Shown: positions 1 through 64,000 of the stretch, in pieces | How positions within the stretch are numbered: position 1 is the stretch's first letter | Layout of the letters: each line of letters opens with the position of its first letter | Assembly (NCBI RefSeq): GCF_900117415.1 | Contig: NZ_FPEI01000005.1 | Span: forward strand, 496,001 to 560,000 | Origin: Hyphomicrobium sp. CS1BSMeth3 | Lineage (GTDB): Bacteria > Pseudomonadota > Alphaproteobacteria > Rhizobiales > Hyphomicrobiaceae | Length of the DNA stretch: 64,000 nt | Reading direction: 5' to 3' | The notes under the pieces: model-generated | Database searches by the model: none | What the model saw: the letters and a program-made list of their open reading frames with translations, nothing else | What the model was told of the DNA's origin: nothing | Translations under genes and position numbers: made by a program

Positions 1-1351
1 ATCGTCGAGCCGACGCGATGGCGCTTCTATCTGCGCAAGGGCGTGAAGTTCCACAACGGCGAGGACCTTCACCGCCGACGACGTCCTCTTTTCCGCCGAG
101 CGCGCGCTCTCGCCAGAATCGAACATCAAGAGCCGCATCGCCGCTGGCACAAAGCTCGTGAAGGTCGACGATCACACGGTCGATTTCATCACGACCGCGC
201 CGAACCCGATCCTGCACTACGAGTGGGATACCTGGTACATCTTCTCCAAGAAGTGGTCCGAGGCGAATGGCGCGACCAAGGTCCAGACCAGCTCGAGCCA
301 GCTCAGCCCCTTCACGCTCAAGGCCAACGGCACCGGCCCCTTCATCGTCGAGAGCCACCAGCCCGGCGTGAAGACCGTCTTCAAGCCGAACCCGAACTGG
401 TGGGGCAAGCCCGAGCACAATCTCACCGAGGTCATCTTCCAGACCATCAAGTCCGACGCGACCCGCGTCGCCGCCTTGCTCTCGGGCGAAATCGACATGA
501 TGGACCCGGTCCCGGTTCAGGACATTGCCCGCATCAAGGCCAATGCCGGCACCGACGTGCTGACGGGCCCGGAGTTGCGCACGATCTTCCTCAACATGGA
601 CTCGCTGCGCGACGAGCTGCTCTACTCGGACGTGAAGGGTAAGAACCCCTTCAAGGACGCCCGCGTGCGCAAGGCCTTCTATCAGGCCATCGATATCGAC
701 GCGATCCACTCGCGCGTCATGCGCGGCAACTCGGCCAACTCGGCCCTGCTGATCTCGCCGCTGCTGTTCTCGCGGGCCGCCGAGTTCAAGCGCCACCCCT
801 ATGATCCCGATGCCGCGAAGAAGCTTCTTGCGGAAGCCGGCTACCCGAACGGCTTCGGCGTCGAGATGGACTGCCCGAACGACCGCTACGTGAACGACGA
901 GGCGATCTGCCAGGCCGTCGTCGCCATGCTTGCGCGCATCGGTATCAAAGCAAAGCTCAATGCCATGCCGAAGGCCAAGTACTTCGAGAAGGCGGGCGCG
1001 ACGCAGAAGTACGACAGCTCGTTCAACCTGCTCGGCTGGACGCCCGGCTCGTTCGACAGTCACAACGTGCTGCTGAACATCACCGGCTGTCGCGATGACA
1101 AGGGCGCCGGCTCCTTCAACTACGGCGGCTACTGCAATCCCAAGGTCGACGAGCTCGCCAGGCAGATCCTCGTCGAGAACGACGCGACGAAGCGCGACGA
1201 CCTGATCGCCCAGGCCTTCCGCATCGTGCATGAGGAAGCCGGTATCATTCCGCTCCACCAGCAGGCGCTGAACTGGGGCGTCTCGAAGAAGGTCAAGATC
1301 GTCCAGCGCGCCGACAATCAGATCCTCTTCTACTGGGCGCAAAAGGAATAG
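1..1351 (+). CDS. ABC transporter substrate-binding protein, SBP_bac_5 (peptide/nickel) family; 5' end outside window, frameshifted
   Basis: Periplasmic binding protein for the Dpp/Opp-type importer encoded just downstream. Frame 1 reads WRFYLRKGVKFHNGED, the family's N-terminal motif, up to about base 65. The reading then has to move to frame 2, which continues FTADDVLFSAERALS and runs open to the stop at 1349-1351. A single extra C at 66-67 accounts for the jump. Lobe-II features such as VRKAFYQAIDID and the AAKKLLAEAGYPNG segment are intact, so the rest of the gene looks under selection. The frameshift is either a recent inactivation or a sequencing error. An internal ATG at 158 would give only a 397-residue fragment lacking the signal peptide and first lobe. 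The substrate cannot be read from sequence; peptides, glycosides or sugar acids are all possible in this family. Confidence 0.85.
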
Positions 1352-1366
1352 CGCTTCACAATCTCG

Positions 1367-1394
1367 GACGGGGCGGACAACTGTCCGCCCCGTC
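1367..1394 (+). terminator. Intercistronic GC-rich hairpin between binding protein and permease genes
   Basis: Perfect inverted repeat with 13-bp arms (GACGGGGCGGACA and its complement) separated by 2 nt, starting 15 bases after the binding-protein stop. There is no long T-run. In ABC operons such stem-loops commonly protect the upstream message and attenuate read-through, so the binding protein is made in excess. The role here is inferred. Confidence 0.65.
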
Positions 1395-1420
1395 TTGGTT
1401 TCAATGACCGAACGGCGCTG

Positions 1421-2398
1421 ATGCTCGCATTCACGATCCGCCGACTTTTCGAAGCCGCCATCGTCATGCTGACGGTCGCGCTGCTGGCGTTCGTGCTTTT
1501 CCGCTTCGTCGGCGATCCGATCAACCAGATGGTCGGGCAGGACACGAGCATTGCCGAGCGCGAGGAGTTGCGCGAGCGCCTCGGCCTCAATGATCCCGTG
1601 CTCGTGCAGTTCGGCCGCTTCATCTGGAATGCTGCGCGCTACGACTTCGGCATTTCCTATCAGGTCAAGCGTCCGGTCACCTCGCTGATCGCCGAGCGCT
1701 TCCCGGCGACATTCGAGCTGGCGATCACGGCAGCGCTCTTCGCCATCCTGCTCGGCATTCCCATGGGCGTGTACACGGGCATCCACCGAGATAGCTGGCT
1801 CTCGAAGCTCTTTTTATCGGTGTCCCTCGTCGGCATCTCGCTCCCGACCTTCCTGATCGGCATCCTGCTCATCTACGTCTTCGCGGTGCAGCTCGGCGTG
1901 CTGCCCTCCTTCGGGCGTGGCGAGGTCGTCAGGATCGGCGGCTGGACGACCGGACTTCTCACGGCTTCCGGCCTCAAGGCGCTCATCCTTCCCGCGATCA
2001 CGCTCGGCCTCTTCCAGATGACGCTCGTGACGCGTCTCGTGCGCTCACAGATGCTCGAGGTCCTGCGCACAGACTACATCAAGTTTGCACGCGCCCGCGG
2101 CCTCTCCGATCGCGCCGTGAACTTCGGCCACGCACTGAAGAACACGCTCATTCCCGTCATCACGATCATCGGCCTGCAGCTCGGCGCCATCATTGCCTTC
2201 GCGATCATCACCGAAACGGTCTTCCAATGGCCGGGCATGGGCCTCATGTTCATCCAGGCCGTGCAGAATGCCGACATCCCGGTCATGTCCGCCTACCTGC
2301 TGCTCGTCGCCTTCCTGTTCGTGCTGATCAACCTGATCGTCGATCTGCTCTATGTGTGGATCGATCCTCGCGTGCGCATCTATGGGCGCGAAGCATGA
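1421..2398 (+). CDS. ABC transporter permease, DppB/OppB family
   Basis: Inner-membrane permease of 325 residues, the usual DppB length. It has an N-terminal transmembrane helix, the periplasmic ELRERLGLNDPVLVQF segment typical of the family, and five further hydrophobic spans. The cytoplasmic EAA loop (FARARGLSDRAV...LKNTLIP, roughly residues 215-245) is the contact site for the ATPase. The start ATG follows the hairpin downstream of the binding-protein gene. The stop overlaps the next permease gene in an ATGA tetranucleotide, so the two are probably translationally coupled. It pairs with the next gene to form the membrane channel. Substrate is unknown. Confidence 0.93.
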   Translation: MLAFTIRRLFEAAIVMLTVALLAFVLFRFVGDPINQMVGQDTSIAEREELRERLGLNDPVLVQFGRFIWNAARYDFGISYQVKRPVTSLIAERFPATFELAITAALFAILLGIPMGVYTGIHRDSWLSKLFLSVSLVGISLPTFLIGILLIYVFAVQLGVLPSFGRGEVVRIGGWTTGLLTASGLKALILPAITLGLFQMTLVTRLVRSQMLEVLRTDYIKFARARGLSDRAVNFGHALKNTLIPVITIIGLQLGAIIAFAIITETVFQWPGMGLMFIQAVQNADIPVMSAYLLLVAFLFVLINLIVDLLYVWIDPRVRIYGREA

Positions 2399-3366
2399 GC
2401 ACTGAGGAACAAGGCCTGCCCGTGCTCAAGACGCCAAGCGCTGCGCGTGCCGCACCGCGGGGGCTCGTCACCCGGTTCTTCGACAGCGATCTCTGGTACA
2501 GCTTCCGCTCCTCGCGCCTCGTGGTTCTTGCCGGCATCGTCACACTCCTGATGGTCGGCGCCGCACTTCTCGCGCCCGTCATCGCGCCGCATGATCCTTA
2601 TGACCTGCGCGCGCTCAACCTGATGGACTCGGATCTGCCGCCCGCGTGGGTCAAAGGCGGCGATCCACGTTTCCTGCTCGGGACGGACGACCAGGGCCGC
2701 GACATCCTCTCGACCATCCTCTACGGCACCAGGAGCTCCATCGCGATCAGCGTGCTCGCGGTACTGCTGGCCATCGGCATCGGCGTCAGCCTCGGCCTCG
2801 TCGCGGGCTACTTCGGCGGCATCGTCGACACGATCATCATGCGCATTGCCGACGTGAAGCTCACGTTCCCCGCCATTCTCGTCGCGCTACTCATCAACGG
2901 CATTGCGCAGACGCTCTTCCGCGGGCGGCTCGGCGGCGCTGAGTTCTGGATCCTCGTGTTGTCGATCGGCCTGTCCTTCTGGGTGCAGTACGCCCGCACC
3001 GTGCGCGGCATGACCCTCGTCGAGAAGAGCAAGGAGTACGTCCAGGCCGCACGCCTCATCGGCATGAGCCGCACGGCCATCATGTTCAAGCACGTGCTGC
3101 CGAATGTGCTCTCGCCCGTGCTCGTCATCGGCACGATCAATCTCGCACTCGCCATCATCACCGAAGCTACGCTCTCCTTCCTCGGTGTCGGCCTGCCGCC
3201 AACCGAGCCCTCGCTCGGCACCATGATCCAGATCGGCAACAAGTATCTCTTCTCCGGCTCCTGGTGGATGGTCGCGTTCCCCGGCATCACGCTCGCCGTG
3301 CTGGTCCTCGCCGTGAACCTGCTCGGCGACTGGCTGCGCGACGCCCTCAATCCGAAGCTGCGCTGA
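2395..3366 (+). CDS. ABC transporter permease, DppC/OppC family
   Basis: Second permease subunit, 323 residues from the ATG at 2395, which overlaps the stop of the dppB-like gene. The frame is open further upstream, but that extension runs through dppB coding sequence and is rejected. The protein has a cytoplasmic N-terminal tail, one helix near residues 40-60, then the GTDDQGRDILS motif diagnostic of OppC_N/DppC proteins. The EAA loop (AARLIGMSRTAIMFKHVLPN) contacts an ATPase. The gene ends in a TGATG overlap with the first ATPase gene. Together with its partner it forms the pore of the importer. Confidence 0.93.
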   Translation: MSTEEQGLPVLKTPSAARAAPRGLVTRFFDSDLWYSFRSSRLVVLAGIVTLLMVGAALLAPVIAPHDPYDLRALNLMDSDLPPAWVKGGDPRFLLGTDDQGRDILSTILYGTRSSIAISVLAVLLAIGIGVSLGLVAGYFGGIVDTIIMRIADVKLTFPAILVALLINGIAQTLFRGRLGGAEFWILVLSIGLSFWVQYARTVRGMTLVEKSKEYVQAARLIGMSRTAIMFKHVLPNVLSPVLVIGTINLALAIITEATLSFLGVGLPPTEPSLGTMIQIGNKYLFSGSWWMVAFPGITLAVLVLAVNLLGDWLRDALNPKLR

Positions 3367-4355
3367 TGACCGAGACGCCCACCCTCTCCGTCCGCAATCT
3401 CCGCATCGAGTTCCCGACGCGACGCGGCACGCTCGTCGCCGTCGATGATGTCTCGTTCGACATCGCGCCGGGCGAGGTGCTCGGCATCGTCGGTGAGTCC
3501 GGTGCCGGCAAGTCGCTCACCGGTACTGCGATTATCGGGCTGCTGGAGCCGCCCGGCCGCATTGCCGGCGGCGAGATCCGCTTGAATGGCCAGCGCATCG
3601 ACAATCTCGCGCGCGAGGCCATGCGCCCGATCCGCGGCAAGCGCATTGGCATGGTCTTCCAGGACCCGCTGACGAGCCTCAATCCGCTCTACCGCATCGG
3701 CGATCAGATCATCGAGACCATCCGCACGCATCTGCCCATGAGCGAGCGTGAAGCCCGCGCACGCGCCATCGACCTGCTGACCGAGGTCGGCATCCAGGGT
3801 GCCGAGCGGCGCATCGACTCCTACCCGCACGAGTTCTCCGGTGGTATGCGCCAGCGCGTGGTGCTGGCGCTGGCCCTCTGCGCGGAACCCGACCTCATCA
3901 TCGCCGATGAGCCGACGACCGCACTCGACGTCTCCATCCAGGCGCAGATCATCCAGCTCCTGAAGCGCCTCTGCCGCGAGCGCGGCACGGCCGTGATGCT
4001 CATCACGCACGACATGGGCGTCATTGCCGAGACCGCCAATCGCGTCGCGGTCATGTATGCGGGCCGCATTGCCGAGATCGGCCCCGTGCGCGAGGTCATC
4101 AAGTCGGCCCATCATCCCTACACGCGCGGCCTCATGGGCTCGATCCCCTCACTGGAAGGGACGGGCGATCGCCTCACGCAGATTCCAGGCTCCATGCCGC
4201 GGCTCACGGCCATCCCCAAGGGCTGTGCCTTCAATCCGCGCTGTCCGCACGCCTTCGACCGCTGCCGCACGGAGCGGCCCGACCTCATGCCGGTCGATCA
4301 CTCGCTCGCCGCCTGCTGGCTCGTCGCGCCCCAGACCGCAGAGGCGCCGCAATGA
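3366..4355 (+). CDS. ABC transporter ATP-binding protein, DppD/OppD family
   Basis: Cytoplasmic ATPase of 329 residues. Walker A is GESGAGKSL near residue 40, the signature is FSGGMRQRV, and Walker B is LIIADEPTTALD. The C-terminal oligopeptide/dipeptide extension contains GCAFNPRCPHAFDRC, the cysteine-rich motif of this subfamily. The ATG at 3366 shares a base with the preceding stop. Upstream in-frame sequence belongs to the permease shadow and was excluded. The gene overlaps the next ATPase by ATGA. It drives import together with the DppF-like subunit. Confidence 0.94.
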   Translation: MTETPTLSVRNLRIEFPTRRGTLVAVDDVSFDIAPGEVLGIVGESGAGKSLTGTAIIGLLEPPGRIAGGEIRLNGQRIDNLAREAMRPIRGKRIGMVFQDPLTSLNPLYRIGDQIIETIRTHLPMSEREARARAIDLLTEVGIQGAERRIDSYPHEFSGGMRQRVVLALALCAEPDLIIADEPTTALDVSIQAQIIQLLKRLCRERGTAVMLITHDMGVIAETANRVAVMYAGRIAEIGPVREVIKSAHHPYTRGLMGSIPSLEGTGDRLTQIPGSMPRLTAIPKGCAFNPRCPHAFDRCRTERPDLMPVDHSLAACWLVAPQTAEAPQ

Positions 4356-5362
4356 CCGGCCGCTCCTTCGTCGAGGTGAGAAACCTCTCGCGCGTCTTCG
4401 ATGTCTCGAAGCCTTGGCTCAACCGCGTCATCGAGCACGAGGAGCGCAAGCTGCTCCGCGCCGTGACGGACGTCTCCTTCGACATCGGCAAGCGCGAGAC
4501 GGTCGCCCTCGTCGGTGAATCCGGCTCAGGCAAATCGACCGTGGCGAAAATGGTCGTCGGCCTCCTCGAACCCACTGGCGGCAGCGTCACGATCGACGGC
4601 GTCGACATGTGGTCGCTGGCCGATGCCGAGAAGCGCCAGGCGCTCCGCCGCCGCATCCAGATGATCTTCCAGGATCCCTACGCCAGCCTCAATCCGCGAT
4701 GGCGTGTCGGCAGCATCATTGCAGATCCGATCTGCGCCTTCGGCCTCGCCAAGGACCGCGCCGAGATCGAGCATCAGGTCGGCGAGCTGCTCCGCCTCGT
4801 CGGTCTCGACCCCGCCGATGCCGCGAAGTACCCGCACGAATTCTCCGGCGGCCAGCGCCAGCGCATCTGCATTGCCCGCGCGCTCTCCTCCAAGCCCGAG
4901 TTCCTCGTCGCCGACGAGCCGACGAGCGCGCTCGACGTCTCCGTGCAGGCGCAAATCCTCAATCTCATGCGCGAGCTGCAGGATCGCCTCGGGCTCACCT
5001 ACCTCTTCATCAGCCACAACCTCGCCGTGGTCCGCCACATGGCGACGCGAATCGGTGTCATGTACCTCGGCCGCATTGTGGAGATATCGCCGAGCGAGGA
5101 GCTGTTCCGCACGCCCCGCCACCCCTATGCGAAGATGCTGCTCGACGCCGTGCCCGATCTGGCCATGACCGGCCGCCCCCGCAAGATGGTCGAGGGCGAG
5201 ATCCCGAACCCGATCAGCCCACCGCCGGGTTGTGCCTTCAATCCCCGCTGCCCAGCCGTGCTCGAGCGCTGCCGGCGCGAAGTACCCGAGCTCAGCGCGA
5301 CCGCGACGGCCTCTTCAGCACACGCGATCGCCTGCCATGCTGTTGCCGAGGGTCGAATCTGA
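4352..5362 (+). CDS. ABC transporter ATP-binding protein, DppF/OppF family
   Basis: Second ATPase, 336 residues. Walker A is GESGSGKSTVAK, the signature FSGGQRQRI and Walker B FLVADEPTSALD. The C-terminal GCAFNPRCPAVLERC segment is the oligopeptide-transporter extension. Unlike minimal DppF proteins it carries a short insertion after the first strand (DVSKPWLNRVIEHEERKLL), which is common in OppF. It completes a five-gene importer in the usual order. A 75-base gap separates it from the molybdenum hydroxylase gene on the same strand, so one transcript is likely. Confidence 0.94.
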   Translation: MTGRSFVEVRNLSRVFDVSKPWLNRVIEHEERKLLRAVTDVSFDIGKRETVALVGESGSGKSTVAKMVVGLLEPTGGSVTIDGVDMWSLADAEKRQALRRRIQMIFQDPYASLNPRWRVGSIIADPICAFGLAKDRAEIEHQVGELLRLVGLDPADAAKYPHEFSGGQRQRICIARALSSKPEFLVADEPTSALDVSVQAQILNLMRELQDRLGLTYLFISHNLAVVRHMATRIGVMYLGRIVEISPSEELFRTPRHPYAKMLLDAVPDLAMTGRPRKMVEGEIPNPISPPPGCAFNPRCPAVLERCRREVPELSATATASSAHAIACHAVAEGRI

Positions 5363-5437
5363 CGGCGAAACGCTTGCCGATCGGCGCTCGGTCACTATGG
5401 TTATGTCCGGACCTGCCGGACTTTACGGAGAATACTG

Positions 5438-7753
5438 ATGACCGAGACGATTGCGTACACGGGCCGGATCGAGGACGAGCGCCTCGCAACAGGCCGCGGC
5501 CGCTATGTGGCCGACCTGCGCCTGCCGCGCCTCGCGCACGCCTTCACCGTCCGCTCGGTCTACTCCCACGCCAAGATCCGCAGCATCGACACCGCCGCCG
5601 CCAAGGCTGCGCCGGGCGTGCTCGCCGTCCTGACCGGCGCCGATCTCGCCGCCGACGGCATCGGCGATCTGCCGTGCGGTGTCGAGCTGCCGAAGTCCGA
5701 TGGCCAGAAGGCCCATCAGGCCAAGCGCCCGGTTCTTGCTCGCGATCGCGTGCGCTTTGTCGGCGAATGCGTGGTGCTGATCGTCGCTGAAAGCGTCGAG
5801 CAGGCCGAGGCTGCGGGCGAGCTTGTCGAGATCGATTATGAGCCGCTCGATGCCGTTGCGGATGTCGAGCCCGCACTCGCGTCTGGTGCGCCCGCCGTGT
5901 GGGACGAGGTTCCCGACAACATCGCCTATGTCTGGAAGAAGGGCGACAACGACACCTTCGAGAAGGCCGCTGCCGGCGCCGCGCACGTCGTCCGCCTGAC
6001 CTCGCACGTCTCGCGCGTGACCGCCTGCAGCATGGAGCCGCGCGGCGCCCTCGGCCTGATCGACGATGAAGGCCGCTACGTCATTCATGCCTCGACGCAA
6101 GGTCCCTTCAACATGCGACCAACGCTGGCCGGCCTCTTCAAGGTCGACCAGTCCAAGGTGCGCATTCTCGCCGGCGACGTCGGCGGTTCCTTCGGCATGA
6201 AGAGCGGCGCCTATCCCGAGGACGTGCTCGTGCTCTGGGCGGCCAAGCGCCTCGGCCGGCCCGTGCGCTGGATCTCGGAGCGGCGCGAGTCCTTCCTTTC
6301 GGACGACCACGGCCGTGATGTGCACATCGACGCCGAGCTGGCGCTCGACAAGGACGGCAAGATCCTCGGCTTGCGCGGCAAGTTCGACGTGAACATCGGC
6401 TGCTACCTCTCGGGGCGCTCGCTGTTCATGATCGGCAATCTCGGCGGCATCGCTGGCGTCTATCGCATACCGACGATCGTCGCGAGCGTGCGCGGCATCT
6501 TCACCAATCAGCAGACCTCGGCGCCGTACCGCGGCGCCGGCCGTCCCGAGGCGACGTACGCCATCGAACGCCTGATCGACCTCGCCGCGCGCAAGATGAA
6601 GATCGATCCCTATCAGCTTCGCCTTCGCAATCTCGTACCGCCGACGGCCATGCCCTACGACACGGGATTCACGTTCGTCTATGACTGCGGCGAGTTCGAA
6701 GGGAACATGACCGGCGCCGCCGAGCTTGCCGACCAAGCGGGCTTCGAGGCGCGCCGCGCGGAATCGGCGAAGCGCGGCAAGCTGCGCGGCCTCGGCATCG
6801 CCAATCCGATCGAGGTCGCCGGCGGCCCGTTCGCAAAGCCGGGCAAGGACTACTCCTCGATCCGCGTGTCGAGCGACGGCACGGTCACGCTCAACACCGG
6901 CGTCATGAGTGTCGGGCAAGGCATCGAGACAATGATGTCGTATCTGGTTGCCGAGCGTCTCGGTGTGTCCGTCGACAAAGTCCGCTATGTGCAGGGTGAT
7001 ACGGACCTCCTGCCGGGCGGGCGCGGCAATGGTGGCTCGAGCAGCACTGGCGTCGGCGGCGCCTGTGTCGCGATCACGCTCGACAACACGATCGCCAAGG
7101 GCCGCGAAATTGCGGCCGACATGCTGGAAGCCAAGCCCGATGACATCGAGTTTGCCGATGGGCACTTCCGCTTGGGCGGCACCAACCGCGCGGTGACGCT
7201 CTTCGAAGTCGCCGAGCACGCGGAAAAGGCGAACGACGACGGCTTTACTGCAGCAGGCGAGTTCCAGCCGCCGTCGGTCACCTACCCGAATGGCTGCCAC
7301 ATGTGCGAGATCGAGATCGATCCCGACACGGGCGCGCTCGAGATCGTGCGCTACACGATCGTCGAGGACATCGGCACGGTCATCAATCCGACGCTCGCGC
7401 GCGGGCAGATCCACGGCGGCGTCGCACAGGGTGTCGCGCAGGCCATCGGTGAGAAGCTCATCTATGACGCGGAGTCGGCGCAGCTCTCGACAGGCTCGTT
7501 CATGGACTACATGATCCCGCGCGCGCACGATCTGCCGAACATCAACATCCGCACGCGCGAGGTGCCGACCAAGGTGAATTCGCTCGGCGCGAAGGGCGTC
7601 GGCGAGGCCGGCACAGTCGGCTCGCTGGCCGCGACGATCAACGCCGTGTGCGATGCGCTGTCGCCGCTCGGCATCACGCACATCGAGATGCCGGCGACGC
7701 CTGCGCGCATCTGGCAGGCCATCGAGAATGCCCGCGAGGCCAAGGCGGCATAA
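5438..7753 (+). CDS. Xanthine dehydrogenase/aldehyde oxidase-family molybdopterin-binding (large) subunit
   Basis: Molybdenum hydroxylase large subunit, 771 residues, related to CoxL, aldehyde oxidase and the XDH C-terminal half. Family landmarks are GRGRYVADLRLP at the N-terminus, DVGGSFGMKSG (Mo-cofactor loop), APYRGAGRPEATYAIERL, and GAKGVGEAGTVGSL near the C-terminus, whose GVGE glutamate is the catalytic base. A good ribosome site (GGAGA) precedes the ATG. Enzymes of this family normally work with an FAD subunit and a 2Fe-2S subunit; neither is adjacent here. It lies between the importer and the OtnK/OtnC genes, so it may oxidise a transported aldehyde, N-heterocycle or sugar-derived compound. 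The substrate is not inferable. Confidence 0.9.
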   Translation: MTETIAYTGRIEDERLATGRGRYVADLRLPRLAHAFTVRSVYSHAKIRSIDTAAAKAAPGVLAVLTGADLAADGIGDLPCGVELPKSDGQKAHQAKRPVLARDRVRFVGECVVLIVAESVEQAEAAGELVEIDYEPLDAVADVEPALASGAPAVWDEVPDNIAYVWKKGDNDTFEKAAAGAAHVVRLTSHVSRVTACSMEPRGALGLIDDEGRYVIHASTQGPFNMRPTLAGLFKVDQSKVRILAGDVGGSFGMKSGAYPEDVLVLWAAKRLGRPVRWISERRESFLSDDHGRDVHIDAELALDKDGKILGLRGKFDVNIGCYLSGRSLFMIGNLGGIAGVYRIPTIVASVRGIFTNQQTSAPYRGAGRPEATYAIERLIDLAARKMKIDPYQLRLRNLVPPTAMPYDTGFTFVYDCGEFEGNMTGAAELADQAGFEARRAESAKRGKLRGLGIANPIEVAGGPFAKPGKDYSSIRVSSDGTVTLNTGVMSVGQGIETMMSYLVAERLGVSVDKVRYVQGDTDLLPGGRGNGGSSSTGVGGACVAITLDNTIAKGREIAADMLEAKPDDIEFADGHFRLGGTNRAVTLFEVAEHAEKANDDGFTAAGEFQPPSVTYPNGCHMCEIEIDPDTGALEIVRYTIVEDIGTVINPTLARGQIHGGVAQGVAQAIGEKLIYDAESAQLSTGSFMDYMIPRAHDLPNINIRTREVPTKVNSLGAKGVGEAGTVGSLAATINAVCDALSPLGITHIEMPATPARIWQAIENAREAKAA

Positions 7754-7792
7754 GACCGCCAGGCCACAACGCCGCCCAGGGAGGGCCGTCCC

Positions 7793-9058
7793 ATGTTGCT
7801 CGGATGCATCGCCGATGATCTGACGGGCGCAACCGATCTCGCGCTCATGCTCACGCGCGGCGGGATGCGCACCGTGCAGGTCATGCAGGTGCCGGACAAA
7901 GGCACGGACCTCTCGGGCTTCGATGCAGTCGTGGTGGCGCTCAAGACGCGGACATGTCCGGTCGGCGAGGCCGTCTCGCTCTCGCTCGCAGCAGCCGATG
8001 CACTGCTCGCGGGCGGCGCGCGGCAGCTCTTCTTCAAGTACTGCTCGACCTTCGACTCGACGGACGAAGGCAATATCGGTCCGGTGGCAGAGGCGCTCCT
8101 GAACCATCTCGGCGCGCGGCAGGCCATCGTGTGTCCAGCCTTCCCGACGAACAAGCGTACGGTCTACCAGGGCAATCTCTTCGTCGGCGATGTGCCGCTC
8201 GCCGAGAGCCCGATGAAGGATCACCCGCTGACGCCGATGCGCGATTCGAACCTCGTGCGTGTCCTGCAGCGGCAGACGAAACTCAAAGTCGGCCTCGTGC
8301 CCTTCGCGGTGGTCGATGCCGGCGCGGAGGCCATCAAGATCACCATGGCGGCGGCGGATCAACGGGACGAGCACTTCCTCGTGCTCGATGCGATCACCGA
8401 CCGCCATCTCGTCGACATGGGCACGGCCGCAGCCGGCATGAAGCTGATCACGGGCGGCTCCGGCGTCGCGCTCGGTCTGCCGGCGAACTTCGTGCGCCAG
8501 GGCCTGATGAAAGCGGCCGCTGCGCCGGCGTCCATGCGTGCACCGACGGGCCGCGCGCTCATCCTCGCCGGGAGCTGCAGCGCCGCGACACGCGGACAGG
8601 TGCAGGCCGCGATTGCTGCGGGCCTGCCGACACTGCGCCTCGATCCCCTCGCACTCGCATCCGGCGAGATGAATTCCGCACGCATCATCGCCTGGGCGAA
8701 AGACCAGTCGGCGGAGCGACCGCCGCTCGTCTATTCGAGTGCGGATCCCGATACCGTCGCCACCGCCCAGGCCAAGCTCGGCCGCGACAAAGCAGGTGTT
8801 ATCGTCGAAGAGGCGCTGGCGAATGCAGCGATCGGTCTCGCCGACGCGGGTTTCAGCCGCATGATCGTTGCTGGCGGCGAGACCTCCGGCGCGGTCGTCA
8901 ACGGCCTCGGCGTTACGACGCTGGAGATCGGCCCGGAGATCGATCCTGGCGTACCCTGGACGCGCGCCATCGGTGGCCGCGACATGGTGCTCGCGCTCAA
9001 GTCCGGCAATTTCGGCGCGCCGGATTTCTTCCTCAAGGCCTGGGACAAACTGTCGTGA
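7793..9058 (+). CDS. otnK: 3-oxo-tetronate kinase-like four-carbon acid sugar kinase (DUF1537)
   Basis: Cytoplasmic kinase of 421 residues. The N-terminal LGCIADDLTGATDLALMLTRGG motif is the acid-sugar-binding start of the DUF1537/OtnK family. Near residues 100-130 is the QAIVCPAFPTNKRTVYQG segment. The C-terminal nucleotide-binding domain has AGSCSAATRGQV and VAGGETSGAVV. The family phosphorylates 3-oxo-tetronates, or four-carbon sugar acids, at O4. The next gene, overlapping by GTGA, encodes the matching aldolase-fold decarboxylase, which supports the OtnK assignment over other DUF1537 members. The usual LtnD/PdxA-type dehydrogenase is not adjacent; the SDR at 9720 may fill that role. Confidence 0.88.
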   Translation: MLLGCIADDLTGATDLALMLTRGGMRTVQVMQVPDKGTDLSGFDAVVVALKTRTCPVGEAVSLSLAAADALLAGGARQLFFKYCSTFDSTDEGNIGPVAEALLNHLGARQAIVCPAFPTNKRTVYQGNLFVGDVPLAESPMKDHPLTPMRDSNLVRVLQRQTKLKVGLVPFAVVDAGAEAIKITMAAADQRDEHFLVLDAITDRHLVDMGTAAAGMKLITGGSGVALGLPANFVRQGLMKAAAAPASMRAPTGRALILAGSCSAATRGQVQAAIAAGLPTLRLDPLALASGEMNSARIIAWAKDQSAERPPLVYSSADPDTVATAQAKLGRDKAGVIVEEALANAAIGLADAGFSRMIVAGGETSGAVVNGLGVTTLEIGPEIDPGVPWTRAIGGRDMVLALKSGNFGAPDFFLKAWDKLS

Positions 9059-9687
9059 GCGAAAGCCGCCTGCGCGAAGAGATCGTGAGAGCCGGCGCCT
9101 CGCTCTTCAATCGCGGGCTCACGCATGGCTCGACGGGAAATATTTCCGTCGCACTTCCCGACGGCGGCTGGCTCATGACGCCGACCGGCTCGTCCCTCGG
9201 CACGCTTGATCCGGCGCGGCTCTCCAAGCTCGATGCTTCGGGCAACCTCATCGACGGCGACAAGCCGACCAAGGAAGCCTTCCTGCACACGACCATGTAC
9301 GGCGCGCGGCCGGGGAGCGGCGCGGTCGTGCATCTTCATTCGACGCACTCCGTCGCCGTGAGCTGCCTCGATGGTATCGATCACAGCAACTGCCTGCCGC
9401 CGATCACGGCCTACTACGCCATGCGCATCGGCCGCTTGCCGCTCGTGCCCTATTATCCGCCGGGCGACGAGACGCTCGCAAACGCCGTCGGCGCACTCGC
9501 CGGTAAGCACCATGCCGTGCTGCTCGCCAACCACGGCCCCGTGGTCGCCGGCACGAGCCTCTCGGCTGCGCAGGACGCCATCGAGGAGCTCGAGGAAACC
9601 GCCAAGCTCTTTCTCATGCTGCGCGGCGAGCGCCTGCGCCTTCTGACTGACGAGCAGGTTGCCGAGCTCGAACGCCGCTTCCGCTGA
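9055..9687 (+). CDS. otnC: 3-oxo-tetronate 4-phosphate decarboxylase-like class II aldolase (OtnC)
   Basis: Class II aldolase/adducin-fold protein, 210 residues from a GTG at 9055 overlapping the otnK stop. Features are GLTHGSTGNISVAL (phosphate-binding loop), GTLDPARLSKLD, KPTKEAFLHTTMY with the catalytic Glu, the zinc-binding VVHLHSTHS pair of histidines, and NHGPVVAG with a further zinc-type histidine. In the otn pathway this enzyme decarboxylates 3-oxo-tetronate 4-phosphate to dihydroxyacetone phosphate. The family also contains fuculose-phosphate aldolases, but the coupling to otnK favours OtnC. Confidence 0.87.
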   Translation: MSESRLREEIVRAGASLFNRGLTHGSTGNISVALPDGGWLMTPTGSSLGTLDPARLSKLDASGNLIDGDKPTKEAFLHTTMYGARPGSGAVVHLHSTHSVAVSCLDGIDHSNCLPPITAYYAMRIGRLPLVPYYPPGDETLANAVGALAGKHHAVLLANHGPVVAGTSLSAAQDAIEELEETAKLFLMLRGERLRLLTDEQVAELERRFR

Positions 9688-9719
9688 ATTGAACCAACAA
9701 TCAGACCCGAGGAAACGCC

Positions 9720-10469
9720 ATGGCCAACACAATTGATCTCAAGGGCAGGATTGCCGTCGTCACCGGCGGCGCACAGGGCATCGGCCGCGCCATCGCCGAG
9801 CGCTTCATCGCCTCGGGCGCAAAGTTGGCGATCTGGGATATGGATAAGCCTCTTGCCGACAAGACGGCCGCCGCCCTCGGTCAGGCATCCAAGGCTTATG
9901 CGGTCGATGTGACCAATCCGGAATCGATCGAAGCCGCCGTGAAGGCGACGCTCGCCGACTTCCAACGCATCGACATCCTCGTCAACAACGCCGGCATCGC
10001 AGGCGGCAATGCGCCGACGTGGGAGCTGCCCATCGCCGACTGGCAGCGCGTCATCCGCATCAACCTCGACGGCCCCTTCTACTGCTGCCGCGCCGTCGTG
10101 CCGACCATGATCGCGCAGAAGTACGGCCGCATCGTCAACATCGCCTCCATTGCCGGCAAGGAGGGTAACCCGAATGCCGTGCACTATTCGGCGTCGAAGG
10201 CCGGCGTGATCGGGCTCACGAAGAGCCTCGCCAAGGAACTCGCGCAGTACGACATCTCGGTGAACGCCATCACACCCGCCGCGGCCAAGACGGCCATCTT
10301 CGATCAGATGACGCAGCAGCAGATCGACTACATGCTCTCGAAGATCCCGCGCGGACGCTTCGTGAATGTCGAGGAGATCGCTGCGCTCGCGGCGTTCGCG
10401 GCTTCGGAGGACTGCTCCTTCACCACCGGCAGCATCCTCGACATCTCGGGCGGCCGCGCGACGTATTGA
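9720..10469 (+). CDS. SDR-family NAD(P)-dependent oxidoreductase
   Basis: Classical short-chain dehydrogenase of 249 residues. The cofactor motif is TGGAQGIGRAIAERF near residue 15, followed by VNNAGIAGG. The catalytic Ser lies in NIASIAGKEG and Tyr-x3-Lys in HYSASKAGVIG, with a C-terminal TGSILDISGGRATY. A strong ribosome site (GAGGAAACGCC) precedes the ATG. It is the last gene of the acid-sugar operon, so oxidising a C4 sugar acid or its precursor is a reasonable inference, but SDR substrate specificity cannot be read from these motifs. Confidence 0.9.
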   Translation: MANTIDLKGRIAVVTGGAQGIGRAIAERFIASGAKLAIWDMDKPLADKTAAALGQASKAYAVDVTNPESIEAAVKATLADFQRIDILVNNAGIAGGNAPTWELPIADWQRVIRINLDGPFYCCRAVVPTMIAQKYGRIVNIASIAGKEGNPNAVHYSASKAGVIGLTKSLAKELAQYDISVNAITPAAAKTAIFDQMTQQQIDYMLSKIPRGRFVNVEEIAALAAFAASEDCSFTTGSILDISGGRATY

Positions 10470-10470
10470 G

Positions 10471-10728
10471 CTAGCGCTTGCCCCGCGGCTTTGGACGGCG
10501 GCGGGGCAATCCACCTGCATCATTGGCAGGAATGGCGCGCGTGCTGGCCTTCAGAGCTTCACGCAGCGTCACCGGGCGGCCGTGTTTCCTGAGAAGATCG
10601 CGGAAAGCCTCGTCCGCCAGCTCCTGGATGCTTGCCAGACGATCGCGCGAAAGGCCTTCGAGCGCGCGCCACGTCTCGCCATCGAACTCGATGAGCTTGC
10701 GGACGGAGCCGTTGGTCTTCGTTGCCAT
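10471..10728 (-). CDS. Small ribbon-helix-helix-like protein of unknown function
   Basis: Unrecognised 85-residue protein. The segment VRKLIEFDGETWRALEGLSRD followed by ELADEAFRDLLRKHG fits a short strand plus two helices, as in ribbon-helix-helix DNA-binding proteins or antitoxin-like folds. The C-terminus is strongly basic (RRRPKPRGKR). It ends one base from the converging SDR stop and sits 23 bases downstream of argE on the same strand, so it may be the distal gene of that transcript. No toxin partner is visible. Confidence 0.6.
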   Translation of the reverse strand: MATKTNGSVRKLIEFDGETWRALEGLSRDRLASIQELADEAFRDLLRKHGRPVTLREALKASTRAIPANDAGGLPRRRPKPRGKR

Positions 10729-10751
10729 GCGACCTCCGCGAAGATGCGCGG

Positions 10752-11912
10752 CTATTCGCTCGCTGTATCGATCACCCGGCCCAGATACGTCAGGCAGCGC
10801 TCGAGCTCGCCGATGGCGACGAACTCGTTGGCCTGATGGGCCTGGTCGATGCTACCGGGCCCGCAGACGACCGACGAGCAACCGGCTGCCTGGAAATGGC
10901 TCGCCTCGGTGCCGTAGGGAACGGCGAATGTCTCGTTCTGCCCGACGAGCTTGAGCACCAGCGAGGTCGCCGCGGAATTCTCGCCCGACGAGAACGCCGG
11001 CAGCACGCCCGTCGGCGTCATCACGATCGCGCAATCGTCACTCACGGCCCGCATGGGCGGCAGAACATGCTCCTGCGCGTACGCGTCGAACTCGCGCACG
11101 AGCGCCGGCACATCGAGACCCGGCAGCGCGCGGATGCCCCAATTCATCTCGCAGTGCGGCGGGATGATGTTGTGCGCGACGCCGCCCGAAATCGAGCCAA
11201 CCGAGATCGACGAATAAGGCGGATCGAAGCGCGGGTTGATCTGGCGCGCCTTCAGCCGCTCCTCGATGCGGCGCAGCTCCATGGCGAGATCGGCCGCCGC
11301 GAAGATCGCCGAGGCTCCGAGCTGCGGCTTCGAGGAATGGGCTGCCTGACCGGTGATCTCCGTGCGGAAGCGATAGCCGCCCTTGTGCGCATCGACGACG
11401 GTCATGAGCGTCGGCTCGCCAACGAGCACGATACCCGGCGTCGGCAGCCTCTTGCCGAACTCGGCGATCATGGGCTTCACGCCCGTGCAGCCCACTTCCT
11501 CGTCATAGGAGAACACGATATGGAGCGGCCGCTTCAGCGCGCGCTTCTTCATTTCCGGCACCAGCGCCAGAACGCACGCGAGATAGCCCTTCATGTCGCA
11601 CGTGCCGCGGCCGTACAGGCGCCCATCCCGCTCGACCATCTCGAAGGGATCGGTGTCCCAGGGCTGACCGGCAACGGGCACCACGTCCATGTGGCCAGAG
11701 AAGGCAATGCCGCCGTCCCCGCGCGGTCCGATCGTCGCAAAGAGATTGGCGTGAATGCCGTCGTCCGAGGGGAGCAGCGTGGTCTCGACGCCGTGACCTG
11801 CGAGGTAGTCGCGAATGAACTCGGCGCAGGGCAGGTTGGTCTTCGCGCTGATGGTGTCGAACGACACCAGCTTCGCGAGCAAAGCCTTGGCGTCGGAAAG
11901 AAGGGACGACAT
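10752..11912 (-). CDS. argE: Acetylornithine deacetylase (M20 family)
   Basis: Zinc hydrolase of 386 residues removing the acetyl group from N-acetylornithine in arginine synthesis. The metal ligands appear in order: SGHMDVVP, YGRGTCDMKGY (bridging Asp), and YDEEVGCTGVKP, whose EE pair holds the catalytic base. A histidine ligand lies late, in TEASHFQAAG. A dimerisation domain occupies about residues 175-290. The presence of argJ 3.7 kb away is notable because OAT-type ArgJ can recycle the acetyl group and make ArgE dispensable. This protein might therefore be a paralogue acting on another N-acyl amino acid, although its best-known name is ArgE. Confidence 0.85.
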   Translation of the reverse strand: MSSLLSDAKALLAKLVSFDTISAKTNLPCAEFIRDYLAGHGVETTLLPSDDGIHANLFATIGPRGDGGIAFSGHMDVVPVAGQPWDTDPFEMVERDGRLYGRGTCDMKGYLACVLALVPEMKKRALKRPLHIVFSYDEEVGCTGVKPMIAEFGKRLPTPGIVLVGEPTLMTVVDAHKGGYRFRTEITGQAAHSSKPQLGASAIFAAADLAMELRRIEERLKARQINPRFDPPYSSISVGSISGGVAHNIIPPHCEMNWGIRALPGLDVPALVREFDAYAQEHVLPPMRAVSDDCAIVMTPTGVLPAFSSGENSAATSLVLKLVGQNETFAVPYGTEASHFQAAGCSSVVCGPGSIDQAHQANEFVAIGELERCLTYLGRVIDTASE

Positions 11913-11939
11913 TCAAACTCCTTGGATCATCACACTAGC

Positions 11940-12332
11940 TCAATTCAGGCTGCGCCGCGCGAACGGGCTGTCGAGCGAGAATGCGGGGATGGCGATATCG
12001 ATCATCGTGCCGTTGGTCTTGGTCATCTGGTAGGAGCCGACCATGATCCCCGACGAGGTCCGAAGCGGACAGCCCGAGGTGTACTCGAAGGACTCGCCGG
12101 GGCCGAGCACGGGCGTTTGCCCGACCACGCCCGGCCCGCGCACTTCCTCGACGTGGCCGTTGGCGTCGGTTATGCGCCAGTAGCGCGAGCGGAGCTGCAC
12201 CGTCTCGCTGCCTTCATTGACGATCTCGACCGTGTAGGCCCAGAAGAACCGCCCTTCTTCGGGAGCGGACTGCGCTTCGAGGTACTCCGGCCGGACACGC
12301 ACGCGGATCGAGCGCGTGACCTGTTCGTACAT
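11940..12332 (-). CDS. apaG: ApaG domain protein
   Basis: A 130-residue ApaG/DUF525 protein, an immunoglobulin-like fold of about 125 residues. It shows the family core [54 protein letters not shown], and GSYQM. I chose the [11 protein letters not shown] start at 12332, which matches family N-termini; an in-frame ATG eight codons upstream is possible. ApaG is linked genetically to cation resistance and Ap4A metabolism, but its biochemical role is unsettled. It is upstream of argE on the same strand, 27 bases apart. Confidence 0.93.
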
Positions 12333-12457
12333 GGGATGAGCTCGGTGGATTGGCACGAGCGGCTGCGCGGAGCAGCCGTCACAATCTTACGAGGTCGTGC
12401 CCCTGCTTGTCTCGGGCAAATCGTGCATGGAAGGCCGGCAACGCGCCTGCTCGGTCG

Positions 12458-13693
12458 CTATTGGGCGGCCTTGGTCCCGTAGCGCTTCTCGATGTAGTCC
12501 TCGACGATCGTCTTGAACTCGCTGGCAATATTCGGCCCGCGGAGCGTCATGGCCTTGCGCCCGTCGATGAAGACGGGGGCCGCCGGCTGCTCGCCCGTGC
12601 CGGGCAGCGAAATGCCGATGTCGGCGTGCTTCGACTCGCCGGGGCCGTTCACGATGCAGCCCATGACGGCAAGGTTCAGCCCCTCGACGCCGGGATAGCG
12701 CGCGCGCCACTCGGGCATGCGCTCACGGATCATGGTCTGCACGTCGCGGGCGAGCTCCTGGAAGACCGTCGACGTCGTGCGCCCGCAGCCGGGGCAGGCC
12801 GCCACGATCGGCATGAAAGTGCGCAGGCCCATGGTCTGCAGGAGCTCCTGCGCCGCCTGGACCTCGAGCGTACGGTCGCCGCCGGGCTCGGGCGTCAGCG
12901 AATAGCGGATCGTGTCACCGATGCCTGCCTGCAGAACGATGCCCATAGCGGCTGACGACGCGACGATGCCCTTCGAGCCCATGCCCGCCTCGGTGAGTCC
13001 GAGGTGCAGCGCGTAGCGGCAGCGCTCCGCCAGCATCGAGTAGACCGCGATGAGATCCTGCACGGCCGAAACCTTGGCCGAGATGATGATGCGGTCACCG
13101 CCGAGGCCCAGCTCCTCCGCGCGCTCCGCCGAGAGCACCGCCGATTGTACGATCGCCTCGTGCATGACCGAGCGTGCGGGCTTGGGCGTGGCGCTCTTGG
13201 CATTCTGATCCATGAGGTGCGTGAGCAGCTCCTGGTCGAGCGAGCCCCAGTTCACGCCGATCCGCACGGGCTTGTTGTGCTTGAGCGCAAGATCGATGAT
13301 CGCCGAGAATTGGCGATCCTTCTTGTCCTTGAAGCCGACATTGCCGGGATTGATGCGGTACTTGTCGAGGGCCTCCGCGCACGCCGGGTTCTCGGCGAGC
13401 AGGGTGTGGCCGTTGTAGTGGAAGTCGCCGACGATCGGCACGCTGACGCGCATCTTCGCGAGCTTCTCGCGGATCAGCGGTACGGCCTTCGCGGATTCAT
13501 CGCGATCGACGGTGATGCGGACGATCTCGGAGCCGGCTCGTGCGAGTGCTGCGACCTGCCGTGCCGTGCCTTCGGCATCGGCCGTGTCGGTATTGGTCAT
13601 CGACTGAACGACGATCGGGGCGCCACCGCCGACGATCACACCACCGACGTTCACGGCATGGGTCTGGCGACGCTCAGCGGGACTTGTCAGCAT
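12458..13693 (-). CDS. ispG: 4-hydroxy-3-methylbut-2-enyl diphosphate synthase (flavodoxin type)
   Basis: The 411-residue IspG/GcpE enzyme of the non-mevalonate isoprenoid pathway. It converts MEcPP to HMBPP using a 4Fe-4S cluster. The N-terminal TIM-barrel contains [11 protein letters not shown] and [14 protein letters not shown]. The cluster cysteines are in [17 protein letters not shown] and in [22 protein letters not shown] near the C-terminus. Length and all three cysteines fit the bacterial one-piece enzyme. It is transcribed away from the AT-richer patch that begins just upstream. Confidence 0.96.
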
Positions 13694-13766
13694 GTCTCAG
13701 CCTGTTCGCTGTTGGGAAGCGCGGCTCGCGCGCCCCTGCTTGCCACACCTTCCTGTCATAGCCAAC

Positions 13767-13810
13767 TGGATAGCCTCACTCGGAAATCGCCGGCACTCGC
13801 TGGCTATCCA
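13767..13810. repeat. 9-bp inverted repeat upstream of ispG
   Basis: Arms TGGATAGCC (13767-13775) and GGCTATCCA (13802-13810) are perfect complements separated by 26 nt. They lie in the 206-bp region between ispG and the divergent unknown gene at 13900. This could be an operator or a leader hairpin; nothing further can be supported. Confidence 0.4.
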
Positions 13811-13899
13811 TACACCGGCGGGCGGGACGCCAAAGACACGACACACTCCTTGGGCTATCTTACGGCATTCTTAGCGCACTCCGGAGTTGGAGACATTCC

Positions 13900-14229
13900 A
13901 TGGACGAATCGATTATCGCCGGCCGGCTTTACGAAACCGCCGATTTCGCAGCGAGGATCAGAGGCTATAAATTCAACTCCGGCGCAGAAAGCGAAATGCG
14001 CGAGAGGGCAATGATTGCAGCCCACAATATTGCGATTCATCCCGTCAGCAAGACGAACTTGCCCGGCCTTGTGAAAATTGGCGAGCTGACTTTCGAATAT
14101 TTCGTCGAGGAGATGATGAAATCATCCGAGATCGAGAGGAGCCTCGATCCGGAATTCCCGAGCATTATCGGGACGCATACTATTCGGGACTCGATCCTCC
14201 GGTTTTGCCCTATGTGGCCCATCTGCTAG
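13900..14229 (+). CDS. Hypothetical protein in AT-richer patch
   Basis: Unrecognised 109-residue protein with a good ribosome site (GGAG, 8 nt before ATG). The body looks helical and charged (FAARIRGYKFNSGAESEMRE, then GELTFEYFVEEMMKSSEIE). The C-terminus FCPMWPIC is odd. The alternative frame over the last 80 bases reads DAYYSGLDPPVLPYVAHLLGS before a stop at the same locus, so a frameshift near 14150 is possible. Codon use is visibly less GC-rich than in the neighbours. It is followed 12 bases later by a small membrane protein gene, probably co-transcribed. Confidence 0.5.
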   Translation: MDESIIAGRLYETADFAARIRGYKFNSGAESEMRERAMIAAHNIAIHPVSKTNLPGLVKIGELTFEYFVEEMMKSSEIERSLDPEFPSIIGTHTIRDSILRFCPMWPIC

Positions 14230-14241
14230 GGAGCTGAGAAA

Positions 14242-14640
14242 ATGGCAGATAAACCGCAGCTCGAAGGATTGAAATCGGCCGCTGACGTAGCAAAGCAGAT
14301 CATCGCACTCTCGACTGGAGTTATAGCGATCACGGTCACATTTCTTGAGAAGATCGTTCAACCCGGCTCAGCCACGACCGCACGCGAAGTGCCGCGATTA
14401 TTGAAGTTCGCTTGGGGAGGCTATGGCCTATCCATCTTGTTTGCTTGCATCACCCTTATGGCCATAACCGGTACATTCACGGCGTTCGATCGCAAGGCCA
14501 ATGGCCTGCCGTTGAACGAGCAACAAGAGCGAGCTGTTACGGGTTACGAAGGCCACATCAGAATGCCGGCTGGCGCGATGGTCTTTGCCTTCCTTGGCTC
14601 ATTGCTCCTGACGATCCTTGTTGGCGTAACCTGGCTGTAG
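14242..14640 (+). CDS. Small membrane protein of unknown function
   Basis: Unrecognised 132-residue protein. Hydrophobic spans lie near residues 19-37 (IIALSTGVIAITVTFL), 53-78 and 107-131, the last ending the protein in LLLTILVGVTWL. The middle loop is polar. A ribosome site (GGGAGCTGAGAAA) precedes the ATG. It shares the lower GC content of the preceding gene, with which it probably forms a two-gene unit. No family was recognised; small three-helix proteins of this kind occur in accessory and defence islands, but no partner supports that here. Confidence 0.55.
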   Translation: MADKPQLEGLKSAADVAKQIIALSTGVIAITVTFLEKIVQPGSATTAREVPRLLKFAWGGYGLSILFACITLMAITGTFTAFDRKANGLPLNEQQERAVTGYEGHIRMPAGAMVFAFLGSLLLTILVGVTWL

Positions 14641-14667
14641 TTCGCAGGTCAGGTCTTGCTGGCAGTC

Positions 14668-15465
14668 TCACCGCCGCTGCAAGGAGAACGCCGCGGCCAG
14701 CGAGGCAAGGCAGAAGGCCGACAGGATCACAACGACCGCGGGTCCCGCAGGCACGTCCCAGGCGACTGAGAGCGCGAGACCACCGGCCGTCCCGACGACA
14801 CCGAGGCCAGCGGCCCCCATCACCATGGCCTCGGGCGTCGCCGAGAAGGGCCGCGCGGCGGCAGCCGGCATGATCAGGAAGGCAACGATCAGCAGGACGC
14901 CGACGACCTTCATCGCCACGGCAATGATGAACGCGAGCAGCATGATCAGCGCCGCCTCGGCGCGCGCCGTATTGTGTCCCTCGGCAGCGGCCAGCTCCTT
15001 GTGCACGGCAACAGCCACCAGCGTCTTCCAGAAGAGCGCGATCGCTGCCAGCACGACCGCGCCACCAACGTACACCCAGAGCAGATCGCCTTCGGTAACG
15101 GCCAGAATGTCCCCGAAGAGGTAGCCCATGAGGTCGAGGCGCTGGCCGGAGAGGCGCGCCGCCGCGATGAGCCCGAGCGCCAGCGCCGCGTGCGAAAGTA
15201 TGCCGAGCAGGCTGTCCACCGGCAGCAGTGGTTGGCGCTCGAGCACTACCAGCATGGCGCCGATCGCCAGCGAGACCACGATGACGCCGAGCGTCAGGTC
15301 GATGTCGAAGGCGATGCCGAATGCGACCCCGAGCAGGCCAGCGTGCGCCACCGTCGAGCCGAAATAGGACATGCGCCGCCACACCACGAGGCAGCCGAGC
15401 GGGGCTGCCACAATGGCGATGCCGAGGCCGGCAATGAGCGCGCGAAGCAGGAAAGGCTCCATCAT
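14668..15465 (-). CDS. znuB: Zinc/manganese-type metal ABC transporter permease (ZnuB family)
   Basis: ABC-3 family permease of 265 residues from the MMEPFLLRA start. An upstream extension in the same frame lacks family similarity and is excluded. There are about eight hydrophobic spans, with the family landmarks GSTVAHAGLLGVAFG and HNTARAEAALIMLLAF. The subfamily imports Zn2+, Mn2+ or Fe2+ with a ZnuA binding protein and ZnuC ATPase. Neither is next to it: argJ diverges on one side and the unknown membrane gene converges on the other. It is therefore a lone permease gene here, with partners presumably elsewhere. Confidence 0.88.
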   Translation of the reverse strand: MMEPFLLRALIAGLGIAIVAAPLGCLVVWRRMSYFGSTVAHAGLLGVAFGIAFDIDLTLGVIVVSLAIGAMLVVLERQPLLPVDSLLGILSHAALALGLIAAARLSGQRLDLMGYLFGDILAVTEGDLLWVYVGGAVVLAAIALFWKTLVAVAVHKELAAAEGHNTARAEAALIMLLAFIIAVAMKVVGVLLIVAFLIMPAAAARPFSATPEAMVMGAAGLGVVGTAGGLALSVAWDVPAGPAVVVILSAFCLASLAAAFSLQRR

Positions 15466-15510
15466 GGCGGAGACTTTTGGGCTGTGCCGGCCCCCCTGTA
15501 AAGGGTGAAC

Positions 15511-15523
15511 GCAATAATGTTGC
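15511..15523. promoter_or_regulatory. Short dyad upstream of znuB, possible Zur-type operator
   Basis: GCAA and TTGC arms flank TAATG in the znuB-argJ divergent intergenic region, 46-58 bases upstream of the znuB start. The AATGTT core resembles parts of alphaproteobacterial Zur boxes, but the match is weak. The context (a zinc-type permease) is the main support. Confidence 0.25.
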
Positions 15524-15646
15524 ATCCGTGTCCCGCGTCACGCGCAGAGCGCGCCCGTGCTGCAATGGCTCACGTCCGCCTTGCGCCGCTGGCATGGCAG
15601 GCAGTATTGCGTTCCCTCCTGATCCGTTTCGCTCCGGAGCCGCTCC

Positions 15647-16897
15647 ATGGCCAAAGCTGATGCCGCCGTGTCCCCGTTCGCCCCCAAGGCGCTCCCCGAG
15701 GTTCCCGTCATCGACGGCGTGCGCTTTGCGGCGTGCGAAGCCGGCATCAAGTATCGCAACCGAAAAGACCTGATGATCGCGGTCATGGACGAGGGCACGG
15801 TTGCCGCGGGCGTGCTCACCCAGTCCAAGACCTGCTCGGCCCCGGTACTCTGGTGCCGCGAGAGCCTGAAGTCAGGCCGCGCGCGTGCGCTCGTGGTGAA
15901 TTCCGGCAATTCCAATGCCTTCACGGGCAAGAAGGGGCGCGAGGCCGTCGAGATGACGGCTGACTACGCCATGAAGGCCGTCGGCTGCGCGCAGAGCGAT
16001 GTCTATCTCGCCTCGACGGGCGTGATCGGCGAGCCGCTGGAGGCGGGCAAGTTCGCGCACCTGCTCGATGGGCTCGCGAGGTCAGCGAAGCCCGATGCCT
16101 GGGCCGACACGGCGCGCGCCATCATGACCACGGATACGTTCCCGAAGCTCGTGACGCGCACCGCGACCATCGGCGGCGTCCAGGTCTCGATCAACGGCTT
16201 CTGCAAGGGCGCGGGCATGATCGCGCCCGATATGGCGACCATGCTGTGCTTCATCTTCACGGATGCGGCCATTGCGGCGCCGGCCCTGCAGAGCCTCCTC
16301 GCCGCCGGTGCGCAGAAGAGCTTCAACTGCATGACCGTCGATGGCGATACCTCGACCAGCGATACCATGCTCATGTTCGCAACGGGCAAGGCAGCGGCTC
16401 GCGGTCAGAAGGCAATTACCAGCGCCGATGATCCCGCACTGGCCGACTTCACGGCCAAGGCGCACGATCTCATGCGCGAGCTGGCCATCATGGTGGCCAA
16501 GGACGGTGAGGGCCTGTCGAAGTTCGTGACCATCGAAGTGCAGGGCGCCGAGAGCGACCGCGCGGCGCGCACGATCGGCCTCGCGATCGCCAACTCGCCG
16601 CTCGTCAAAACCGCGATCGCCGGCGAGGACCCGAACTGGGGCCGCGTCGTCATGGCTGTCGGCAAAGCCGGTGAGGCGGCAGACCGCGACCGGCTCGCCA
16701 TCTGGTTCGGCCCGCATCAGGTGGCGAAGGACGGCGAGCGCTCTCCGACGTATGTCGAGGAGACCGTCGCTGCCTACATGAAGAACCCCGAGATCACCAT
16801 CAAGGTCGACCTCGGCATCGGCGCCGGCAAGTCCACGATCTGGACGTGCGATCTGACGCACGGCTACATCTCGGTCAACGCAGACTACCGGAGCTGA
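15647..16897 (+). CDS. argJ: Bifunctional glutamate N-acetyltransferase / amino-acid acetyltransferase
   Basis: ArgJ of 416 residues, transferring the acetyl group of N-acetylornithine to glutamate in cyclic arginine synthesis, and possibly also using acetyl-CoA. The autoprocessing site is [15 protein letters not shown]; cleavage before Thr198 gives the alpha and beta chains, and that threonine is the nucleophile. Other landmarks are [15 protein letters not shown] and [16 protein letters not shown]. The start follows an upstream region shared with the divergent znuB. Confidence 0.95.
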
Positions 16898-16938
16898 GCC
16901 ACTTGCGGGTTCACCCTGTGCGACATCACCGAATGACG

Positions 16939-16996
16939 GCCGCGGGCATGGCATGACGGCAAGAGGCGATAGCACCTCTTCCCAGCAGCCCGCGGC
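16939..16996 (-). repeat. 58-nt structured intergenic repeat, copy A
   Basis: On the minus strand this element begins GCCGCGGGC and ends GCCCGCGGC, a perfect 9-bp outer stem. Inside is a second stem AAGAGG/CCTCTT. Copy B at 36019-36076 has the same length, identical outer arms, an identical ten bases after the 5' arm, and the same TGCCAT next to the 3' arm, but an inner stem GGAAGG/CCTTCC. The inner stem is thus kept by compensatory changes. Copy A fills the space between the converging argJ and SDR stops and could act as a two-way terminator. Confidence 0.8.
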
Positions 16997-17002
16997 AGAT
17001 AA

Positions 17003-17782
17003 CTAACGCGCCGTCCAGCCGCCATCGATCGAGTAGTTGGAGCCGGTGATCGAGGCCGCCGCATCGCTCGCGAGGAACGCCGCAAGCGCGCCAATTTCCT
17101 CGATCTCCACGAAGCGCCCTGTCGGCTGCGGTTCCAGCAGCTCCTTCTGCGCCTGGGCCTCAGGAACGCCCCTGCTCTTGGCGAGGTCGGGAACCTGCTT
17201 CTCAACGAGCGGCGTCTTCACGAAGCCCGGCGAGATCGCGTTCACCGTGATGCCCGCCGTCGCCAGCTCGAGCGCGACCGTCTTCGTGAACCCAGCGAGG
17301 CCGTGCTTCGCCGAGACATAGGCCGACTTGAACGGTGACGCGACGAGCGAATGCGCCGAGCAGAGATTGATGATGCGGCCCCACTTGCGCTTTTTCATGC
17401 CGGGCACAGCGGCGCGCGTCGTATGAAACGCCGAGGTGAGGTTGATCGCGATGATCGCGTCCCACTTCTCGATCGGAAACTCCTCGACGGGCGACACGTG
17501 CTGGATGCCGGCGTTATTGACGAGAATGTCGACCGAGCCGAGCTCGCGCTCGCATCGCTCCACCATCTCGGCAATCTGATTGTGACGCAGCATATTGGCG
17601 GGGTCGTAGACCACGCGCGTACCTGCGGCTGATACTTCCTTGGTCGCAGCCGCGATCTCGGCCTCGCTGCCGAGTCCATTGATCATGACGTTCGCGCCGG
17701 CCTTCGCCAGCGCCGTCGCGATCCCGAGGCCAATCCCGGACGTTGAGCCCGTCACAATCGCATTCCGACCCTTTAAGCTCAT
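17003..17782 (-). CDS. 3-hydroxybutyrate dehydrogenase-like SDR
   Basis: Short-chain dehydrogenase of 259 residues from the MSLKGR start; the frame extends upstream without homology. It has VTGSTSGIGLGIATALA, VNNAGIQHVSPVEEFP, INLCSAHSLVASPFKSAYVSAKHG with the catalytic Ser, Tyr and Lys, and a C-terminal SNYSIDGGWTAR. The NAGIQHVSPVEEFP and SPGFVKTPLVEKQ segments match D-3-hydroxybutyrate dehydrogenases, which interconvert acetoacetate and 3-hydroxybutyrate with NAD. The CoA transferase upstream on the same strand would fit ketone-body or hydroxy-acid metabolism, but that link is an inference. Confidence 0.85.
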   Translation of the reverse strand: MSLKGRNAIVTGSTSGIGLGIATALAKAGANVMINGLGSEAEIAAATKEVSAAGTRVVYDPANMLRHNQIAEMVERCERELGSVDILVNNAGIQHVSPVEEFPIEKWDAIIAINLTSAFHTTRAAVPGMKKRKWGRIINLCSAHSLVASPFKSAYVSAKHGLAGFTKTVALELATAGITVNAISPGFVKTPLVEKQVPDLAKSRGVPEAQAQKELLEPQPTGRFVEIEEIGALAAFLASDAAASITGSNYSIDGGWTAR

Positions 17783-17860
17783 GATCTCGTGCTCCGTCCC
17801 TGTCGCTGTCCGAGTTCGCCGCACGTACTAGTAGTACCCCAGCCAATAGCAATAGCGCCA

Positions 17861-19270
17861 TCAGGCCATCGGCCAAGCCGCCGCATGGGTGCCGAGCGCG
17901 ACCGAGGGACGATCCCACTGCGGTGGGGTCTCCGACAACCGACCGGCATGGCTCATCACCGACATCGTGCCGAACGTGCTCGGCAGATCCACGAGCAGAT
18001 CCTGCACGGCACCCCGGTCGATCTTGGCCGCCTTCTGTCCATCCGGCACCCGGCCCAAGCCAGTCAGCCAATGCCCGACCTGCGCGAGGGACACGCGCAC
18101 GAGCCATGAGCCGCCGATCTCCGCGCGCCGCTTGAGTGCCATCATGGCGCCGGCGGCCATGAGGTAGCCCGCGCCATGGTCCAGCGCCTGGCACGGAAGC
18201 TCGACCGGCTTGTCGACGCCCGCGACTTCGGCTTCCGCGCGATTGATCCCCGTCGCTGTCTGCACGAGCGAATCGAAGCCGCGCCGCCGCGCCCAGGGTC
18301 CGACATGGCTCCAGGCACAAAGCGAGACATAGACAATCCCGGGACGCACCTCGGCGACCTGTTCCGGCGAGAACCCGCGTTCGGCAATGCCGCCCGGCCG
18401 ATAGCCCTGCACGAAGATATCCGCGGACTTGAGCAGGCCGGCGAGCGTCGCCTTGCCTTCCGCTCCGCGCAGGTCGATGTGCGCGGAGAGCTTGCCGCGC
18501 CCCGTTTCCACATCGAGACCGGGAATGTCAGGAAGATGCGGCCCCGTCACGCGCAGCACATCCGCACCGTGCGCGGCAAGCGTGCGCCCACACACCGGCC
18601 CGGCCAGCACCCGCGTCAGATCGAGCACGCGCACACCCGAAAGCGGCCGCGCACCCGGCGGCAAGGCCTGCACCGGTGCATCCGCGATCTTTACGATCTC
18701 CATGAGCGGAAGTGCAGCGACCGCCGCTCCCTGCAGATGAGCGGCCCACTCGGCGGGACTGCGCATCATGGTGCCGACGAGACCGCGCCGCGCGACCTCG
18801 TCCTCGTAGTCCTGCGCGGTCCAGCGCTTCAATGCCGCGGCCACTTGCTCGCGATCATAGGGAACGCCCAGCATGTCGAGAATGCCGTCGCGATGATGCG
18901 GGAAATTCGTGTGCAGACGCACCCAGCGGCCATCGCCGGTCTGATACGTGCCCGCGATCTTGTCCCAGGCCCAGGCGGGCGGCTTGCCGTCGATCGTATA
19001 GAGGCGCTCGCTGACAAACTCCGCAGCCGCGTGGCGCATGTCGACTGCCACTTTCTGGGCGCGCCCATTGCGCACGCGATCGACCTCGCTCGCCGCCAAC
19101 GCCGAGGCGGCAATCGTGGCCTGGGCGATCGTGCCTGTTTTGAAGGAAGAGGGCTGCGCCGGCTCTGCGCCGGTCAGGCTCACGCGCGCGAGGGCCGCGC
19201 TGTCGCCGCCGATCGTCCGCCAGATATCGGCCAGGGCATTGCTCGGGGTCACCATGGGCGTTTGCTCCAT
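17861..19270 (-). CDS. CoA transferase, CaiB/BaiF family
   Basis: Class III CoA-transferase of about 469 residues from MEQTPMVTPS; a start at 19255 is equally possible. The C-terminal two thirds carry the family hallmark SGVRVLDLTRVLAGPVCGRTLA, followed by ADIFVQGYRPGGIAERGFS. The catalytic aspartate lies probably in GLDVETGRGKLS. The N-terminal third (to about residue 190) is an incomplete second CaiB-like region, an arrangement seen in several alphaproteobacterial members. The reaction moves CoA between carboxylic acids; the acyl donor and acceptor are not known. It is 78 bases upstream of the hydroxybutyrate dehydrogenase-like gene. Confidence 0.85.
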   Translation of the reverse strand: MEQTPMVTPSNALADIWRTIGGDSAALARVSLTGAEPAQPSSFKTGTIAQATIAASALAASEVDRVRNGRAQKVAVDMRHAAAEFVSERLYTIDGKPPAWAWDKIAGTYQTGDGRWVRLHTNFPHHRDGILDMLGVPYDREQVAAALKRWTAQDYEDEVARRGLVGTMMRSPAEWAAHLQGAAVAALPLMEIVKIADAPVQALPPGARPLSGVRVLDLTRVLAGPVCGRTLAAHGADVLRVTGPHLPDIPGLDVETGRGKLSAHIDLRGAEGKATLAGLLKSADIFVQGYRPGGIAERGFSPEQVAEVRPGIVYVSLCAWSHVGPWARRRGFDSLVQTATGINRAEAEVAGVDKPVELPCQALDHGAGYLMAAGAMMALKRRAEIGGSWLVRVSLAQVGHWLTGLGRVPDGQKAAKIDRGAVQDLLVDLPSTFGTMSVMSHAGRLSETPPQWDRPSVALGTHAAAWPMA

Positions 19271-19351
19271 CAAGCACCGTGGACCGGCCACGCTCCCCAA
19301 ATGAAGTAGAACGGCTTTGTCCGGGAGGGAAGAGTGGCTGTGTGAGCACGA

Positions 19352-21151
19352 CTATCGTACGACGGCGTGACCTGCGTTCCGCAGCAGATCGATCTCCTTC
19401 AGCCCCCAAGCATACGTCGCCTCGTAGAGCTCGCGATGGCGCCCCCAGTCCATAACGGTCATGCGATCGAGCAGTGGCGGCACGAGCAGCGCGTCGGTAG
19501 GGCGCAAGTGCCGTTCAAAGCCATGGCGATTCGCCATGAGTGCACGCACGATCACCTGCCGCGGGCTCGGCGCCGGCGGAACCGCAGCCTGCTTGAAGGG
19601 CAGCAAGAGACGCAGCAGCAGCTCAGCGCGCGATGGCAGCGCCTCATATTTGACGTCGAAGCGCTGAAGCTGCGGCATCTCGAAGGAGACGACAACGTTC
19701 GGCCCCTGCTTCAGGTCGTGCATGATCCCGATCGGCACATTGTCCATGAGCGCGCCATCGACCAGCATCTCCCCGTCGGGCGTGTAGTAAGGCGGCAGCA
19801 GGCCAGGGATGGACCCCGACGAGCGGACTGCAGCCCATAGCTCGCCCCGCCGATGACAGTGCACCGTATGGCGCGAGAGATTGGTCGAGACGGCGAAGTA
19901 GGGGATCCAGAGATCCTCGATATCGATGCCGCCATAGTGCGCATGGAGCTGGCGGTCGAAGTGCGTGTGATCGAGCAGGCTGAAACGCGGCCACGTGTAG
20001 CGGCGCAGGGCCTTGCCCCGCACGAACATCTCGTGCGTCGCCTCGACGATCTCCTCCGGCGAAATGCCCATGGCGAAAGCGGCCGCCATGGCGCTGCCGC
20101 CCGACGTGCCGCCCATGATGTCGAACGTGATGCCATGCTCGAGCATGGCCTTGAACAACCCCGTGTGCGCCGCGCAGAACGCCCCACCGCCACAGGCGAC
20201 GAAGCCCAAGGCCGTACCGCGGAGAAAACGCGCAAGCCGTTCGACATCCTCGTCATCGATGAGGGCGACGTGGTGGTGCGCGCCGACATGCCGGCCGTCG
20301 AGCCAATGCCCCGTGCCTTTGGCATGGCCACGCTTCGGATGGATCAGCACGAGGCGGTGAGCATGAGGGCGGAAATGGCCGTTCGCGAAACGCTCTTGGG
20401 CACTGAGGGGGACAGTATGGGACACATCGCCGTCTGCTGTTCCCACGCTCAGGACGACATCGGCGTGCCGGATGACCTTCTCGGACCAGGACGTCATCTC
20501 CTCGTCGGCCACCAGCAATACGAAATCGTGGCGGATCTCGAGCGCATTGAGCGCGCGCGTTGCCGCGTGGCTGTCGAGATCCGAATAGCCATCGAGCACA
20601 CGGCGGATATTGCTCGCGCTGACAACCTCGATCGAGCCATCGCGCGCCAGCACGGCTTCGAGTCGTTCAACGAAGCGCGACGGGACAGGGCGCGGCCCAG
20701 CAGGAATGATGGCGATCACGCGCGGCGTATGATCCCGAGGCGCGGAGCGACCGGCAGTCTGATCGGCCAATCTCCTGGCGAGTGTCGCAGCCAACCGCGG
20801 CCAGATCGTCGGATGGCGGGCGCACAGGCGATCGAACTGCTCGCGCGAGAGCTTCATAACCACGCTGTCGCGCGCAGCCGTCACGGTGGCCGTGCGCGTG
20901 CCGCCCGCAAAGAAGGCGATCTCGCCAATGGGCGCGCCACCTCCGAGCTCGGCGATCGGCTGGTCGCGCCCGGCGACGGTCACTTCGAAGCGGCCACTCT
21001 CGACGATGAAGAGCGCGTCTGCCGGCGCATCTTGCCGGACCAGGACCTCGCCGCGCGCGAGCCGGAGGACCGTGAGCTCATTTGCAAGCGCTGCCCGCTC
21101 GTCCGGCTGGAGGTCGCTGAAGATGTCGATCGACGCGAGAGAACTGCTCAT
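19352..21151 (-). CDS. Cyclic nucleotide-binding patatin-like phospholipase (NTE-type)
   Basis: About 599 residues. The N-terminus (about 8-120) is a cNMP-binding domain with GEVLVRQDAPADALFIVESG and the phosphate-binding cassette IGEIAFFAGGTRTATV, retaining the Glu and Arg used for cAMP or cGMP. A middle Rossmann-like domain (about 145-300) is typical of bacterial NTE relatives. The patatin lipase domain (about 310-500) has the oxyanion loop GGGAFCAAHTGLF, the nucleophile elbow GTSGGSAMAAAF and the dyad aspartate in DGALMDNVPI. It probably hydrolyses membrane lysophospholipids under cyclic nucleotide control. An adenylate cyclase and a Crp-type regulator lie within 6 kb, giving a plausible local source of signal. 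Confidence 0.9.
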   Translation of the reverse strand: MSSSLASIDIFSDLQPDERAALANELTVLRLARGEVLVRQDAPADALFIVESGRFEVTVAGRDQPIAELGGGAPIGEIAFFAGGTRTATVTAARDSVVMKLSREQFDRLCARHPTIWPRLAATLARRLADQTAGRSAPRDHTPRVIAIIPAGPRPVPSRFVERLEAVLARDGSIEVVSASNIRRVLDGYSDLDSHAATRALNALEIRHDFVLLVADEEMTSWSEKVIRHADVVLSVGTADGDVSHTVPLSAQERFANGHFRPHAHRLVLIHPKRGHAKGTGHWLDGRHVGAHHHVALIDDEDVERLARFLRGTALGFVACGGGAFCAAHTGLFKAMLEHGITFDIMGGTSGGSAMAAAFAMGISPEEIVEATHEMFVRGKALRRYTWPRFSLLDHTHFDRQLHAHYGGIDIEDLWIPYFAVSTNLSRHTVHCHRRGELWAAVRSSGSIPGLLPPYYTPDGEMLVDGALMDNVPIGIMHDLKQGPNVVVSFEMPQLQRFDVKYEALPSRAELLLRLLLPFKQAAVPPAPSPRQVIVRALMANRHGFERHLRPTDALLVPPLLDRMTVMDWGRHRELYEATYAWGLKEIDLLRNAGHAVVR

Positions 21152-21381
21152 GCGTTGCACCAACCTCTCGGGCCGGTCGATGCACAGCTTGGAGCTTCAG
21201 CCCACAAGCCGCGCCGCCTGCCATTTGGCCGATCGCAGTATAGGCCAAGCGCGCCAGATTGTGCCCGGCGCGTGAGAGATTGGTTCACATGGAATGGAAA
21301 TAACGCTGCGGTGCAGCGCACACGACGACGCCCCGCCCTGCATGAACGCAACATGCAGGGGCGGGGCGTGGATAAAGCGGA

Positions 21382-21801
21382 TCAGGCATTGCAACGCTTG
21401 AGGTCGGCCGGCGCGCGGCGCCAGGTCATGGTCTCGCTCAGCATCTTGCTGCCCATGTAGCCCATGACCTTGAGCCGGTCGCCGCCCATGGGGGTGATCT
21501 CGACATTGTAGCGCGCATCGTCCTCGGGATCGTAGATCCAGCCCTTGTCCCATTTGCCGGCGCCGACGGCCTTCACGTTGCCGATGACCTGCCTGCCGCA
21601 CGTCTTGTTGTCGGCAGCGTCCTTCAACCAGATGATGCGGCCGCAGAGCGCGCCGCCACAGTCGGTGATCTCGACGGCGCCGCGGCCGGTATGATCGAAC
21701 CAGATGCCGGTCGGCTCGTTGGCAGCGGACGGCGTCGTGGTCGCAATGGTTGCTGCGAACAGAGCGGCAGCACGAACGATGCGCTTGACGGAAACGATCA
21801 T
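21382..21801 (-). CDS. DUF2147 domain-containing secreted protein
   Basis: 139 residues from the ATG at 21801, preceded by a strong AAAGGAGAG ribosome site. Residues 1-27 form a signal peptide ending SAANEP. The mature part is a DUF2147 domain: GIWFDHTGRGAVEITDCGGALCGRIIWLKD, then DGKW-like GKWDKGWIYDPEDDARYN and MGYMGSKMLSETMTWRR, with three cysteines in family positions. Periplasmic location is expected; function is unknown in the family. It lies downstream of the exporter ATPase gene, but an 18-bp dyad (21900-21917) and a leader of about 100 bases suggest its own promoter. Confidence 0.87.
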   Translation of the reverse strand: MIVSVKRIVRAAALFAATIATTTPSAANEPTGIWFDHTGRGAVEITDCGGALCGRIIWLKDAADNKTCGRQVIGNVKAVGAGKWDKGWIYDPEDDARYNVEITPMGGDRLKVMGYMGSKMLSETMTWRRAPADLKRCNA

Positions 21802-21899
21802 GGCACTCTCCTTTGGCTTGTCTGTTGGGTTCCTGGTGTTGACCGCCCCGCTGTCTGGGTCGGCGCAGGAACCACTATGTTGAAGATCTCGATCGGGCG

Positions 21900-21917
21900 C
21901 TGTTCCGCCCGAAACAG
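21900..21917 (+). promoter_or_regulatory. 18-bp dyad CTGTTCC-N4-GAAACAG, site 1
   Basis: First of five copies of the same dyad in 21.9-28.8 kb. It lies about 100 bases upstream of the DUF2147 start and 13 bases from the 3' end of the exporter ATPase gene. The half-site geometry TGTTC-N6-GAACA is that of Crp/Fnr-type operators, and a Crp/Fnr-family gene sits in the middle of the cluster. Confidence 0.7.
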
Positions 21918-21929
21918 GCTTGAAGATTC

Positions 21930-22658
21930 TCACGCCGCAGCAGGCGCGAGCATGGCGTCCGACATGCTCCGGCGACGGGCACGGCTCGCGATGCGGCCAT
22001 CCTCGATGCGGATCATGCGATCGCCGTACTTGAGTGTGCGATGATCATGCGTGACGACGAGAACCGCGCGCCGCGTGTCCTTGGCCACTTCGGAAAGCAG
22101 CGCCATCACCGCTTGGCCGTTCTCGCTATCGAGTGCCGCCGTCGGCTCATCCGCGAGGATCACGGACGGCGCACCCGCGAGTGCACGAGCAATCGACACG
22201 CGCTGCTTCTCGCCACCCGAGAGCTTGCTCGGCATGACATTCGCGCGATGCGAGAGCCGGACAGCGGCGAGCGCTTCCCAGGCGAGGTCCGGCGCTTCGG
22301 CGCGCGAGGCGCCACGGAGGTCGAGCGCCAGCATGACGTTCTCCAGCGCCGTGAGCGTCGGCACGAGGTTGTAGGACTGGAAGACGAAGCCCACGTGCCG
22401 ACGGCGGAGATCGGCCATGCCTTCGGCGCTGAGCCCATTCGTCGAGTAGCCGGCAATCTGGAGGCTGCCGCTCGTCGGCGAAAGAATGCAGCCGAGGATC
22501 GAAAGCAGTGTGGTCTTGCCGCTGCCGGAGGGCCCCATGAGCAGGGTGAGCTCGCCGGCAGCCAGCTCAACGCTGACGCCCTTGAGGGGCATGATGTCGC
22601 CGGCTTCCGAGTGGTAGACCTTGGTGATGTCGCGGGCTTCGAGCATGTAGTTGGTCAT
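21930..22658 (-). CDS. ABC exporter ATP-binding subunit, DevA/MacB-like
   Basis: ATPase of 242 residues in the LolD/MacB/DevA group. Walker A is GPSGSGKTTLLSILGC, the signature LSGGEKQRVSIARAL, and Walker B VILADEPTAALD; HVGFVFQSYNLVPTLTALENV is typical of this group. The DevC-like permease gene lies 24 bases upstream. With the HlyD-type adaptor at 28884 they can form a tripartite envelope exporter of the DevBCA kind, moving a substrate from periplasm or membrane to outside. The cargo is unknown. Confidence 0.9.
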   Translation of the reverse strand: MTNYMLEARDITKVYHSEAGDIMPLKGVSVELAAGELTLLMGPSGSGKTTLLSILGCILSPTSGSLQIAGYSTNGLSAEGMADLRRRHVGFVFQSYNLVPTLTALENVMLALDLRGASRAEAPDLAWEALAAVRLSHRANVMPSKLSGGEKQRVSIARALAGAPSVILADEPTAALDSENGQAVMALLSEVAKDTRRAVLVVTHDHRTLKYGDRMIRIEDGRIASRARRRSMSDAMLAPAAA

Positions 22659-22682
22659 GGTCGTAATTCCTTGTGAGCGCGG

Positions 22683-23891
22683 TCAGCGGCTGAACACCAC
22701 GGCCGGATCGATGCGGATGACCTTGAAGATGGCGCAGATGGCGGCGAGCACGCACATGCCGACCGTCAGGGCGAGCAGCATCAGCGCGAGGTTCGGGGTC
22801 ATGACGATCAGGAGCGTCGAGTCCTCGGCCGCCCAGATGACGGCCAGGCTCAACGCCATGCCGAGCACGTAGCCGATCATCGCGCTGAGCATCGCCTGGA
22901 TCAGAATGACCTTGTTGATGTAGCCCGCAGAGGCGCCGAGCGCGCGGAGCGTGGCGAACTCGTTGAGATGATCCTTCGTGCTCGCGTAGAGCGTCTGCGC
23001 AACGATGACCATGCCGACGATGATGCCGAGCAGCGCGCCGGCGATCAGTGCCGCGCCCGCGCCGGTCTCGAAGAGCCAGTAGTCGAGGCTGCGCTTGCGG
23101 AACTCGGCGTGCGTCAGGATCTCGGCATCCGGCAGGCGCTTGGCGATGGCAGCCCGCAGATCCTCGATCGACGTACCAGACGCGGCCTTGACCAGCGTGT
23201 AGGAGGACTGATCCGCAGGGGCGCCGAGGAGCGTGCGTGCCGTCGAAAGCGTCGTGAACACGTAGGGCAGCGTCGTGAACGAGCGGATGCCCTTGGTCAC
23301 GGCCTGCACGGTGACGTCCATGTTGTTGATCTCGGCGCGATCGCCCATGCGCGTGATGCCGAGCTCCTGGAAATAGGTGCTGTCGACAGCCACCGCCGAG
23401 GGTGCAGCGAGCGCGCTCGCGCTCCCTTCCGCGACGTTCCACGGCAGTGTCGAGCCTTCGCGGATTTCGGAGCCAACTAGCAGCGCCGCAGTCGATCCGC
23501 CCTTCGGCTTGCGCCAGTTGACGAAGCCGACGGCCAGCTCCTGAACGCTCGCGACGCCGGGCGTCGAGAGCACGCTGTGACGCTCGCGCCCGGACAGCAT
23601 GGCGGGATCGTCAAAGCTCTTGGTGCCGAGCGGCACGACCCACAGATCGCCTTCTGCATGATCGAACATGGCGGCGATGCGATTCTCCGAGCCGAGGTAC
23701 AGCCCGAACTGGACAGCCACGAGGACGACCGAGAAAACGATACCGACGATCGTCACGACCAGCCCGAGGCGATCATGAAAAAGATTGCGATAGGCGAGCT
23801 TCGGGATCATGGGGAGCCGCATCATCCCTTTCCGGGCCGGCGCGGGCCGGCCCGGCAGAGCGATAGGGGCTGCATCGGCTGTCGTGTGCAT
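22683..23891 (-). CDS. ABC exporter permease, DevC/FtsX-like
   Basis: Permease of 402 residues. It has an N-terminal helix in RNLFHDRLGLVVTIVGIVFSVVLVAVQFGLYLG, the DevC family signature, then a large periplasmic domain (about residues 75-270). Three C-terminal helices form an FtsX domain (AGAALIAGALLGIIVGMVIVAQ; NEFATLRALGAS; LMLLALTVGMCVLAAICAI), ending in IDPAVVFSR. It belongs to the MacB-like mechanotransmission exporters rather than to importers. It sits between an Ala/Pro-rich secreted protein gene and the DevA-type ATPase gene on the same strand, probably one operon. Confidence 0.9.
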   Translation of the reverse strand: MHTTADAAPIALPGRPAPARKGMMRLPMIPKLAYRNLFHDRLGLVVTIVGIVFSVVLVAVQFGLYLGSENRIAAMFDHAEGDLWVVPLGTKSFDDPAMLSGRERHSVLSTPGVASVQELAVGFVNWRKPKGGSTAALLVGSEIREGSTLPWNVAEGSASALAAPSAVAVDSTYFQELGITRMGDRAEINNMDVTVQAVTKGIRSFTTLPYVFTTLSTARTLLGAPADQSSYTLVKAASGTSIEDLRAAIAKRLPDAEILTHAEFRKRSLDYWLFETGAGAALIAGALLGIIVGMVIVAQTLYASTKDHLNEFATLRALGASAGYINKVILIQAMLSAMIGYVLGMALSLAVIWAAEDSTLLIVMTPNLALMLLALTVGMCVLAAICAIFKVIRIDPAVVFSR

Positions 23892-23938
23892 CGCTGGTCT
23901 CCGAGGCGCGTCGTTGGCGTTGGTGCGGGCGATCCGCG

Positions 23939-24628
23939 CTACTGATTGCAGGGAACGGAAACGGTCTCGCCGAGGCTCGGGAGGTACTTCTTGCAGTCGC
24001 TCGCGTTGGCCGTGGTTTCAGGTGCCTTCGGCTCGGCGCGGGCCGCCTTGGGCTCAGGAGCGCGCGCGGGCACTTCCTTCGCCGATGCCGGCTTCGCGAC
24101 CTCGACAGGAGCAGCCGCGGGAGCTGCGGCAACGGGCTTCGCTGCTTCGGCAGGGGATGCCTCGGGAGCGGCGGCAACAGGCTTGATCTTGCCGGCGAAG
24201 GCCTTGGTGTCGGCGCAGTCGATCTGCTCCGGGACCTCGCCCGAGGAGACGCCCCAGCCATTGCTCGTCTGAACCCATCGCGCATTGCCGTAGAACCAGG
24301 CGCCACTGCGATAGGCGAACGTCTTGTTGCCCTTCCAGCAGGAGCCGGCGCCGTCGAACCACGTCTTGCTGGCGCGGTCGAACACACGGCCTTCGCCATC
24401 CGCGAACTTCACGACGGGCGCAGGCGCAGGGGCGGCCACCGGTCGCCGAACGACGCGCGGCTTGCGATAGACGTACACGGGCTCTTCATGACGGATCATG
24501 GGGGGGCCGAAGTGATGAAAGCGGAAGTGTCCGCGAAAACCACGGCCGGCATCGGCTTCGGTGGAGAGCGGGATGGACGACACCGTGGCCAGAGCCAGAG
24601 CGGCGAGAGCGATCGGGAGCTTGGACAT
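23939..24628 (-). CDS. Secreted Ala/Pro-rich protein of unknown function heading the exporter operon
   Basis: 229 residues from the MSKLPIALAALALATVSS start at 24628, which has an AAAGGAACG ribosome site; upstream in-frame codons lack a signal. Residues 1-25 look like a signal peptide ending ADAG. A His/Phe-rich stretch (FRGHFRFHHFGPP) is followed by a compact region at about 70-145 with tryptophans and cysteines (WFDGAGSCWKGNKTF, WVQTSNGWG, EQIDCADTKAF). Then comes a long Ala/Pro/Lys/Glu linker and a C-terminal DCKKYLPSLGETVSVPCNQ. No family was recognised. Position, secretion and the shared dyad suggest an exported partner or cargo of the DevAC exporter, but this is inference. Confidence 0.65.
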   Translation of the reverse strand: MSKLPIALAALALATVSSIPLSTEADAGRGFRGHFRFHHFGPPMIRHEEPVYVYRKPRVVRRPVAAPAPAPVVKFADGEGRVFDRASKTWFDGAGSCWKGNKTFAYRSGAWFYGNARWVQTSNGWGVSSGEVPEQIDCADTKAFAGKIKPVAAAPEASPAEAAKPVAAAPAAAPVEVAKPASAKEVPARAPEPKAARAEPKAPETTANASDCKKYLPSLGETVSVPCNQ

Positions 24629-24685
24629 TGGGCGTTCCTTTCGTGTTCGAGATGGGAGGACTATGCGGGAGGTTCTGCGCGGGGG

Positions 24686-24703
24686 CTGTTCCGCGGGGTA
24701 CAG
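24686..24703 (+). promoter_or_regulatory. 18-bp dyad CTGTTCC-N4-GGTACAG, site 2
   Basis: Second copy of the dyad, 58 bases upstream of the Ala/Pro-rich protein start. It would control the operon of that protein, the DevC-like permease and the DevA-like ATPase. Confidence 0.7.
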
Positions 24704-24729
24704 GCGCAAAACTTTCGCCCAATCCCCGC

Positions 24730-25593
24730 TCAGGCGGCGGCGCGCGCCGGCGCGGCGGTGCCGGCTATGGCACCTGCCTTCGCACCCATGCGCTGAGCGA
24801 CATTCGCGACAAAGGCCGCAGTCCGCTCGACGACCACGTGGCGCTGACGATCGACCGTGACGATGTGATAGCTGTCGTCGAGCACCACCATGTCGACCAT
24901 GCCCTTGAGCTGGCGCTGGAGGTACCAGGCGTTGTCGAGGTCGGCGTAGTCATCCTCGCGCGGGTGGATGATCAGCGCGGGCTGGTGGATCCGGCCGAGC
25001 TCGGCGCGGGCCGCCTGAACGAGCCGCCGGTGCTCGAGGACGGCACCACCCGGCGTCGACGGCAGACCAGCCACGGAGCTGTCACCGCTGAAAAGGGCAT
25101 TGCGAATGAACTCGCGGATGCGCTCGTCCTTGATGCCGTGCGGGTGGAGGTCGGGAAAGCCGATCAGATTGGCAATGCGCTTGCTGAAAACCAGCCGGAA
25201 AAGGCGCGCGTACCAGGGAATGAGCCAGCCATTGAGCCAGAGCGTCGGGGCGAGAAGGGTGGTCCCCTGCACGTCGGCCGGACGGCGCGCCGCGAGCAGC
25301 AGGGCAAGCACGGCCCCAGTCGATAGCCCGCCGACGATGACGGTGTCGCAGTCCTCGCGGAGGCGGTCGAGGGCCCGTTCGGCGCTCGCGTACCAATCCT
25401 GCCAGGACGTGCCTTTGATGTCCTCTTCGGTGCCGCCATGGCCTGCCAGCATGGGGCAGTAGACGGTGCAGCCCGTCCGCGCGAGGCCATTCGCCACGAA
25501 GCGCATCTCGGTCGGCGTCCCGCACAGACCGTGCATCAGCAGCACGCCCGTACGGCCGCCGCGGACGTAGTAGCCTTGGGTCTCGAAGGTCAT
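24730..25593 (-). CDS. Alpha/beta hydrolase, carboxylesterase (Est30-like)
   Basis: Cytoplasmic serine hydrolase of 287 residues from the ATG at 25593. The N-terminus GVLLMHGLCGTPTEMRFVANGLA carries the oxyanion loop. The nucleophile is in GGLSTGAVLALLLA, the acid in HPREDDYADLDNAWYL, and the histidine in DDSYHIVTVDRQRHVV. The HGLCGTPTEM start and DDSYHI motif match carboxylesterases and lysophospholipase-like enzymes of the Est30 type. A perfect hairpin and the 18-bp dyad lie directly upstream, so it belongs to the same putative regulon as the exporter. With the patatin lipase nearby, a lipid-related substrate is conceivable. Confidence 0.87.
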   Translation of the reverse strand: MTFETQGYYVRGGRTGVLLMHGLCGTPTEMRFVANGLARTGCTVYCPMLAGHGGTEEDIKGTSWQDWYASAERALDRLREDCDTVIVGGLSTGAVLALLLAARRPADVQGTTLLAPTLWLNGWLIPWYARLFRLVFSKRIANLIGFPDLHPHGIKDERIREFIRNALFSGDSSVAGLPSTPGGAVLEHRRLVQAARAELGRIHQPALIIHPREDDYADLDNAWYLQRQLKGMVDMVVLDDSYHIVTVDRQRHVVVERTAAFVANVAQRMGAKAGAIAGTAAPARAAA

Positions 25594-25604
25594 GTGCAAT
25601 ACCC

Positions 25605-25630
25605 CGGTTCGAGTGACGATGCTCGAACCG
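25605..25630 (-). promoter_or_regulatory. Leader hairpin of the carboxylesterase gene
   Basis: Perfect 9-bp inverted repeat (CGGTTCGAG and CTCGAACCG) with an 8-nt loop, beginning 12 bases before the start codon. In the transcript it would sit next to the ribosome site. It could equally be a second operator. Confidence 0.5.
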
Positions 25631-25652
25631 TAGGCACGGGAGGGCGCACGCG

Positions 25653-25670
25653 CTGTTCCGGCAGGAACAG
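25653..25670 (+). promoter_or_regulatory. 18-bp dyad CTGTTCC-N4-GGAACAG, site 3 (perfect palindrome)
   Basis: The most symmetrical of the five copies: both 7-bp half-sites are perfect complements. It is centred about 68 bases upstream of the carboxylesterase ATG and about 100 bases from the 3' end of the Crp/Fnr-type gene. Confidence 0.75.
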
Positions 25671-25759
25671 GCAGGGCCCCAAAGAAGCGGCCTAGAGAAA
25701 AATCGGCAATTCATGGAGGCGGGGGACCCGCCGGCGCGTCGCAATGCGAGGGGAGCGCC

Positions 25760-26461
25760 TCAGCCCATATCCATATCCGCCACGGAGCCGAGGATCTCAA
25801 GGTCGCAGACATAGGCCGCGCCCGACCTCGTGATTGCGCCCATGTCCTCCAGCGCCGTGAGCGCCAGATTGACTTTCGGCCGGCTGGCCCCGATCAGGAG
25901 GCCGACTTCACTCTGCGAAAGCCCGAGATCGAGCTTGGCTTGGCCGTTCTTCGCCACCACGCCTTGCAGCTTGATCGCAGACAGCATGAGCCTCGCAAGC
26001 CGCACTTCGATGCGATGCAGCGCAATGGCTTCGAGCTTGTGGTCCGTATCCCTGAGGCGCTGACAGAGAAAACGAATCGCCGCTTTGGCGACTTTGGGAT
26101 GGCCCTCGATGAGCTCGATCATCGCCCTTTGCGGAAGCGTCATTGCACTGACCGGGCCGATCGCCGTTGCACCCGCAGTCCGCTCCCCGCCATCGAGTGT
26201 TGCAATCTCGCCGAAAAGCTCGCCCGGTCCCGCATGCGCGAACGACAGCTCGCGCCCCTCGGCGGACAGCACGGACAAGCGAATGCGGCCGTCGAGCACG
26301 AGGTAGATCTCGCGGCCAGGGTCACCGCGCGCGAAAATCATCTGGTTCGTCTCGAATTGAACGCGCCTCATGCGCCCGACGACCGTTAACCGGTCGCCAT
26401 CGTCGAGATCGCCGAAGAGGTCTGTTTGCGCCAGCAGATGGGCAATAGCCTTATGATCCAT
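25760..26461 (-). CDS. Crp/Fnr-family transcriptional regulator
   Basis: 233 residues. The N-terminal cNMP-binding fold (about 8-125) includes MIFARGDPGREIYLVLDGRIRLSV and the cassette FGEIATLDGGERTAGA with Glu and Arg retained, compatible with cAMP binding. It has no Fnr-type N-terminal cysteines. The C-terminal winged HTH contains LSQSEVGLLIGASRPKVNLAL. Where E. coli Crp has R180, E181 and R185, this protein has Arg, Pro and Leu, so a half-site other than TGTGA is expected. It is divergent from an adenylate cyclase gene and lies among five copies of a TGTTC-N6-GAACA dyad, its likely target. Confidence 0.9.
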   Translation of the reverse strand: MDHKAIAHLLAQTDLFGDLDDGDRLTVVGRMRRVQFETNQMIFARGDPGREIYLVLDGRIRLSVLSAEGRELSFAHAGPGELFGEIATLDGGERTAGATAIGPVSAMTLPQRAMIELIEGHPKVAKAAIRFLCQRLRDTDHKLEAIALHRIEVRLARLMLSAIKLQGVVAKNGQAKLDLGLSQSEVGLLIGASRPKVNLALTALEDMGAITRSGAAYVCDLEILGSVADMDMG

Positions 26462-26555
26462 TGCGCCAGATCCCGAAGTGCCTATGGCCCCCGACGTACC
26501 ATCAGGCTAAAAGGCGTGAAAGCTGCGTATCCTAACACAGCGGAGGCATGGACCA

Positions 26556-26582
26556 AGCCATCTGAATTGGGTTGAGATGGCT
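26556..26582 (+). promoter_or_regulatory. 8-bp inverted repeat overlapping the upstream candidate start of the adenylate cyclase gene
   Basis: Arms AGCCATCT (26556-26563) and AGATGGCT (26575-26582). The second arm contains the ATG at 26577, so in RNA this start would be buried in a stem. The next in-frame ATG at 26619 is free and has a better ribosome site, which decided the start chosen for the cyclase. Confidence 0.5.
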
Positions 26583-26618
26583 CGTCGTTGGCGGGAAAGT
26601 CCAAACCGGAGACGCAGG

Positions 26619-27962
26619 ATGGGGACGTCTCGCATCCCACTGTTGGGCAACGAGCGCGTACGCAAATTCGCCGATCGGCTCGCACAACTATCGGCGTATG
26701 GCACCGAAGCCTACCCGCTGAACGTGCGGCGGCGCCTCAAGATCATGAATGTCACCGCGTACGTGATCGCGATCTTCACGCTCGTCTATGCCATCCAGCA
26801 GATGTTCCTGGATTTCCAGACCTGGAAGCCGGTCATCATCATCAATCTGGTCATGGCGGCGGTCGCGCTGACCGTCCCCTTCCTGCATCGGTATGGCGAA
26901 CTGGTCGGGGCGTCCGTGATCCTTGTCTCGGAACTCGCCGGCATCTTCCTGCTAACCTCCTATCTCGGCCGCAACTCCGGCCTTCACATTCAGTATTTTG
27001 CCGCGCCCGCGGCTTTCTTCGTGATCCTCGGACTTGAGCGGCTGAAGCTGATCGTCCTTGCCGTTGCCATCTCGTTCGCTCTCTATCTCGGCGCCTGGCT
27101 GCTGTTCCTCGAGAGCGCCGACGGGTTCAAGATCTCCGACGCCGACGAGGCTGCCCATCACGCCATGGCGGTTGCGACGACGTTCTGCGTGATCTCCATC
27201 GTGCTCTTCTACGCCTTCCGGCAGGTCGAGCAGGCCGAAGCCCAGACGGATGCACTCCTCCACAACATCCTCCCGGGAACCGTCGTCAATCAGTTGAAGG
27301 AGGAGCCCGACGCGACCATCGCCAATGAATTCGAGGAGGCATCCGTCCTCTTTGCGGACATCAAGGGCTTCGTGTCGCTCGCCAAGGACCTGGGCCCCGC
27401 GCGAACGGTTGCGCTTCTCAATACGATCGTGCGCGCCTTCGACGAGCTCGCCGACCGGTGGGGCGTCGAGAAGATCAAGACCATCGGCGATGCCTACATG
27501 GCGGCAGCCGGCTTGCCCGTACCTGCCACCAATCACGCCGATCGCATTGCCGGCATGGCGCTCGACATGATCGATGCCGCCGCGCGCATATCGAAAGAGC
27601 ACGACATCGACATCGCGCTCCGCGTCGGCATCGCCAGCGGCCCCGTTCTGGCGGGCGTGATCGGCGCCAAGCGCCTCATCTACGATGTGTGGGGCGACAC
27701 CGTGAACCTCGCCTCGCGTCTCGAGAACCTCAGCCGGCCCCACGCCATCCTGGTTTCCGAGCTGACGCAGATGCGTCTCGGCGATAGCTACCGCCTCGAG
27801 CCGAACGGCAGCATCGACGTCAAGGGATATGGCGTCGTGCACACATGGTTCCTGCAGGGACGCCGGACCACGGATAGCCGCACGGCAATCCCCGCGAACG
27901 ATGAGCGCGAAACGCCGCGAAGCGCGGCGGCGGGGGATGCCGCGGCGCGCTCCTCGGCCTGA
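26619..27962 (+). CDS. Class III adenylate cyclase, membrane-bound
   Basis: 447 residues from the ATG at 26619 (GGAG seven bases upstream); 26577 is an alternative giving 461. Six transmembrane spans lie between about residues 40 and 215. The C-terminal cyclase homology domain has VLFADIKGF and TIGDAYMAA for the two metal aspartates. EKIKTIGD supplies the purine-selecting Lys, and YDVWGDTVNLASR the Asp, Asn and Arg. This Lys/Asp pair indicates adenylate rather than guanylate cyclase activity. It makes cAMP at the inner membrane. Its divergent neighbour is a Crp/Fnr-type regulator, and a cNMP-binding lipase is 5 kb away, so these may form one signalling unit. Confidence 0.92.
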   Translation: MGTSRIPLLGNERVRKFADRLAQLSAYGTEAYPLNVRRRLKIMNVTAYVIAIFTLVYAIQQMFLDFQTWKPVIIINLVMAAVALTVPFLHRYGELVGASVILVSELAGIFLLTSYLGRNSGLHIQYFAAPAAFFVILGLERLKLIVLAVAISFALYLGAWLLFLESADGFKISDADEAAHHAMAVATTFCVISIVLFYAFRQVEQAEAQTDALLHNILPGTVVNQLKEEPDATIANEFEEASVLFADIKGFVSLAKDLGPARTVALLNTIVRAFDELADRWGVEKIKTIGDAYMAAAGLPVPATNHADRIAGMALDMIDAAARISKEHDIDIALRVGIASGPVLAGVIGAKRLIYDVWGDTVNLASRLENLSRPHAILVSELTQMRLGDSYRLEPNGSIDVKGYGVVHTWFLQGRRTTDSRTAIPANDERETPRSAAAGDAAARSSA

Positions 27963-28068
27963 TCCGGGTTTCTCGCGTCTGGCGGTCGAGCCTGTACCGC
28001 ACGGAACAGCTTTGCATCAGCCGCGTCTGGCACACTTGCGGCACACTCGTTGATGTGGAGCCGCTGAC

Positions 28069-28266
28069 ATGTACACGCTGATGAATCCCCGTCGCCTGGC
28101 CATGGTCGTCGTAGTCATGGTTGGCACCTTCGTTGGGAGCTGGGCGACAGCATCCCCCACCCCGCCGACGACACACGTCGCGTCCAGCACACGCCATTGC
28201 GCGAACACGCTCTGCACGAACTGGCTCTGGCTTCGCGCGCCCGTTCTGCGCGTACGCTCCTTGTGA
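28069..28266 (+). CDS. Possible small secreted protein
   Basis: Open frame of 65 codons with GGAG eight bases before the ATG. Residues 1-27 resemble a signal peptide: basic start MNPRRL, hydrophobic AMVVVVMVGTFVG, cleavage-like SWATASP. The short mature part has two cysteines (HCANTLC). No family was recognised. It is supported by the ribosome site and signal sequence only, and could be fortuitous. Confidence 0.35.
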   Translation: MYTLMNPRRLAMVVVVMVGTFVGSWATASPTPPTTHVASSTRHCANTLCTNWLWLRAPVLRVRSL

Positions 28267-28373
28267 CCTGAGCGGTACGCCCCCTCGAAGGATGAGAATT
28301 TCCGGCCGCCGGCAGCCTCTGCCTGCGGCCTTGTTCGCGTAGATCACATCCGCGCCTAGTCCAAAGCAGGAAG

Positions 28374-28397
28374 CCCTCCGACCGGCGTCGGAGGGCT
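28374..28397. terminator. Bidirectional terminator-like hairpin
   Basis: Perfect 9-bp stem GCCCTCCGA/TCGGAGGGC with a 6-nt loop, followed by TTAAAT on the plus strand. It lies between converging transcripts (cyclase side and the cold-shock-like gene at 28429). Confidence 0.7.
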
Positions 28398-28428
28398 TAA
28401 ATCTGGCCAATCTGCATGTGATCGACTC

Positions 28429-28653
28429 TCAGGCTGTACCGGCAATACCGCCGAACGCGGTCCAGGCGGATCCTGAGAGGACGATGATCTCAGCCGGCTG
28501 GCTGGCCGAAATGACGAAGTCGACTTCCTGGCCGACAAGGTCTGCCGCTGCGCTGATGATCTGTTTCCTGGCAAACCGGAAGCGGCGGCCGTCGTCCGTC
28601 ATGATGACACCGAAACCGAGGTCGTCGCGATACTTCGTGATCTCACCTTGCAT
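28429..28653 (-). CDS. Small cold-shock/OB-fold-like protein
   Basis: 74 residues from the ATG at 28653, with an AAAGGAGAGTGTC leader nearly identical to that of the DUF2147 gene. The sequence MQGEITKYRDDLGFGVIMTDDGRRFRFARKQI has the spacing of a cold-shock-type OB fold (GxIxxYxxxxGFGxI). It lacks the full RNP1 KGFGFI and RNP2 motifs, so it is a divergent member or a related beta-barrel. A nucleic-acid role is plausible but unproven. The dyad at 28742-28759 lies 89 bases upstream. Confidence 0.7.
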   Translation of the reverse strand: MQGEITKYRDDLGFGVIMTDDGRRFRFARKQIISAAADLVGQEVDFVISASQPAEIIVLSGSAWTAFGGIAGTA

Positions 28654-28741
28654 GACACTCTCCTTTGATGTCGCCTCCGGCTTGTCCCGGCTTTGGCGAG
28701 TTGCTTGATAGGAGAAGCATCGCAGAGCGGCGGCAGCAGCG

Positions 28742-28759
28742 CTGTTCCCGGCATAACAG
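28742..28759 (+). promoter_or_regulatory. 18-bp dyad CTGTTCC-N4-ATAACAG, site 4
   Basis: Fourth copy of the dyad, in the divergent region between the cold-shock-like gene (89 bases away) and the HlyD-type gene. It has the weakest second half-site of the five. Confidence 0.65.
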
Positions 28760-28794
28760 GGCGAGATTTTCCTCATCGAGGCAGATGTATCGAC

Positions 28795-28812
28795 CTGTTC
28801 CCTGCGAAACAG
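28795..28812 (+). promoter_or_regulatory. 18-bp dyad CTGTTCC-N4-GAAACAG, site 5
   Basis: Fifth copy of the dyad, 72 bases upstream of the HlyD-type gene and 53 bases (five helical turns) from site 4. The pair may allow cooperative binding at this divergent promoter. Confidence 0.7.
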
Positions 28813-28883
28813 ACCGCGCGCCGTGCGGCACCTAGGGTGAGGCATCGAACAAGCCCTGCGGGGCGACCTTGGAGGACGATGTC

Positions 28884-30002
28884 ATGCAACCGCACCCGAC
28901 CACGAACCCGTCCCACGCGATGCCCATTGGCGCCAATGCGCCGCGGCGTGGCCGACGCATTGCCCTTATGATGGGGCTCTTCGCAGCGGGCTCGGCGTCC
29001 GTCCTCATGGTGATGCAAACCGCACCGAAGCATTTCGTGGCGGCAATTGCGCCGGCTTCAGCCATCCCCGCGCCTGCCGTCACCGACCGCCCGCAGTCCA
29101 CGTGGATCGCGGCAGCACCGGGACGGGTCGAGCCGCGCTCAGGCCAGGTGCGTGTCAGCGCTCTCGCGCCGGGGCGCGTCCTGGAGGTGAGCGCCGCCAC
29201 TGGCGATCGCGTGCTGAAGGGAGACGTGCTCATCCGCCTCGATGACAAGGAAGCACGTGCCCGCCTTGCAGCGGCCGAGGTCGAAGTCACCGTGCGCCAG
29301 CGCGAGCGTGATGCACAGCCGGAGACGGCAGGCCGCGAGGACGTGCGCAAGGCAGAAGATGCGCTCCACGCCGCCGAACGCTCGGCAACCAACGCGCGCT
29401 TTGCTCTCGATGGCGTACTGGCGGCCGACCGCCGGGCACCCGGCAATCCGCAGGCCCTCATCCAGGCGCGCAATCAGTTGACCCAGGCCGAGGACAAGCT
29501 GAAGCAGGAGCGCACCGCGCTGGCCATGGCACATGCCAAGTCCAAAGTGCCGGCGCCTAACCGGGCCGAAGCGGCGCTCATTGCGGCCCGCGCCGAGCTG
29601 ACGCTTGCCGAGGAGATGGTCGAGAAGATGCGCATTCGTGCACCGCTCACCGGCTCGGTGCTGCAGGTTCATGCCAAGGCCGGCGAGCTCGCCATGCCCG
29701 CCGTCGAGCAGGCGCTCGTCGTCATGGGCGATCTCACGCTCATGCGTGTGCGGGCCGAAGTGGACGAGCAGGACGTGGCTAAGATCAAGACCGGACAGCA
29801 GGTCTTCGTGCGCAGCACCGCCTATCCCGGCCGCGAATTCAGCGGCACGGTCAAGGAGCTTGCGGCGTCCCTGGCCATGCCGCGCATGGGTTCGCGCGGT
29901 GCGCGGCGGGCGACCGACGTCGAGGTCATGGAGGTCATGGTCGACCTCGAAGGCACCTCACCACTGCTGCCCGGGATGCGCGCCGACGTCTTCTTCCGGT
30001 AA
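28884..30002 (+). CDS. HlyD-family membrane fusion protein (DevB-like adaptor)
   Basis: Periplasmic adaptor of 372 residues from the ATG at 28884, with GGAGG eight bases before it; a TTG at 28869 is rejected. One N-terminal helix (about 24-45) is followed by a lipoyl half-motif GRVLEVSAATGDRVLKGDVLIRL. A coiled-coil hairpin rich in Ala/Glu/Arg (about 120-240) follows, then the second lipoyl half (RIRAPLTGSVLQVHAKAGEL) and a beta-barrel domain ending LLPGMRADVFFR. It is the missing third component for the DevC-like permease and DevA-like ATPase 5-7 kb away, with which it shares the 18-bp dyad upstream. Confidence 0.9.
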   Translation: MQPHPTTNPSHAMPIGANAPRRGRRIALMMGLFAAGSASVLMVMQTAPKHFVAAIAPASAIPAPAVTDRPQSTWIAAAPGRVEPRSGQVRVSALAPGRVLEVSAATGDRVLKGDVLIRLDDKEARARLAAAEVEVTVRQRERDAQPETAGREDVRKAEDALHAAERSATNARFALDGVLAADRRAPGNPQALIQARNQLTQAEDKLKQERTALAMAHAKSKVPAPNRAEAALIAARAELTLAEEMVEKMRIRAPLTGSVLQVHAKAGELAMPAVEQALVVMGDLTLMRVRAEVDEQDVAKIKTGQQVFVRSTAYPGREFSGTVKELAASLAMPRMGSRGARRATDVEVMEVMVDLEGTSPLLPGMRADVFFR

Positions 30003-30057
30003 CGAAGATCGCGCCAGAGCCATAGGCGGTGTTGCCGAAGAGTCGCGAGCCATTTAT

Positions 30058-30092
30058 AGCCCGGCTGCGGGGAGCCCGGTCCGAGCCGGGCT
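30058..30092 (+). terminator. Hairpin between the HlyD-type gene and tRNA-Leu
   Basis: Perfect 9-bp arms AGCCCGGCT and AGCCGGGCT with a 17-nt loop that itself contains GGGAGCCC. It begins 55 bases after the hlyD-like stop. There is only a short TT tail, so termination is likely but not certain. Confidence 0.5.
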
Positions 30093-30098
30093 TCACGC

Positions 30099-30185
30099 GC
30101 GGACGTGGTGGAACTGGTAGACACACAGGACTTAAAATCCTGAGACGGCAACGTCGTGTGGGTTCGATTCCCACCGTCCGCACCA
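30099..30185 (+). tRNA. tRNA-Leu (anticodon UAA)
   Basis: Acceptor arms GCGGACG and CGTCCGC, D-arm region GGTGGAACTGGTAGACAC, anticodon stem AGGA/TCCT with loop CTTAAAA (anticodon TAA), a long class II variable arm, T-loop GGTTCGATTCC, and a genomically encoded CCA at 30183-30185. The long variable arm and the TAA anticodon identify leucine. Confidence 0.96.
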
Positions 30186-30246
30186 GTGCTCCCCAATCAT
30201 GAGAAAGCTGGCCCGGCCCTTCAGCCGGACCTGACTTAGGAACCCG

Positions 30247-31383
30247 CTACTCGACTCGGGTTTCGCTCTTGAGGCGCTCGAGATAGGCCGCCGCGTCATT
30301 GGAACGAAAACGCGCCCAAAGCGGCTTGTGGTCCGACCACTGGTACGTGAGCCAGTCACGATAGTATTTTTTGAGATCGGTCTCCGACGACAAAGCCTCC
30401 CCGTTCGGCGACTTCTTCATCTGGTCGACGTAGTCTGACCACTGCGCCGGCCGGTAGATGCTCTTGAAGATATCTACGATGCCGGCGTTCATTTCCTTCG
30501 GCTTGTCGGAAACTGCTTCGAGGTGCTTGAGGACGTCAGGGTCGGCGACGATCGCGATCTGATCATAGTATTTGTCGCCGCTGAAGTTCGTCGGGTTGCG
30601 CAGCGTCTTGGGCACGCTGAAGCCGGCTTTGAGCAGCGCCGTCATCGTTTCATGCTCTGGGTGCACGATATTGAAGTCGCCCAGAAGGATGAGGGCCTTG
30701 CCCGCCTTCGCGGCCGCATCTGCCCTCTTGCCGAAGTAACGGGCAATCCGATCGATCTCCTCGATGCGCTCTCTGAGCGCCGGCCCCGATTCCTCGCCGT
30801 AGTAGAGATGGACGGTGCAGATATCGAACTTGAACCATCCCGACTGGAAGCTCGTCAGAAAGGGCGTACGGCGAAATTGCTTGCCGCTATAGAGCCGCTT
30901 GCCTTCCTCGGTGTCGACGATGGCTTTGCTGATCAGCATGGACGGGGGCAGGACGATCTCGCCGGAGATGTTCTTGAACCACATCTTGCGCTTGTCATAG
31001 CAGTAGGTGAGCCGCTCGCCATTCCCGCCAAGGCTGGTGTCCGTCACGTCCGTCGCGATGTAGTCCCAGTGGGAACCGAGGATGTTCATGACCTCCTCGA
31101 ACTCCTCCAGCTCGTTGATCTCCTGAATAGCAATGAAATCAAATCGAGACAGCACCTCTGCAATGTAGAACAGCGTCTCCGGCTCCCGCTTGCCGAAGCC
31201 TCTGCGCGTGCCCACCTTGCCGAAATCGCGAATGTTCCAAGTGGCAACGAGAAGATTCTGGTCTGCGTCCTTGTCGGGGATATCGCTGTCGAGCTGCTTC
31301 GAGAGCTTCTGGAGGTTCTCGATGACGCGGCCCCGCTCCTTCTTGTCTCTGATCTTGTTTCTCAAATGAAAGTAGTAAGGCAT
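30247..31383 (-). CDS. Endonuclease/exonuclease/phosphatase (EEP) family protein
   Basis: 378-residue protein with the DNase I-like fold. Motifs in order: LVATWNIRDFGK (metal-binding Asn), FDFIAIQEINELEE (catalytic Glu), CTVHLYYGEESG, LILLGDFNIVHPEH (Asp-x-Asn), and WSDHKPLWARF (Asp-His). All catalytic residues are present. The N-terminus is charged and helical and there is no signal peptide. Members cleave nucleic acids or phosphodiesters, and the substrate here is unknown. It lies beside a tRNA gene and has slightly AT-richer codon use than its neighbours, which would fit acquisition at a tRNA site, but no integrase or att repeat was seen. Confidence 0.85.
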   Translation of the reverse strand: MPYYFHLRNKIRDKKERGRVIENLQKLSKQLDSDIPDKDADQNLLVATWNIRDFGKVGTRRGFGKREPETLFYIAEVLSRFDFIAIQEINELEEFEEVMNILGSHWDYIATDVTDTSLGGNGERLTYCYDKRKMWFKNISGEIVLPPSMLISKAIVDTEEGKRLYSGKQFRRTPFLTSFQSGWFKFDICTVHLYYGEESGPALRERIEEIDRIARYFGKRADAAAKAGKALILLGDFNIVHPEHETMTALLKAGFSVPKTLRNPTNFSGDKYYDQIAIVADPDVLKHLEAVSDKPKEMNAGIVDIFKSIYRPAQWSDYVDQMKKSPNGEALSSETDLKKYYRDWLTYQWSDHKPLWARFRSNDAAAYLERLKSETRVE

Positions 31384-31536
31384 GAGTTTAGCTCCCGAAA
31401 ATCCGTGCTAAATCCGAATTCACGAGCAGCGCACGCCAGCGCTACTGCCTAGCCATTCACTCGTCCCAATAGACGGAGCGTAGCTGGAGGCAACGAGGGT
31501 GCGCAAGCTGATCCAGGTTGCTCAGCGCCTGCCGAC

Positions 31537-32436
31537 CTACCGCCACCCTTCCTGCTCATAAGCCTCGGCGAGGAAGTCGATGAAGGCGCGGACCTTCGGC
31601 GAATTCTGGCGGCCCTGCGGGACCACCGCGTGCAACTGCACAGCCTCTGGCACGTGATCGGCCTCGAGAACGGGCACGAGGCGTCCGACCTTCAACGCGC
31701 GGGATGCCTGCTCGTTCGACAGACGAATGATCCCGACGCCGGCGAGGCTCGCGAGATAGCAGGCCATGCCATCGTCGAAACGGTAGCGGCTGTTGACCTT
31801 GATGCGGCGCGTGCGTCCTCCGTCCTTGAACGGCCAGAGATCGAGATCGGCCGTGGTCGAGGCAAAAAGGCACTCGTGCTCCAGCAGATCATCGGGCGCC
31901 TCGAGCCGCGGGGCTTTCGCGAGATATGCCGGCGCCGCGCAGAGGATCCGGCGGAACGTCGCAAGCTTGCGTGCGACGAACGAGCTATCAGGCAGCGCAC
32001 CGAGCCGGATCGCGACATCGATCTGATTCTCGACGAGGTCGATGCGGCGGCTGCCGATCGCGAACTCGATGCGAACATCGGGATAGCGCTCACGAAAGCG
32101 CGGCAACGCACTGACAATGGTCGTGAAGCCGACGCCGGTCGCACAAGCGACGCGCAGCTCTCCGCGCGGCGCGGCCCCTTGTGCGATCACATCGGCCTCG
32201 CACTCGTCGATGTCGGCTAGAATTTTGCGCGCGCGCTCGACGTAGCGCTCGCCTTCGGCGGTCAACGTGACGCGGCGCGTCGTGCGGTTCAGCAAGCGCA
32301 CGCCGAGGCGCTGCTCCAGGCGCGACACGAGCTTGGCAACGGCCGACGGCGTCAGGCCGACATCCTCCGCCGCCGCCGTGAAACCGCCGCGATCGGCGAC
32401 GCGGACCATCACAAGCATTTCATCAGGCTGTCGCAT
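31537..32436 (-). CDS. LysR-family transcriptional regulator
   Basis: 299 residues from the MRQPDEMLVMVRVADRGG start. The N-terminal winged HTH includes GFTAAAEDVGLTPSAVAKLVSRLEQRLGVRLLNRTTR. The effector-binding domain follows from about residue 90 (GELRVACATGVGF, RIDLVENQIDVAIRLG). The LLNRTTRRVTLTAEG linker helix and IRLGALPDSS segment match the CrgA/DmlR-like branch. The longer upstream frame was excluded because it lacks LysR similarity. No obvious divergently transcribed target gene adjoins it. Confidence 0.9.
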   Translation of the reverse strand: MRQPDEMLVMVRVADRGGFTAAAEDVGLTPSAVAKLVSRLEQRLGVRLLNRTTRRVTLTAEGERYVERARKILADIDECEADVIAQGAAPRGELRVACATGVGFTTIVSALPRFRERYPDVRIEFAIGSRRIDLVENQIDVAIRLGALPDSSFVARKLATFRRILCAAPAYLAKAPRLEAPDDLLEHECLFASTTADLDLWPFKDGGRTRRIKVNSRYRFDDGMACYLASLAGVGIIRLSNEQASRALKVGRLVPVLEADHVPEAVQLHAVVPQGRQNSPKVRAFIDFLAEAYEQEGWR

Positions 32437-32701
32437 TGGCACACCTGCTGGATCGCAATCGAAGGCCGTATGGAGGGCGCACATCCCCCGCCCCGCCTGC
32501 AGAGGCGGGCGCACTTGCGCCAAGTCATGGGGTATCCGGGATCACCGTATGTAGCACGGACATGACAGGATCTGTGAATGGAATTCCGCAATCTTTGTCC
32601 GAAACTGCGGATTATCAGATCACGCGAAGCATGACATTAAGCTCGCCCGCGCGCGGTTATTCCTCGGCCGACGCGCCTGATGACTCAGAGGAGAGATGAC
32701 A

Positions 32702-32914
32702 ATGAGCGAGAGCACCACCATGAGCGCGATGCACACGAAAGACGGCGCGCTTCAGTCGACGCCGAACACTGCCGCTTTTCCGAGCGCGTTTGTAACGCCG
32801 CCGAAAATGCACGCAGCACGAGTGCGTAAACAGGTGGTGTGTCATTGGACGGCACAACGCAACGTCCAACTCATTTGGAATGTGAGCCGCATCCGACGAT
32901 TCAACATCGTCTGA
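32702..32914 (+). CDS. Possible small protein of unknown function
   Basis: Open frame of 70 codons with an excellent ribosome site (GAGGAGAG, eight bases before the ATG at 32702; an in-frame ATG at 32696 is too close). The first half is Ser/Thr/Ala-rich and the second basic (MHAARVRKQ, NVSRIRRFNIV). No family was recognised. It sits 53 bases upstream of a DUF1127 gene and could share its transcript. Confidence 0.4.
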   Translation: MSESTTMSAMHTKDGALQSTPNTAAFPSAFVTPPKMHAARVRKQVVCHWTAQRNVQLIWNVSRIRRFNIV

Positions 32915-32966
32915 TCGCCACCGAACTCACATTCAGTCTCAACGCGAACTGCGAGAGCGATTTCCC

Positions 32967-33236
32967 ATGTCTACGCCAAAGTATGAAATAGGCGCGCCCT
33001 ATGGCGCTGCCGACGGCCCCCTTGCGACCTCACCCACCGGCCCGCTGTCGAGCTTCTTCGGCTTCATCGAGCGGATTGCGACGGAGATCATCCGCTACCG
33101 GGCATTCCGGACCGCGGAGAAGGAACTCCACGCACTCGATGACAGGATGCTGAAGGATATCGGCATCAACAGAGGCGAGATCAGGTCGGCGTTGACCAAC
33201 GCCACCGACGTCCGGCGCAAGCTCTGGCGGATCTAG
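32967..33236 (+). CDS. DUF1127 domain-containing small protein
   Basis: 89 residues. The C-terminal half is a canonical DUF1127/YjiS domain: YRAFRTAEKELHALDDRMLKDIGINRGEI, in which ALDDRMLKDIGI is the hallmark. The N-terminal 40 residues are a Pro/Gly-rich extension. Short Arg-rich DUF1127 proteins in alphaproteobacteria are RNA-associated and affect small-RNA and phosphate or carbon physiology in some species; the role here is unknown. Confidence 0.9.
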   Translation: MSTPKYEIGAPYGAADGPLATSPTGPLSSFFGFIERIATEIIRYRAFRTAEKELHALDDRMLKDIGINRGEIRSALTNATDVRRKLWRI

Positions 33237-33317
33237 CTCCTCGCGGAGCTACCGGCGAAGCCTCGAGAAAATGCCACGCAGCGCCAAGCCGCACTGCGTG
33301 GCATTCGGCGTTGCGTA

Positions 33318-33749
33318 TCAGGCCGTCGCGATGTAGTCGCGCATGGCCATGGCCTCCATCTCGACCTCGGCGATGTGATGCTTCACGACGTCGCCGATCG
33401 AGATGATCCCGGCAAGCCGGCCGCTGGAAACGACCGGCAGGTGCCGGCACCGCCGCATGGTCATGCGGCTCATGATCTCGTCGATGGTGTCATCCTCGCT
33501 GCAGGTGAGCACCTCACGCGTCATGATCTCGGACACCGACCACTCGAGACACTCCGCCCCTTCGCGGGCGAGTGCATGGACGATGTCGCGCTCGGAAACG
33601 ATGCCGGCAATACCGCCGGTCCGATCGGTCACGACCACCGCACCGATCCGCTTGTCCGTGAGCCGACTGGCAACAGCCGTCAGCTTCACATCGGCGCGGA
33701 CCGTCTCGACGGCGTGGCCTTTGACCTTGAGAATCGAGGCAACATGCAT
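33318..33749 (-). CDS. CBS domain-containing protein
   Basis: 143 residues from MHVASILKVKG, consisting of two CBS motifs: VRADVKLTAVASRLTDKRIGAVVVTD...GIVSERDIVHALA and IMTREVLTCSEDDTIDEIMSRMTMRRCRHLPVV...GIISIGDVVKHHI. Stand-alone CBS pairs bind adenine nucleotides and act as energy or redox sensors. No fused effector domain is present. A strong GGAGG site precedes the start. Confidence 0.92.
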   Translation of the reverse strand: MHVASILKVKGHAVETVRADVKLTAVASRLTDKRIGAVVVTDRTGGIAGIVSERDIVHALAREGAECLEWSVSEIMTREVLTCSEDDTIDEIMSRMTMRRCRHLPVVSSGRLAGIISIGDVVKHHIAEVEMEAMAMRDYIATA

Positions 33750-34096
33750 GGATGTCCTCCCGTTCACCGGGTGGATGACCCATCGCGCGGGTACAGGGCG
33801 CCCCGCCCCCCAAAGCCCTGTCGCTCCACGAACCGGTCACCGTGGCCGATGAAACCGTTCGTCGCTGCATATCGGCGCGCATCGTACTTCGGATCGCTGC
33901 GCCAATTTAGTTAAGTTGGGCCATTGCCAATGGCCTTGCAAGGGGAAAGATCCGTTCTCGCACGGAAGATACGTGCGGCGCACAAATCAACTCGGCCTTT
34001 CAAACCATTGATCATTGGGGCGCGGGCGCCTAATGCTGGCCACGACATCGCTTGCGCCCGGTTGCGGTGCAGCAGAAATTTCGCGGGAGAACGAGC
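33750..34096. other. Intergenic region between CBS-protein and aldehyde dehydrogenase genes
   Basis: 347 bases between divergent genes, so both promoters lie here. It contains a perfect 17-bp dyad, GGCCATTG-C-CAATGGCC, at 33919-33935, and a T/A-rich stretch just before it (AATTTAGTTAAGTT). I see no further gene. Confidence 0.5.
33919..33935. promoter_or_regulatory. 17-bp perfect dyad, candidate operator
   Basis: Arms GGCCATTG and CAATGGCC around a single C, about 160 bases upstream of the aldehyde dehydrogenase start. The size suits a dimeric repressor site. No regulator is identified. Confidence 0.4.
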
Positions 34097-35530
34097 ATGA
34101 GTGTGGAGAAGGGCCTCAAGTATTTCATCAACGGTTCCTGGGCCGATCCGGTCGGTGCGACGGCGATCGACGTCATCAATCCCGCGACCGAGCAGCCCTT
34201 CGCCAAAGTAGCGCTCGGCACGAAGGCCGACGTGGACCGCGCCGTTGCCGCCGCGCGCGCGGCCTTCCCGGCATTTGCCGCAAGCTCGCGCGAGGAGCGC
34301 CTCGCCCTCCTCGAGAAGATCGCGGCGATCTACAAACGCCGCTTCGGCGAGATGGGCGAAACCATCAGCCGCGAGATGGGCGCGCCGCTCTCTTTCGCGA
34401 CTCGCTTTCAGGCCGGCGCCGGCATGGGCCACTTCCGCACCATGCACGGCATTCTCAAGACCTATCCCTTCGAGGAAGCACACGGCGCGACGGAGATCCT
34501 GCGCGAGCCGATCGGCGTCGTCGGCATGATCACGCCGTGGAACTGGCCGGCGAACCAGATCTCCTGCAAGATTGCGGCGGCGCTGGCTGCAGGCTGCACG
34601 ATGGTGCTCAAGCCTTCGGAAGTCGCGCCGTTCTCCGCCATTCTCATCGCCGAGATGCTGGAAGAAGCAGATGTGCCGGCTGGCGTCTTCAATCTCGTCC
34701 ACGGCGACAGGGTCGTCGGCCAGGCCATGGCCGAGCATCCGCAGATCGACTGCATGTCGTTCACGGGCTCGACGGGCGCCGGCATCGACGTCGCCATTCG
34801 CGCGGCGCCGACGGTCAAGCGCGTCGGCCAGGAGCTCGGCGGCAAGTCGGCCAACATCCTGCTTGATGATGTCGACTGGTCGAAGGCCGTGACGGAAGGT
34901 GTGAAGCTCTGCTTCCGCAATTCCGGCCAGTCGTGCAATTCGCCGACGCGGATGCTCGTACCTGCGGAACGCATGGGCGAGGTCGCCGAGATCGCGAAGG
35001 CCGCAGCACTGAGCATGAAGGTCGGTGATCCGGCAGCGGCCGACAGCGAATTGGGACCGGTCGTCTCGGACCTGCAGTGGCGCAAGATCCAGGATCTCAT
35101 CCAGTCCGGTATCTCGGAGGGCGCGACGCTCGTGACCGGCGGTCCCGGCAAACCCGAGGGCCTCAACCAGGGCTACTACGTGAAGCCGACCGTGTTCGCG
35201 GACGTGAAGCCGGACATGCGGATCGCGCGCGAGGAGATCTTCGGACCCGTGCTCTCGATCCTGCCCTACAAGGACGAGGCCGATGCCATCCGCATCGCCA
35301 ACGACCACATGTTCGGCCTCGCCGGCTACGTCCACTCGTCCGATCGCGATCGGGCGAAGCGCGTCGCGCGGCAGGTGCGCGCCGGCATGGTGACGCTGAA
35401 CATGGCAGCCGCCGACCCGGCTGCCCCCTTCGGCGGCTATCGCCAGTCCGGCAATGGCCGCGAATGGGGCCAGCACGGCATCGAGGAGTACCTCGAGATC
35501 AAGGCCGTCATGGGCTGGAACGCCGCCTGA
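34097..35530 (+). CDS. Aldehyde dehydrogenase family protein
   Basis: NAD(P)-dependent aldehyde dehydrogenase of 477 residues from MSVEKGLKYF, the start with a GGGAGA ribosome site. Features are GVVGMITPWNWPANQISCKIAAALAAG, MVLKPSEVAP, SFTGSTGAGIDV (cofactor site), QELGGKSANI (general-base Glu), and RNSGQSCNSPTRM with the catalytic Cys. FGPVLSILPY and the C-terminal PFGGYRQSGNGREWG complete the pattern. It oxidises an aldehyde to the acid; the substrate is unknown. It is followed by a hairpin that overlaps the rnpB promoter. Confidence 0.93.
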   Translation: MSVEKGLKYFINGSWADPVGATAIDVINPATEQPFAKVALGTKADVDRAVAAARAAFPAFAASSREERLALLEKIAAIYKRRFGEMGETISREMGAPLSFATRFQAGAGMGHFRTMHGILKTYPFEEAHGATEILREPIGVVGMITPWNWPANQISCKIAAALAAGCTMVLKPSEVAPFSAILIAEMLEEADVPAGVFNLVHGDRVVGQAMAEHPQIDCMSFTGSTGAGIDVAIRAAPTVKRVGQELGGKSANILLDDVDWSKAVTEGVKLCFRNSGQSCNSPTRMLVPAERMGEVAEIAKAAALSMKVGDPAAADSELGPVVSDLQWRKIQDLIQSGISEGATLVTGGPGKPEGLNQGYYVKPTVFADVKPDMRIAREEIFGPVLSILPYKDEADAIRIANDHMFGLAGYVHSSDRDRAKRVARQVRAGMVTLNMAAADPAAPFGGYRQSGNGREWGQHGIEEYLEIKAVMGWNAA

Positions 35531-35562
35531 TCGCCCCTGCTAACCGGGACTGCTGGAAGACC

Positions 35563-35592
35563 TTGACGGGGGGCCATGCGCCCCCCTTATTG
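35563..35592 (+). promoter_or_regulatory. Predicted rnpB promoter
   Basis: TTGACG (35563-35568) and TTATTG (35587-35592) are separated by 18 bases, and the RNA 5' end predicted from helix P1 is 35601, nine bases further on. The spacer contains the hairpin described at 35568. Confidence 0.65.
35568..35591 (+). terminator. Terminator-like hairpin after the aldehyde dehydrogenase gene
   Basis: GGGGGGC and GCCCCCC arms (7 bp) around a 5-nt loop, then TTATT. It lies wholly inside the spacer between the -35 and -10 elements of the predicted rnpB promoter. Confidence 0.65.
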
Positions 35593-35600
35593 CTGCTCAT

Positions 35601-36005
<405 letters not shown>

Positions 36006-36018
36006 ATGATTTTTTCTT

Positions 36019-36076
36019 GCCGCGGGCTGCTGGGAAGGAGTGCTAACGCCTTCCAATGTGGTGCCATGCCCGCGGC
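36019..36076 (+). repeat. 58-nt structured intergenic repeat, copy B
   Basis: Same outer arms GCCGCGGGC/GCCCGCGGC and length as copy A (16939-16996, minus). The inner stem is GGAAGG/CCTTCC instead of AAGAGG/CCTCTT. It starts just after the T-run that ends the rnpB transcript (36010-36015) and precedes the 3' end of the converging Na/Pi cotransporter gene. Confidence 0.8.
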
Positions 36077-36103
36077 GGCCATAGCGATAGTGGATCATTC
36101 GTA

Positions 36104-36160
36104 GCCACGGGGCTGCTGGGAAGGGGTGCTGTCGCCTTCCGCAGCTATGGCGCAGCAGAT
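36104..36160 (+). repeat. Diverged third copy of the structured repeat
   Basis: Bases 36110-36140 match 36024-36054 of copy B at 28 of 31 positions, 86 bases downstream. The inner stem GGAAGG/CCTTCC is kept. The outer arms of A and B are replaced by a CTGCTG (36113-36118)/CAGCAG (36153-36158) pairing. Confidence 0.6.
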
Positions 36161-36174
36161 GGCCCGGCACGGCG

Positions 36175-37860
36175 TCAGCTCGGGCGGTGCTGCGGCTCGC
36201 CCGGCACCGTGTCCTCATCCCGAAGCCGCGAGCGCCTGATGGAACCCGTCCGCTCGAGGATCGGATAGGCCACCGACGCAATATGTGCCGCGATACGCTT
36301 CAGATCGCGCGTTATGTCGATGTGCAGCGAGCTCGTTTCGATGCTCTGCGGCTTGCCCTCTCTGAGCCGCCGCAGATGGTTGTCATTGGCCTCCTGCTCG
36401 AGATCGCGCATCCGATCCTTCTCCGCCATCAGCGCTCTCGCAGACTGGATGTCGCCGAGCACGAAGACGCTCGTCGCGAGATGGAGATTGTCCAGCAGGC
36501 AACGATGCATGTTGCTGATCTCCTCCAGGCCATCGTCGGAGAAGGTGAGCTTGCGCTTGATCTTCTTCGCGGCCAGCTCGCGCAGGTTCTTGTCCAGGAT
36601 GTCACCGACGTGCTCGAGATTGATCGTGAACGCAAGGATGTCCGAGCAGCGATTCGCATCGACCTCACTGAGCCCGTCCTGACGGCTGATGGCCATCAGG
36701 TGCTGCTTGACGGCGTTGTGCAGCCGGTCGAGGTCATCGTCCATCTCCGCCAGCGTCGCAAGGAGCTTGCGGTCGTCGCTGCGCAGGGCCTCGAGGAACG
36801 TCGTGAGCATCGTCTGCACGATATCCACCATGCGCAGCACTTCGCGCGTCGCGTCCGCAAGCGCGAGGCTCGGCGACTTCACGACCGCGGCATCGAGGTA
36901 CTGCGGCGCGCCAGGATCGGCAGCAGTCGGGCCGGGAGGGATCAGCTTCGCGCAGAGGCGCGCCAGCGGGTCCAGCAGTCCGATGAACACGACGGCCAGC
37001 GCCACATTGAAAAGCGTGTGAAAGTTGGCCACCTGACGGGCGGGGCTTGCATCCAGAGCCGCCATCGCATCGGCAAGCCACGGCAGCACCGGAATGGCGA
37101 CCAGGCATCCCGCGCAGCGCACAATGAGATTGCCGAGCGCAAGCTGCCGCGCGGCCTTGTTCGTGCCGGCGGCGAAGTACTGCGGAATGACGTTGCCGAG
37201 ATTGGCGCCGAGCACGAGCGCGATTGCCGCGACGGGCGCGACGATCTGGTGCTCCGCCAGCGTCATGATCAGCAGCACTGCCGCAATGCTCGAGTAGGCG
37301 GCCCACGTCAGCAGCGCGGCGAGCACGATGTCGATGATCGGGTCCGCCGACACGATCGCGAACAGATCGCGCAGCGCAGCCGTCTTTTCGACCGGCTCGA
37401 TGGTCGAAACGATGAGATGCAGGGCGAGCAGGATGAGCCCGATGCCGATGGATACGCGCCCGAGATCGCGCGTGCGCGTTCTGCCGCCCCGATTGAAGGC
37501 GATGACGCCCGCCAGCATGAACAGCGGCGCCACGGCCGACACCTTGAAGCTCAACACCTGCACGATCAGCGTCGTGCCGACATTGGCGCCGAGCGTCACG
37601 GCAAGGGCCGGCACGATCGTCATGAAGCCGGCGGCGATGAAGCTCGTCGACATCAGCGCGGTTGCCGTGCTGCTCTGAAGAAGCGCGGTAATGCCCATAC
37701 CGGCGAGAAACGCCTTCCAGCGGCTCTTGAGACCGGTCGCGAGGAACCGGCGCAGGTTGCCGCCGAAGGCGCGCACCATGCCCGTGTGCACCATGCGCAT
37801 GCCCCACAGGAGGAGCGCAACGAAACCAGCAAGCTGGAGCAGTACGAAGGTGGCTGACAT
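36175..37860 (-). CDS. Na/Pi cotransporter family protein (NptA type, PhoU-like C-terminus)
   Basis: 561 residues. The N-terminal 310 residues hold two Na/Pi-cotransporter repeats: GITALLQSSTATALMSTSF followed by VTLGANVGTTLIVQVLSF, and LVLGANLGNVIPQYFAAGTN. The C-terminal 220 residues form a PhoU-like helical domain (LHNAVKQHLMAISR; DILAFTINLEHVGDILDKNL; AEKDRMRDLEQEAND). It imports phosphate with sodium across the inner membrane. A perfect Pho box lies about 97-114 bases upstream of the start, so PhoB control under phosphate limitation is expected. Confidence 0.93.
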   Translation of the reverse strand: MSATFVLLQLAGFVALLLWGMRMVHTGMVRAFGGNLRRFLATGLKSRWKAFLAGMGITALLQSSTATALMSTSFIAAGFMTIVPALAVTLGANVGTTLIVQVLSFKVSAVAPLFMLAGVIAFNRGGRTRTRDLGRVSIGIGLILLALHLIVSTIEPVEKTAALRDLFAIVSADPIIDIVLAALLTWAAYSSIAAVLLIMTLAEHQIVAPVAAIALVLGANLGNVIPQYFAAGTNKAARQLALGNLIVRCAGCLVAIPVLPWLADAMAALDASPARQVANFHTLFNVALAVVFIGLLDPLARLCAKLIPPGPTAADPGAPQYLDAAVVKSPSLALADATREVLRMVDIVQTMLTTFLEALRSDDRKLLATLAEMDDDLDRLHNAVKQHLMAISRQDGLSEVDANRCSDILAFTINLEHVGDILDKNLRELAAKKIKRKLTFSDDGLEEISNMHRCLLDNLHLATSVFVLGDIQSARALMAEKDRMRDLEQEANDNHLRRLREGKPQSIETSSLHIDITRDLKRIAAHIASVAYPILERTGSIRRSRLRDEDTVPGEPQHRPS

Positions 37861-37956
37861 AACCCGCGCTCCTTGGTCCTGGCAGCGGCGAGCTGCCCCA
37901 AGCTATGAGCCAAGCAGGGGAATTTGGCCCCGTCCGACATGGGACGCAAGCCTAAT

Positions 37957-37974
37957 ATGACAGTTTTATGACAG
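37957..37974 (-). promoter_or_regulatory. Pho box
   Basis: On the minus strand two exact CTGTCAT repeats are separated by AAAA, the consensus 18-bp PhoB-binding unit. It faces the Na/Pi cotransporter gene starting at 37860. Confidence 0.85.
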
Positions 37975-38037
37975 TCTGTTCCGCAGGACGCCAACGCCCT
38001 TGCAGAACGTTCCGCGACAGGATCGGTTCAAGGGCGT

Positions 38038-40461
38038 TCAGCCGCGGACGTCACCGCCCGTCGCGCGCTTCACCTCGGCGATCACCTTCTTGGAAACGGC
38101 GTCGATTTCGGCGTCCGTCAGCGTCTTCTCCGTCGGCGAAAGCGTCACCTCGATGGCGAGCGACTTCTTGCCGGCGCCGAGCGCATCGCCTTCGAACAGG
38201 TCGAACACCCGGACGTTGGAAATCAGCGCCTTGTCGGCCGCAGAGGCCGCCTTAATGACATCGCCAGCGGCCACATCGCGATCCAGCAGGAAGGCGAAAT
38301 CGCGTCTCACGGGCAGCAGATCAGCAGCCGCGAGTGGCGACCGCGCGCGTGCCTTCCTCTTCTCGGCCGGCAACGCGCTCACGAACACCTCGAAGGCCGA
38401 GGCCGGCCCCGTCACGTCGAGCGTCTTCAGCGTCGCGGGATGGATCTCGCCGAAGTGGGCGAGCACGACCTTCGGCCCGAGCCGTAGCGTACCCGAGCGG
38501 CCCGGATGGAACCATGCGGGGGCATCACGCGTGATCTGCGCGCGCGCCGGATCAATGCCGAGCGCCGCCAGCAGCGCCGCCGCGTCCGCCTTGACGTCGA
38601 AGACATCGGCGGGCTTTGCGGCACCATCCCAATGGCGGCCGTGCCCAATGAGTTGCGCTGCGCCGGCACGCACGCCGGACGCGAGCAGGAGCTGGTCCTC
38701 GGGCTTGTCGCCCTTATAGGCCTGCCCGACCTCGAAGAGCGCCACATCGGCAAAACCGCGATTGCGATTGCGCTGCGCCGCCGTCAGCAGGCCCGGGAGC
38801 AGGCTCGGCCGCATGGAGCTCATCTCGGTCGAGATGGGGTTCGCAAGCTCCAGCGCATCGCTGCCACCACCGAAGTGCTCGGCCCAGGCGCGCGGCGTGA
38901 ACGACCATGTGATAGCCTCGACCATGCCCCGCGTCGCGAGGACGCGGCGCGCACGCCGGGCGCGCTTCTGCACGTCAGTCAGCACCGCGCGCGTGACGCC
39001 GTGCTGGCGTGGCATGGCGGCCGGCGGCACCTTGTCGAGACCGGCAATGCGCACGATCTCCTCGACGACGTCGGCCGCGCCATGGACATCCGGGCGCCAC
39101 GTCGGCACCGTCACTTTGACGTTCTCGCCCGGGCCATCGATCTCGAAACCCAATGCGTTCAGCGTCTTGCGCGCATCGCTCGTCTTGAGATCGAGACCCG
39201 CAAGCTTCTTCACGCGCGAGAAGGCGAACGAGATCACGGTCTTCTTGATCGGCTCCTTGCCGGCAATCTTGGCGCGAGACGGCTCGCCGCCCGCGAAATC
39301 GAGCATGAGACGCGTGCCGAGGTCGAGCCCACCCTTGATGAAGGCCGGATCGACACCGCGCTCGAAGCGGTAGCGCGCATCCGTCTGCAGGCCGGCCTTG
39401 CGGCCCGTCGCGGCGGTCAGCAATGGATCGAAGTAGGCGCACTCGATCAGCACGTTCGTCGTCTCGTGCGTCGAGCCCGACTCTTCGCCCCCCATGATGC
39501 CGCCGAAGCCGAGCACGTGCTGCGTGTCGGCGATCACGCACATGCCGTCCTCGACAATGTGCTCCTTGCCGTCGAGACCCAGAAAGCGCTCGCCGTTGCG
39601 CCCGTTGCGCGCCCGGATGGCACCGATCACGCGGTCGGCATCGTAGACGTGCAGCGGACGGCCGCGGTCGATGCTCACATAGTTGGTCACGTCGACGACG
39701 GCATTGATGGGCCTGAGGCCGATCGCCTTCAATCGCTGCTGCACCCACGCGGGCGAATGGCCGTTCTTGATGCCGCGGATATAGCGGCCGGCGAACACCG
39801 GGCAGGCGTGCTTAAGCTCCGGCGGGAATTCGAGCAGGATATCGATCGGGCACTCGTACTTGCCTTCGACGCCGGGTGTCGGCAGCTCCGGCTTGAGCTT
39901 GCCGAGACCGCAGGCGGCGATGTCGCGCGCAATGCCGCGCACGCCCGTGCAGTCCGGCCGGTTCGGCGTGAGCTTGACCTCGATGACGGGATCATCGAGG
40001 CCCATGATGTCGACATACCGCTTGCCGACATCCTTCGCGTGGGCCTCGCCGAGGTCGATGATGCCCTCGTGATCCTCGGAAAGCTCGAGCTCGCGCTCGG
40101 AGACGAGCATGCCGTTCGAGACGACGCCGCGCACGGGGCGCTTGTCGAGCGTGATGCCCGTGCCGGGGATATAGCTGCCGAGCGGCGCGAACACGCCGAT
40201 CATGCCTGTACGCGCGTTCGGCGCCCCGCAGACCACCTCGACGACACCCGAGCCGGTATCGACCTGACAGACGCGCAGCTTGTCGGCGTTGGGATGCGGC
40301 TTGGCATCGACCACGCGCGCGATGACGAACGGGCTCAGCGCCTTGGCCGGCTCCTCGACGCCTTCGACCTCGAGGCCGATGATCGACAGGCGGTCGACGA
40401 TCTCATCCAGCGGGGTGGTCGTGTCCAGGTGGTCCCGGAGCCAGTTGAACGTGAATTTCAT
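38038..40461 (-). CDS. pheT: Phenylalanyl-tRNA synthetase beta subunit
   Basis: 807 residues from MKFTFNWLRDHLD, the universal PheT start. Domains: N-terminal B1 and tRNA-binding OB fold (VIARVVDAKPHPNADKLRVCQVD), B3/B4 editing region (TGVRGIARDIAACGL; NAVVDVTNYV), B5 domain, a catalytic-like domain (GRKAGLQTDARYRFERGVDP; ARRVLATRGMVEAITWSF), and a C-terminal anticodon-binding fold (LLPVRRDFAFLLDRDV). It forms an alpha2-beta2 enzyme with PheS. The pheS gene is not adjacent; the next gene upstream is infC, 174 bases away. Confidence 0.96.
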   Translation of the reverse strand: MKFTFNWLRDHLDTTTPLDEIVDRLSIIGLEVEGVEEPAKALSPFVIARVVDAKPHPNADKLRVCQVDTGSGVVEVVCGAPNARTGMIGVFAPLGSYIPGTGITLDKRPVRGVVSNGMLVSERELELSEDHEGIIDLGEAHAKDVGKRYVDIMGLDDPVIEVKLTPNRPDCTGVRGIARDIAACGLGKLKPELPTPGVEGKYECPIDILLEFPPELKHACPVFAGRYIRGIKNGHSPAWVQQRLKAIGLRPINAVVDVTNYVSIDRGRPLHVYDADRVIGAIRARNGRNGERFLGLDGKEHIVEDGMCVIADTQHVLGFGGIMGGEESGSTHETTNVLIECAYFDPLLTAATGRKAGLQTDARYRFERGVDPAFIKGGLDLGTRLMLDFAGGEPSRAKIAGKEPIKKTVISFAFSRVKKLAGLDLKTSDARKTLNALGFEIDGPGENVKVTVPTWRPDVHGAADVVEEIVRIAGLDKVPPAAMPRQHGVTRAVLTDVQKRARRARRVLATRGMVEAITWSFTPRAWAEHFGGGSDALELANPISTEMSSMRPSLLPGLLTAAQRNRNRGFADVALFEVGQAYKGDKPEDQLLLASGVRAGAAQLIGHGRHWDGAAKPADVFDVKADAAALLAALGIDPARAQITRDAPAWFHPGRSGTLRLGPKVVLAHFGEIHPATLKTLDVTGPASAFEVFVSALPAEKRKARARSPLAAADLLPVRRDFAFLLDRDVAAGDVIKAASAADKALISNVRVFDLFEGDALGAGKKSLAIEVTLSPTEKTLTDAEIDAVSKKVIAEVKRATGGDVRG

Positions 40462-40547
40462 GAACGGGTCTCGCAATGAGGCGCGGCCGCCGGGGTCTGC
40501 CGGCGGCGCCACTCATGGAACGATTTCAAGGGAATTTCAACCGCACG

Positions 40548-40586
40548 GGCAGGCGGCGGCGCCATCCGGGTGCCGCCCGGCCTGCC
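40548..40586 (-). terminator. GC-rich hairpin between infC and pheT
   Basis: Outer arms GGCAGGC/GCCTGCC and inner arms GGCGGC/GCCGCC form a long imperfect stem-loop in the infC-pheT gap. There is no T-run on the minus strand, so partial attenuation or RNA processing is more likely than full termination. Confidence 0.45.
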
Positions 40587-40635
40587 ACTTGATGCCCTCC
40601 GAGCCCGATGGGGCGGGGAGGGCGGCGGCTCGGCG

Positions 40636-41175
40636 CTATTTTGGCGCGAGCACCATGACCATCTGGCGGCCTTCGAGGCGCGGCTCAGACTCGACCTTGC
40701 TGATCTCCTGGACCTCGGCCTTGACCCGCTGGAGCACGGCCATGCCGAGCTGCTGGTGGGCCATCTCGCGGCCACGGAAACGCAGGGTCACCTTGACCTT
40801 GTCCCCTTCCTCGAAGAAGCGCTTGATGGCGCGCATCTTCACGTCGTAGTCGTGATCATCGATGCTGGGACGCATCTTGATCTCTTTGATCTCGACGATT
40901 TTCTGCTTCTTGCGGGCCTCGGCCTGCTTCTTCTGCTCCTGGAACTTGAACTTGCCATAGTCCAGGATCTTCGCGACCGGGGGTACGGCGTCGGGCGACA
41001 CCTCGACGAGGTCGAGCCCGGCTTCCTCTGCCTTGCGGAGCGCATCGAGCGTCTCGACAACGCCAATGTTCTCCCCATCCGCATCGATCAGGCGTACTGT
41101 TCGCGAGCGGATGGAATCATTGATTCTGGGGCCGGATGGTTCGCGCTCCGGGCCTGCGCGCATTGGACGGCGTAT
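40636..41175 (-). CDS. infC: Translation initiation factor IF-3 (AUA start codon)
   Basis: IF-3 of 179 residues. The body is unmistakable: [90 protein letters not shown] and VMVLAPK. The start is inferred to be ATA at 41175. It gives (M)RRPMRAGPE, aligning with rhizobial IF-3 proteins that begin MRRPF, and AGGAG lies seven bases before it. The first ATG (41163) is 19 bases from that site, too far. A rare start codon is the known basis of IF-3 autoregulation, since IF-3 rejects non-standard initiation codons. It binds the 30S subunit and checks initiation. Confidence 0.93.
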
Positions 41176-41579
41176 GTTGCATCTCCTGAAATTGGCCGAA
41201 CGATCAAAATTTGAGGAACCTGCCCGAGTATATCGTGTCACCCCGGCCGCAGGCGACAACTCGACGCAGAAACGGCACTAGAGAAGGGCGATTTTCCGAC
41301 GCCTGTCAAGCGGGCGCAGGGACTTCGACGGTGACAGTTGCATGAGCCGCAGGGCAGCCGCTCCCTGAGCGCTTCATCGCCTGCGTGCCCGCGCGGAAAG
41401 GCCGACTTTTGCAGTCGGGACTTGTCTCCGGCGGATGATTAACTCACTCTGTCCGGACATCTGCTCAGGCCATACCCGGCCAACGCCGGCAACCATAGAC
41501 GAGCGGCAGCCCATGCCGCCGGACGAGGAGACGCAGGACCGCCGATAGCGGCACAGCCAGCCCGTATGGAGCGCCCCCC
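41176..41579. other. Intergenic region between infC and the first flavin oxidoreductase gene
   Basis: 404 bases between divergent genes. It must hold the infC leader and the promoter of the oxidoreductase gene. A small hairpin CCGACT/AGTCGG lies at 41402-41418. No RNA gene or further coding sequence is supported. Confidence 0.5.
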
Positions 41580-42923
41580 ATGAAGCTGATGTGGTTCCAC
41601 CTCATGCCATACACCGAGCTCCCCGATGACTTCCGGGACAAGCATCCCTCGGTGTGGGTCGACATCCATTCCTCGCTCTTCGACCCCAAGCGCGCCCACC
41701 ATATGTACAACGACTTCATGGACGAGATGGAGTTCGCGGCGGACTGCGGCTTCGATGCCATCTGCTGCAACGAGCACCACTCGAACGGCTATGGCCTCAT
41801 GCCCTCGCCGAACTTGATCGCGACGGCGCTCGCGCGACGCACGACCGACACGGCGATCTGCGTGATGGGCAACAGCCTCGCGCTCTACAATCCGCCGACG
41901 CGCGTCGCGGAAGAATTCGCGATGATCGACTGCATCTCGGGTGGTCGCCTCATCGCCGGCTTTCCCGTCGGCACGCCCATGGACACGACCTTCGCCTACG
42001 GTCAGAACCCCTCGATGCTGCGCGAGCGCTATCTCGAAGCGCACGATCTCGTGATGCGCGCCTGGCAAGAGAAGGACACGTTCGCCTTCAACGGTCGCTT
42101 CAATCAGCAGCGTTACGTGAACATCTGGCCGCGCCCCGTGCAGCAGCCGCATCCGCCAGTGTGGATTCCCGGTGGCGGCTCCGTCGAGACGTGGCGGTGG
42201 TGCGCGGAGATGGACTACGTCTACTGCTATCTCTCCTACTACGGCTACAAGGCCGGGCAGGCGACGATGCAGGGCTTCTGGAGCGAGATGGATCGGCTCG
42301 GCAAGGACCGCAATCCCTACCGCGCGGGCTTCCTCCAGTTCGTCGGCGTCGCCGAGAGCCGCTCCGAAGCCATGGAGCGCTACGCGGAAGCCGCCGAGTA
42401 CTTCTACGGCCGCTGCCTGCACGTCGATCCGCGCTTTGCTTCCCCGCCCGGCTACAACACCGAGGCGACGATGCGCGCGGGCCTCGAAAGCCAGGTAAAA
42501 CGTGCCGCGGAAGAGGCTGCCCGCGCGCAAAGCGAGAGTGCGCAGCCGGGCCACAACAAGCCCAAGGACCAGCTCGCCGGCGTCACGACGGGCACCACCG
42601 CCGGCACGCGCTTCAACATGGTCGCGCGCAATATGGAGGACATCGTCGAGCGCGGCTATGTCGTCGTCGGCTCGCCGAAGGACGTGGCGGAGCAGCTCGA
42701 ATACGTCGCAAAGACGCTCAACGTCGGGCACTTCATGCTGCTTCTCCAGTACGGCAACATGTCCAAGGAGCTGACGAAGTACAATACGAAGCTCTTTGCC
42801 GAGCAGGTCATGCCGAAGCTGAAGCCTTTGTTCTCGGAGTGGGAGGACAAGTGGTGGCCGAAGCCCATGGAGAAGTCCGCGCGCGCCGCGCTGCCGGCAT
42901 TCCGACCAGCGGCCGCGGAGTAG
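41580..42923 (+). CDS. Luciferase-like (LLM-class) flavin-dependent oxidoreductase, copy 1
   Basis: 447-residue member of the bacterial luciferase superfamily, a TIM barrel using reduced flavin and normally oxygen. Features include MLWFHLMPY-type start (MKLMWFHLMPYTELP), CCNEHHSNGYGLMPSPN, RLIAGFPVGTPMDT and QPHPPVWIPGGGSVETW, near the flavin site. It is nearly identical over most of its length to the 432-residue protein at 51022, with shared DNA blocks (50 of 50 bases at 41649-41698 versus 51091-51140). It differs by a Thr/Gly-rich insertion near residues 320-340. Substrate is unknown; close relatives include alkane and amine monooxygenases. Confidence 0.9.
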   Translation: MKLMWFHLMPYTELPDDFRDKHPSVWVDIHSSLFDPKRAHHMYNDFMDEMEFAADCGFDAICCNEHHSNGYGLMPSPNLIATALARRTTDTAICVMGNSLALYNPPTRVAEEFAMIDCISGGRLIAGFPVGTPMDTTFAYGQNPSMLRERYLEAHDLVMRAWQEKDTFAFNGRFNQQRYVNIWPRPVQQPHPPVWIPGGGSVETWRWCAEMDYVYCYLSYYGYKAGQATMQGFWSEMDRLGKDRNPYRAGFLQFVGVAESRSEAMERYAEAAEYFYGRCLHVDPRFASPPGYNTEATMRAGLESQVKRAAEEAARAQSESAQPGHNKPKDQLAGVTTGTTAGTRFNMVARNMEDIVERGYVVVGSPKDVAEQLEYVAKTLNVGHFMLLLQYGNMSKELTKYNTKLFAEQVMPKLKPLFSEWEDKWWPKPMEKSARAALPAFRPAAAE

Positions 42924-42943
42924 AGGCGAGCGCCGGTGGCATC

Positions 42944-43459
42944 ATGGAGCGCGTGCTCATACTCGGCAGCCCCGGCGCTGGCAAAACAACGTTTGCCAGG
43001 CGATTGGCCGAGCGCTCGGGGCTACCGCTAGTCCATCTCGATAAGCACTTCTGGCAGCCCGGCTGGGTCGAGTCGTCCCCCGACGAATGGCAGCGGACCG
43101 TCGAGAAACTGGTGCAGCAGCCGCGCTGGATCATGGATGGCGACTACAGCCGGACGCTCGGCCTGCGCCTCCAGCGCGCCGATACGGCCTTTCTGCTGGA
43201 CACGCCGCGCTGGCTGAATTTGACGCGCGTCATGCGGCGCGTTGCAATCGGCTATGGGCGCACGCGTCCCGACCTTGCGGATGGATGCCCGGAGCGCCTT
43301 GACTGGGAATTCCTGCAGTACGTCTGGAACTACCCGAGGAAACTCCGCCCGCGAATTGCAGCGATGCTGGAGGAATATGGCGGAAAGGTCGTCACGTTCC
43401 GGAGCAGCCGGGAGATCGACAAGTACCTCGCCGAGTACGCTCCACGGACACGCGTTTAA
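42944..43459 (+). CDS. P-loop NTPase, adenylate kinase/topology-modulation-like
   Basis: 171 residues. The N-terminal Walker A LILGSPGAGKTTFARRLAERSG is followed by LPLVHLDKHFWQPGWVE and WIMDGDYSRTL. This layout is seen in small nucleoside/nucleotide kinase-like proteins often named FlaR or topology modulation proteins. A lid-like Arg-rich segment (RVMRRVAIGYGRTRPD) and a C-terminal VTFRSSREIDKYL follow. The true substrate of this family is not established. It is 20 bases downstream of the flavin oxidoreductase gene and converges on the membrane-complex operon. Confidence 0.85.
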   Translation: MERVLILGSPGAGKTTFARRLAERSGLPLVHLDKHFWQPGWVESSPDEWQRTVEKLVQQPRWIMDGDYSRTLGLRLQRADTAFLLDTPRWLNLTRVMRRVAIGYGRTRPDLADGCPERLDWEFLQYVWNYPRKLRPRIAAMLEEYGGKVVTFRSSREIDKYLAEYAPRTRV

Positions 43460-43469
43460 GGTACGCCCC

Positions 43470-43991
43470 CTACGTCGCTGCCGCCGCGCGCTCCATGAGC
43501 GCGACCAAGCCCTGCAGCAGCGCCGTCGGCGTCGGAGGGCACCCGCGGATGTGCAGATCGACCGGGACCACGGCCTCGACACTGCCGATATTGGCATAGC
43601 CGCCAAAGAAGCCGCTGCCGCACGCGCAATCACCCGCAGCCACGACCCACTTCGGATTGGGCGTGGCGTTGTAGGTTCGCTCCAGCGCCTCGCGCATGTT
43701 CTTGGTCACAGGTCCCGTGACGAGCAGAACATCCGCATGTCGCGGTGACGCGACGAAGCGCAGGCCGAAGCGCTCGAGGTCGTAGTAGACATTGCTGAGC
43801 GCGTGGATCTCCAGCTCGCAGGCATTGCACGAGCCGGCATCCACCTGACGGATCGACAGGCTGTGGCCGAGCACACGGCGGGCCGATTTCTGCAACCGCT
43901 CGGCCAGCTCGGCGAGCATGGCGTCGTCATCGCCGGGCCGTGCCTCGGTGAGTGGCGTCTTCAGCAATCCCTCGATGAGCAGTCGGCGCAT
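43470..43991 (-). CDS. HyfI/NuoB-like iron-sulfur subunit of a hydrogenase-4-type complex
   Basis: 173 residues. It carries the four cysteines of the proximal 4Fe-4S cluster: SCNACELEIHAL (C55, C58), GDCACGSGFFGGY (near C122) and IRGCPPTP (C151). The DLERFGLRFVASPRHADVLLVTGPVT core is typical of HycG/HyfI and NuoB. It is the last gene of a six-gene operon and would pass electrons between the large subunit and an external donor or acceptor. The intact cluster contrasts with the lost NiFe ligands in the large subunit. Confidence 0.9.
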   Translation of the reverse strand: MRRLLIEGLLKTPLTEARPGDDDAMLAELAERLQKSARRVLGHSLSIRQVDAGSCNACELEIHALSNVYYDLERFGLRFVASPRHADVLLVTGPVTKNMREALERTYNATPNPKWVVAAGDCACGSGFFGGYANIGSVEAVVPVDLHIRGCPPTPTALLQGLVALMERAAAAT

Positions 43992-44000
43992 GAGGCAGCC

Positions 44001-45524
44001 TCAGAGATCGTGCCCCGAGTAGGAGCAGTTGAACGACTTGTTGCAGATGGGGAAGTCCGCGACGATGTTGCCTTCGATCGCAGCCTCGAGCAGCGGCCAC
44101 TGCAGCCATGAGGGATCGCGAATGTAGGCGTTGGCGATCGTGCCACCCGCACCGAGCCGGACCCAGGCGAGTACATCCCCGCGGAATCCCTCGACGAGCA
44201 TCGTTGCTTCCTTTCCGGCTGCATCGGCAATCGCGCTCTCCACCGAGATGGCGATCGCTCCTTCCGGCAGCTTCTCCAGGCACTGCTCGATGATCGAGAG
44301 ACTTTGCGTGATCTCCTCGATGCGGATCCAGACACGAGCATCGACATCGCCCGCGGTTCGCGCCGGCACGTCGAAACGCAGCATGTCGTAAGGCGGATAG
44401 ACGACATCACGGCGCGTATCGAACGCGCGGCCCGAGGCGCGGCCGACATAACCGCCGGCACCGTACTGCCGTGCCAGATCAGGCTTCAAAATACCCGTCG
44501 TGACCGTGCGATCCTGCAGTGAGGCCGTACGATCATAGATCCTCACCAGCTCGGGCAAATGCTGACGAATGTAGGCGATGAGCGCTCTGATATTGGCCGC
44601 ACCTGCTTCACCGAGATCGCGCGCGACGCCGCCCGGCACCACGCGATCCATCATCAGGCGATGACCAAAGGCCGCGTTGGAGCACCGGAGGACCTGCTCG
44701 CGCAGCGCGCCGCAATGGGCATGGATCAGCGAGAAGGAAGCATCATTGCAGATGGCGCCGAAATCACCCAGGTGATTGGCGACGCGTTCCAGCTCGGCCA
44801 TGACCGCACGCAAGATCTGCGCGCGCGGCGGCGCTTCGACGCCGGCTGCCGCCTCGACGGCGCGGGCGAACGCGAGCGCAATGGCGACCGTGCTGTCGCC
44901 CGATACGCGCCCCGCGAGTTGAACGGCACGCGCGAGTGGCGCCCCGCGCATCAAGCCTTCGATGCCCTTGTGCACATAGCCGAGCCGCTCTTCGAGCCGC
45001 ACGACCGTCTCGCCATTGGCATGAAAGCGGAAGTGTCCCGGCTCGATGATACCCGCGTGCACCGGCCCGACCGGGATCTGGTGCAAGGGCGGCCCCTCGG
45101 CCGGAAGGAAAGTGTACGGCAGGCCCTCTGCAGCACACGCCTGCGCGGCCCCGAGCGGATGGCGCACGCCCCAGCGTCCATGATCTGGCCAGGGCCGCGT
45201 ATCGGTCGCGTCCTCGGCAATGAGCCCATAGAGATCGACGATCGCGCGCTCGAAGCGCACGGCCGGAGGATGCGTCCGCCCGACGGACGGGAAGCGCCCG
45301 TTCGTGCAAGCGAGGCTCGCGATGCTGACCTCGCCGGCTGCTTCGTCGAGCACGGCCATGTGCACCTCGCGACCGTCACTCCACAGCGCAAGCAGTGTCG
45401 CATGTCCCTGCGCGACTTCGAGGGCGGCGCGCCACCACACCTCGCGATCGACCACGACGCGTGGCCATGGCCGATGTGCCTCCACCGGCGTTCCGAGTTC
45501 GAGAAGGGTCGCTCGATAGCTCAT
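44001..45524 (-). CDS. HyfG/HycE-like (NuoCD-type) large subunit lacking the NiFe cysteine pairs
   Basis: 507 residues from the ATG at 45524, chosen for its GGGAGG site over a TTG at 45542. The N-terminal third is NuoC-like and the rest is the hydrogenase/NuoD large-subunit fold: GYVHKGIEGLMRGAPL, PPRAQILRAVMAELERVANHLGD and TASLQDRTVTTG. Where [NiFe]-hydrogenase large subunits have RVCGIC, this protein has RVSGDS (206-211). The C-terminal DPCxxC position reads NKSFNCSYSG, with only C494 and C500 near. It therefore cannot assemble a normal NiFe centre and resembles the energy-converting-hydrogenase-related (Ehr) complexes. Its redox reaction is unknown. Confidence 0.88.
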   Translation of the reverse strand: MSYRATLLELGTPVEAHRPWPRVVVDREVWWRAALEVAQGHATLLALWSDGREVHMAVLDEAAGEVSIASLACTNGRFPSVGRTHPPAVRFERAIVDLYGLIAEDATDTRPWPDHGRWGVRHPLGAAQACAAEGLPYTFLPAEGPPLHQIPVGPVHAGIIEPGHFRFHANGETVVRLEERLGYVHKGIEGLMRGAPLARAVQLAGRVSGDSTVAIALAFARAVEAAAGVEAPPRAQILRAVMAELERVANHLGDFGAICNDASFSLIHAHCGALREQVLRCSNAAFGHRLMMDRVVPGGVARDLGEAGAANIRALIAYIRQHLPELVRIYDRTASLQDRTVTTGILKPDLARQYGAGGYVGRASGRAFDTRRDVVYPPYDMLRFDVPARTAGDVDARVWIRIEEITQSLSIIEQCLEKLPEGAIAISVESAIADAAGKEATMLVEGFRGDVLAWVRLGAGGTIANAYIRDPSWLQWPLLEAAIEGNIVADFPICNKSFNCSYSGHDL

Positions 45525-45538
45525 GTCCAGCGCCTCCC

Positions 45539-47002
45539 TCAACCCAGCAGCCGCGCGACGTTCTGGAACCAGACAACGAGCGGCCCCGGCAGATAGATGC
45601 CGGCCCCGACGACCAGTGCCAGATGCGAGTAGAGCGGCACATAAGAGGCCTCGACCGGCGCCATGCCGCCAGTCGGCTCACCGAAGGCGACCTCCGTCAA
45701 CCGCAGCATGAGCGCGCCGAAAGCCACGAGCAGGCCGAACACCAGCGGCACCGCCAGCAGCGGCTCGCGCGCGAACGTCGAGCTGACCACGAGGAACTCG
45801 CTCATGAAGATACCAAGCGGCGGCAGCCCCGCAATGGCGACGACACCGATGACCAGGCCCCAGCCGAGTACCGGGTGGCTCTCCGTCAGGCCGCGGATCT
45901 CTGCCAGGCGCTGCGTGCCCTTGACCTGCGCGATGTGACCGACCGCGAAGAAGATCGCCGATTTGGTCAGGCTGTGCATGGTCATGTGCAGCAGCCCGGC
46001 AAAGTTCGCCAGCGGTCCGCCCATGCCGAAGGCGAACGTGATGATGCCCATGTGCTCGATGGAGGAATAGGCAAACATGCGCTTGATGTCGCGACGGCGG
46101 TACAGCATGAACGCCGCGAAGATCAGCGACACGAGCCCAAGCACCACCATCAGCGGCCCTGGAGCGATGGCGCCAGGATTGGCGCTGAGCAGCATCTTGA
46201 AGCGCAGCACGGCATAGAGCGCGACATTGAGCAGGAGCCCCGAGAGCACGGCCGAGATCGGCGTCGGGCCTTCGGCGTGCGCGTCCGGCAGCCAGGCATG
46301 GAGCGGCGCAAGGCCCACCTTTGTGCCATAGCCGAGCATGAGGAAGACGAAGGCGACATTGAGCAGGTCGGGGCTCAATAGATGCGCCTTGGTAACGAGC
46401 GTCGTCCACACCATGGAGTCGTAGCCCTCGCCGATGACCGGCTGCGCGGCCATGTAGACGAGGATCGTGCCGAAGAGCGCGAGCGCAATGCCGACGCTGC
46501 CGAGGATGAAGTATTTCCACGCGGCTTCGAGCGCCGCGTGCGTGCGGTACATGCCGACCATGACCACCGTCGACATGGTTGCGAGCTCGACCGCCACCCA
46601 CATGAGGCCGATGTTGTTGGCCAGCAGCGCGAGGTTCATCGAGAACATCAGCGCCTGGTACATGGCGTGATAGAAGCGCTGGTTCGCCGGCGTGAGGCGC
46701 CCGATCTCCAGCTCGTGGCCGATGTAGCTCGCACTGAACACGCTCGTCGTGAAGCCGACGAACGTGCCGAGCACGATGAAGACCACATTGAGGTCATCGA
46801 CGAAGAGATAACGGCCCATCGGCGGCCGCTCGACGAGGAGGTAGAGCGCAGAGAGCAGCGTCGCAAACGTGAGCAGAACATTGAGCCGCGCGCCGAGCCG
46901 GTAGAAGGGCAGCACGGCAAGCAGAGCCACGCCAAACAGCGGGATCAACAGGACAGCCATCGTCGGATCGAATGGCAGCGGAAAGGGCGGCACCGCGATC
47001 AT
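45539..47002 (-). CDS. hyfF: HyfF/NuoN-like proton-pumping membrane subunit
   Basis: 487-residue antiporter-like protein with about 14 hydrophobic spans. Conserved pieces are NIGLMWVAVELATMSTVVMVG (membrane Glu), LGYGTKVGLAPLHAWLPDAHAEGPTPISAVLSG (Lys and the broken helix of NuoL/M/N proteins), and KRMFAYSSIEHMGIITFAFG. These residues form the proton path in complex I-like pumps. The start overlaps the HyfE-like stop by ATGA. It is part of the membrane arm. Confidence 0.92.
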   Translation of the reverse strand: MIAVPPFPLPFDPTMAVLLIPLFGVALLAVLPFYRLGARLNVLLTFATLLSALYLLVERPPMGRYLFVDDLNVVFIVLGTFVGFTTSVFSASYIGHELEIGRLTPANQRFYHAMYQALMFSMNLALLANNIGLMWVAVELATMSTVVMVGMYRTHAALEAAWKYFILGSVGIALALFGTILVYMAAQPVIGEGYDSMVWTTLVTKAHLLSPDLLNVAFVFLMLGYGTKVGLAPLHAWLPDAHAEGPTPISAVLSGLLLNVALYAVLRFKMLLSANPGAIAPGPLMVVLGLVSLIFAAFMLYRRRDIKRMFAYSSIEHMGIITFAFGMGGPLANFAGLLHMTMHSLTKSAIFFAVGHIAQVKGTQRLAEIRGLTESHPVLGWGLVIGVVAIAGLPPLGIFMSEFLVVSSTFAREPLLAVPLVFGLLVAFGALMLRLTEVAFGEPTGGMAPVEASYVPLYSHLALVVGAGIYLPGPLVVWFQNVARLLG

Positions 47003-47661
47003 CGCCGCTCTCCGCGATAGTCATCGAGCACCTGCAGCTCCACGGAGTCGAAGCGCTCGCGGATGCGGAACAAGAAGACGCCGATGACGATGAACGCGAC
47101 GAGGACCGAGAAGGCGACGCTGATCTCGACCACCAGCGGCATGCCTTTCGCGCCGGCCGCCGCCAGGATGAGCCCGTTTTCGACCGACATGAAGCCGACG
47201 ATCTGGCTCACGGCATTGCGCCGCGTCACCATGATGAGCATCCCGAGCAGCACCACCGAGAGCGCAAACGCCAGATCCTCGCGGGTGAGCGGATCGGCAG
47301 CAGCCATCGCCTTCATCATCACGACCATGGAGAGCGCGACGCAGCCCATGCCGGCGAGCATGGTCAGGCTGATACCGCCGACAGTCTCGATGGAGCGATG
47401 AATGCCGAGACGCACGACGACACGGCTCAGCGCATAGGGAATGATGATTGCCTTGAGGATGAGCGCGATCGCCGCGGTGATGTAGAGATGCGGGGCGTGC
47501 TGGACGTGCGCCTGCCACCCCACGGCCAGCGTCAGCACGAAAGCCTGAAGGGCGAAGACTACCAGGAGGCTCGACATGCGCGTCTGATAGAGCAGCATGA
47601 AGCTCGTCAGCACGAGGCCGCCGGCCAGCAGATGCGCAACGTCGAGGAAGAAGCGTTCCAT
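46999..47661 (-). CDS. hyfE: HyfE-like membrane subunit (NuoK-containing)
   Basis: 220 residues, the usual HyfE length, from MERFFLDVAHLLAGGL. It has about seven hydrophobic spans. The C-terminal part is NuoK-like (GLTML-type core with MSVENGLILAAAGAKGMPLVVEI, whose Glu sits in the membrane). Both ends overlap neighbours by ATGA, so translation is coupled. A longer open frame upstream crosses the HyfC-like gene and is not coding. Confidence 0.9.
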   Translation of the reverse strand: MERFFLDVAHLLAGGLVLTSFMLLYQTRMSSLLVVFALQAFVLTLAVGWQAHVQHAPHLYITAAIALILKAIIIPYALSRVVVRLGIHRSIETVGGISLTMLAGMGCVALSMVVMMKAMAAADPLTREDLAFALSVVLLGMLIMVTRRNAVSQIVGFMSVENGLILAAAGAKGMPLVVEISVAFSVLVAFIVIGVFLFRIRERFDSVELQVLDDYRGERR

Positions 47662-48614
47662 CAGAATGTCCTCGAGACGAAGAGCAGGAGCGTGCCGAGC
47701 AGCCCGAGCATGAGCGCCGCGCCGAGGAACTCCGGCACGCGGAAGACGCGCATCTTGGCGATCGATGTCTCGAAGGCGACCAGGAGAAAGCCTCCGGCCG
47801 CGAGCTTCGCGAGATAGGTCACGGCGCCGAGCGCATAGGCGGCAGGGCTCGGCTCCCCGCTCGCAATGCCCCAGGGAAAGAAAATGCAGCCGACGAGCGA
47901 CACGTAGAGGAGCAGCTTGAGCGCTGCCGCAAGCTCGATGACGGCAAGATGGCGGCCCGAATACTCGAGAACCATCGCCTCGTGGACCATAGTCAGCTCG
48001 AGATGCGTCGCCGGATTGTCGACCGGGATGCGGGCATTCTCCGCGAGCGCGACAATGACGAGCGCCACGAGCGCCAGACCGAGCGAAACCCGCAGGCTCG
48101 CGTGCTCCTGCATGAAGATCGCGATGTGCGAGAGCTGTGTCGAGCCGGCCACGAGCGCGACGACGAAGACGATCATGATCATCGCCGGCTCGGCGAGCGA
48201 GGCGAACATCATCTCGCGGCTCGAGCCAATACCGCCGAAGCTCGTGCCCACATCCATGCCGACGAGCGCGAGGAAGACGCGCGCGCTCCCAAGCAGGGCG
48301 GCGATCGCGATCAGGTCCGCTGTCCAGCTGAAATGCAGGCCCGTCGCGAATGTGGGAACGAGCGCAGCCGCCACCCAGGTCGCGGCGAAGATCATGTAGG
48401 GCGCGCTGCGGAACAGCCACGAGGCATTCTCGGCGAGCACGACTTCCTTGCGGGACAGGCGAAGGAGATCGCGGTAGGGCTGCAGCAGCGGAGGGCCTTG
48501 GCGGCGCAGGAGCCGCGCCTTGACCTTGCGCGTAAAGCCGAGCAGCAGCGGCGCCAGCGCGAGCACGGCCAGCATCTGCACGCCCTGCACGGCGAGATCG
48601 AGGATCAGGACCAT
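47661..48614 (-). CDS. hyfC: HyfC/HycD-like (NuoH-type) membrane subunit
   Basis: 317 residues from MVLILDLAVQGVQMLAV. It has eight hydrophobic spans and NuoH hallmarks: KARLLRRQGPPLLQPYRDLLRL and ENARIPVDNPATHLELTMVHEAMVLEYSGRHL, whose charged residues line the quinone/proton interface in complex I. It anchors the soluble subunits HyfG and HyfI to the membrane arm. It overlaps the HyfB-like gene by 10 bases and the HyfE-like gene by ATGA. Confidence 0.92.
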   Translation of the reverse strand: MVLILDLAVQGVQMLAVLALAPLLLGFTRKVKARLLRRQGPPLLQPYRDLLRLSRKEVVLAENASWLFRSAPYMIFAATWVAAALVPTFATGLHFSWTADLIAIAALLGSARVFLALVGMDVGTSFGGIGSSREMMFASLAEPAMIMIVFVVALVAGSTQLSHIAIFMQEHASLRVSLGLALVALVIVALAENARIPVDNPATHLELTMVHEAMVLEYSGRHLAVIELAAALKLLLYVSLVGCIFFPWGIASGEPSPAAYALGAVTYLAKLAAGGFLLVAFETSIAKMRVFRVPEFLGAALMLGLLGTLLLFVSRTF

Positions 48615-50614
48615 ATGGCGCCCCCCAGGAGCAGGATGATAAGTGCGGCGAAGACGAGGCTCAGGTAGCGGCGGATCGTCAGGAACTGCAGGTGATTGAG
48701 CTGCTCGGCCGCATAGGAGATGAAGCTGCTGAGCGGCGCATAGGCCACTTCCCAAATCGGATCGCGCACGGTGACGGTGAGACGCGCCGGGCGCGGATCA
48801 CCGGGCGGCGGCATGTCCACCGTGTCGCGCGCCATGAGCACATTCTCGCCGAAGACGCGGCGAACGGGCTGAGCGAAACTGTCGGCCGTGTACTGCGTCG
48901 CCGGATCGCTGTTCGGGAAACCACAATCCCAGGCGGGTGCGCGCCGCAGCGCGTCACTCGCAAAGCGATGGATGAACTGGATGGCGACGAGCGTCGACAC
49001 CGTGATGAAGATGAAGACAAGGAGGCCGTTGTAGGAGCTGCGGCTCTCGGCAATGGGCACGATCGACCACCCGGGAATGGTGGACTGGGCCGGCATGCTC
49101 TGGCCGATCTGGCCGGCAACAGTCGGCGCGATCGCGTCGATCAGCAGGCCGGGAAGCACGCCGGCAATCAGACATAGAGCGAGCAGCACGAACATGCTGG
49201 CACGCGAGGCGGTATCGACCTCGGCAGCCTTAGCGGCCTCTGGCGTGCGCGGCCGGCCAAGGAAGGCAATGCCGAAAGCGCGCACGAAACAGGCTGCCGA
49301 CAGTGCTGCCGCAAGGGCCAGCATGGCGCCGACGGCCGGCACGGAGAGCTTCAGCCCCCATTGCGGCAGGTCCGGGCTCAGCAGCACGGCCTGGAACATC
49401 AGCCACTCCGAGACGAAGCCGTTGAGCGGCGGCAGCGCGGAGATGGCGAGCACGCCGCCGAGGAACACGAAGGCTGTCTGCGGCATCCTCAGAATGAGCC
49501 CGCCGAGCTTCTCGATGTCGCGCGCGCCCGTCGCGGTGAGCACGGCGCCAGCGCCGAAGAACATGAGGCTCTTGAAGAGCGAATGGTTGAAGGCATGGAA
49601 GAGCGCCGCCGTGAATGCGAGCGCGGCCGGCCCGGCCATGTTGTTGGCCATGAAGGCCAGCGCGAGACCGAGGCCGATAAACACGATGCCGACGTTCTCG
49701 ACTGTGCTGTAGGCGAGAAGGCGCTTCAAGTCGCGCTGCATGAGCGCATAGAGAACGCCGAGCACAGCCGTGCTGCTCGCCAGTCCCAGAACCGGAAGGC
49801 TCCACCACCAGCTCGGCGGCCCGAGCAGGTCGAAGACAATGCGGATGAACCCGTAGATCGCGACCTTGGTCATCACGCCGCTCATGAGCGCGGAGACGTG
49901 GCTCGGCGCCGCCGGATGCGCGAGCGGCAGCCACACGTGCAGCGGCACGAGGCCGGCCTTCGAGCCGGCACCGACCAGCGCCAGCACGAGCACGAGCCCT
50001 TCGAGCCAACCGGCGTGCGTCATGCCGCGGATGTCGCCGAAAGCGTACTGACCGCTCGGACCTGCGAGCAGCCCGAAGGCCAACAGCAGCGCGAACGTCC
50101 CGAAGCTCGCCATGAGAATATAGATGTAGCCCGCCCTCGCGTTCTCGCGGTCATGGTGGTGCGCGAGCACGAGCGCCCAGGAGGAAAGCGACATGAACTC
50201 CCAGGCGACAAGGAAGGTAAAGGCGTCGTCGGCCACGAGCACGAGGTTCATGCCGGCCAGAAACACCGGATAGAACGGCAGCACGCGCCCGGGCGCTTCC
50301 TCATGCCGGCCATAGCCGAGCGCGTAGAGGCTCGCCGCGGCGGCGCCGAGATTGATGACGATCTGGAAGAAGGCCGTGAGCGCGTCGATGCGGAAACGCG
50401 CGCCGAGCCAGGGGAGGCCAATGGGCAACGTCAGATGCTGGGCCGGCTGGCGGCCGAGCAGGCTCGTCCCTGCCAGCGCGAGCAGCAGAAGGCTCACCGC
50501 GAGACAAATGCCATAGATCAGCGCCGTCGCCGATGGGCGACGGTGGGCGGCAATCGCCAGCGTTGCCGTCCCGAGCAGGACGGCTATGGCCGCAAGAGTG
50601 GCCGAAACAGCCAT
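48605..50614 (-). CDS. hyfB: HyfB-like (NuoL/MrpA-type) proton-pumping membrane subunit
   Basis: 669 residues from MAVSATLAAIAVLL; the frame extends upstream without homology. About 16 hydrophobic spans. Pump residues occur in TFLVAWEFMSLSSWALVLAHH (Glu), GAGSKAGLVPLHVWLPLAHPAAPSHVSALMSG (Lys) and KRLLAYSTVENVGIVFIGLG. A periplasm- or cytoplasm-facing C-terminal region of about 150 residues (WDCGFPNSDPATQYTADSF) is typical of HyfB. It is the first gene of the operon. The 407-base region upstream is shared with the divergent flavin oxidoreductase gene. Confidence 0.92.
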   Translation of the reverse strand: MAVSATLAAIAVLLGTATLAIAAHRRPSATALIYGICLAVSLLLLALAGTSLLGRQPAQHLTLPIGLPWLGARFRIDALTAFFQIVINLGAAAASLYALGYGRHEEAPGRVLPFYPVFLAGMNLVLVADDAFTFLVAWEFMSLSSWALVLAHHHDRENARAGYIYILMASFGTFALLLAFGLLAGPSGQYAFGDIRGMTHAGWLEGLVLVLALVGAGSKAGLVPLHVWLPLAHPAAPSHVSALMSGVMTKVAIYGFIRIVFDLLGPPSWWWSLPVLGLASSTAVLGVLYALMQRDLKRLLAYSTVENVGIVFIGLGLALAFMANNMAGPAALAFTAALFHAFNHSLFKSLMFFGAGAVLTATGARDIEKLGGLILRMPQTAFVFLGGVLAISALPPLNGFVSEWLMFQAVLLSPDLPQWGLKLSVPAVGAMLALAAALSAACFVRAFGIAFLGRPRTPEAAKAAEVDTASRASMFVLLALCLIAGVLPGLLIDAIAPTVAGQIGQSMPAQSTIPGWSIVPIAESRSSYNGLLVFIFITVSTLVAIQFIHRFASDALRRAPAWDCGFPNSDPATQYTADSFAQPVRRVFGENVLMARDTVDMPPPGDPRPARLTVTVRDPIWEVAYAPLSSFISYAAEQLNHLQFLTIRRYLSLVFAALIILLLGGAIWS

Positions 50615-51021
50615 GTGTAGTCGCCCCCCTGCACCCACGAAGCGATGCAGAAATGCACTGGCAACGTCCTCTCCATCCTCACCGCACAGCCAGCAGGATG
50701 CCCGCTCCGCGAGATGCCGGAGCCTCAATCCATGGTGGCTTGGTGGCGCGTTCGGATGACAGCCGGTCCCGCATCAAAAGACAAGACGCTGCGGGCGGAC
50801 AATATTCGTTGCGTCGGTCAAAGTCTGCATAACCGGCCGCATAAAGCAACCGTCATTGCTGCGCCTTTTTGCCCGGGCAGCCGAGCCGATCGAGCGCAGG
50901 GCAGCCATCACATCGGGCCGCGCCGACGGGACTTGCGCCGTGCGCGGACTTCCCACAATCTTTCGGCAACAAGCGAGAATGAACACGAGCGGCAAAACAC
51001 CGCCAGCAGGGAGCGCGCCAT
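50615..51021. other. Divergent intergenic region of the membrane-complex operon and flavin oxidoreductase copy 2
   Basis: 407 bases that should contain both promoters. The stretch around 50790-50875 is AT-richer than its surroundings and is the likeliest promoter area. I found no Fnr-type box, no copy of the 18-bp dyad and no RNA gene here. Confidence 0.5.
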
Positions 51022-52320
51022 ATGAAGATGCTCTGGTTCCACCTGATGCCCTATACGGAGCTGCCGGACGACTTCAAGGAGAAGCATCCGTCGGTGTGGG
51101 TCGACATCCATTCCTCGCTCTTCGACCCCAAGCGCGCCCATCACATGTACAACGACTTCCTCGATGAGCTCGAGTACGCGGCCGAGTGCGGCTACGACGC
51201 CATCTGCTGCAACGAGCATCACTCGAACGGCTACGGCCTCATGCCCTCGCCGAACCTGATCGCCACCGCACTAGCACGGCGCACGACTGATACCGCCATC
51301 TGTGTCATGGGCAACAGCCTCGCGCTCTACAATCCGCCGACGCGCGTCGCGGAAGAGTTCGCGATGATCGACTGCATTTCCGGCGGCCGGCTGATCGCAG
51401 GTTTCCCCGTCGGCACGCCGATGGATACGACCTACGCCTATGGCCAGAACCCCTCCATGCTGCGCGAGCGCTACAACGAGGCCCACGACCTCGTGATGCG
51501 CGCCTGGCAGGAGAAGGACACGTTCGCCTTCAACGGCCGCTTCAACCAGCAGCGCTACGTCAATATCTGGCCGCGGCCCATCCAGGAGCCGCATCCGCCG
51601 ATCTGGATTCCCGGCGCTGGCTCGGTTGAGACATGGAGATGGGCGGCAGAGCGCGACTACGTGTTCTGCTACCTCTCCTACTACGGCTACAAGATGGCCC
51701 AGACGGTCATGAAGGGGTTCTGGGCCGAGATGGACCGGCTCGGCAAGGACCGCAATCCCTATCGCGCCGGCTTCGCGCAGGTCGTCGGCGTCGCCGAGAG
51801 CCGTCAGCAGGCCATGGACCTCTACACGGAGCCGGCCGAGTACTTCTACGGGCGCTGCCTGCATGTCGATCCGCGCTTTGCCTCGCCGCCCGGCTACACG
51901 ACCGAGGCGACGCAGCGTGTGGGCCTCGAGAGCCAGGTGAAGATGGCGGCGGAAGCGTCGAAGGCCGGGCCTTCTGCGCAGCAACCATCAGCCATGAAGA
52001 TGCAGTCCCTCGCCCGCGATATGAAGGGCATTGTCGATAATGGCTATGTCATCGTCGGCTCACCGGACGATGTGACCGACCAGCTCATGGAGCTCGCCAA
52101 GACACTCAATGTCGGTCAGCTCATGCTGCTCATGCAGTTCGGCAGCATGTCCAAGGACGTGACCAAGTACAATCCCCGCCTCTTTGCCGAGAAGGTCATG
52201 CCGCGCTTGAAGCCGCTCTTCTCCGAGTGGGAAAACAAGTGGTGGCCAAAGCCACTGAGAGTCGCAGAGCGCGCGGCACTGCCGGCCTTCGCCGGATCGT
52301 CGCCGGCTGCTGCCGAGTAA
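51022..52320 (+). CDS. Luciferase-like (LLM-class) flavin-dependent oxidoreductase, copy 2
   Basis: 432 residues, a close paralogue of the protein at 41580. It has the same MLWFHLMPYTELPDDF start, CCNEHHSNGYGLMPSPN and RLIAGFPVGTPMDT, and C-terminal LKPLFSEWENKWWPKP. It is shorter because it lacks the Thr/Gly-rich insertion. It lies divergent to the hyfB-like gene and 46 bases upstream of an alpha/beta hydrolase gene on the same strand. Flavin monooxygenase plus hydrolase suggests oxidative then hydrolytic attack on a common substrate, which is an inference. Confidence 0.9.
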   Translation: MKMLWFHLMPYTELPDDFKEKHPSVWVDIHSSLFDPKRAHHMYNDFLDELEYAAECGYDAICCNEHHSNGYGLMPSPNLIATALARRTTDTAICVMGNSLALYNPPTRVAEEFAMIDCISGGRLIAGFPVGTPMDTTYAYGQNPSMLRERYNEAHDLVMRAWQEKDTFAFNGRFNQQRYVNIWPRPIQEPHPPIWIPGAGSVETWRWAAERDYVFCYLSYYGYKMAQTVMKGFWAEMDRLGKDRNPYRAGFAQVVGVAESRQQAMDLYTEPAEYFYGRCLHVDPRFASPPGYTTEATQRVGLESQVKMAAEASKAGPSAQQPSAMKMQSLARDMKGIVDNGYVIVGSPDDVTDQLMELAKTLNVGQLMLLMQFGSMSKDVTKYNPRLFAEKVMPRLKPLFSEWENKWWPKPLRVAERAALPAFAGSSPAAAE

Positions 52321-52366
52321 GCGACGCACGGACTACAGCAAATCAACGATCAGGGGAGAGCGTCCA

Positions 52367-53146
52367 TTGAGCGAGCCCACGACCACCACCGTCGATGTCA
52401 ATGGCCATCCCTGCCGCGTGTGGACCAAGGGCAGTGGCCCGAAGATCGCCTTTCTTGCCGGTTTCGGCGGCCTGCCGCGCTGGATCCCGTTCCTCGACCG
52501 CCTCGCCGAGAGCCGCACGGTGATCGTGCCGTCCCTGCCGGGCTTTCCGGGCGCAACCGGCCACAACATCCTCGATACGCATCTCGACTGGCTCGTCGCC
52601 GTGCGCACGCTGCTGACTAAGGCAGGGCTCGATGGCGCGGACCTCGCGGGCAGCTCGGTCGGCGGCTCGTTCGTCGCGGAGATCGCAGCGCTCTGGCCGC
52701 AAAGCGTGCGACGCATTGCGATGATCGCGCCGTTCGGCCTCTTCGATGAGAATGATCCAGCGACAGATGTGTGGGCACAGCGCGCCGACGACGTGCCGGC
52801 CCTGCTGTGCGCCAAACCCGAGGCCTACAAGGAGCTGAAGGCCATACCGGCGGGCGCCAACTCAGTGGAATGGCCCATCGAGCAGACGCGCGCGGCAGAG
52901 GCAGCGGCCCGCATCTTCTGGCCGCTCGGCAACAGCAAGCTCGAACGGCGGCTGCCGCTGATCACCGCACCAACACTGCTGATCTGGGGCGAGGCCGACC
53001 GCGTCATGCCACACTCGTACGCCGACAAGATTGCAACGGCGATCCCCGGCGGCGCGAAGATCACGACGATTGCCGACGCTGGCCACCTCGCCGAGCTCGA
53101 TCAGCCTGACGCGGTGGCCAAGGCGGTACTCGCGCATGTGAGCTAG
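52367..53146 (+). CDS. Alpha/beta-fold hydrolase
   Basis: 259 residues starting at a TTG with GGGGAGAG upstream. The catalytic triad is recognisable: nucleophile in AGSSVGGSFVAEIAAL, acid in WGEADRVMPHSYA, and histidine in DAGHLAELDQPD. The FLAGFGGLPRW segment near residue 30 is the oxyanion loop. Proteins of this type follow luciferase-like oxidoreductases in many genomes and may hydrolyse the ester or lactone made by them. The substrate is not known. It converges on the stress-protein gene with a 4-base gap. Confidence 0.88.
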   Translation: MSEPTTTTVDVNGHPCRVWTKGSGPKIAFLAGFGGLPRWIPFLDRLAESRTVIVPSLPGFPGATGHNILDTHLDWLVAVRTLLTKAGLDGADLAGSSVGGSFVAEIAALWPQSVRRIAMIAPFGLFDENDPATDVWAQRADDVPALLCAKPEAYKELKAIPAGANSVEWPIEQTRAAEAAARIFWPLGNSKLERRLPLITAPTLLIWGEADRVMPHSYADKIATAIPGGAKITTIADAGHLAELDQPDAVAKAVLAHVS

Positions 53147-53150
53147 TCGC

Positions 53151-54026
53151 TCACTCTTCGGGGCGGATGGCGAGCACGTCGCAGGCGAGCGTGTTGAGCA
53201 GCACCTCTGCCGTGCTGCCGATCATGTGCTCGGGTGTGCCCGCACGGCTGTAGGTGCCCGTCACGACCATGTCCGGCCGCCGCTCATCGACGTAGTCGGT
53301 AAGCACCGGCCCCGGCCGCCCCTCTATCATGACCGACTTCATCTTGCTTTTGTCCTTGCCGATGAGGCGGGCCATCTCCTCCTCGGCAATTCGCTGCACA
53401 CGGGCCCGCTCGGCCGCCTCGATCTCCCCGACCGACTTGTTGGCCCCGTTGCCCGACCAGTCGGGCTGCACATCGAAAGCGTGCACCAGCGTCAAGACAA
53501 CGGCCGGAAAGAGCGCGCGCGTGGCGGCCACCGCGTCACGCGAGGCCGTGGAGAAGTCCACGCTGACGGCGATGTTCTTGTATGCGCCCTCAGCCCGCCG
53601 CCGCACCGCCAGCACAGGCACGTGCGCCTGCCGCAGGATACGTGCCGCAGTGCTGCCGAGCAGATGCTCACCGTAGGCTTTTGCGTGCGCCGGGCCAGTG
53701 ACCACGAAATCACTCTTGATCGCGCGCGCGTGCTCGATCACGCGTCCGGCCGGATCGCCAATCACGACATGCCTCGGGACAGCCCGCTTGAGGACGCCGC
53801 TTGCGCGCGCCTCGAGCTCGGTCATCTCCGCCTCGACATTGCGGATGCGCCGCTCGATACCGATCGGCCGCGCGGAGCTCGCCTCGACCACATGGCAGAG
53901 AGTGAGGTCGGCGTTCCACTCCTTGGCAAGTTGCACAGCCCGGTCGAAGGCGCGGTCGCCAGCGGCGGTCAGATCGGTCGCAAGGAGGATGTTCTGGGGC
54001 TGCTTCGGCGCGGGGGACTTGGCCAT
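53151..54026 (-). CDS. Universal stress protein, tandem UspA domains
   Basis: 291 residues from MAKSPAPKQPQNILLATDL. It has two UspA domains: residues about 10-140 (NILLATDLTAAGDRAFDRAVQLA...GPAHAKAYGEHLLGSTAARIL) and about 150-290 (NIAVSVDFSTASRDAVAAT...GTYSRAGTPEHMIGSTAEVLL). Each carries the G-x2-G-x9-G(S/T)-like nucleotide-binding tail. Tandem USPs in proteobacteria are often induced by low oxygen. A perfect FNR/FixK box 62-75 bases upstream supports that here. Confidence 0.92.
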   Translation of the reverse strand: MAKSPAPKQPQNILLATDLTAAGDRAFDRAVQLAKEWNADLTLCHVVEASSARPIGIERRIRNVEAEMTELEARASGVLKRAVPRHVVIGDPAGRVIEHARAIKSDFVVTGPAHAKAYGEHLLGSTAARILRQAHVPVLAVRRRAEGAYKNIAVSVDFSTASRDAVAATRALFPAVVLTLVHAFDVQPDWSGNGANKSVGEIEAAERARVQRIAEEEMARLIGKDKSKMKSVMIEGRPGPVLTDYVDERRPDMVVTGTYSRAGTPEHMIGSTAEVLLNTLACDVLAIRPEE

Positions 54027-54079
54027 ATCACCACCTTGTCTGCTTGAAGGACAAGGCAATGCAGCCGAGAGTTGGTGGG

Positions 54080-54109
54080 CCCGCCTTGATACTTATCAAG
54101 ACGGGCCTG
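54080..54109. promoter_or_regulatory. FNR/FixK-type box within a larger inverted repeat
   Basis: The core TTGAT-ACTT-ATCAA (54088-54101) matches the FNR/Anr/FixK consensus at every fixed position and lies 62-75 bases upstream of the stress-protein start. It is embedded in a longer dyad (GGCCCG to CGGGCC, one mismatch). The dyad may also fold as a terminator for the upstream dehydratase gene, whose stop is at 54116. Confidence 0.75.
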
Positions 54110-54115
54110 TAGCGC

Positions 54116-55855
54116 TCAATAAATCTCCGGCTCGGGCACAGGCGCCCCGTGCTCCGTCTCCAGGAAGTCGAAGTCGCAGCCCTCGTGCGCCTGGCGGACG
54201 TGCTTCGTGAACATCCAGCCAAATCCGCGCTCGTAGCGCGGTTTGCGCTCGGGCAGCTCGGCACGGCGCCGGGCGAGCTCGGCGTCGGAGACCTTCATAT
54301 TGATCGTGCGTGCCGGCACATCGAGCTCGATCATGTCGCCCGTCCGCACGAGCGCGAGCGGCCCGCCGATGAAGGACTCAGGCGAGACGTGCAGCACGCA
54401 GGCGCCGTAGCTCGTGCCGGACATGCGTGCATCGGAGATGCGGATCATGTCGCGCACGCCCTGCTTCACGAGCTTGGTCGGGATCGGCAGCATGCCCCAC
54501 TCGGGCATACCCGGTCCGCCGTGCGGCCCCGCATTGCGCAGGACCATCACATGATCCGCCGTCACGTCGAGATCCTCGCGATCGACGGCCTTCTTCATGG
54601 AGGGATAGTCGTCGAAGACGATGGCCGGGCCCGTATGCTTGAGGAGGCGCGGCTCGCAGGCAGAGGGCTTGATCACGCAGCCATCGGGCGCGAGATTGCC
54701 CTTGAGCAGCGCCAGCGCGCCCTCGGCATAGATCGGGTTGTCGATCGGACGGATCACATCGTCGTCGAAGACCTTGGCCCCTTCGACGTTCTGGCCGACC
54801 GTCGTGCCGCCGACCGTCAGCGCATCGAGATGCAGCTTCCCCTTCAGGCGCCCCATGAGCCCAAGAATGCCGCCCGCGTAGTAGAAGTCCTCCATCAGGT
54901 ACGTCTTCCCACTCGGGCGCACGTTCGCGATCACCGGCACCGTGCGGCTGAGTCTGTCGAAATCCTCGAGACCGACCGCTGCCTTCGCGCGTCGCGCCAT
55001 GGCGATGACGTGGATCACGGCGTTGGTCGAGCAGCCCATGGCCATGGCGACAGTGACGGCATTCTCGTAGGCATCGCGCGTCTGGATGCGATCGGGCGTC
55101 AGGTCCTCCCACACCATCTCGACGATGCGCCGGCCGGATGCTGCGGCCATGCGGATGTGATTGGCGTCCGGCGCAGGAATGGACGAGGCGCCCGGCAGCG
55201 TCATGCCGATGGCCTCGGCGATCGCGGTCATGGTGCTCGCCGTGCCCATGGTCATGCAGGTGCCATGGCTGCGCGCGATGCCGGCTTCGATGTCCAGCCA
55301 GTCCTTCTCGGTGATCGTGCCGGCGCGCCGCTCGTCCCAGTATTTCCAGCTGTCGGAGCCAGAACCCAGCACCTTGCCATGCCAGTTGCCGCGCAGCATC
55401 GGCCCGGCCGGCACGAAGATTGCCGGAAGCCCCGCGCTGGTCGCGCCCATGAGCAGACCCGGCGTGGTCTTGTCGCAACCACCCATGAGAACGACGCCAT
55501 CGACGGGATGCGAGCGGATGAGCTCCTCCGTCTCCATGGCGAGGAAGTTGCGGTAGAGCATCGTCGTCGGCTTGACGATCGGCTCGGAGAGCGAGATCGC
55601 CGGCAGCTCCAGCGGGAAGCCGCCTGCCTGCAGCACGCCGCGCTTCACGTCCTCGACGCGCTGCTTGAAATGCGCGTGGCACTGGTTGAGGTCGGACCAG
55701 GTATTGATGATCGCGATGATCGGCTTGCCGCGCCAGTCTTCGGGACCATAGCCCATCTGCATGGCCCGCGAGCGGTGGCCGAAGGCGCGCAGGTCGTCAG
55801 GGCCGAACCAGCGGTAGGAGCGCAGCTCCTCGGGGCTCTTGCGGCGGGTCGTCAT
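54116..55855 (-). CDS. Sugar-acid dehydratase, IlvD/Edd family (L-arabinonate dehydratase-like)
   Basis: 579 residues from MTTRRKSPEELRSYRWFG; the family's sugar-acid branch typically starts LRSxRWF. Iron-sulfur ligands lie in SDLNQCHAHF, LMGGCDKTTPG and SHGTCMTMGTASTM. Other landmarks are GCSTNAVIHVIAMARRA and ISDARMSGTSYGACVLHVSPE. The RSYRWFG start and GHRSRAMQMGY segment fit arabinonate/xylonate dehydratases better than true IlvD or phosphogluconate dehydratase. It removes water from an aldonate to give a 2-keto-3-deoxy acid. It is downstream of a TAXI-TRAP importer, so uptake of the sugar acid by that system is likely. Confidence 0.88.
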   Translation of the reverse strand: MTTRRKSPEELRSYRWFGPDDLRAFGHRSRAMQMGYGPEDWRGKPIIAIINTWSDLNQCHAHFKQRVEDVKRGVLQAGGFPLELPAISLSEPIVKPTTMLYRNFLAMETEELIRSHPVDGVVLMGGCDKTTPGLLMGATSAGLPAIFVPAGPMLRGNWHGKVLGSGSDSWKYWDERRAGTITEKDWLDIEAGIARSHGTCMTMGTASTMTAIAEAIGMTLPGASSIPAPDANHIRMAAASGRRIVEMVWEDLTPDRIQTRDAYENAVTVAMAMGCSTNAVIHVIAMARRAKAAVGLEDFDRLSRTVPVIANVRPSGKTYLMEDFYYAGGILGLMGRLKGKLHLDALTVGGTTVGQNVEGAKVFDDDVIRPIDNPIYAEGALALLKGNLAPDGCVIKPSACEPRLLKHTGPAIVFDDYPSMKKAVDREDLDVTADHVMVLRNAGPHGGPGMPEWGMLPIPTKLVKQGVRDMIRISDARMSGTSYGACVLHVSPESFIGGPLALVRTGDMIELDVPARTINMKVSDAELARRRAELPERKPRYERGFGWMFTKHVRQAHEGCDFDFLETEHGAPVPEPEIY

Positions 55856-55942
55856 GAGAATATCACTCCGGGTGGGATGCGCTCGAAATCGGGGCTCCGG
55901 TGCAGTAGCAGCCGGAGCCCCAAACTTCAATTCAGCCGGATA

Positions 55943-57862
55943 TCAGAAAGCTGAGCCGGCGCTCGGCGAGGTCGTGGCCTTGGCCGTTGCCGGCGCCCCC
56001 GGCTCGGGCGGCATGACGAATGCCGCCGCTTCGGGACGGGGGATCATGACCTGAGACAGGATCGTCAGCGCAATCAGGCTCGCTCCGATGAGATCGGTGA
56101 TCAAGCCAGGCGTGATGAGCACCATCGCCGCGCCGAGAAGCATCAGCCGCTCCCACCATTTCGCAGGCTTGATGAAATATGCGTGCAGGCCGGCCGCGAG
56201 GCAGACCACACCGATCGACGCCGTTACTGCCGCGAGAAGGACGTCCTGCCAGGGCCCCATGAGCATCAGGGCCGTGGAATAGACGCACATGAACGGCACG
56301 ATGTAGCCCGTGGCGCCGAGCTTCACCGCGGCCCAGCCCGTATCCCAGAGATTGCCGCCCGCGATACCCTTGGCAGCGAAAACCGCGAGCGCGACAGGCG
56401 GCGTGATCGTCGACAGGCACGAGTAGTAGAACACGAAGAGATGCGCGGCCTCGATCTGCACGCCGAGCTTCACGAGCGCGGGAACGAGCAAGGCGACCTG
56501 AATAATGTAGGCCGGCGTCGTCGGAAGACCCATGCCAAGCACGATCCCGGCGATGGCCGTCAGAACGAGGGCCACAGTCAGCGTGTCTTGCGAGATGCGC
56601 ACGATGAAGGCCGTGAACTCGATCGCCAAGCCCGAGAGAAGCACCACACCGATGACGATGCCGGCAGCCGCGCACGCGAGCGCGATGGTCAGGGTATCCT
56701 TGGCAGCCGAGGTCAACGCGTCGATGATCACGCCGATCCGGACGTAGTGGCGCGTCGATTTACGCAGCAGGGCCGTCGGCAGGACAGAGAAAATCCCGCA
56801 GAGCGCGGCATAAGGCGCCGAGTATCCGGCAAACAGCACGGCCGTGATCACCAGAAGCGGGATGAACTGATGTCCGCGCTCCTGAAGCACCGCACGCATC
56901 TGTGGAAGATCAGGCTTCGGCAGGCCCCTCATGCCGGTACGCCGCGCTTCGAGATGCACGGCCGCGTAGACCGCCAGGTAGTAAAGAAACGCCGGAAGCA
57001 AGGCCATCACGGCGACCGTGAGGTAGCTGACGGCCAGGTACTCCGCCATAACGAAGGCGGCAGCGCCCATGATCGGCGGCATGATCTGGCCGCCGGTAGA
57101 GGCCACCGCTTCGACGGCGCCCGCAAACGCCGGGCGATATCCGATGCGCTTCATCATCGGGATCGTGAAGACGCCCGTCGTCATGACATTGGAGACGGCG
57201 CTGCCGGAGATCGTACCGAACATGCCGGACGTAATAACGGCCACCTTGGCGGGACCACCCGGTTTGGCTCCGGCCAGGGCCAGGCCGAAATCCATGAAGA
57301 GCTTGCCGGTGCCGGTCTTCTCGACAAATGCCCCGAAAATGATGAACAGCACCACGTAAGTCGCCGACACGCTGATCGGGATGCCGAGGATGCCGTCCGT
57401 CGTCATATAGAGCTGATCCAGCATCATCTGCGCCGACACGTTCGTGAACGTCAGGCAGTACGCCATGAACACGATCGCCGTGATGGAGAGCGCGGCGCCG
57501 AGCACCCGCCGCGTTGCCTCGAGTATGCAGACGATGAGCGTCGTCCCGAGAATCCAGTCGGCGGGGCGCAGATCGTCGACAGTGGCAAAGCGCGTGATGA
57601 AATACTCGTACTCGTAGAAAATATATCCGACCGAGGCGAGGCTCGCGGCCACAAACAGCCAGTCGACGAAACCGGGAGGCTCATCCCGCCGCCCCGAAAA
57701 GCCCGCGTAGACCAGAAACGCAAGCACCAGCATCCACAGGAGGTGCGTGCCGCGGAAAATCAACGGCTCCGGCACGCCCACAAAGGCCACGTAGAGATGA
57801 TAGACGGTGAATGTCGTGCCCAACACGGTCACGAGCATCTGCGTCGCGCGCGCGTACGTCAT
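55943..57862 (-). CDS. TRAP transporter fused permease (DctQM type, TAXI/TTT class)
   Basis: 639 residues. The N-terminal 170 residues are the four-helix DctQ-like part. The rest is the DctM-like pore with IFGAFVEKTGTGKLFMDFGLALAG, MFGTISGSAVSNVMTTGVFTIPMMKR and GQIMPPIMGAAAFVMAEYL. A second half has GIVLGMGLPTTPAYIIQVALL and STITPPVALAVFAAKG. This fused form goes with TAXI binding proteins, one of which is encoded 81 bases upstream. It drives substrate import with a sodium or proton gradient. Confidence 0.93.
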   Translation of the reverse strand: MTYARATQMLVTVLGTTFTVYHLYVAFVGVPEPLIFRGTHLLWMLVLAFLVYAGFSGRRDEPPGFVDWLFVAASLASVGYIFYEYEYFITRFATVDDLRPADWILGTTLIVCILEATRRVLGAALSITAIVFMAYCLTFTNVSAQMMLDQLYMTTDGILGIPISVSATYVVLFIIFGAFVEKTGTGKLFMDFGLALAGAKPGGPAKVAVITSGMFGTISGSAVSNVMTTGVFTIPMMKRIGYRPAFAGAVEAVASTGGQIMPPIMGAAAFVMAEYLAVSYLTVAVMALLPAFLYYLAVYAAVHLEARRTGMRGLPKPDLPQMRAVLQERGHQFIPLLVITAVLFAGYSAPYAALCGIFSVLPTALLRKSTRHYVRIGVIIDALTSAAKDTLTIALACAAAGIVIGVVLLSGLAIEFTAFIVRISQDTLTVALVLTAIAGIVLGMGLPTTPAYIIQVALLVPALVKLGVQIEAAHLFVFYYSCLSTITPPVALAVFAAKGIAGGNLWDTGWAAVKLGATGYIVPFMCVYSTALMLMGPWQDVLLAAVTASIGVVCLAAGLHAYFIKPAKWWERLMLLGAAMVLITPGLITDLIGASLIALTILSQVMIPRPEAAAFVMPPEPGAPATAKATTSPSAGSAF

Positions 57863-57943
57863 TGAAAGCTCCCCACAGCCGAACGGGTCGAGCGCAGCGC
57901 CACGAGTGGCGCTGCACAGATTGCTGAGGTCGCAGCGGCGCGA

Positions 57944-58906
57944 CTACATCGCGCCCTTCTCCTTGAAGTATTTTTCGGCGCCGGGATGAAACTTGATCGA
58001 GACCTTCGCCCCGAAATCCTTCACGCTCTGGCCCTTGAACACGGAATTCACGCTGACCAGCTCCGGCAGTGCGTCGGTCATGGATTTCGCCATGCCGTAC
58101 ACGACGTCATCGGGCAGCTTGCAGCTCACGATGACATGGGCCGGGAATTGCACGGTCTGCACGTCCTTGTCCTGGCCGGGATACGTGCCCTTGGGGATGG
58201 TGAAGCGCGAGAAGCCGGCGTTCTTCTTGACCAATTCGTTGTAGATATTGTCGGGAATGTCGAGCATGCGGACCGGGCGGCTGTTCGCCATATCCATGAT
58301 GCCGCCGGTCGGCAGCGTGCTAATAATCATCGAGACGGAAATCTGGCCGTCCTTGAACATATTGGCCTGATCCGCGATGCTCGCGAAATTGACCTTGCTC
58401 AGGCCTTTGTAGCCGACTCCCGTGGCATCCATGATCCAGGACGCGACGACTTCCGTCGTGTTGCCGCGCGGCAGCGTCCCGAGGCTCTTGCCCTTCAAGT
58501 CAGCGAGCGCGTTGATGCCCTGATCGCCGCGCGCCGCGATCTGCTGGACCTGAGGGTAGATGTTGGCGAGATGGCAGACGTTGACATAGGGCTTGGTGAT
58601 ACCCTGGCCGATGCCGTTCAGCGCATCGACCGTCGAGATCAGGTTCCCCATGCCGATCTCGGCCTTGCCCTCTTCGATTGCCTTCAGGTTGACGAGACCG
58701 GCGCCCGGACGGTTCTCGATCGAGAGACGCTTGTCAGCTTTCTCCCAGATCGATTTGAGCGCACCCGCGATCGGGATCCAGGATCCCCCTGTCGGCCCGG
58801 TGAAGTATGTGAGCTTGACGTCCTGCGCCTTCGCCTGTGTTACCGATAGTCCTGCGACCAGGGCCGCAAGCGCAATGGTACACGAGCCCATTTTTGAGCG
58901 TTTCAT
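57944..58906 (-). CDS. TAXI-family TRAP transporter substrate-binding protein
   Basis: 320 residues. A signal peptide (MKRSKMGSCTIALAALVAG, cleavage near QAKAQD) is followed by LTYFTGPTGGSWIPIAGALKSIW, the TAXI N-terminal strand and loop. NRPGAGLVNLKAIEEGKAEIGMG and LKGKSLGTLPRGNTTEVVASWI follow. The ligand is not predictable, but the downstream arabinonate-type dehydratase suggests a sugar acid. Characterised TAXI proteins bind glutamate and related compounds, so this pairing is worth attention. It is the first gene of a three-gene operon. Confidence 0.93.
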   Translation of the reverse strand: MKRSKMGSCTIALAALVAGLSVTQAKAQDVKLTYFTGPTGGSWIPIAGALKSIWEKADKRLSIENRPGAGLVNLKAIEEGKAEIGMGNLISTVDALNGIGQGITKPYVNVCHLANIYPQVQQIAARGDQGINALADLKGKSLGTLPRGNTTEVVASWIMDATGVGYKGLSKVNFASIADQANMFKDGQISVSMIISTLPTGGIMDMANSRPVRMLDIPDNIYNELVKKNAGFSRFTIPKGTYPGQDKDVQTVQFPAHVIVSCKLPDDVVYGMAKSMTDALPELVSVNSVFKGQSVKDFGAKVSIKFHPGAEKYFKEKGAM

Positions 58907-59244
58907 ACCGAATATTCCTCCCTTTGGCAGTCTAGTGACGGACGGTTGTTTTTGTTGTCCTTCAATGTTGGGTACCGTGTAGCGCGACCGTTGTAAACCG
59001 GGACTGCGCTATGACCGGACAGAGCCTTCGCGCCTACGCGAGGCTGGGCGCAGCGAGCACCGAAATTTCTCCCTGTAGACGAACGATATTCTTCGGGAGG
59101 CCTTGCGGCCGTCTTGACTTCTATTCGGGCAAAAGCCTCAATACGCGCAATGAGAGGCTGCATCAGAGCGGCCGACAAGGGCGGTGCACTGCACAAGCAC
59201 AACAACAGCCCACCAAGGAAGCGCACTGCAGGGAGGTTCCACAC
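58907..59244. other. Divergent intergenic region between TRAP and Liv operons
   Basis: 338 bases containing promoters for both operons. A T/G-rich tract (GTTGTTTTTGTTG near 58945) is the most AT-rich part. A strong GGGAGG site at 59231-59236 belongs to the Liv binding protein. Nothing else is supported. Confidence 0.5.
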
Positions 59245-60447
59245 ATGACGATTCCACGTCTGTTAGCAGCTTCGGCCTTCGTCACGACGATGGCCATCTC
59301 GAGCGCGATGCCCGCCGCGGCTCAGGAGCGCGAGATAAGACTCTCGGGCTTCGGCGCCATGTCCGGTGTCGTGCGCTCCTTCGGCATCAACTCCAAGGCT
59401 GCGCTCGAAGCTGCGGCCGACGAGATCAACAAGTCCGGCGGCGTCAAGCTCGGCGACGGCACGAAGGGCAAGATCGTCATCGACTACTTCGATGACCGCT
59501 GCAATGCCGAGGAAGGCATCTCGGTCACGCGGCGCATCGCCTCTACATCGTCGCTGGTCGGCATCGGCCCAACCTGCTCGAACGTCGCCGAGCCGCTCTT
59601 CGGCGTTCTCCAAAAGAAGGTGGGTGACGCCGGCGACAGCGGGCTGCAGTTCCCGATCTTCACCGATGTCGCCATCAAGGGCGGCCTCGCAAAGATCTCG
59701 GAGTGGGCATTCCGCAACGTGCCCGACGAGGGCGCGATGTACGCCGCTCTTTTTCAGTGGCTGAAGAAAACCCGGCCGGAGCTGAAGACGATCTTCGGCG
59801 GCGTCGAGGAGGACTTCGCTCACTCGCGCGCGACCTGGTACGCGGTGATGAAGGAAGTGGCCGCGAAGGAAGGCTTCGAGATCAAGGGTGAAGCCAAGTG
59901 GCTGCTCGCCGACACGAACTTCACCAACCAGGCGCGTGAAGCCCGCCGCGCGGCGGCGGATATCGTCGCCATCTCCGCGCATCCGTTCACCACGTGCGGC
60001 ATGCTGAAGGAGCTGGGCCGCCAGGGCGTGAAGCCGAAGCTGGTGATCGGCCTCACGTCATCGTCGAGCCTCGAGACGCTGCAGGGCTGCGCAGCCGAGG
60101 CCGAGGCCATCATCATTCCCACGAGCTTCGCGCCGGTCACGCCCGAAGCCCGGGCGGCAGCCGACCGCGCTGCGAAGTTCAATGGTAGCCTCGATCTCCA
60201 CTCGGGTGCGGCCTACGAGATCGTCGCGATCCTGAAGGACGTGATCGAGGGCGAGGGCGTGCTGGCGAAATCCGATACGGTCCAGGCCGATCGCGCGAAG
60301 ATCCGCAACGGCCTCTCGAAGCTGACCGAGACCAAGGGCCTCATCGGCATCTCCAAGCGAACGGAGGAAGGTGAAGCCGTGAAGCCCTTCCTCTTCGTGC
60401 ACGCCAAGGGCGGCAAGTGGGAAGTGCTGCACAACCCGACGAAGTGA
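59245..60447 (+). CDS. livK: ABC transporter substrate-binding protein, LivK/AmiC-like (Peripla_BP_6)
   Basis: 400 residues from the ATG at 59245. The signal peptide MTIPRLLAASAFVTTMAISS ends near PAAAQERE. The mature protein begins IRLSGFGAMSGVVRSFGINS, with the serine- and glycine-rich ligand loop. DDRCNAEEGISVTRRIA and GPTCSNVAEPLFGVLQKK follow. A disulfide-prone cysteine pair (Cys in DDRCNAE and GPTCSN) is typical. It feeds the LivHMGF transporter encoded downstream. Ligands in this family include branched-chain amino acids, amides, urea and aromatic acids, and cannot be chosen here. Confidence 0.9.
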   Translation: MTIPRLLAASAFVTTMAISSAMPAAAQEREIRLSGFGAMSGVVRSFGINSKAALEAAADEINKSGGVKLGDGTKGKIVIDYFDDRCNAEEGISVTRRIASTSSLVGIGPTCSNVAEPLFGVLQKKVGDAGDSGLQFPIFTDVAIKGGLAKISEWAFRNVPDEGAMYAALFQWLKKTRPELKTIFGGVEEDFAHSRATWYAVMKEVAAKEGFEIKGEAKWLLADTNFTNQAREARRAAADIVAISAHPFTTCGMLKELGRQGVKPKLVIGLTSSSSLETLQGCAAEAEAIIIPTSFAPVTPEARAAADRAAKFNGSLDLHSGAAYEIVAILKDVIEGEGVLAKSDTVQADRAKIRNGLSKLTETKGLIGISKRTEEGEAVKPFLFVHAKGGKWEVLHNPTK

Positions 60448-60468
60448 TGGCCTTCAGTCGATTTCCAG

Positions 60469-60499
60469 AGCCGGCGCCTCCCACTCCGGGGCGCCGGCT
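60469..60499 (+). terminator. Intercistronic GC-rich hairpin between livK- and livH-type genes
   Basis: Perfect 10-bp arms AGCCGGCGCC and GGCGCCGGCT with an 11-nt loop, 22 bases after the binding-protein stop. It has the same placement as the hairpin at 1367-1394 in the other ABC operon. Confidence 0.65.
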
Positions 60500-60525
60500 T
60501 CCCATTCTCACATCCCGCGTGCATC

Positions 60526-61404
60526 ATGCTGATCGTTGATCTCGTCCAATCGATCGTCGATGGGCTGCTATTCGGCGCCACATATGCCCTGATCGGCATC
60601 GGCTTCACGCTGGTGTTCGGCGTCATGCACAAGATCAATATGGCGTACGCGGCCGCCTCCGTCGGCGCTGCCTACGCGGCATTGCGCCTGATCGCCTTGA
60701 TCGGCGGACCTGCCTGGGCCTCGCTGCTCATCGCGGCGGCCGCAGGTGGTGTCTTCGGCCTCATCATCTACTGGCTCTGCTTCCGTTTCATTCCATTGTC
60801 GAACCCGCTTGCGACGCTGATGTCGACCGTCGGCATGTTCCTTCTTGCCGAGGAGATCATCGTCCACACGACCGATGGCATGCCTCAGAACTATCCCGTC
60901 GTCGTGCGCGGCATTCTCGATATGGGCGAGTTCATGATCCGCGGCGATCTTGTCTTTGTGTTCGTCTGCGCTCTGCTGGCGATGGTCGTGCTTCTGTACC
61001 TGCTCTACCGGACCAAGCTCGGCATAGCGACGCGCGCCGTCTCGCAGCAGCCGGTGGCCGCTCAGCTCGTCGGCATCCGTCTCAATCACATCAACGCGCT
61101 GACGTTCATCGTCACCGGCATGCTCGGCGGCTTCGCTGGTGCGCTCATCGGCTCGGCGGTCGGTCTGCTGTCGCCGCTTCTGGTCATCCCCCTGACCATC
61201 AAGGGCCTTATCGTGACCGTCATCGGCGGGCTCGGGAGCATTCCAGGCGCGATCATCGCGGGCCTTCTGGTCGGCATGGCGGAGAATGTCTTCCAGTACT
61301 TCCGCGGCGTGACCGAGCGCGACATCTACGTCATGCTCTTGCTCTTCGTTTTCCTCGTCTTCCGCCCCGGCGGCATCTTTTCGAATACCGTAAAGCGCGA
61401 TTGA
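60526..61404 (+). CDS. livH: Branched-chain amino acid-type ABC permease LivH, copy 1
   Basis: 292-residue permease with about eight hydrophobic spans. The start LVQSIVDGLLFGATYALIGIGFTLVFGVM is the LivH signature. The EAA-like segment RAVSQQPVAAQLVGIRLNHINALTF lies near residues 175-200. GGLGSIPGAIIAGLLVGMAENVFQYF and the C-terminal RPGGIFSNTVKRD complete the family pattern. It pairs with the next gene to form the channel. Confidence 0.93.
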   Translation: MLIVDLVQSIVDGLLFGATYALIGIGFTLVFGVMHKINMAYAAASVGAAYAALRLIALIGGPAWASLLIAAAAGGVFGLIIYWLCFRFIPLSNPLATLMSTVGMFLLAEEIIVHTTDGMPQNYPVVVRGILDMGEFMIRGDLVFVFVCALLAMVVLLYLLYRTKLGIATRAVSQQPVAAQLVGIRLNHINALTFIVTGMLGGFAGALIGSAVGLLSPLLVIPLTIKGLIVTVIGGLGSIPGAIIAGLLVGMAENVFQYFRGVTERDIYVMLLLFVFLVFRPGGIFSNTVKRD

Positions 61405-61417
61405 GGCTGAGCAGACA

Positions 61418-62317
61418 ATGGATTTCTATCTCGGCCTCCTTCAGATCATGGGCGTGCACACGCTGCTTGGTCTCTCCGCCTATGTGGTTCTGCAGACAGG
61501 GCAGGTCTCGCTTGCGCAGGCAGGCTTCATGGCAATCGGCGCCTACATTGCCGCCATGCTGACGGTGCTCTCCGGCTGGCCGCTGATCGCGGCGCTGATT
61601 GCGGGTGCGCTGGTCGCGGGCCTCACGGCCTGCCTCGTCGGCTTCCCCGCGCTCCGTGTCCACGGGCTCATGCTGGTCGTCGCGACGATTGCCTTCACGG
61701 AGATCGTGAGGCTCTTCTTCTTCAACTTCGACTACCAGATCGCGCGCGGCAGCCTTCGCGTCGGCCCGCTCGGCGGCGAAGGCTTTCGGCAGATCCGCTA
61801 CTTCCCCGAGAACGGATGGACGACACTGCACGTCGCCATCTTCATCTGGACCGTCGTGGCACTCGTCATGGCCGCGCTGTGGTGGATGGACCGCTCGCGG
61901 GCCGGCGCTGTGCTGCGCGCTGTCGGCGAGGACGAGATCGCGGCCCAGAGCTGCGGGATCAATCTGACGGCCGTCAAGGTCTCGGCCATGACTGCGGGCG
62001 GTGCCATTGCCGGTCTCGCCGGCGGTCTCTATGCGCACTACACCACACACATCGAGCAATCGAACTTCACGATCCTCCTGGCGACTTTCGCCATTGCCTA
62101 TCCCATCCTCGGCGGGCTCTCGAGCGTGTTCGGCACCGTTGCGGCGGTGATCTTCATCCAGGGCTTTCTCGTCGAGGGCCTGCGCTTTCTCGGCGACTGG
62201 CGCAACCTGCTGTTCGGCGCCCTCATCGTGCTCGTGATGAACATCCGGCCGAGCGGGCTGCTCGACGCGCGCACCATGGCTACGCTTCGCCGGCTCTTCA
62301 GCCGGAAGGAGCACTAA
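61418..62317 (+). CDS. livM: Branched-chain amino acid-type ABC permease LivM
   Basis: 299 residues with about nine spans. Family features are TLLGLSAYVVLQTGQVSLAQAGFMAIGAYIAA near the N-terminus, FPALRVHGLMLVVATIAFTEIVRLFFFN, and the ATPase-contact loop LRAVGEDEIAAQSCGINLTAVKVSAM. GGLYAHYTTHIEQSNFTIL and RPSGLLDAR close the pattern. It is 13 bases downstream of the livH-type gene and three bases upstream of the livG-type gene. Confidence 0.93.
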   Translation: MDFYLGLLQIMGVHTLLGLSAYVVLQTGQVSLAQAGFMAIGAYIAAMLTVLSGWPLIAALIAGALVAGLTACLVGFPALRVHGLMLVVATIAFTEIVRLFFFNFDYQIARGSLRVGPLGGEGFRQIRYFPENGWTTLHVAIFIWTVVALVMAALWWMDRSRAGAVLRAVGEDEIAAQSCGINLTAVKVSAMTAGGAIAGLAGGLYAHYTTHIEQSNFTILLATFAIAYPILGGLSSVFGTVAAVIFIQGFLVEGLRFLGDWRNLLFGALIVLVMNIRPSGLLDARTMATLRRLFSRKEH

Positions 62318-62320
62318 GCC

Positions 62321-63067
62321 ATGCTGGAGCTTTCAAAGCTCTCCAAGCACTTCGGCGGCGTGCGTGCTGTCGATAGCCTCGATCTCAAGATCGAGCCCGG
62401 CCAGATCTTCGGCCTGATCGGCCCGAACGGCTCGGGCAAGAGCACGACCGTCAATCTCATCACAGGCCTGCTCGGTGTCACGCACGGCAGCATCAAGCTC
62501 GCCGGCGAGGAGATCACCAACCTGCCGACGCACGTACGGCTCGAAAACGGAATCGCCCGCACCTTCCAGAATATTCGCCTGTTCGGGCAGCTCACGGTCT
62601 GGCAGAACCTCTGGGTCGCGGAGAACGCTCGCGCGCAACGCGAACGCTCGAGCTTTCTCTCGCGCTGGCTCGGCGGTGAGCGCGGCGCCCGCGCACGCAT
62701 CACGCGCGCCCTCGAATTTTCAGGCCTTGCCGACAAAGCCGACGAGCTCGCCGCCAACCTCGCCTTTGGCGAGCAGCGCCGCCTCGAGCTTGCGCGCGCC
62801 TTGGCCGCGGAGCCGAAGCTGCTCCTGCTCGACGAGCCGGCGGCCGGCATGAACCCCGAGGAGATCGGCGCGCTCGACGACCGCATCCGCCAGATTCGCG
62901 ACAGCGGCATTACCGTTCTATTGATCGAGCACCATATGGAGCTGATCATGGCGATCGCCGATCGTATTGCCGTCCTCAACTTCGGCCAGAAGATCGCAGA
63001 AGGCACGCCGGCCGAAGTCCAGGCTCACCCCGCGGTCCGCGAGGCCTACCTCGGCGCGGCCGATTGA
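62321..63067 (+). CDS. livG: Branched-chain amino acid-type ABC ATPase LivG
   Basis: 248 residues. Walker A is IGPNGSGKSTTVNLITG, the LivG-type signature LAFGEQRRLELARAL and Walker B LLLLDEPAAGMNPEE, with the ENGIARTFQNIRLFGQLTVWQN Q-loop region. The C-terminal IAEGTPAEVQAHPAVREAYLG is typical. It energises the transporter with LivF. Confidence 0.95.
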   Translation: MLELSKLSKHFGGVRAVDSLDLKIEPGQIFGLIGPNGSGKSTTVNLITGLLGVTHGSIKLAGEEITNLPTHVRLENGIARTFQNIRLFGQLTVWQNLWVAENARAQRERSSFLSRWLGGERGARARITRALEFSGLADKADELAANLAFGEQRRLELARALAAEPKLLLLDEPAAGMNPEEIGALDDRIRQIRDSGITVLLIEHHMELIMAIADRIAVLNFGQKIAEGTPAEVQAHPAVREAYLGAAD

Positions 63068-63089
63068 GATTCGAGAGAGGCGCCGCGAG

Positions 63090-63824
63090 ATGCTCGACGT
63101 CCAGGACATCGTCACCGCTTACGGCAAGATCGAGGCGCTCAAGGGCGTCAGCCTCGCCGCTGCCGAAGGGCGCATCACGTGCCTGCTCGGGCCGAATGGT
63201 GCCGGCAAGACGACGCTCATGTACTCGATTGCGGGCGTGCTCAAGCCGCGCCGCGGCGCGATCCGTCTCGGCGGCGTCGATATCACGGGCCAGTCGCCCT
63301 CCGCGATCGTGGCGCGCGGGCTCGCGCTCGTGCCGGAGAACCGTCTCGTCTTCCCGCAGATGACCGTCGCCGAGAACCTGGAAGCCGGTGCCTACCAGCG
63401 CCGCGACGCGGCGGAAGTCGCCGTGGACATCGAACGCATGTACGCGCGCTTTCCGCGCCTCAAGGAGCGGCGCACTCAGCTCGCGGGAACACTCTCGGGC
63501 GGCGAGCAGCAGATGCTCGCGGTTGCGCGCGCGCTCATGAGCCGGCCGCGCATCCTGCTCATGGACGAGCCTTCCCTGGGCCTCGCGCCGCTCATTGTCG
63601 AAGAGATCTTCCGCATTGTCGGCGAGCTCAACAAGGACGGCGTCACGATCTTTCTCGTCGAGCAGAACGTGCACATGGCGCTCAAGGTCGCCCATCACTT
63701 CTATCTCATGGAGCAGGGGCGCGTGACGTTCTCAGGCGAGCCCGGTAAGCTCGCCGAGGATGAAGTGATCCAGCGCGCCTACCTCGGCACAAGCCGCCAA
63801 GCTTCCAGCCACAAGACGGGATGA
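63090..63824 (+). CDS. livF: Branched-chain amino acid-type ABC ATPase LivF
   Basis: 244 residues from MLDVQDIVTAYGKIEALKGVS. Walker A is LGPNGAGKTTLMYSIAG, the signature LSGGEQQMLAVARAL, Walker B LLMDEPSLGLAPLIV, and the end EDEVIQRAYLG. It has a GAGAGAGG ribosome site. The upstream in-frame codons overlap livG and were excluded. It is followed one base later by another permease gene. Confidence 0.95.
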   Translation: MLDVQDIVTAYGKIEALKGVSLAAAEGRITCLLGPNGAGKTTLMYSIAGVLKPRRGAIRLGGVDITGQSPSAIVARGLALVPENRLVFPQMTVAENLEAGAYQRRDAAEVAVDIERMYARFPRLKERRTQLAGTLSGGEQQMLAVARALMSRPRILLMDEPSLGLAPLIVEEIFRIVGELNKDGVTIFLVEQNVHMALKVAHHFYLMEQGRVTFSGEPGKLAEDEVIQRAYLGTSRQASSHKTG

Positions 63825-63825
63825 T

Positions 63826-64000
63826 ATGGCGGCCGTCGATCTCGCCCAGAACACGCTCGATGGGCTGATGATCGGCTCTTCCTACGCGCTGCTGGCGATC
63901 GGCTTCACCTTGATCTTCGGCGTCATGCGGCGCCTGAACCTCGCCTATGGCCCGACGATCATGGCGGGCGTCTATCTCGGCACAGCAGCGTTCATCTCCT
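63826..64000 (+). CDS. Second LivH-type permease, cut by the window end
   Basis: The first 58 codons are visible: DLAQNTLDGLMIGSSYALLAIGFTLIFGVM and NLAYGPTIMAGVYLG, a clear LivH N-terminus. It starts one base after the livF stop and resembles, but is not identical to, the permease at 60526. The rest lies outside the window. Confidence 0.85.
   Translation, partial: MAAVDLAQNTLDGLMIGSSYALLAIGFTLIFGVMRRLNLAYGPTIMAGVYLGTAAFIS

What the first reader, a model, noticed from the sequence alone, without database searches (positions are those of the whole stretch)
21900..28812. Five copies of an 18-bp CTGTTCC-N4-(G/A)NNACAG dyad define an undescribed local regulon
Sites at 21900-21917, 24686-24703, 25653-25670, 28742-28759 and 28795-28812 all contain CTGTTCC, four variable bases, then a complementary half ending ACAG. 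Eleven bases are fixed in 5/5 copies, which random sequence would give far less than once per 64 kb. Every site is intergenic and 54-100 bases upstream of a start: DUF2147 protein, the exporter operon, a carboxylesterase, a cold-shock-like protein and the HlyD-type adaptor. The TGTTC-N6-GAACA geometry equals that of Crp/Fnr operators (TGTGA-N6-TCACA). A Crp/Fnr-type gene (25760-26461) lies in the middle, and its recognition helix differs from Crp at the residues that read the half-site (Pro and Leu instead of E181 and R185).
Basis: partly seen in the sequence, partly recalled or inferred. Interest (0 to 1): 0.9.

Follow-up and report, generated by a model that had tools for sequence, protein, structure and literature searches.

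The report
A cAMP-type (Clr) regulon island
Six near-identical DNA switches beside six genes match the known binding site of the cyclic-AMP-sensing activator Clr, and a Clr-like gene next to an adenylate cyclase sits among them, so this is a compact new example of a known kind of bacterial control circuit.

Summary
The dyad is real. There are six copies, not five (the sixth, 27992-28009, lies upstream of a small ORF). The 6.02 Mb genome holds nine distinct sites, six of them within 7 kb. It is not undescribed: CTGTTCC-N4-GGAACAG is the Clr box (HGTYHCNNNNGRWACA) of Sinorhizobium meliloti Clr, a Crp-like protein activated by cAMP and cGMP (PMC10127613, PMC5498481). The Crp/Fnr protein in the middle has Clr as best solved relative (7PZA, E 2e-41) and keeps five of the six Clr residues named as base contacts. 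A MASE7 adenylate cyclase gene lies divergently beside it. New here: (1) a -10-like hexamer starts exactly 20 nt after the box at 5 of 6 promoters and at 45 of 70 further family sites, so these look like class II activated promoters; (2) in 103 family genomes the motif excess follows the QSRPKVN recognition helix (84 genomes: 670 hits against 212 control; 19 others: 17 against 51); (3) boxes recur upstream of orthologues (20 of 30 permease loci) but at 0 of 20 paralogues. A new member of a known kind. Nothing was tested by experiment.

The parts
21900..21917 (-). Clr-type box upstream of the DUF2147 gene, -10-like CATAGT at the 20-nt spacing
24686..24703 (-). Clr-type box upstream of the exporter operon, -10-like CATAGT at the 20-nt spacing
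25653..25670 (-). Clr-type box (perfect palindrome) upstream of the hydrolase, -10-like TACGGT at the 20-nt spacing
28742..28759 (-). weaker box (two mismatches to the palindrome, one to the published core) upstream of the 74-aa gene, -10-like GATGCT at the 20-nt spacing
28795..28812 (+). Clr-type box upstream of the HlyD-type adaptor, -10-like TAGGGT at the 20-nt spacing
25760..26461 (-). Clr-like Crp/Fnr regulator, 233 aa
   Evidence: cNMP_binding and HTH_Crp_2; best PDB match 7PZA, E 2.3e-41; helix QSRPKVN
26577..27962 (+). MASE7 class III cyclase, probably adenylate cyclase, divergent from the regulator
23939..24628 (-). first gene of the exporter operon, 229 aa, no family found
22683..23891 (-). 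MacB/FtsX-type permease, DevC-like (below curated cut-off)
21930..22658 (-). ABC ATPase, LolD/DevA-like (below curated cut-offs)
28884..30002 (+). HlyD-type adaptor, DevB-like (below curated cut-off)
24730..25593 (-). alpha/beta hydrolase
21382..21801 (-). DUF2147 protein
28429..28653 (-). 74-aa protein, no family found
28069..28266 (+). 65-aa ORF, start looks like a signal peptide (by eye); same length in two relatives

Best explanation
The six dyads are operators of the Clr-like Crp/Fnr protein at 25760-26461. The cyclase at 26577-27962 makes cAMP; cAMP-bound regulator dimers bind TGTTCC-N4-GGAACA and activate the exporter operon, its HlyD/DevB-like adaptor, a hydrolase, a DUF2147 protein, a 74-aa protein and a small ORF. 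Each box stands where a -35 element would be, with the -10 hexamer 20 nt further on, so the box centre is about -41.5 from the inferred start (class II activation). Shown by computation: site identity, conservation, spacing, match of the DNA-reading residues to Clr, co-occurrence with the regulator. Inferred: binding, cAMP as ligand, activation rather than repression, the transcription starts and the biological signal.
For: Sites and genome counts. Published Clr box, seen in passages; five of six sites hold its core. Regulator nearest to Clr among solved structures, five of six base-contact residues kept. Motif excess follows the QSRPKVN helix in 103 genomes: 77 of 84 with motif above control, 2 of 19 without. 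In genus mates G024 and G027, which have one regulator match each, 6 and 5 of the 6 boxes are kept. Box bases 200 of 210 identical between orthologous promoters against 158 of 450 in the 30 bases upstream. Boxes at 20 of 30 orthologous permease loci and 16 of 30 hydrolase loci, 0 of 20 paralogous permease regions. -10 at offset 20: 21 of 24, 45 of 70. Cyclase-like gene in the flank of 69 of 106 regulator loci.
Against: No binding or expression data. The pocket residue T141 of Clr, which contacts the nucleotide base, is Asp140 here, and S96 is Thr95; L152, a sixth contact, is Ile151. A second regulator of the same clade is in the genome (57% identity). 7 of 84 genomes with the helix have no motif excess, and 2 of 19 without it do. 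G071 has a box but no regulator found. 10 of 30 permease and 14 of 30 hydrolase loci show no box. The sORF box lacks the hexamer at 20 nt. No core box lies between regulator and cyclase.
Confidence: 0.82

Rival explanations
1. The boxes are read mainly by the paralogous Clr-like protein at G000:C2:1243215-1243889, or by both proteins, rather than by the one in the window.
For: The paralogue is 57% identical and has QSRSKVN, the same base-contact residues with Ser in place of Pro. It lies about 10 kb from the remote box C2:1233489.
Against: Genus mates G024 and G027 have one regulator match each, the orthologue of the window protein, and keep 6 and 5 of the 6 boxes.
Confidence: 0.12
2. The regulator binds the boxes as a repressor, or responds to another ligand or to none.
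For: The base-sensing Thr of Clr is Asp here; boxes over promoters can also block them; 49 of 70 sites outside the 24-set minus 4, that is 45 of 70, have the class II spacing and 25 of 70 do not.
Against: The fixed box-to-minus-10 spacing is that of class II activation; promoters bound strongly by Clr were activated by cAMP or cGMP in 20 cases (passage); G84, E85, R94 and T139 of the pocket are kept.
Confidence: 0.15
3. A chance or repeat-derived motif cluster without regulatory role.
For: Sites with two mismatches occur at or below background.
Against: Shuffle mean 0.04 against 7 matches; flanks differ between copies while box and -10 are kept; conservation upstream of orthologues; fixed spacing.
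Confidence: 0.01

Closest known systems
Sinorhizobium meliloti Clr and its Clr box (Crp/Fnr cluster G; PDB 7PZA, 7PZB)
   Same: Operator consensus; five of six base-contact residues; G, E, R and first T of the cNMP pocket; small secreted proteins among targets, as in S. meliloti
   Different: 80 of 199 aligned residues identical; Asp in place of T141; targets include an ABC exporter, hydrolase and DUF2147 gene clustered round the regulator and a MASE7 cyclase; fixed class II spacing, where most Clr-activated promoters had distances from -42 to -76
E. coli CRP (CAP)
   Same: Domain order and TGT-N10-ACA operator geometry
   Different: Helix SRPKVNL instead of RE(T/M)VGR, which the paper gives for the main Crp cluster; different operator
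DevBCA-type ABC exporter (for the target genes)
   Same: DevB and DevC are the best NCBIfam matches of adaptor and permease; DevA is second to LolD for the ATPase
   Different: All three score below the curated cut-offs, so only 'like' it

Membership tests
Clr-type cNMP receptor | cNMP-binding plus Crp-type HTH domains | tested here: met
Clr-type cNMP receptor | Clr nearest among solved structures | tested here: met
   7PZA E 2.3e-41, next 7.8e-28
Clr-type cNMP receptor | Base contacts Q184, S194, R195, K197, N199, L152 | tested here: met
   five of six identical; L152 is Ile151
Clr-type cNMP receptor | cNMP pocket G85, E86, R95, S96, T140, T141 | tested here: inconclusive
   G, E, R, Thr, T, Asp
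Clr-type cNMP receptor | Operator with core GTNNCNNNNGNNAC | tested here: met
   five of six sites; 28742-28759 departs at one base
Clr-type cNMP receptor | Groups with Clr in a tree | tested here: inconclusive
   same group of 74 rows (99/99), apart from 13 other Crp/Fnr rows, but Clr joins another order member and long branches are flagged
Clr-type cNMP receptor | cAMP/cGMP-dependent DNA binding and activation | not testable with these tools
   needs gel shift and reporters
Main Crp cluster (E. coli CRP) | RE(T/M)VGR in helix 8 | tested here: not met
   SRPKVNL; NCBIfam CRP 55.4 bits against cut-off 266
Class II CRP-type promoter | Box in the -35 position at fixed distance from the -10 | tested here: met
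   offset 20 in 21 of 24 and 45 of 70; transcription starts not mapped
DevBCA exporter | Scores above curated NCBIfam cut-offs | tested here: not met
   DevA 214.3 of 295.8, DevC 130.6 of 290.35, DevB 93 of 129

The most novel reading that the evidence does not exclude
The Hyphomicrobiaceae Clr-like proteins form a distinct branch in which the base-sensing pair Thr-Thr of Clr has become Thr-Asp, Ala-Asp or Gly-Asp, so second-messenger specificity has changed, while the operator code (QSRPKVN reads TGTTCC) stayed fixed; in the window's genus the branch has gathered its cyclase and its targets, an exporter and secreted proteins, into one self-contained signalling island.
Probability: 0.3. Interest if true: 0.5.

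Novelty: new member of a known kind. Interest (0 to 1): 0.4.

Why it matters
It carries the Clr operator code from a rhizobial symbiont to most sampled genomes of another family. It gives a computable promoter rule (box, 20 nt, -10) for finding cAMP regulons there, and offers a small system in which cyclase, receptor and targets lie together. The Thr-to-Asp change in the pocket bears on a question that the Clr authors leave open: whether cluster G proteins generally respond to cGMP as well as cAMP (discussion section).

Tried and rejected
Considered and set aside: (a) a new operator: rejected, it is the Clr box. (b) Chance: rejected by shuffles, genome counts and orthologue conservation. (c) Autoregulation: no core-motif match between regulator and cyclase, 26462-26576, so no evidence for it. 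(d) Two-mismatch sites genome-wide as regulon members: not used as a criterion because the reversed control is commoner. (e) Other genome sites: C2:1233489 has box and spacing and is a likely remote target; C2:972504 has the spacing only in part and C3:762356 does not appear among the box-plus-spacing matches; both left open. (f) The neighbouring patatin-like gene with a cNMP-binding domain (19352-21163): no core match just upstream of it, so not included. (g) The whole order: in 249 genomes (10 of them from the family) the exact pattern shows little excess outside the family, with exceptions such as G280 (14 against 4) and G324 (5 against 0).

Papers: searches for Hyphomicrobium or Hyphomicrobiales with cAMP-receptor terms found none; Hyphomicrobiaceae with Clr and cAMP found two papers, off-topic by listing; MASE7 with adenylate cyclase none; the exact consensus string two papers; Clr, Crp, cluster G, alphaproteobacteria and cAMP together none. 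These cover only the open-licence library held. Of PMC10127613 I saw the abstract, sections 9-11 and passages; of PMC5498481 passages only; Krol 2016 and Tian 2012 only as cited there; the other papers only in the listing.

Sampling limits: the 60 stretches were picked by me from the truncated listing (genomes G001-G021, sites with at most one mismatch), not all such sites. One search dropped duplicates and two sites already in the 24-set. The 24 sites are largely orthologous sets and two of them are two-mismatch or weaker boxes from relatives. The helix classes were typed from the output. One search used 87 of 127 rows. The shuffles keep base counts only.
Full report
Observation. In the whole genome (G000, 6,020,814 bases) there are 9 distinct places, 6 of them in this window; the reversed control pattern has 4 matches. 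At up to one mismatch to the full palindrome there are 7 places, 5 of them here. At up to two mismatches the control is commoner than the motif (76 against 24), so only strong sites carry information.

Identity of the operator. Papers on S. meliloti give the Clr binding site as HGTYHCNNNNGRWACA, core GTNNCNNNNGNNAC (passages). Five of our six sites contain the core. The sixth, 28742-28759, departs at one base, read on the other strand as C to T at the inner end of a half-site; the paper says of one natural site that a C-to-T change at position 6 was not detrimental per se, which may be the same position.

Identity of the regulator. The gene at 25760-26461 has cNMP_binding and HTH_Crp_2 domains. 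Its best match among solved structures is Clr (7PZA, 7PZB), E 2.3e-41; the next is another Crp/Fnr protein, 3D0S, at 7.8e-28. On 199 aligned residues 80 are identical. Of the six Clr residues named as base contacts in section 10 of PMC10127613, Q184, S194, R195, K197 and N199 are kept and L152 is Ile. In a tree of 87 of 127 rows the window protein and Clr fall in one group of 74 rows (99/99), apart from 13 other Crp/Fnr rows; several long branches, Clr's among them, are flagged as doubtful.

Co-occurrence. In 103 family genomes I read the recognition-helix letters from fetched loci. 84 genomes have at least one regulator with QSRPKVN: 670 motif strand-matches against 212 for the control, motif above control in 77 of 84. 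The other 19 have 17 against 51, motif above control in 2 of 19. The control does not differ between the groups (p 0.71) while the motif does (p 9e-11; the genomes are related, so this is not a strict probability). Several of the 19 are incomplete assemblies. Inside genera: g1 with 11, 6, 6 against without 1, 1; g2 with 7, 5, 14, 9 against 0, 1, 0; g12 with 3, 3, 4 against 1, 2; g19 is mixed (1, 5 against 0, 3); g24 with 12 against 0 in one small genome. Three genomes of the low group carry a close relative with a changed helix: G005 and G007 QSRQKVN, G029 QSRPKIN. G071, with no regulator found, still has a box upstream of its hydrolase, perhaps an assembly gap.

Conservation. In two genus mates boxes stand upstream of the same genes: 5 of 6 in G027 (L051; none with up to two mismatches at the 74-aa gene) and 6 of 6 in G024 (L052). 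In more distant genera (L053, L055, L057) boxes stand upstream of orthologues of the permease operon, hydrolase, DUF2147, adaptor and 74-aa genes, though not every gene in every locus; for example none was found at DUF2147 in L055. Pairwise identity over five promoters (the 74-aa gene's left out) in three genomes is 200 of 210 at fixed box bases, 45 of 60 in the four central bases, 76 of 90 in the -10, 182 of 300 in the spacer and 158 of 450 in the 30 bases upstream. Of 30 permease loci, 20 have a box with up to two mismatches upstream and 14 of these the -10 at the right spacing; 3 of the 10 misses had only 345-843 bases scanned. Of 20 upstream regions of the paralogous permease none has a box; shuffled stretches gave 15 of 4000, none with the -10. 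Of 30 hydrolase loci 16 have a box, 15 with the spacing; many misses are lower-identity hydrolases that may be paralogues.

Promoter architecture. In gene orientation the hexamer that starts 20 nt after the box has A at position 2 and T at position 6 in 21 of 24 sites of the cluster and its orthologues, 5 of 6 in the window. In 70 further distinct family sites, either direction allowed, 45 have it, against a mean of 5.4 and a maximum of 12 (offset 21) at the 39 other offsets. With a start 7 nt after the hexamer (recalled convention) the box centre lies at -41.5, a class II position. In S. meliloti most Clr-activated promoters had distances of -42 to -76 (passage).

Targets and ligand source. 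The divergent cyclase has MASE7 and a class III catalytic domain; its best solved relative is the adenylate cyclase 7YZI, aligned over residues 39-434. It has Lys in EKIKTIGDAYM and Asp in YDVWGD, which in class III enzymes go with adenine (recalled). A cyclase-like gene lies in the flank of 69 of 106 regulator loci; flank lengths differ. The targets are an ABC exporter (DevA/DevC/DevB-like, all below curated cut-offs), a hydrolase, DUF2147, a 74-aa protein and a 65-aa ORF. The ORF has no indels in two relatives and most changes at third codon positions (17/8/24, 20/18/26, 22/16/29), but more changed codons are non-synonymous than synonymous: fair, not strong, support for coding.

What is new and what is not. 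Operator, regulator type and ligand class are known from Clr. New here: the family-wide link between helix and motif, the fixed class II spacing, the clustering of cyclase, receptor and targets, and the Asp at the T141 position. That Asp is present in the QSRPKVN rows of the family except two (L120, L121), while 9 of the 10 QSRPKVN rows listed from other families have Thr-Thr. The two genus mates have public names: G024 corresponds to a Hyphomicrobiaceae metagenome assembly (JALHMB01) and G027 to a Pseudomonadota one (CAUJKI01), judged by matching contig length and identity.

Noticed in passing
L050:3490-9153 (G000:C2, site C2:1233489-1233506): A perfect box with -10 at the 20-nt spacing stands 87 nt before two small ORFs whose starts look by eye like double-glycine leaders, followed by a Fer2 protein, an HlyD adaptor and an ABC transporter that looks by eye like a peptide exporter (the transporter was not searched). 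A possible Clr-controlled bacteriocin-like operon.
   Followed up: partly
L050:13201-13986 (G000:C2): A second Clr-like regulator, 57% identical, helix QSRSKVN, in the same genome.
   Followed up: partly
window 28069-28266: 65-aa ORF with a signal-peptide-like start under a box; S. meliloti Clr targets also include small proteins with signal peptides.
   Followed up: partly
window 19352-21163: Patatin-like protein with a cNMP-binding domain and NTE-type middle domain next to the cluster, without a box just upstream.
   Followed up: no
L001 (C2:972504) and L009 (C3:762356): Remote motif copies, one between genes that read by eye as mutS and glnD, one upstream of a small secreted-type ORF; neither has the full -10 spacing.
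   Followed up: partly
loci L329, L330 (G280, G200): Two genomes of another family have a QTRPKVN regulator; the motif exceeds control clearly in G280 (14 against 4) and slightly in G200 (7 against 5).
   Followed up: no
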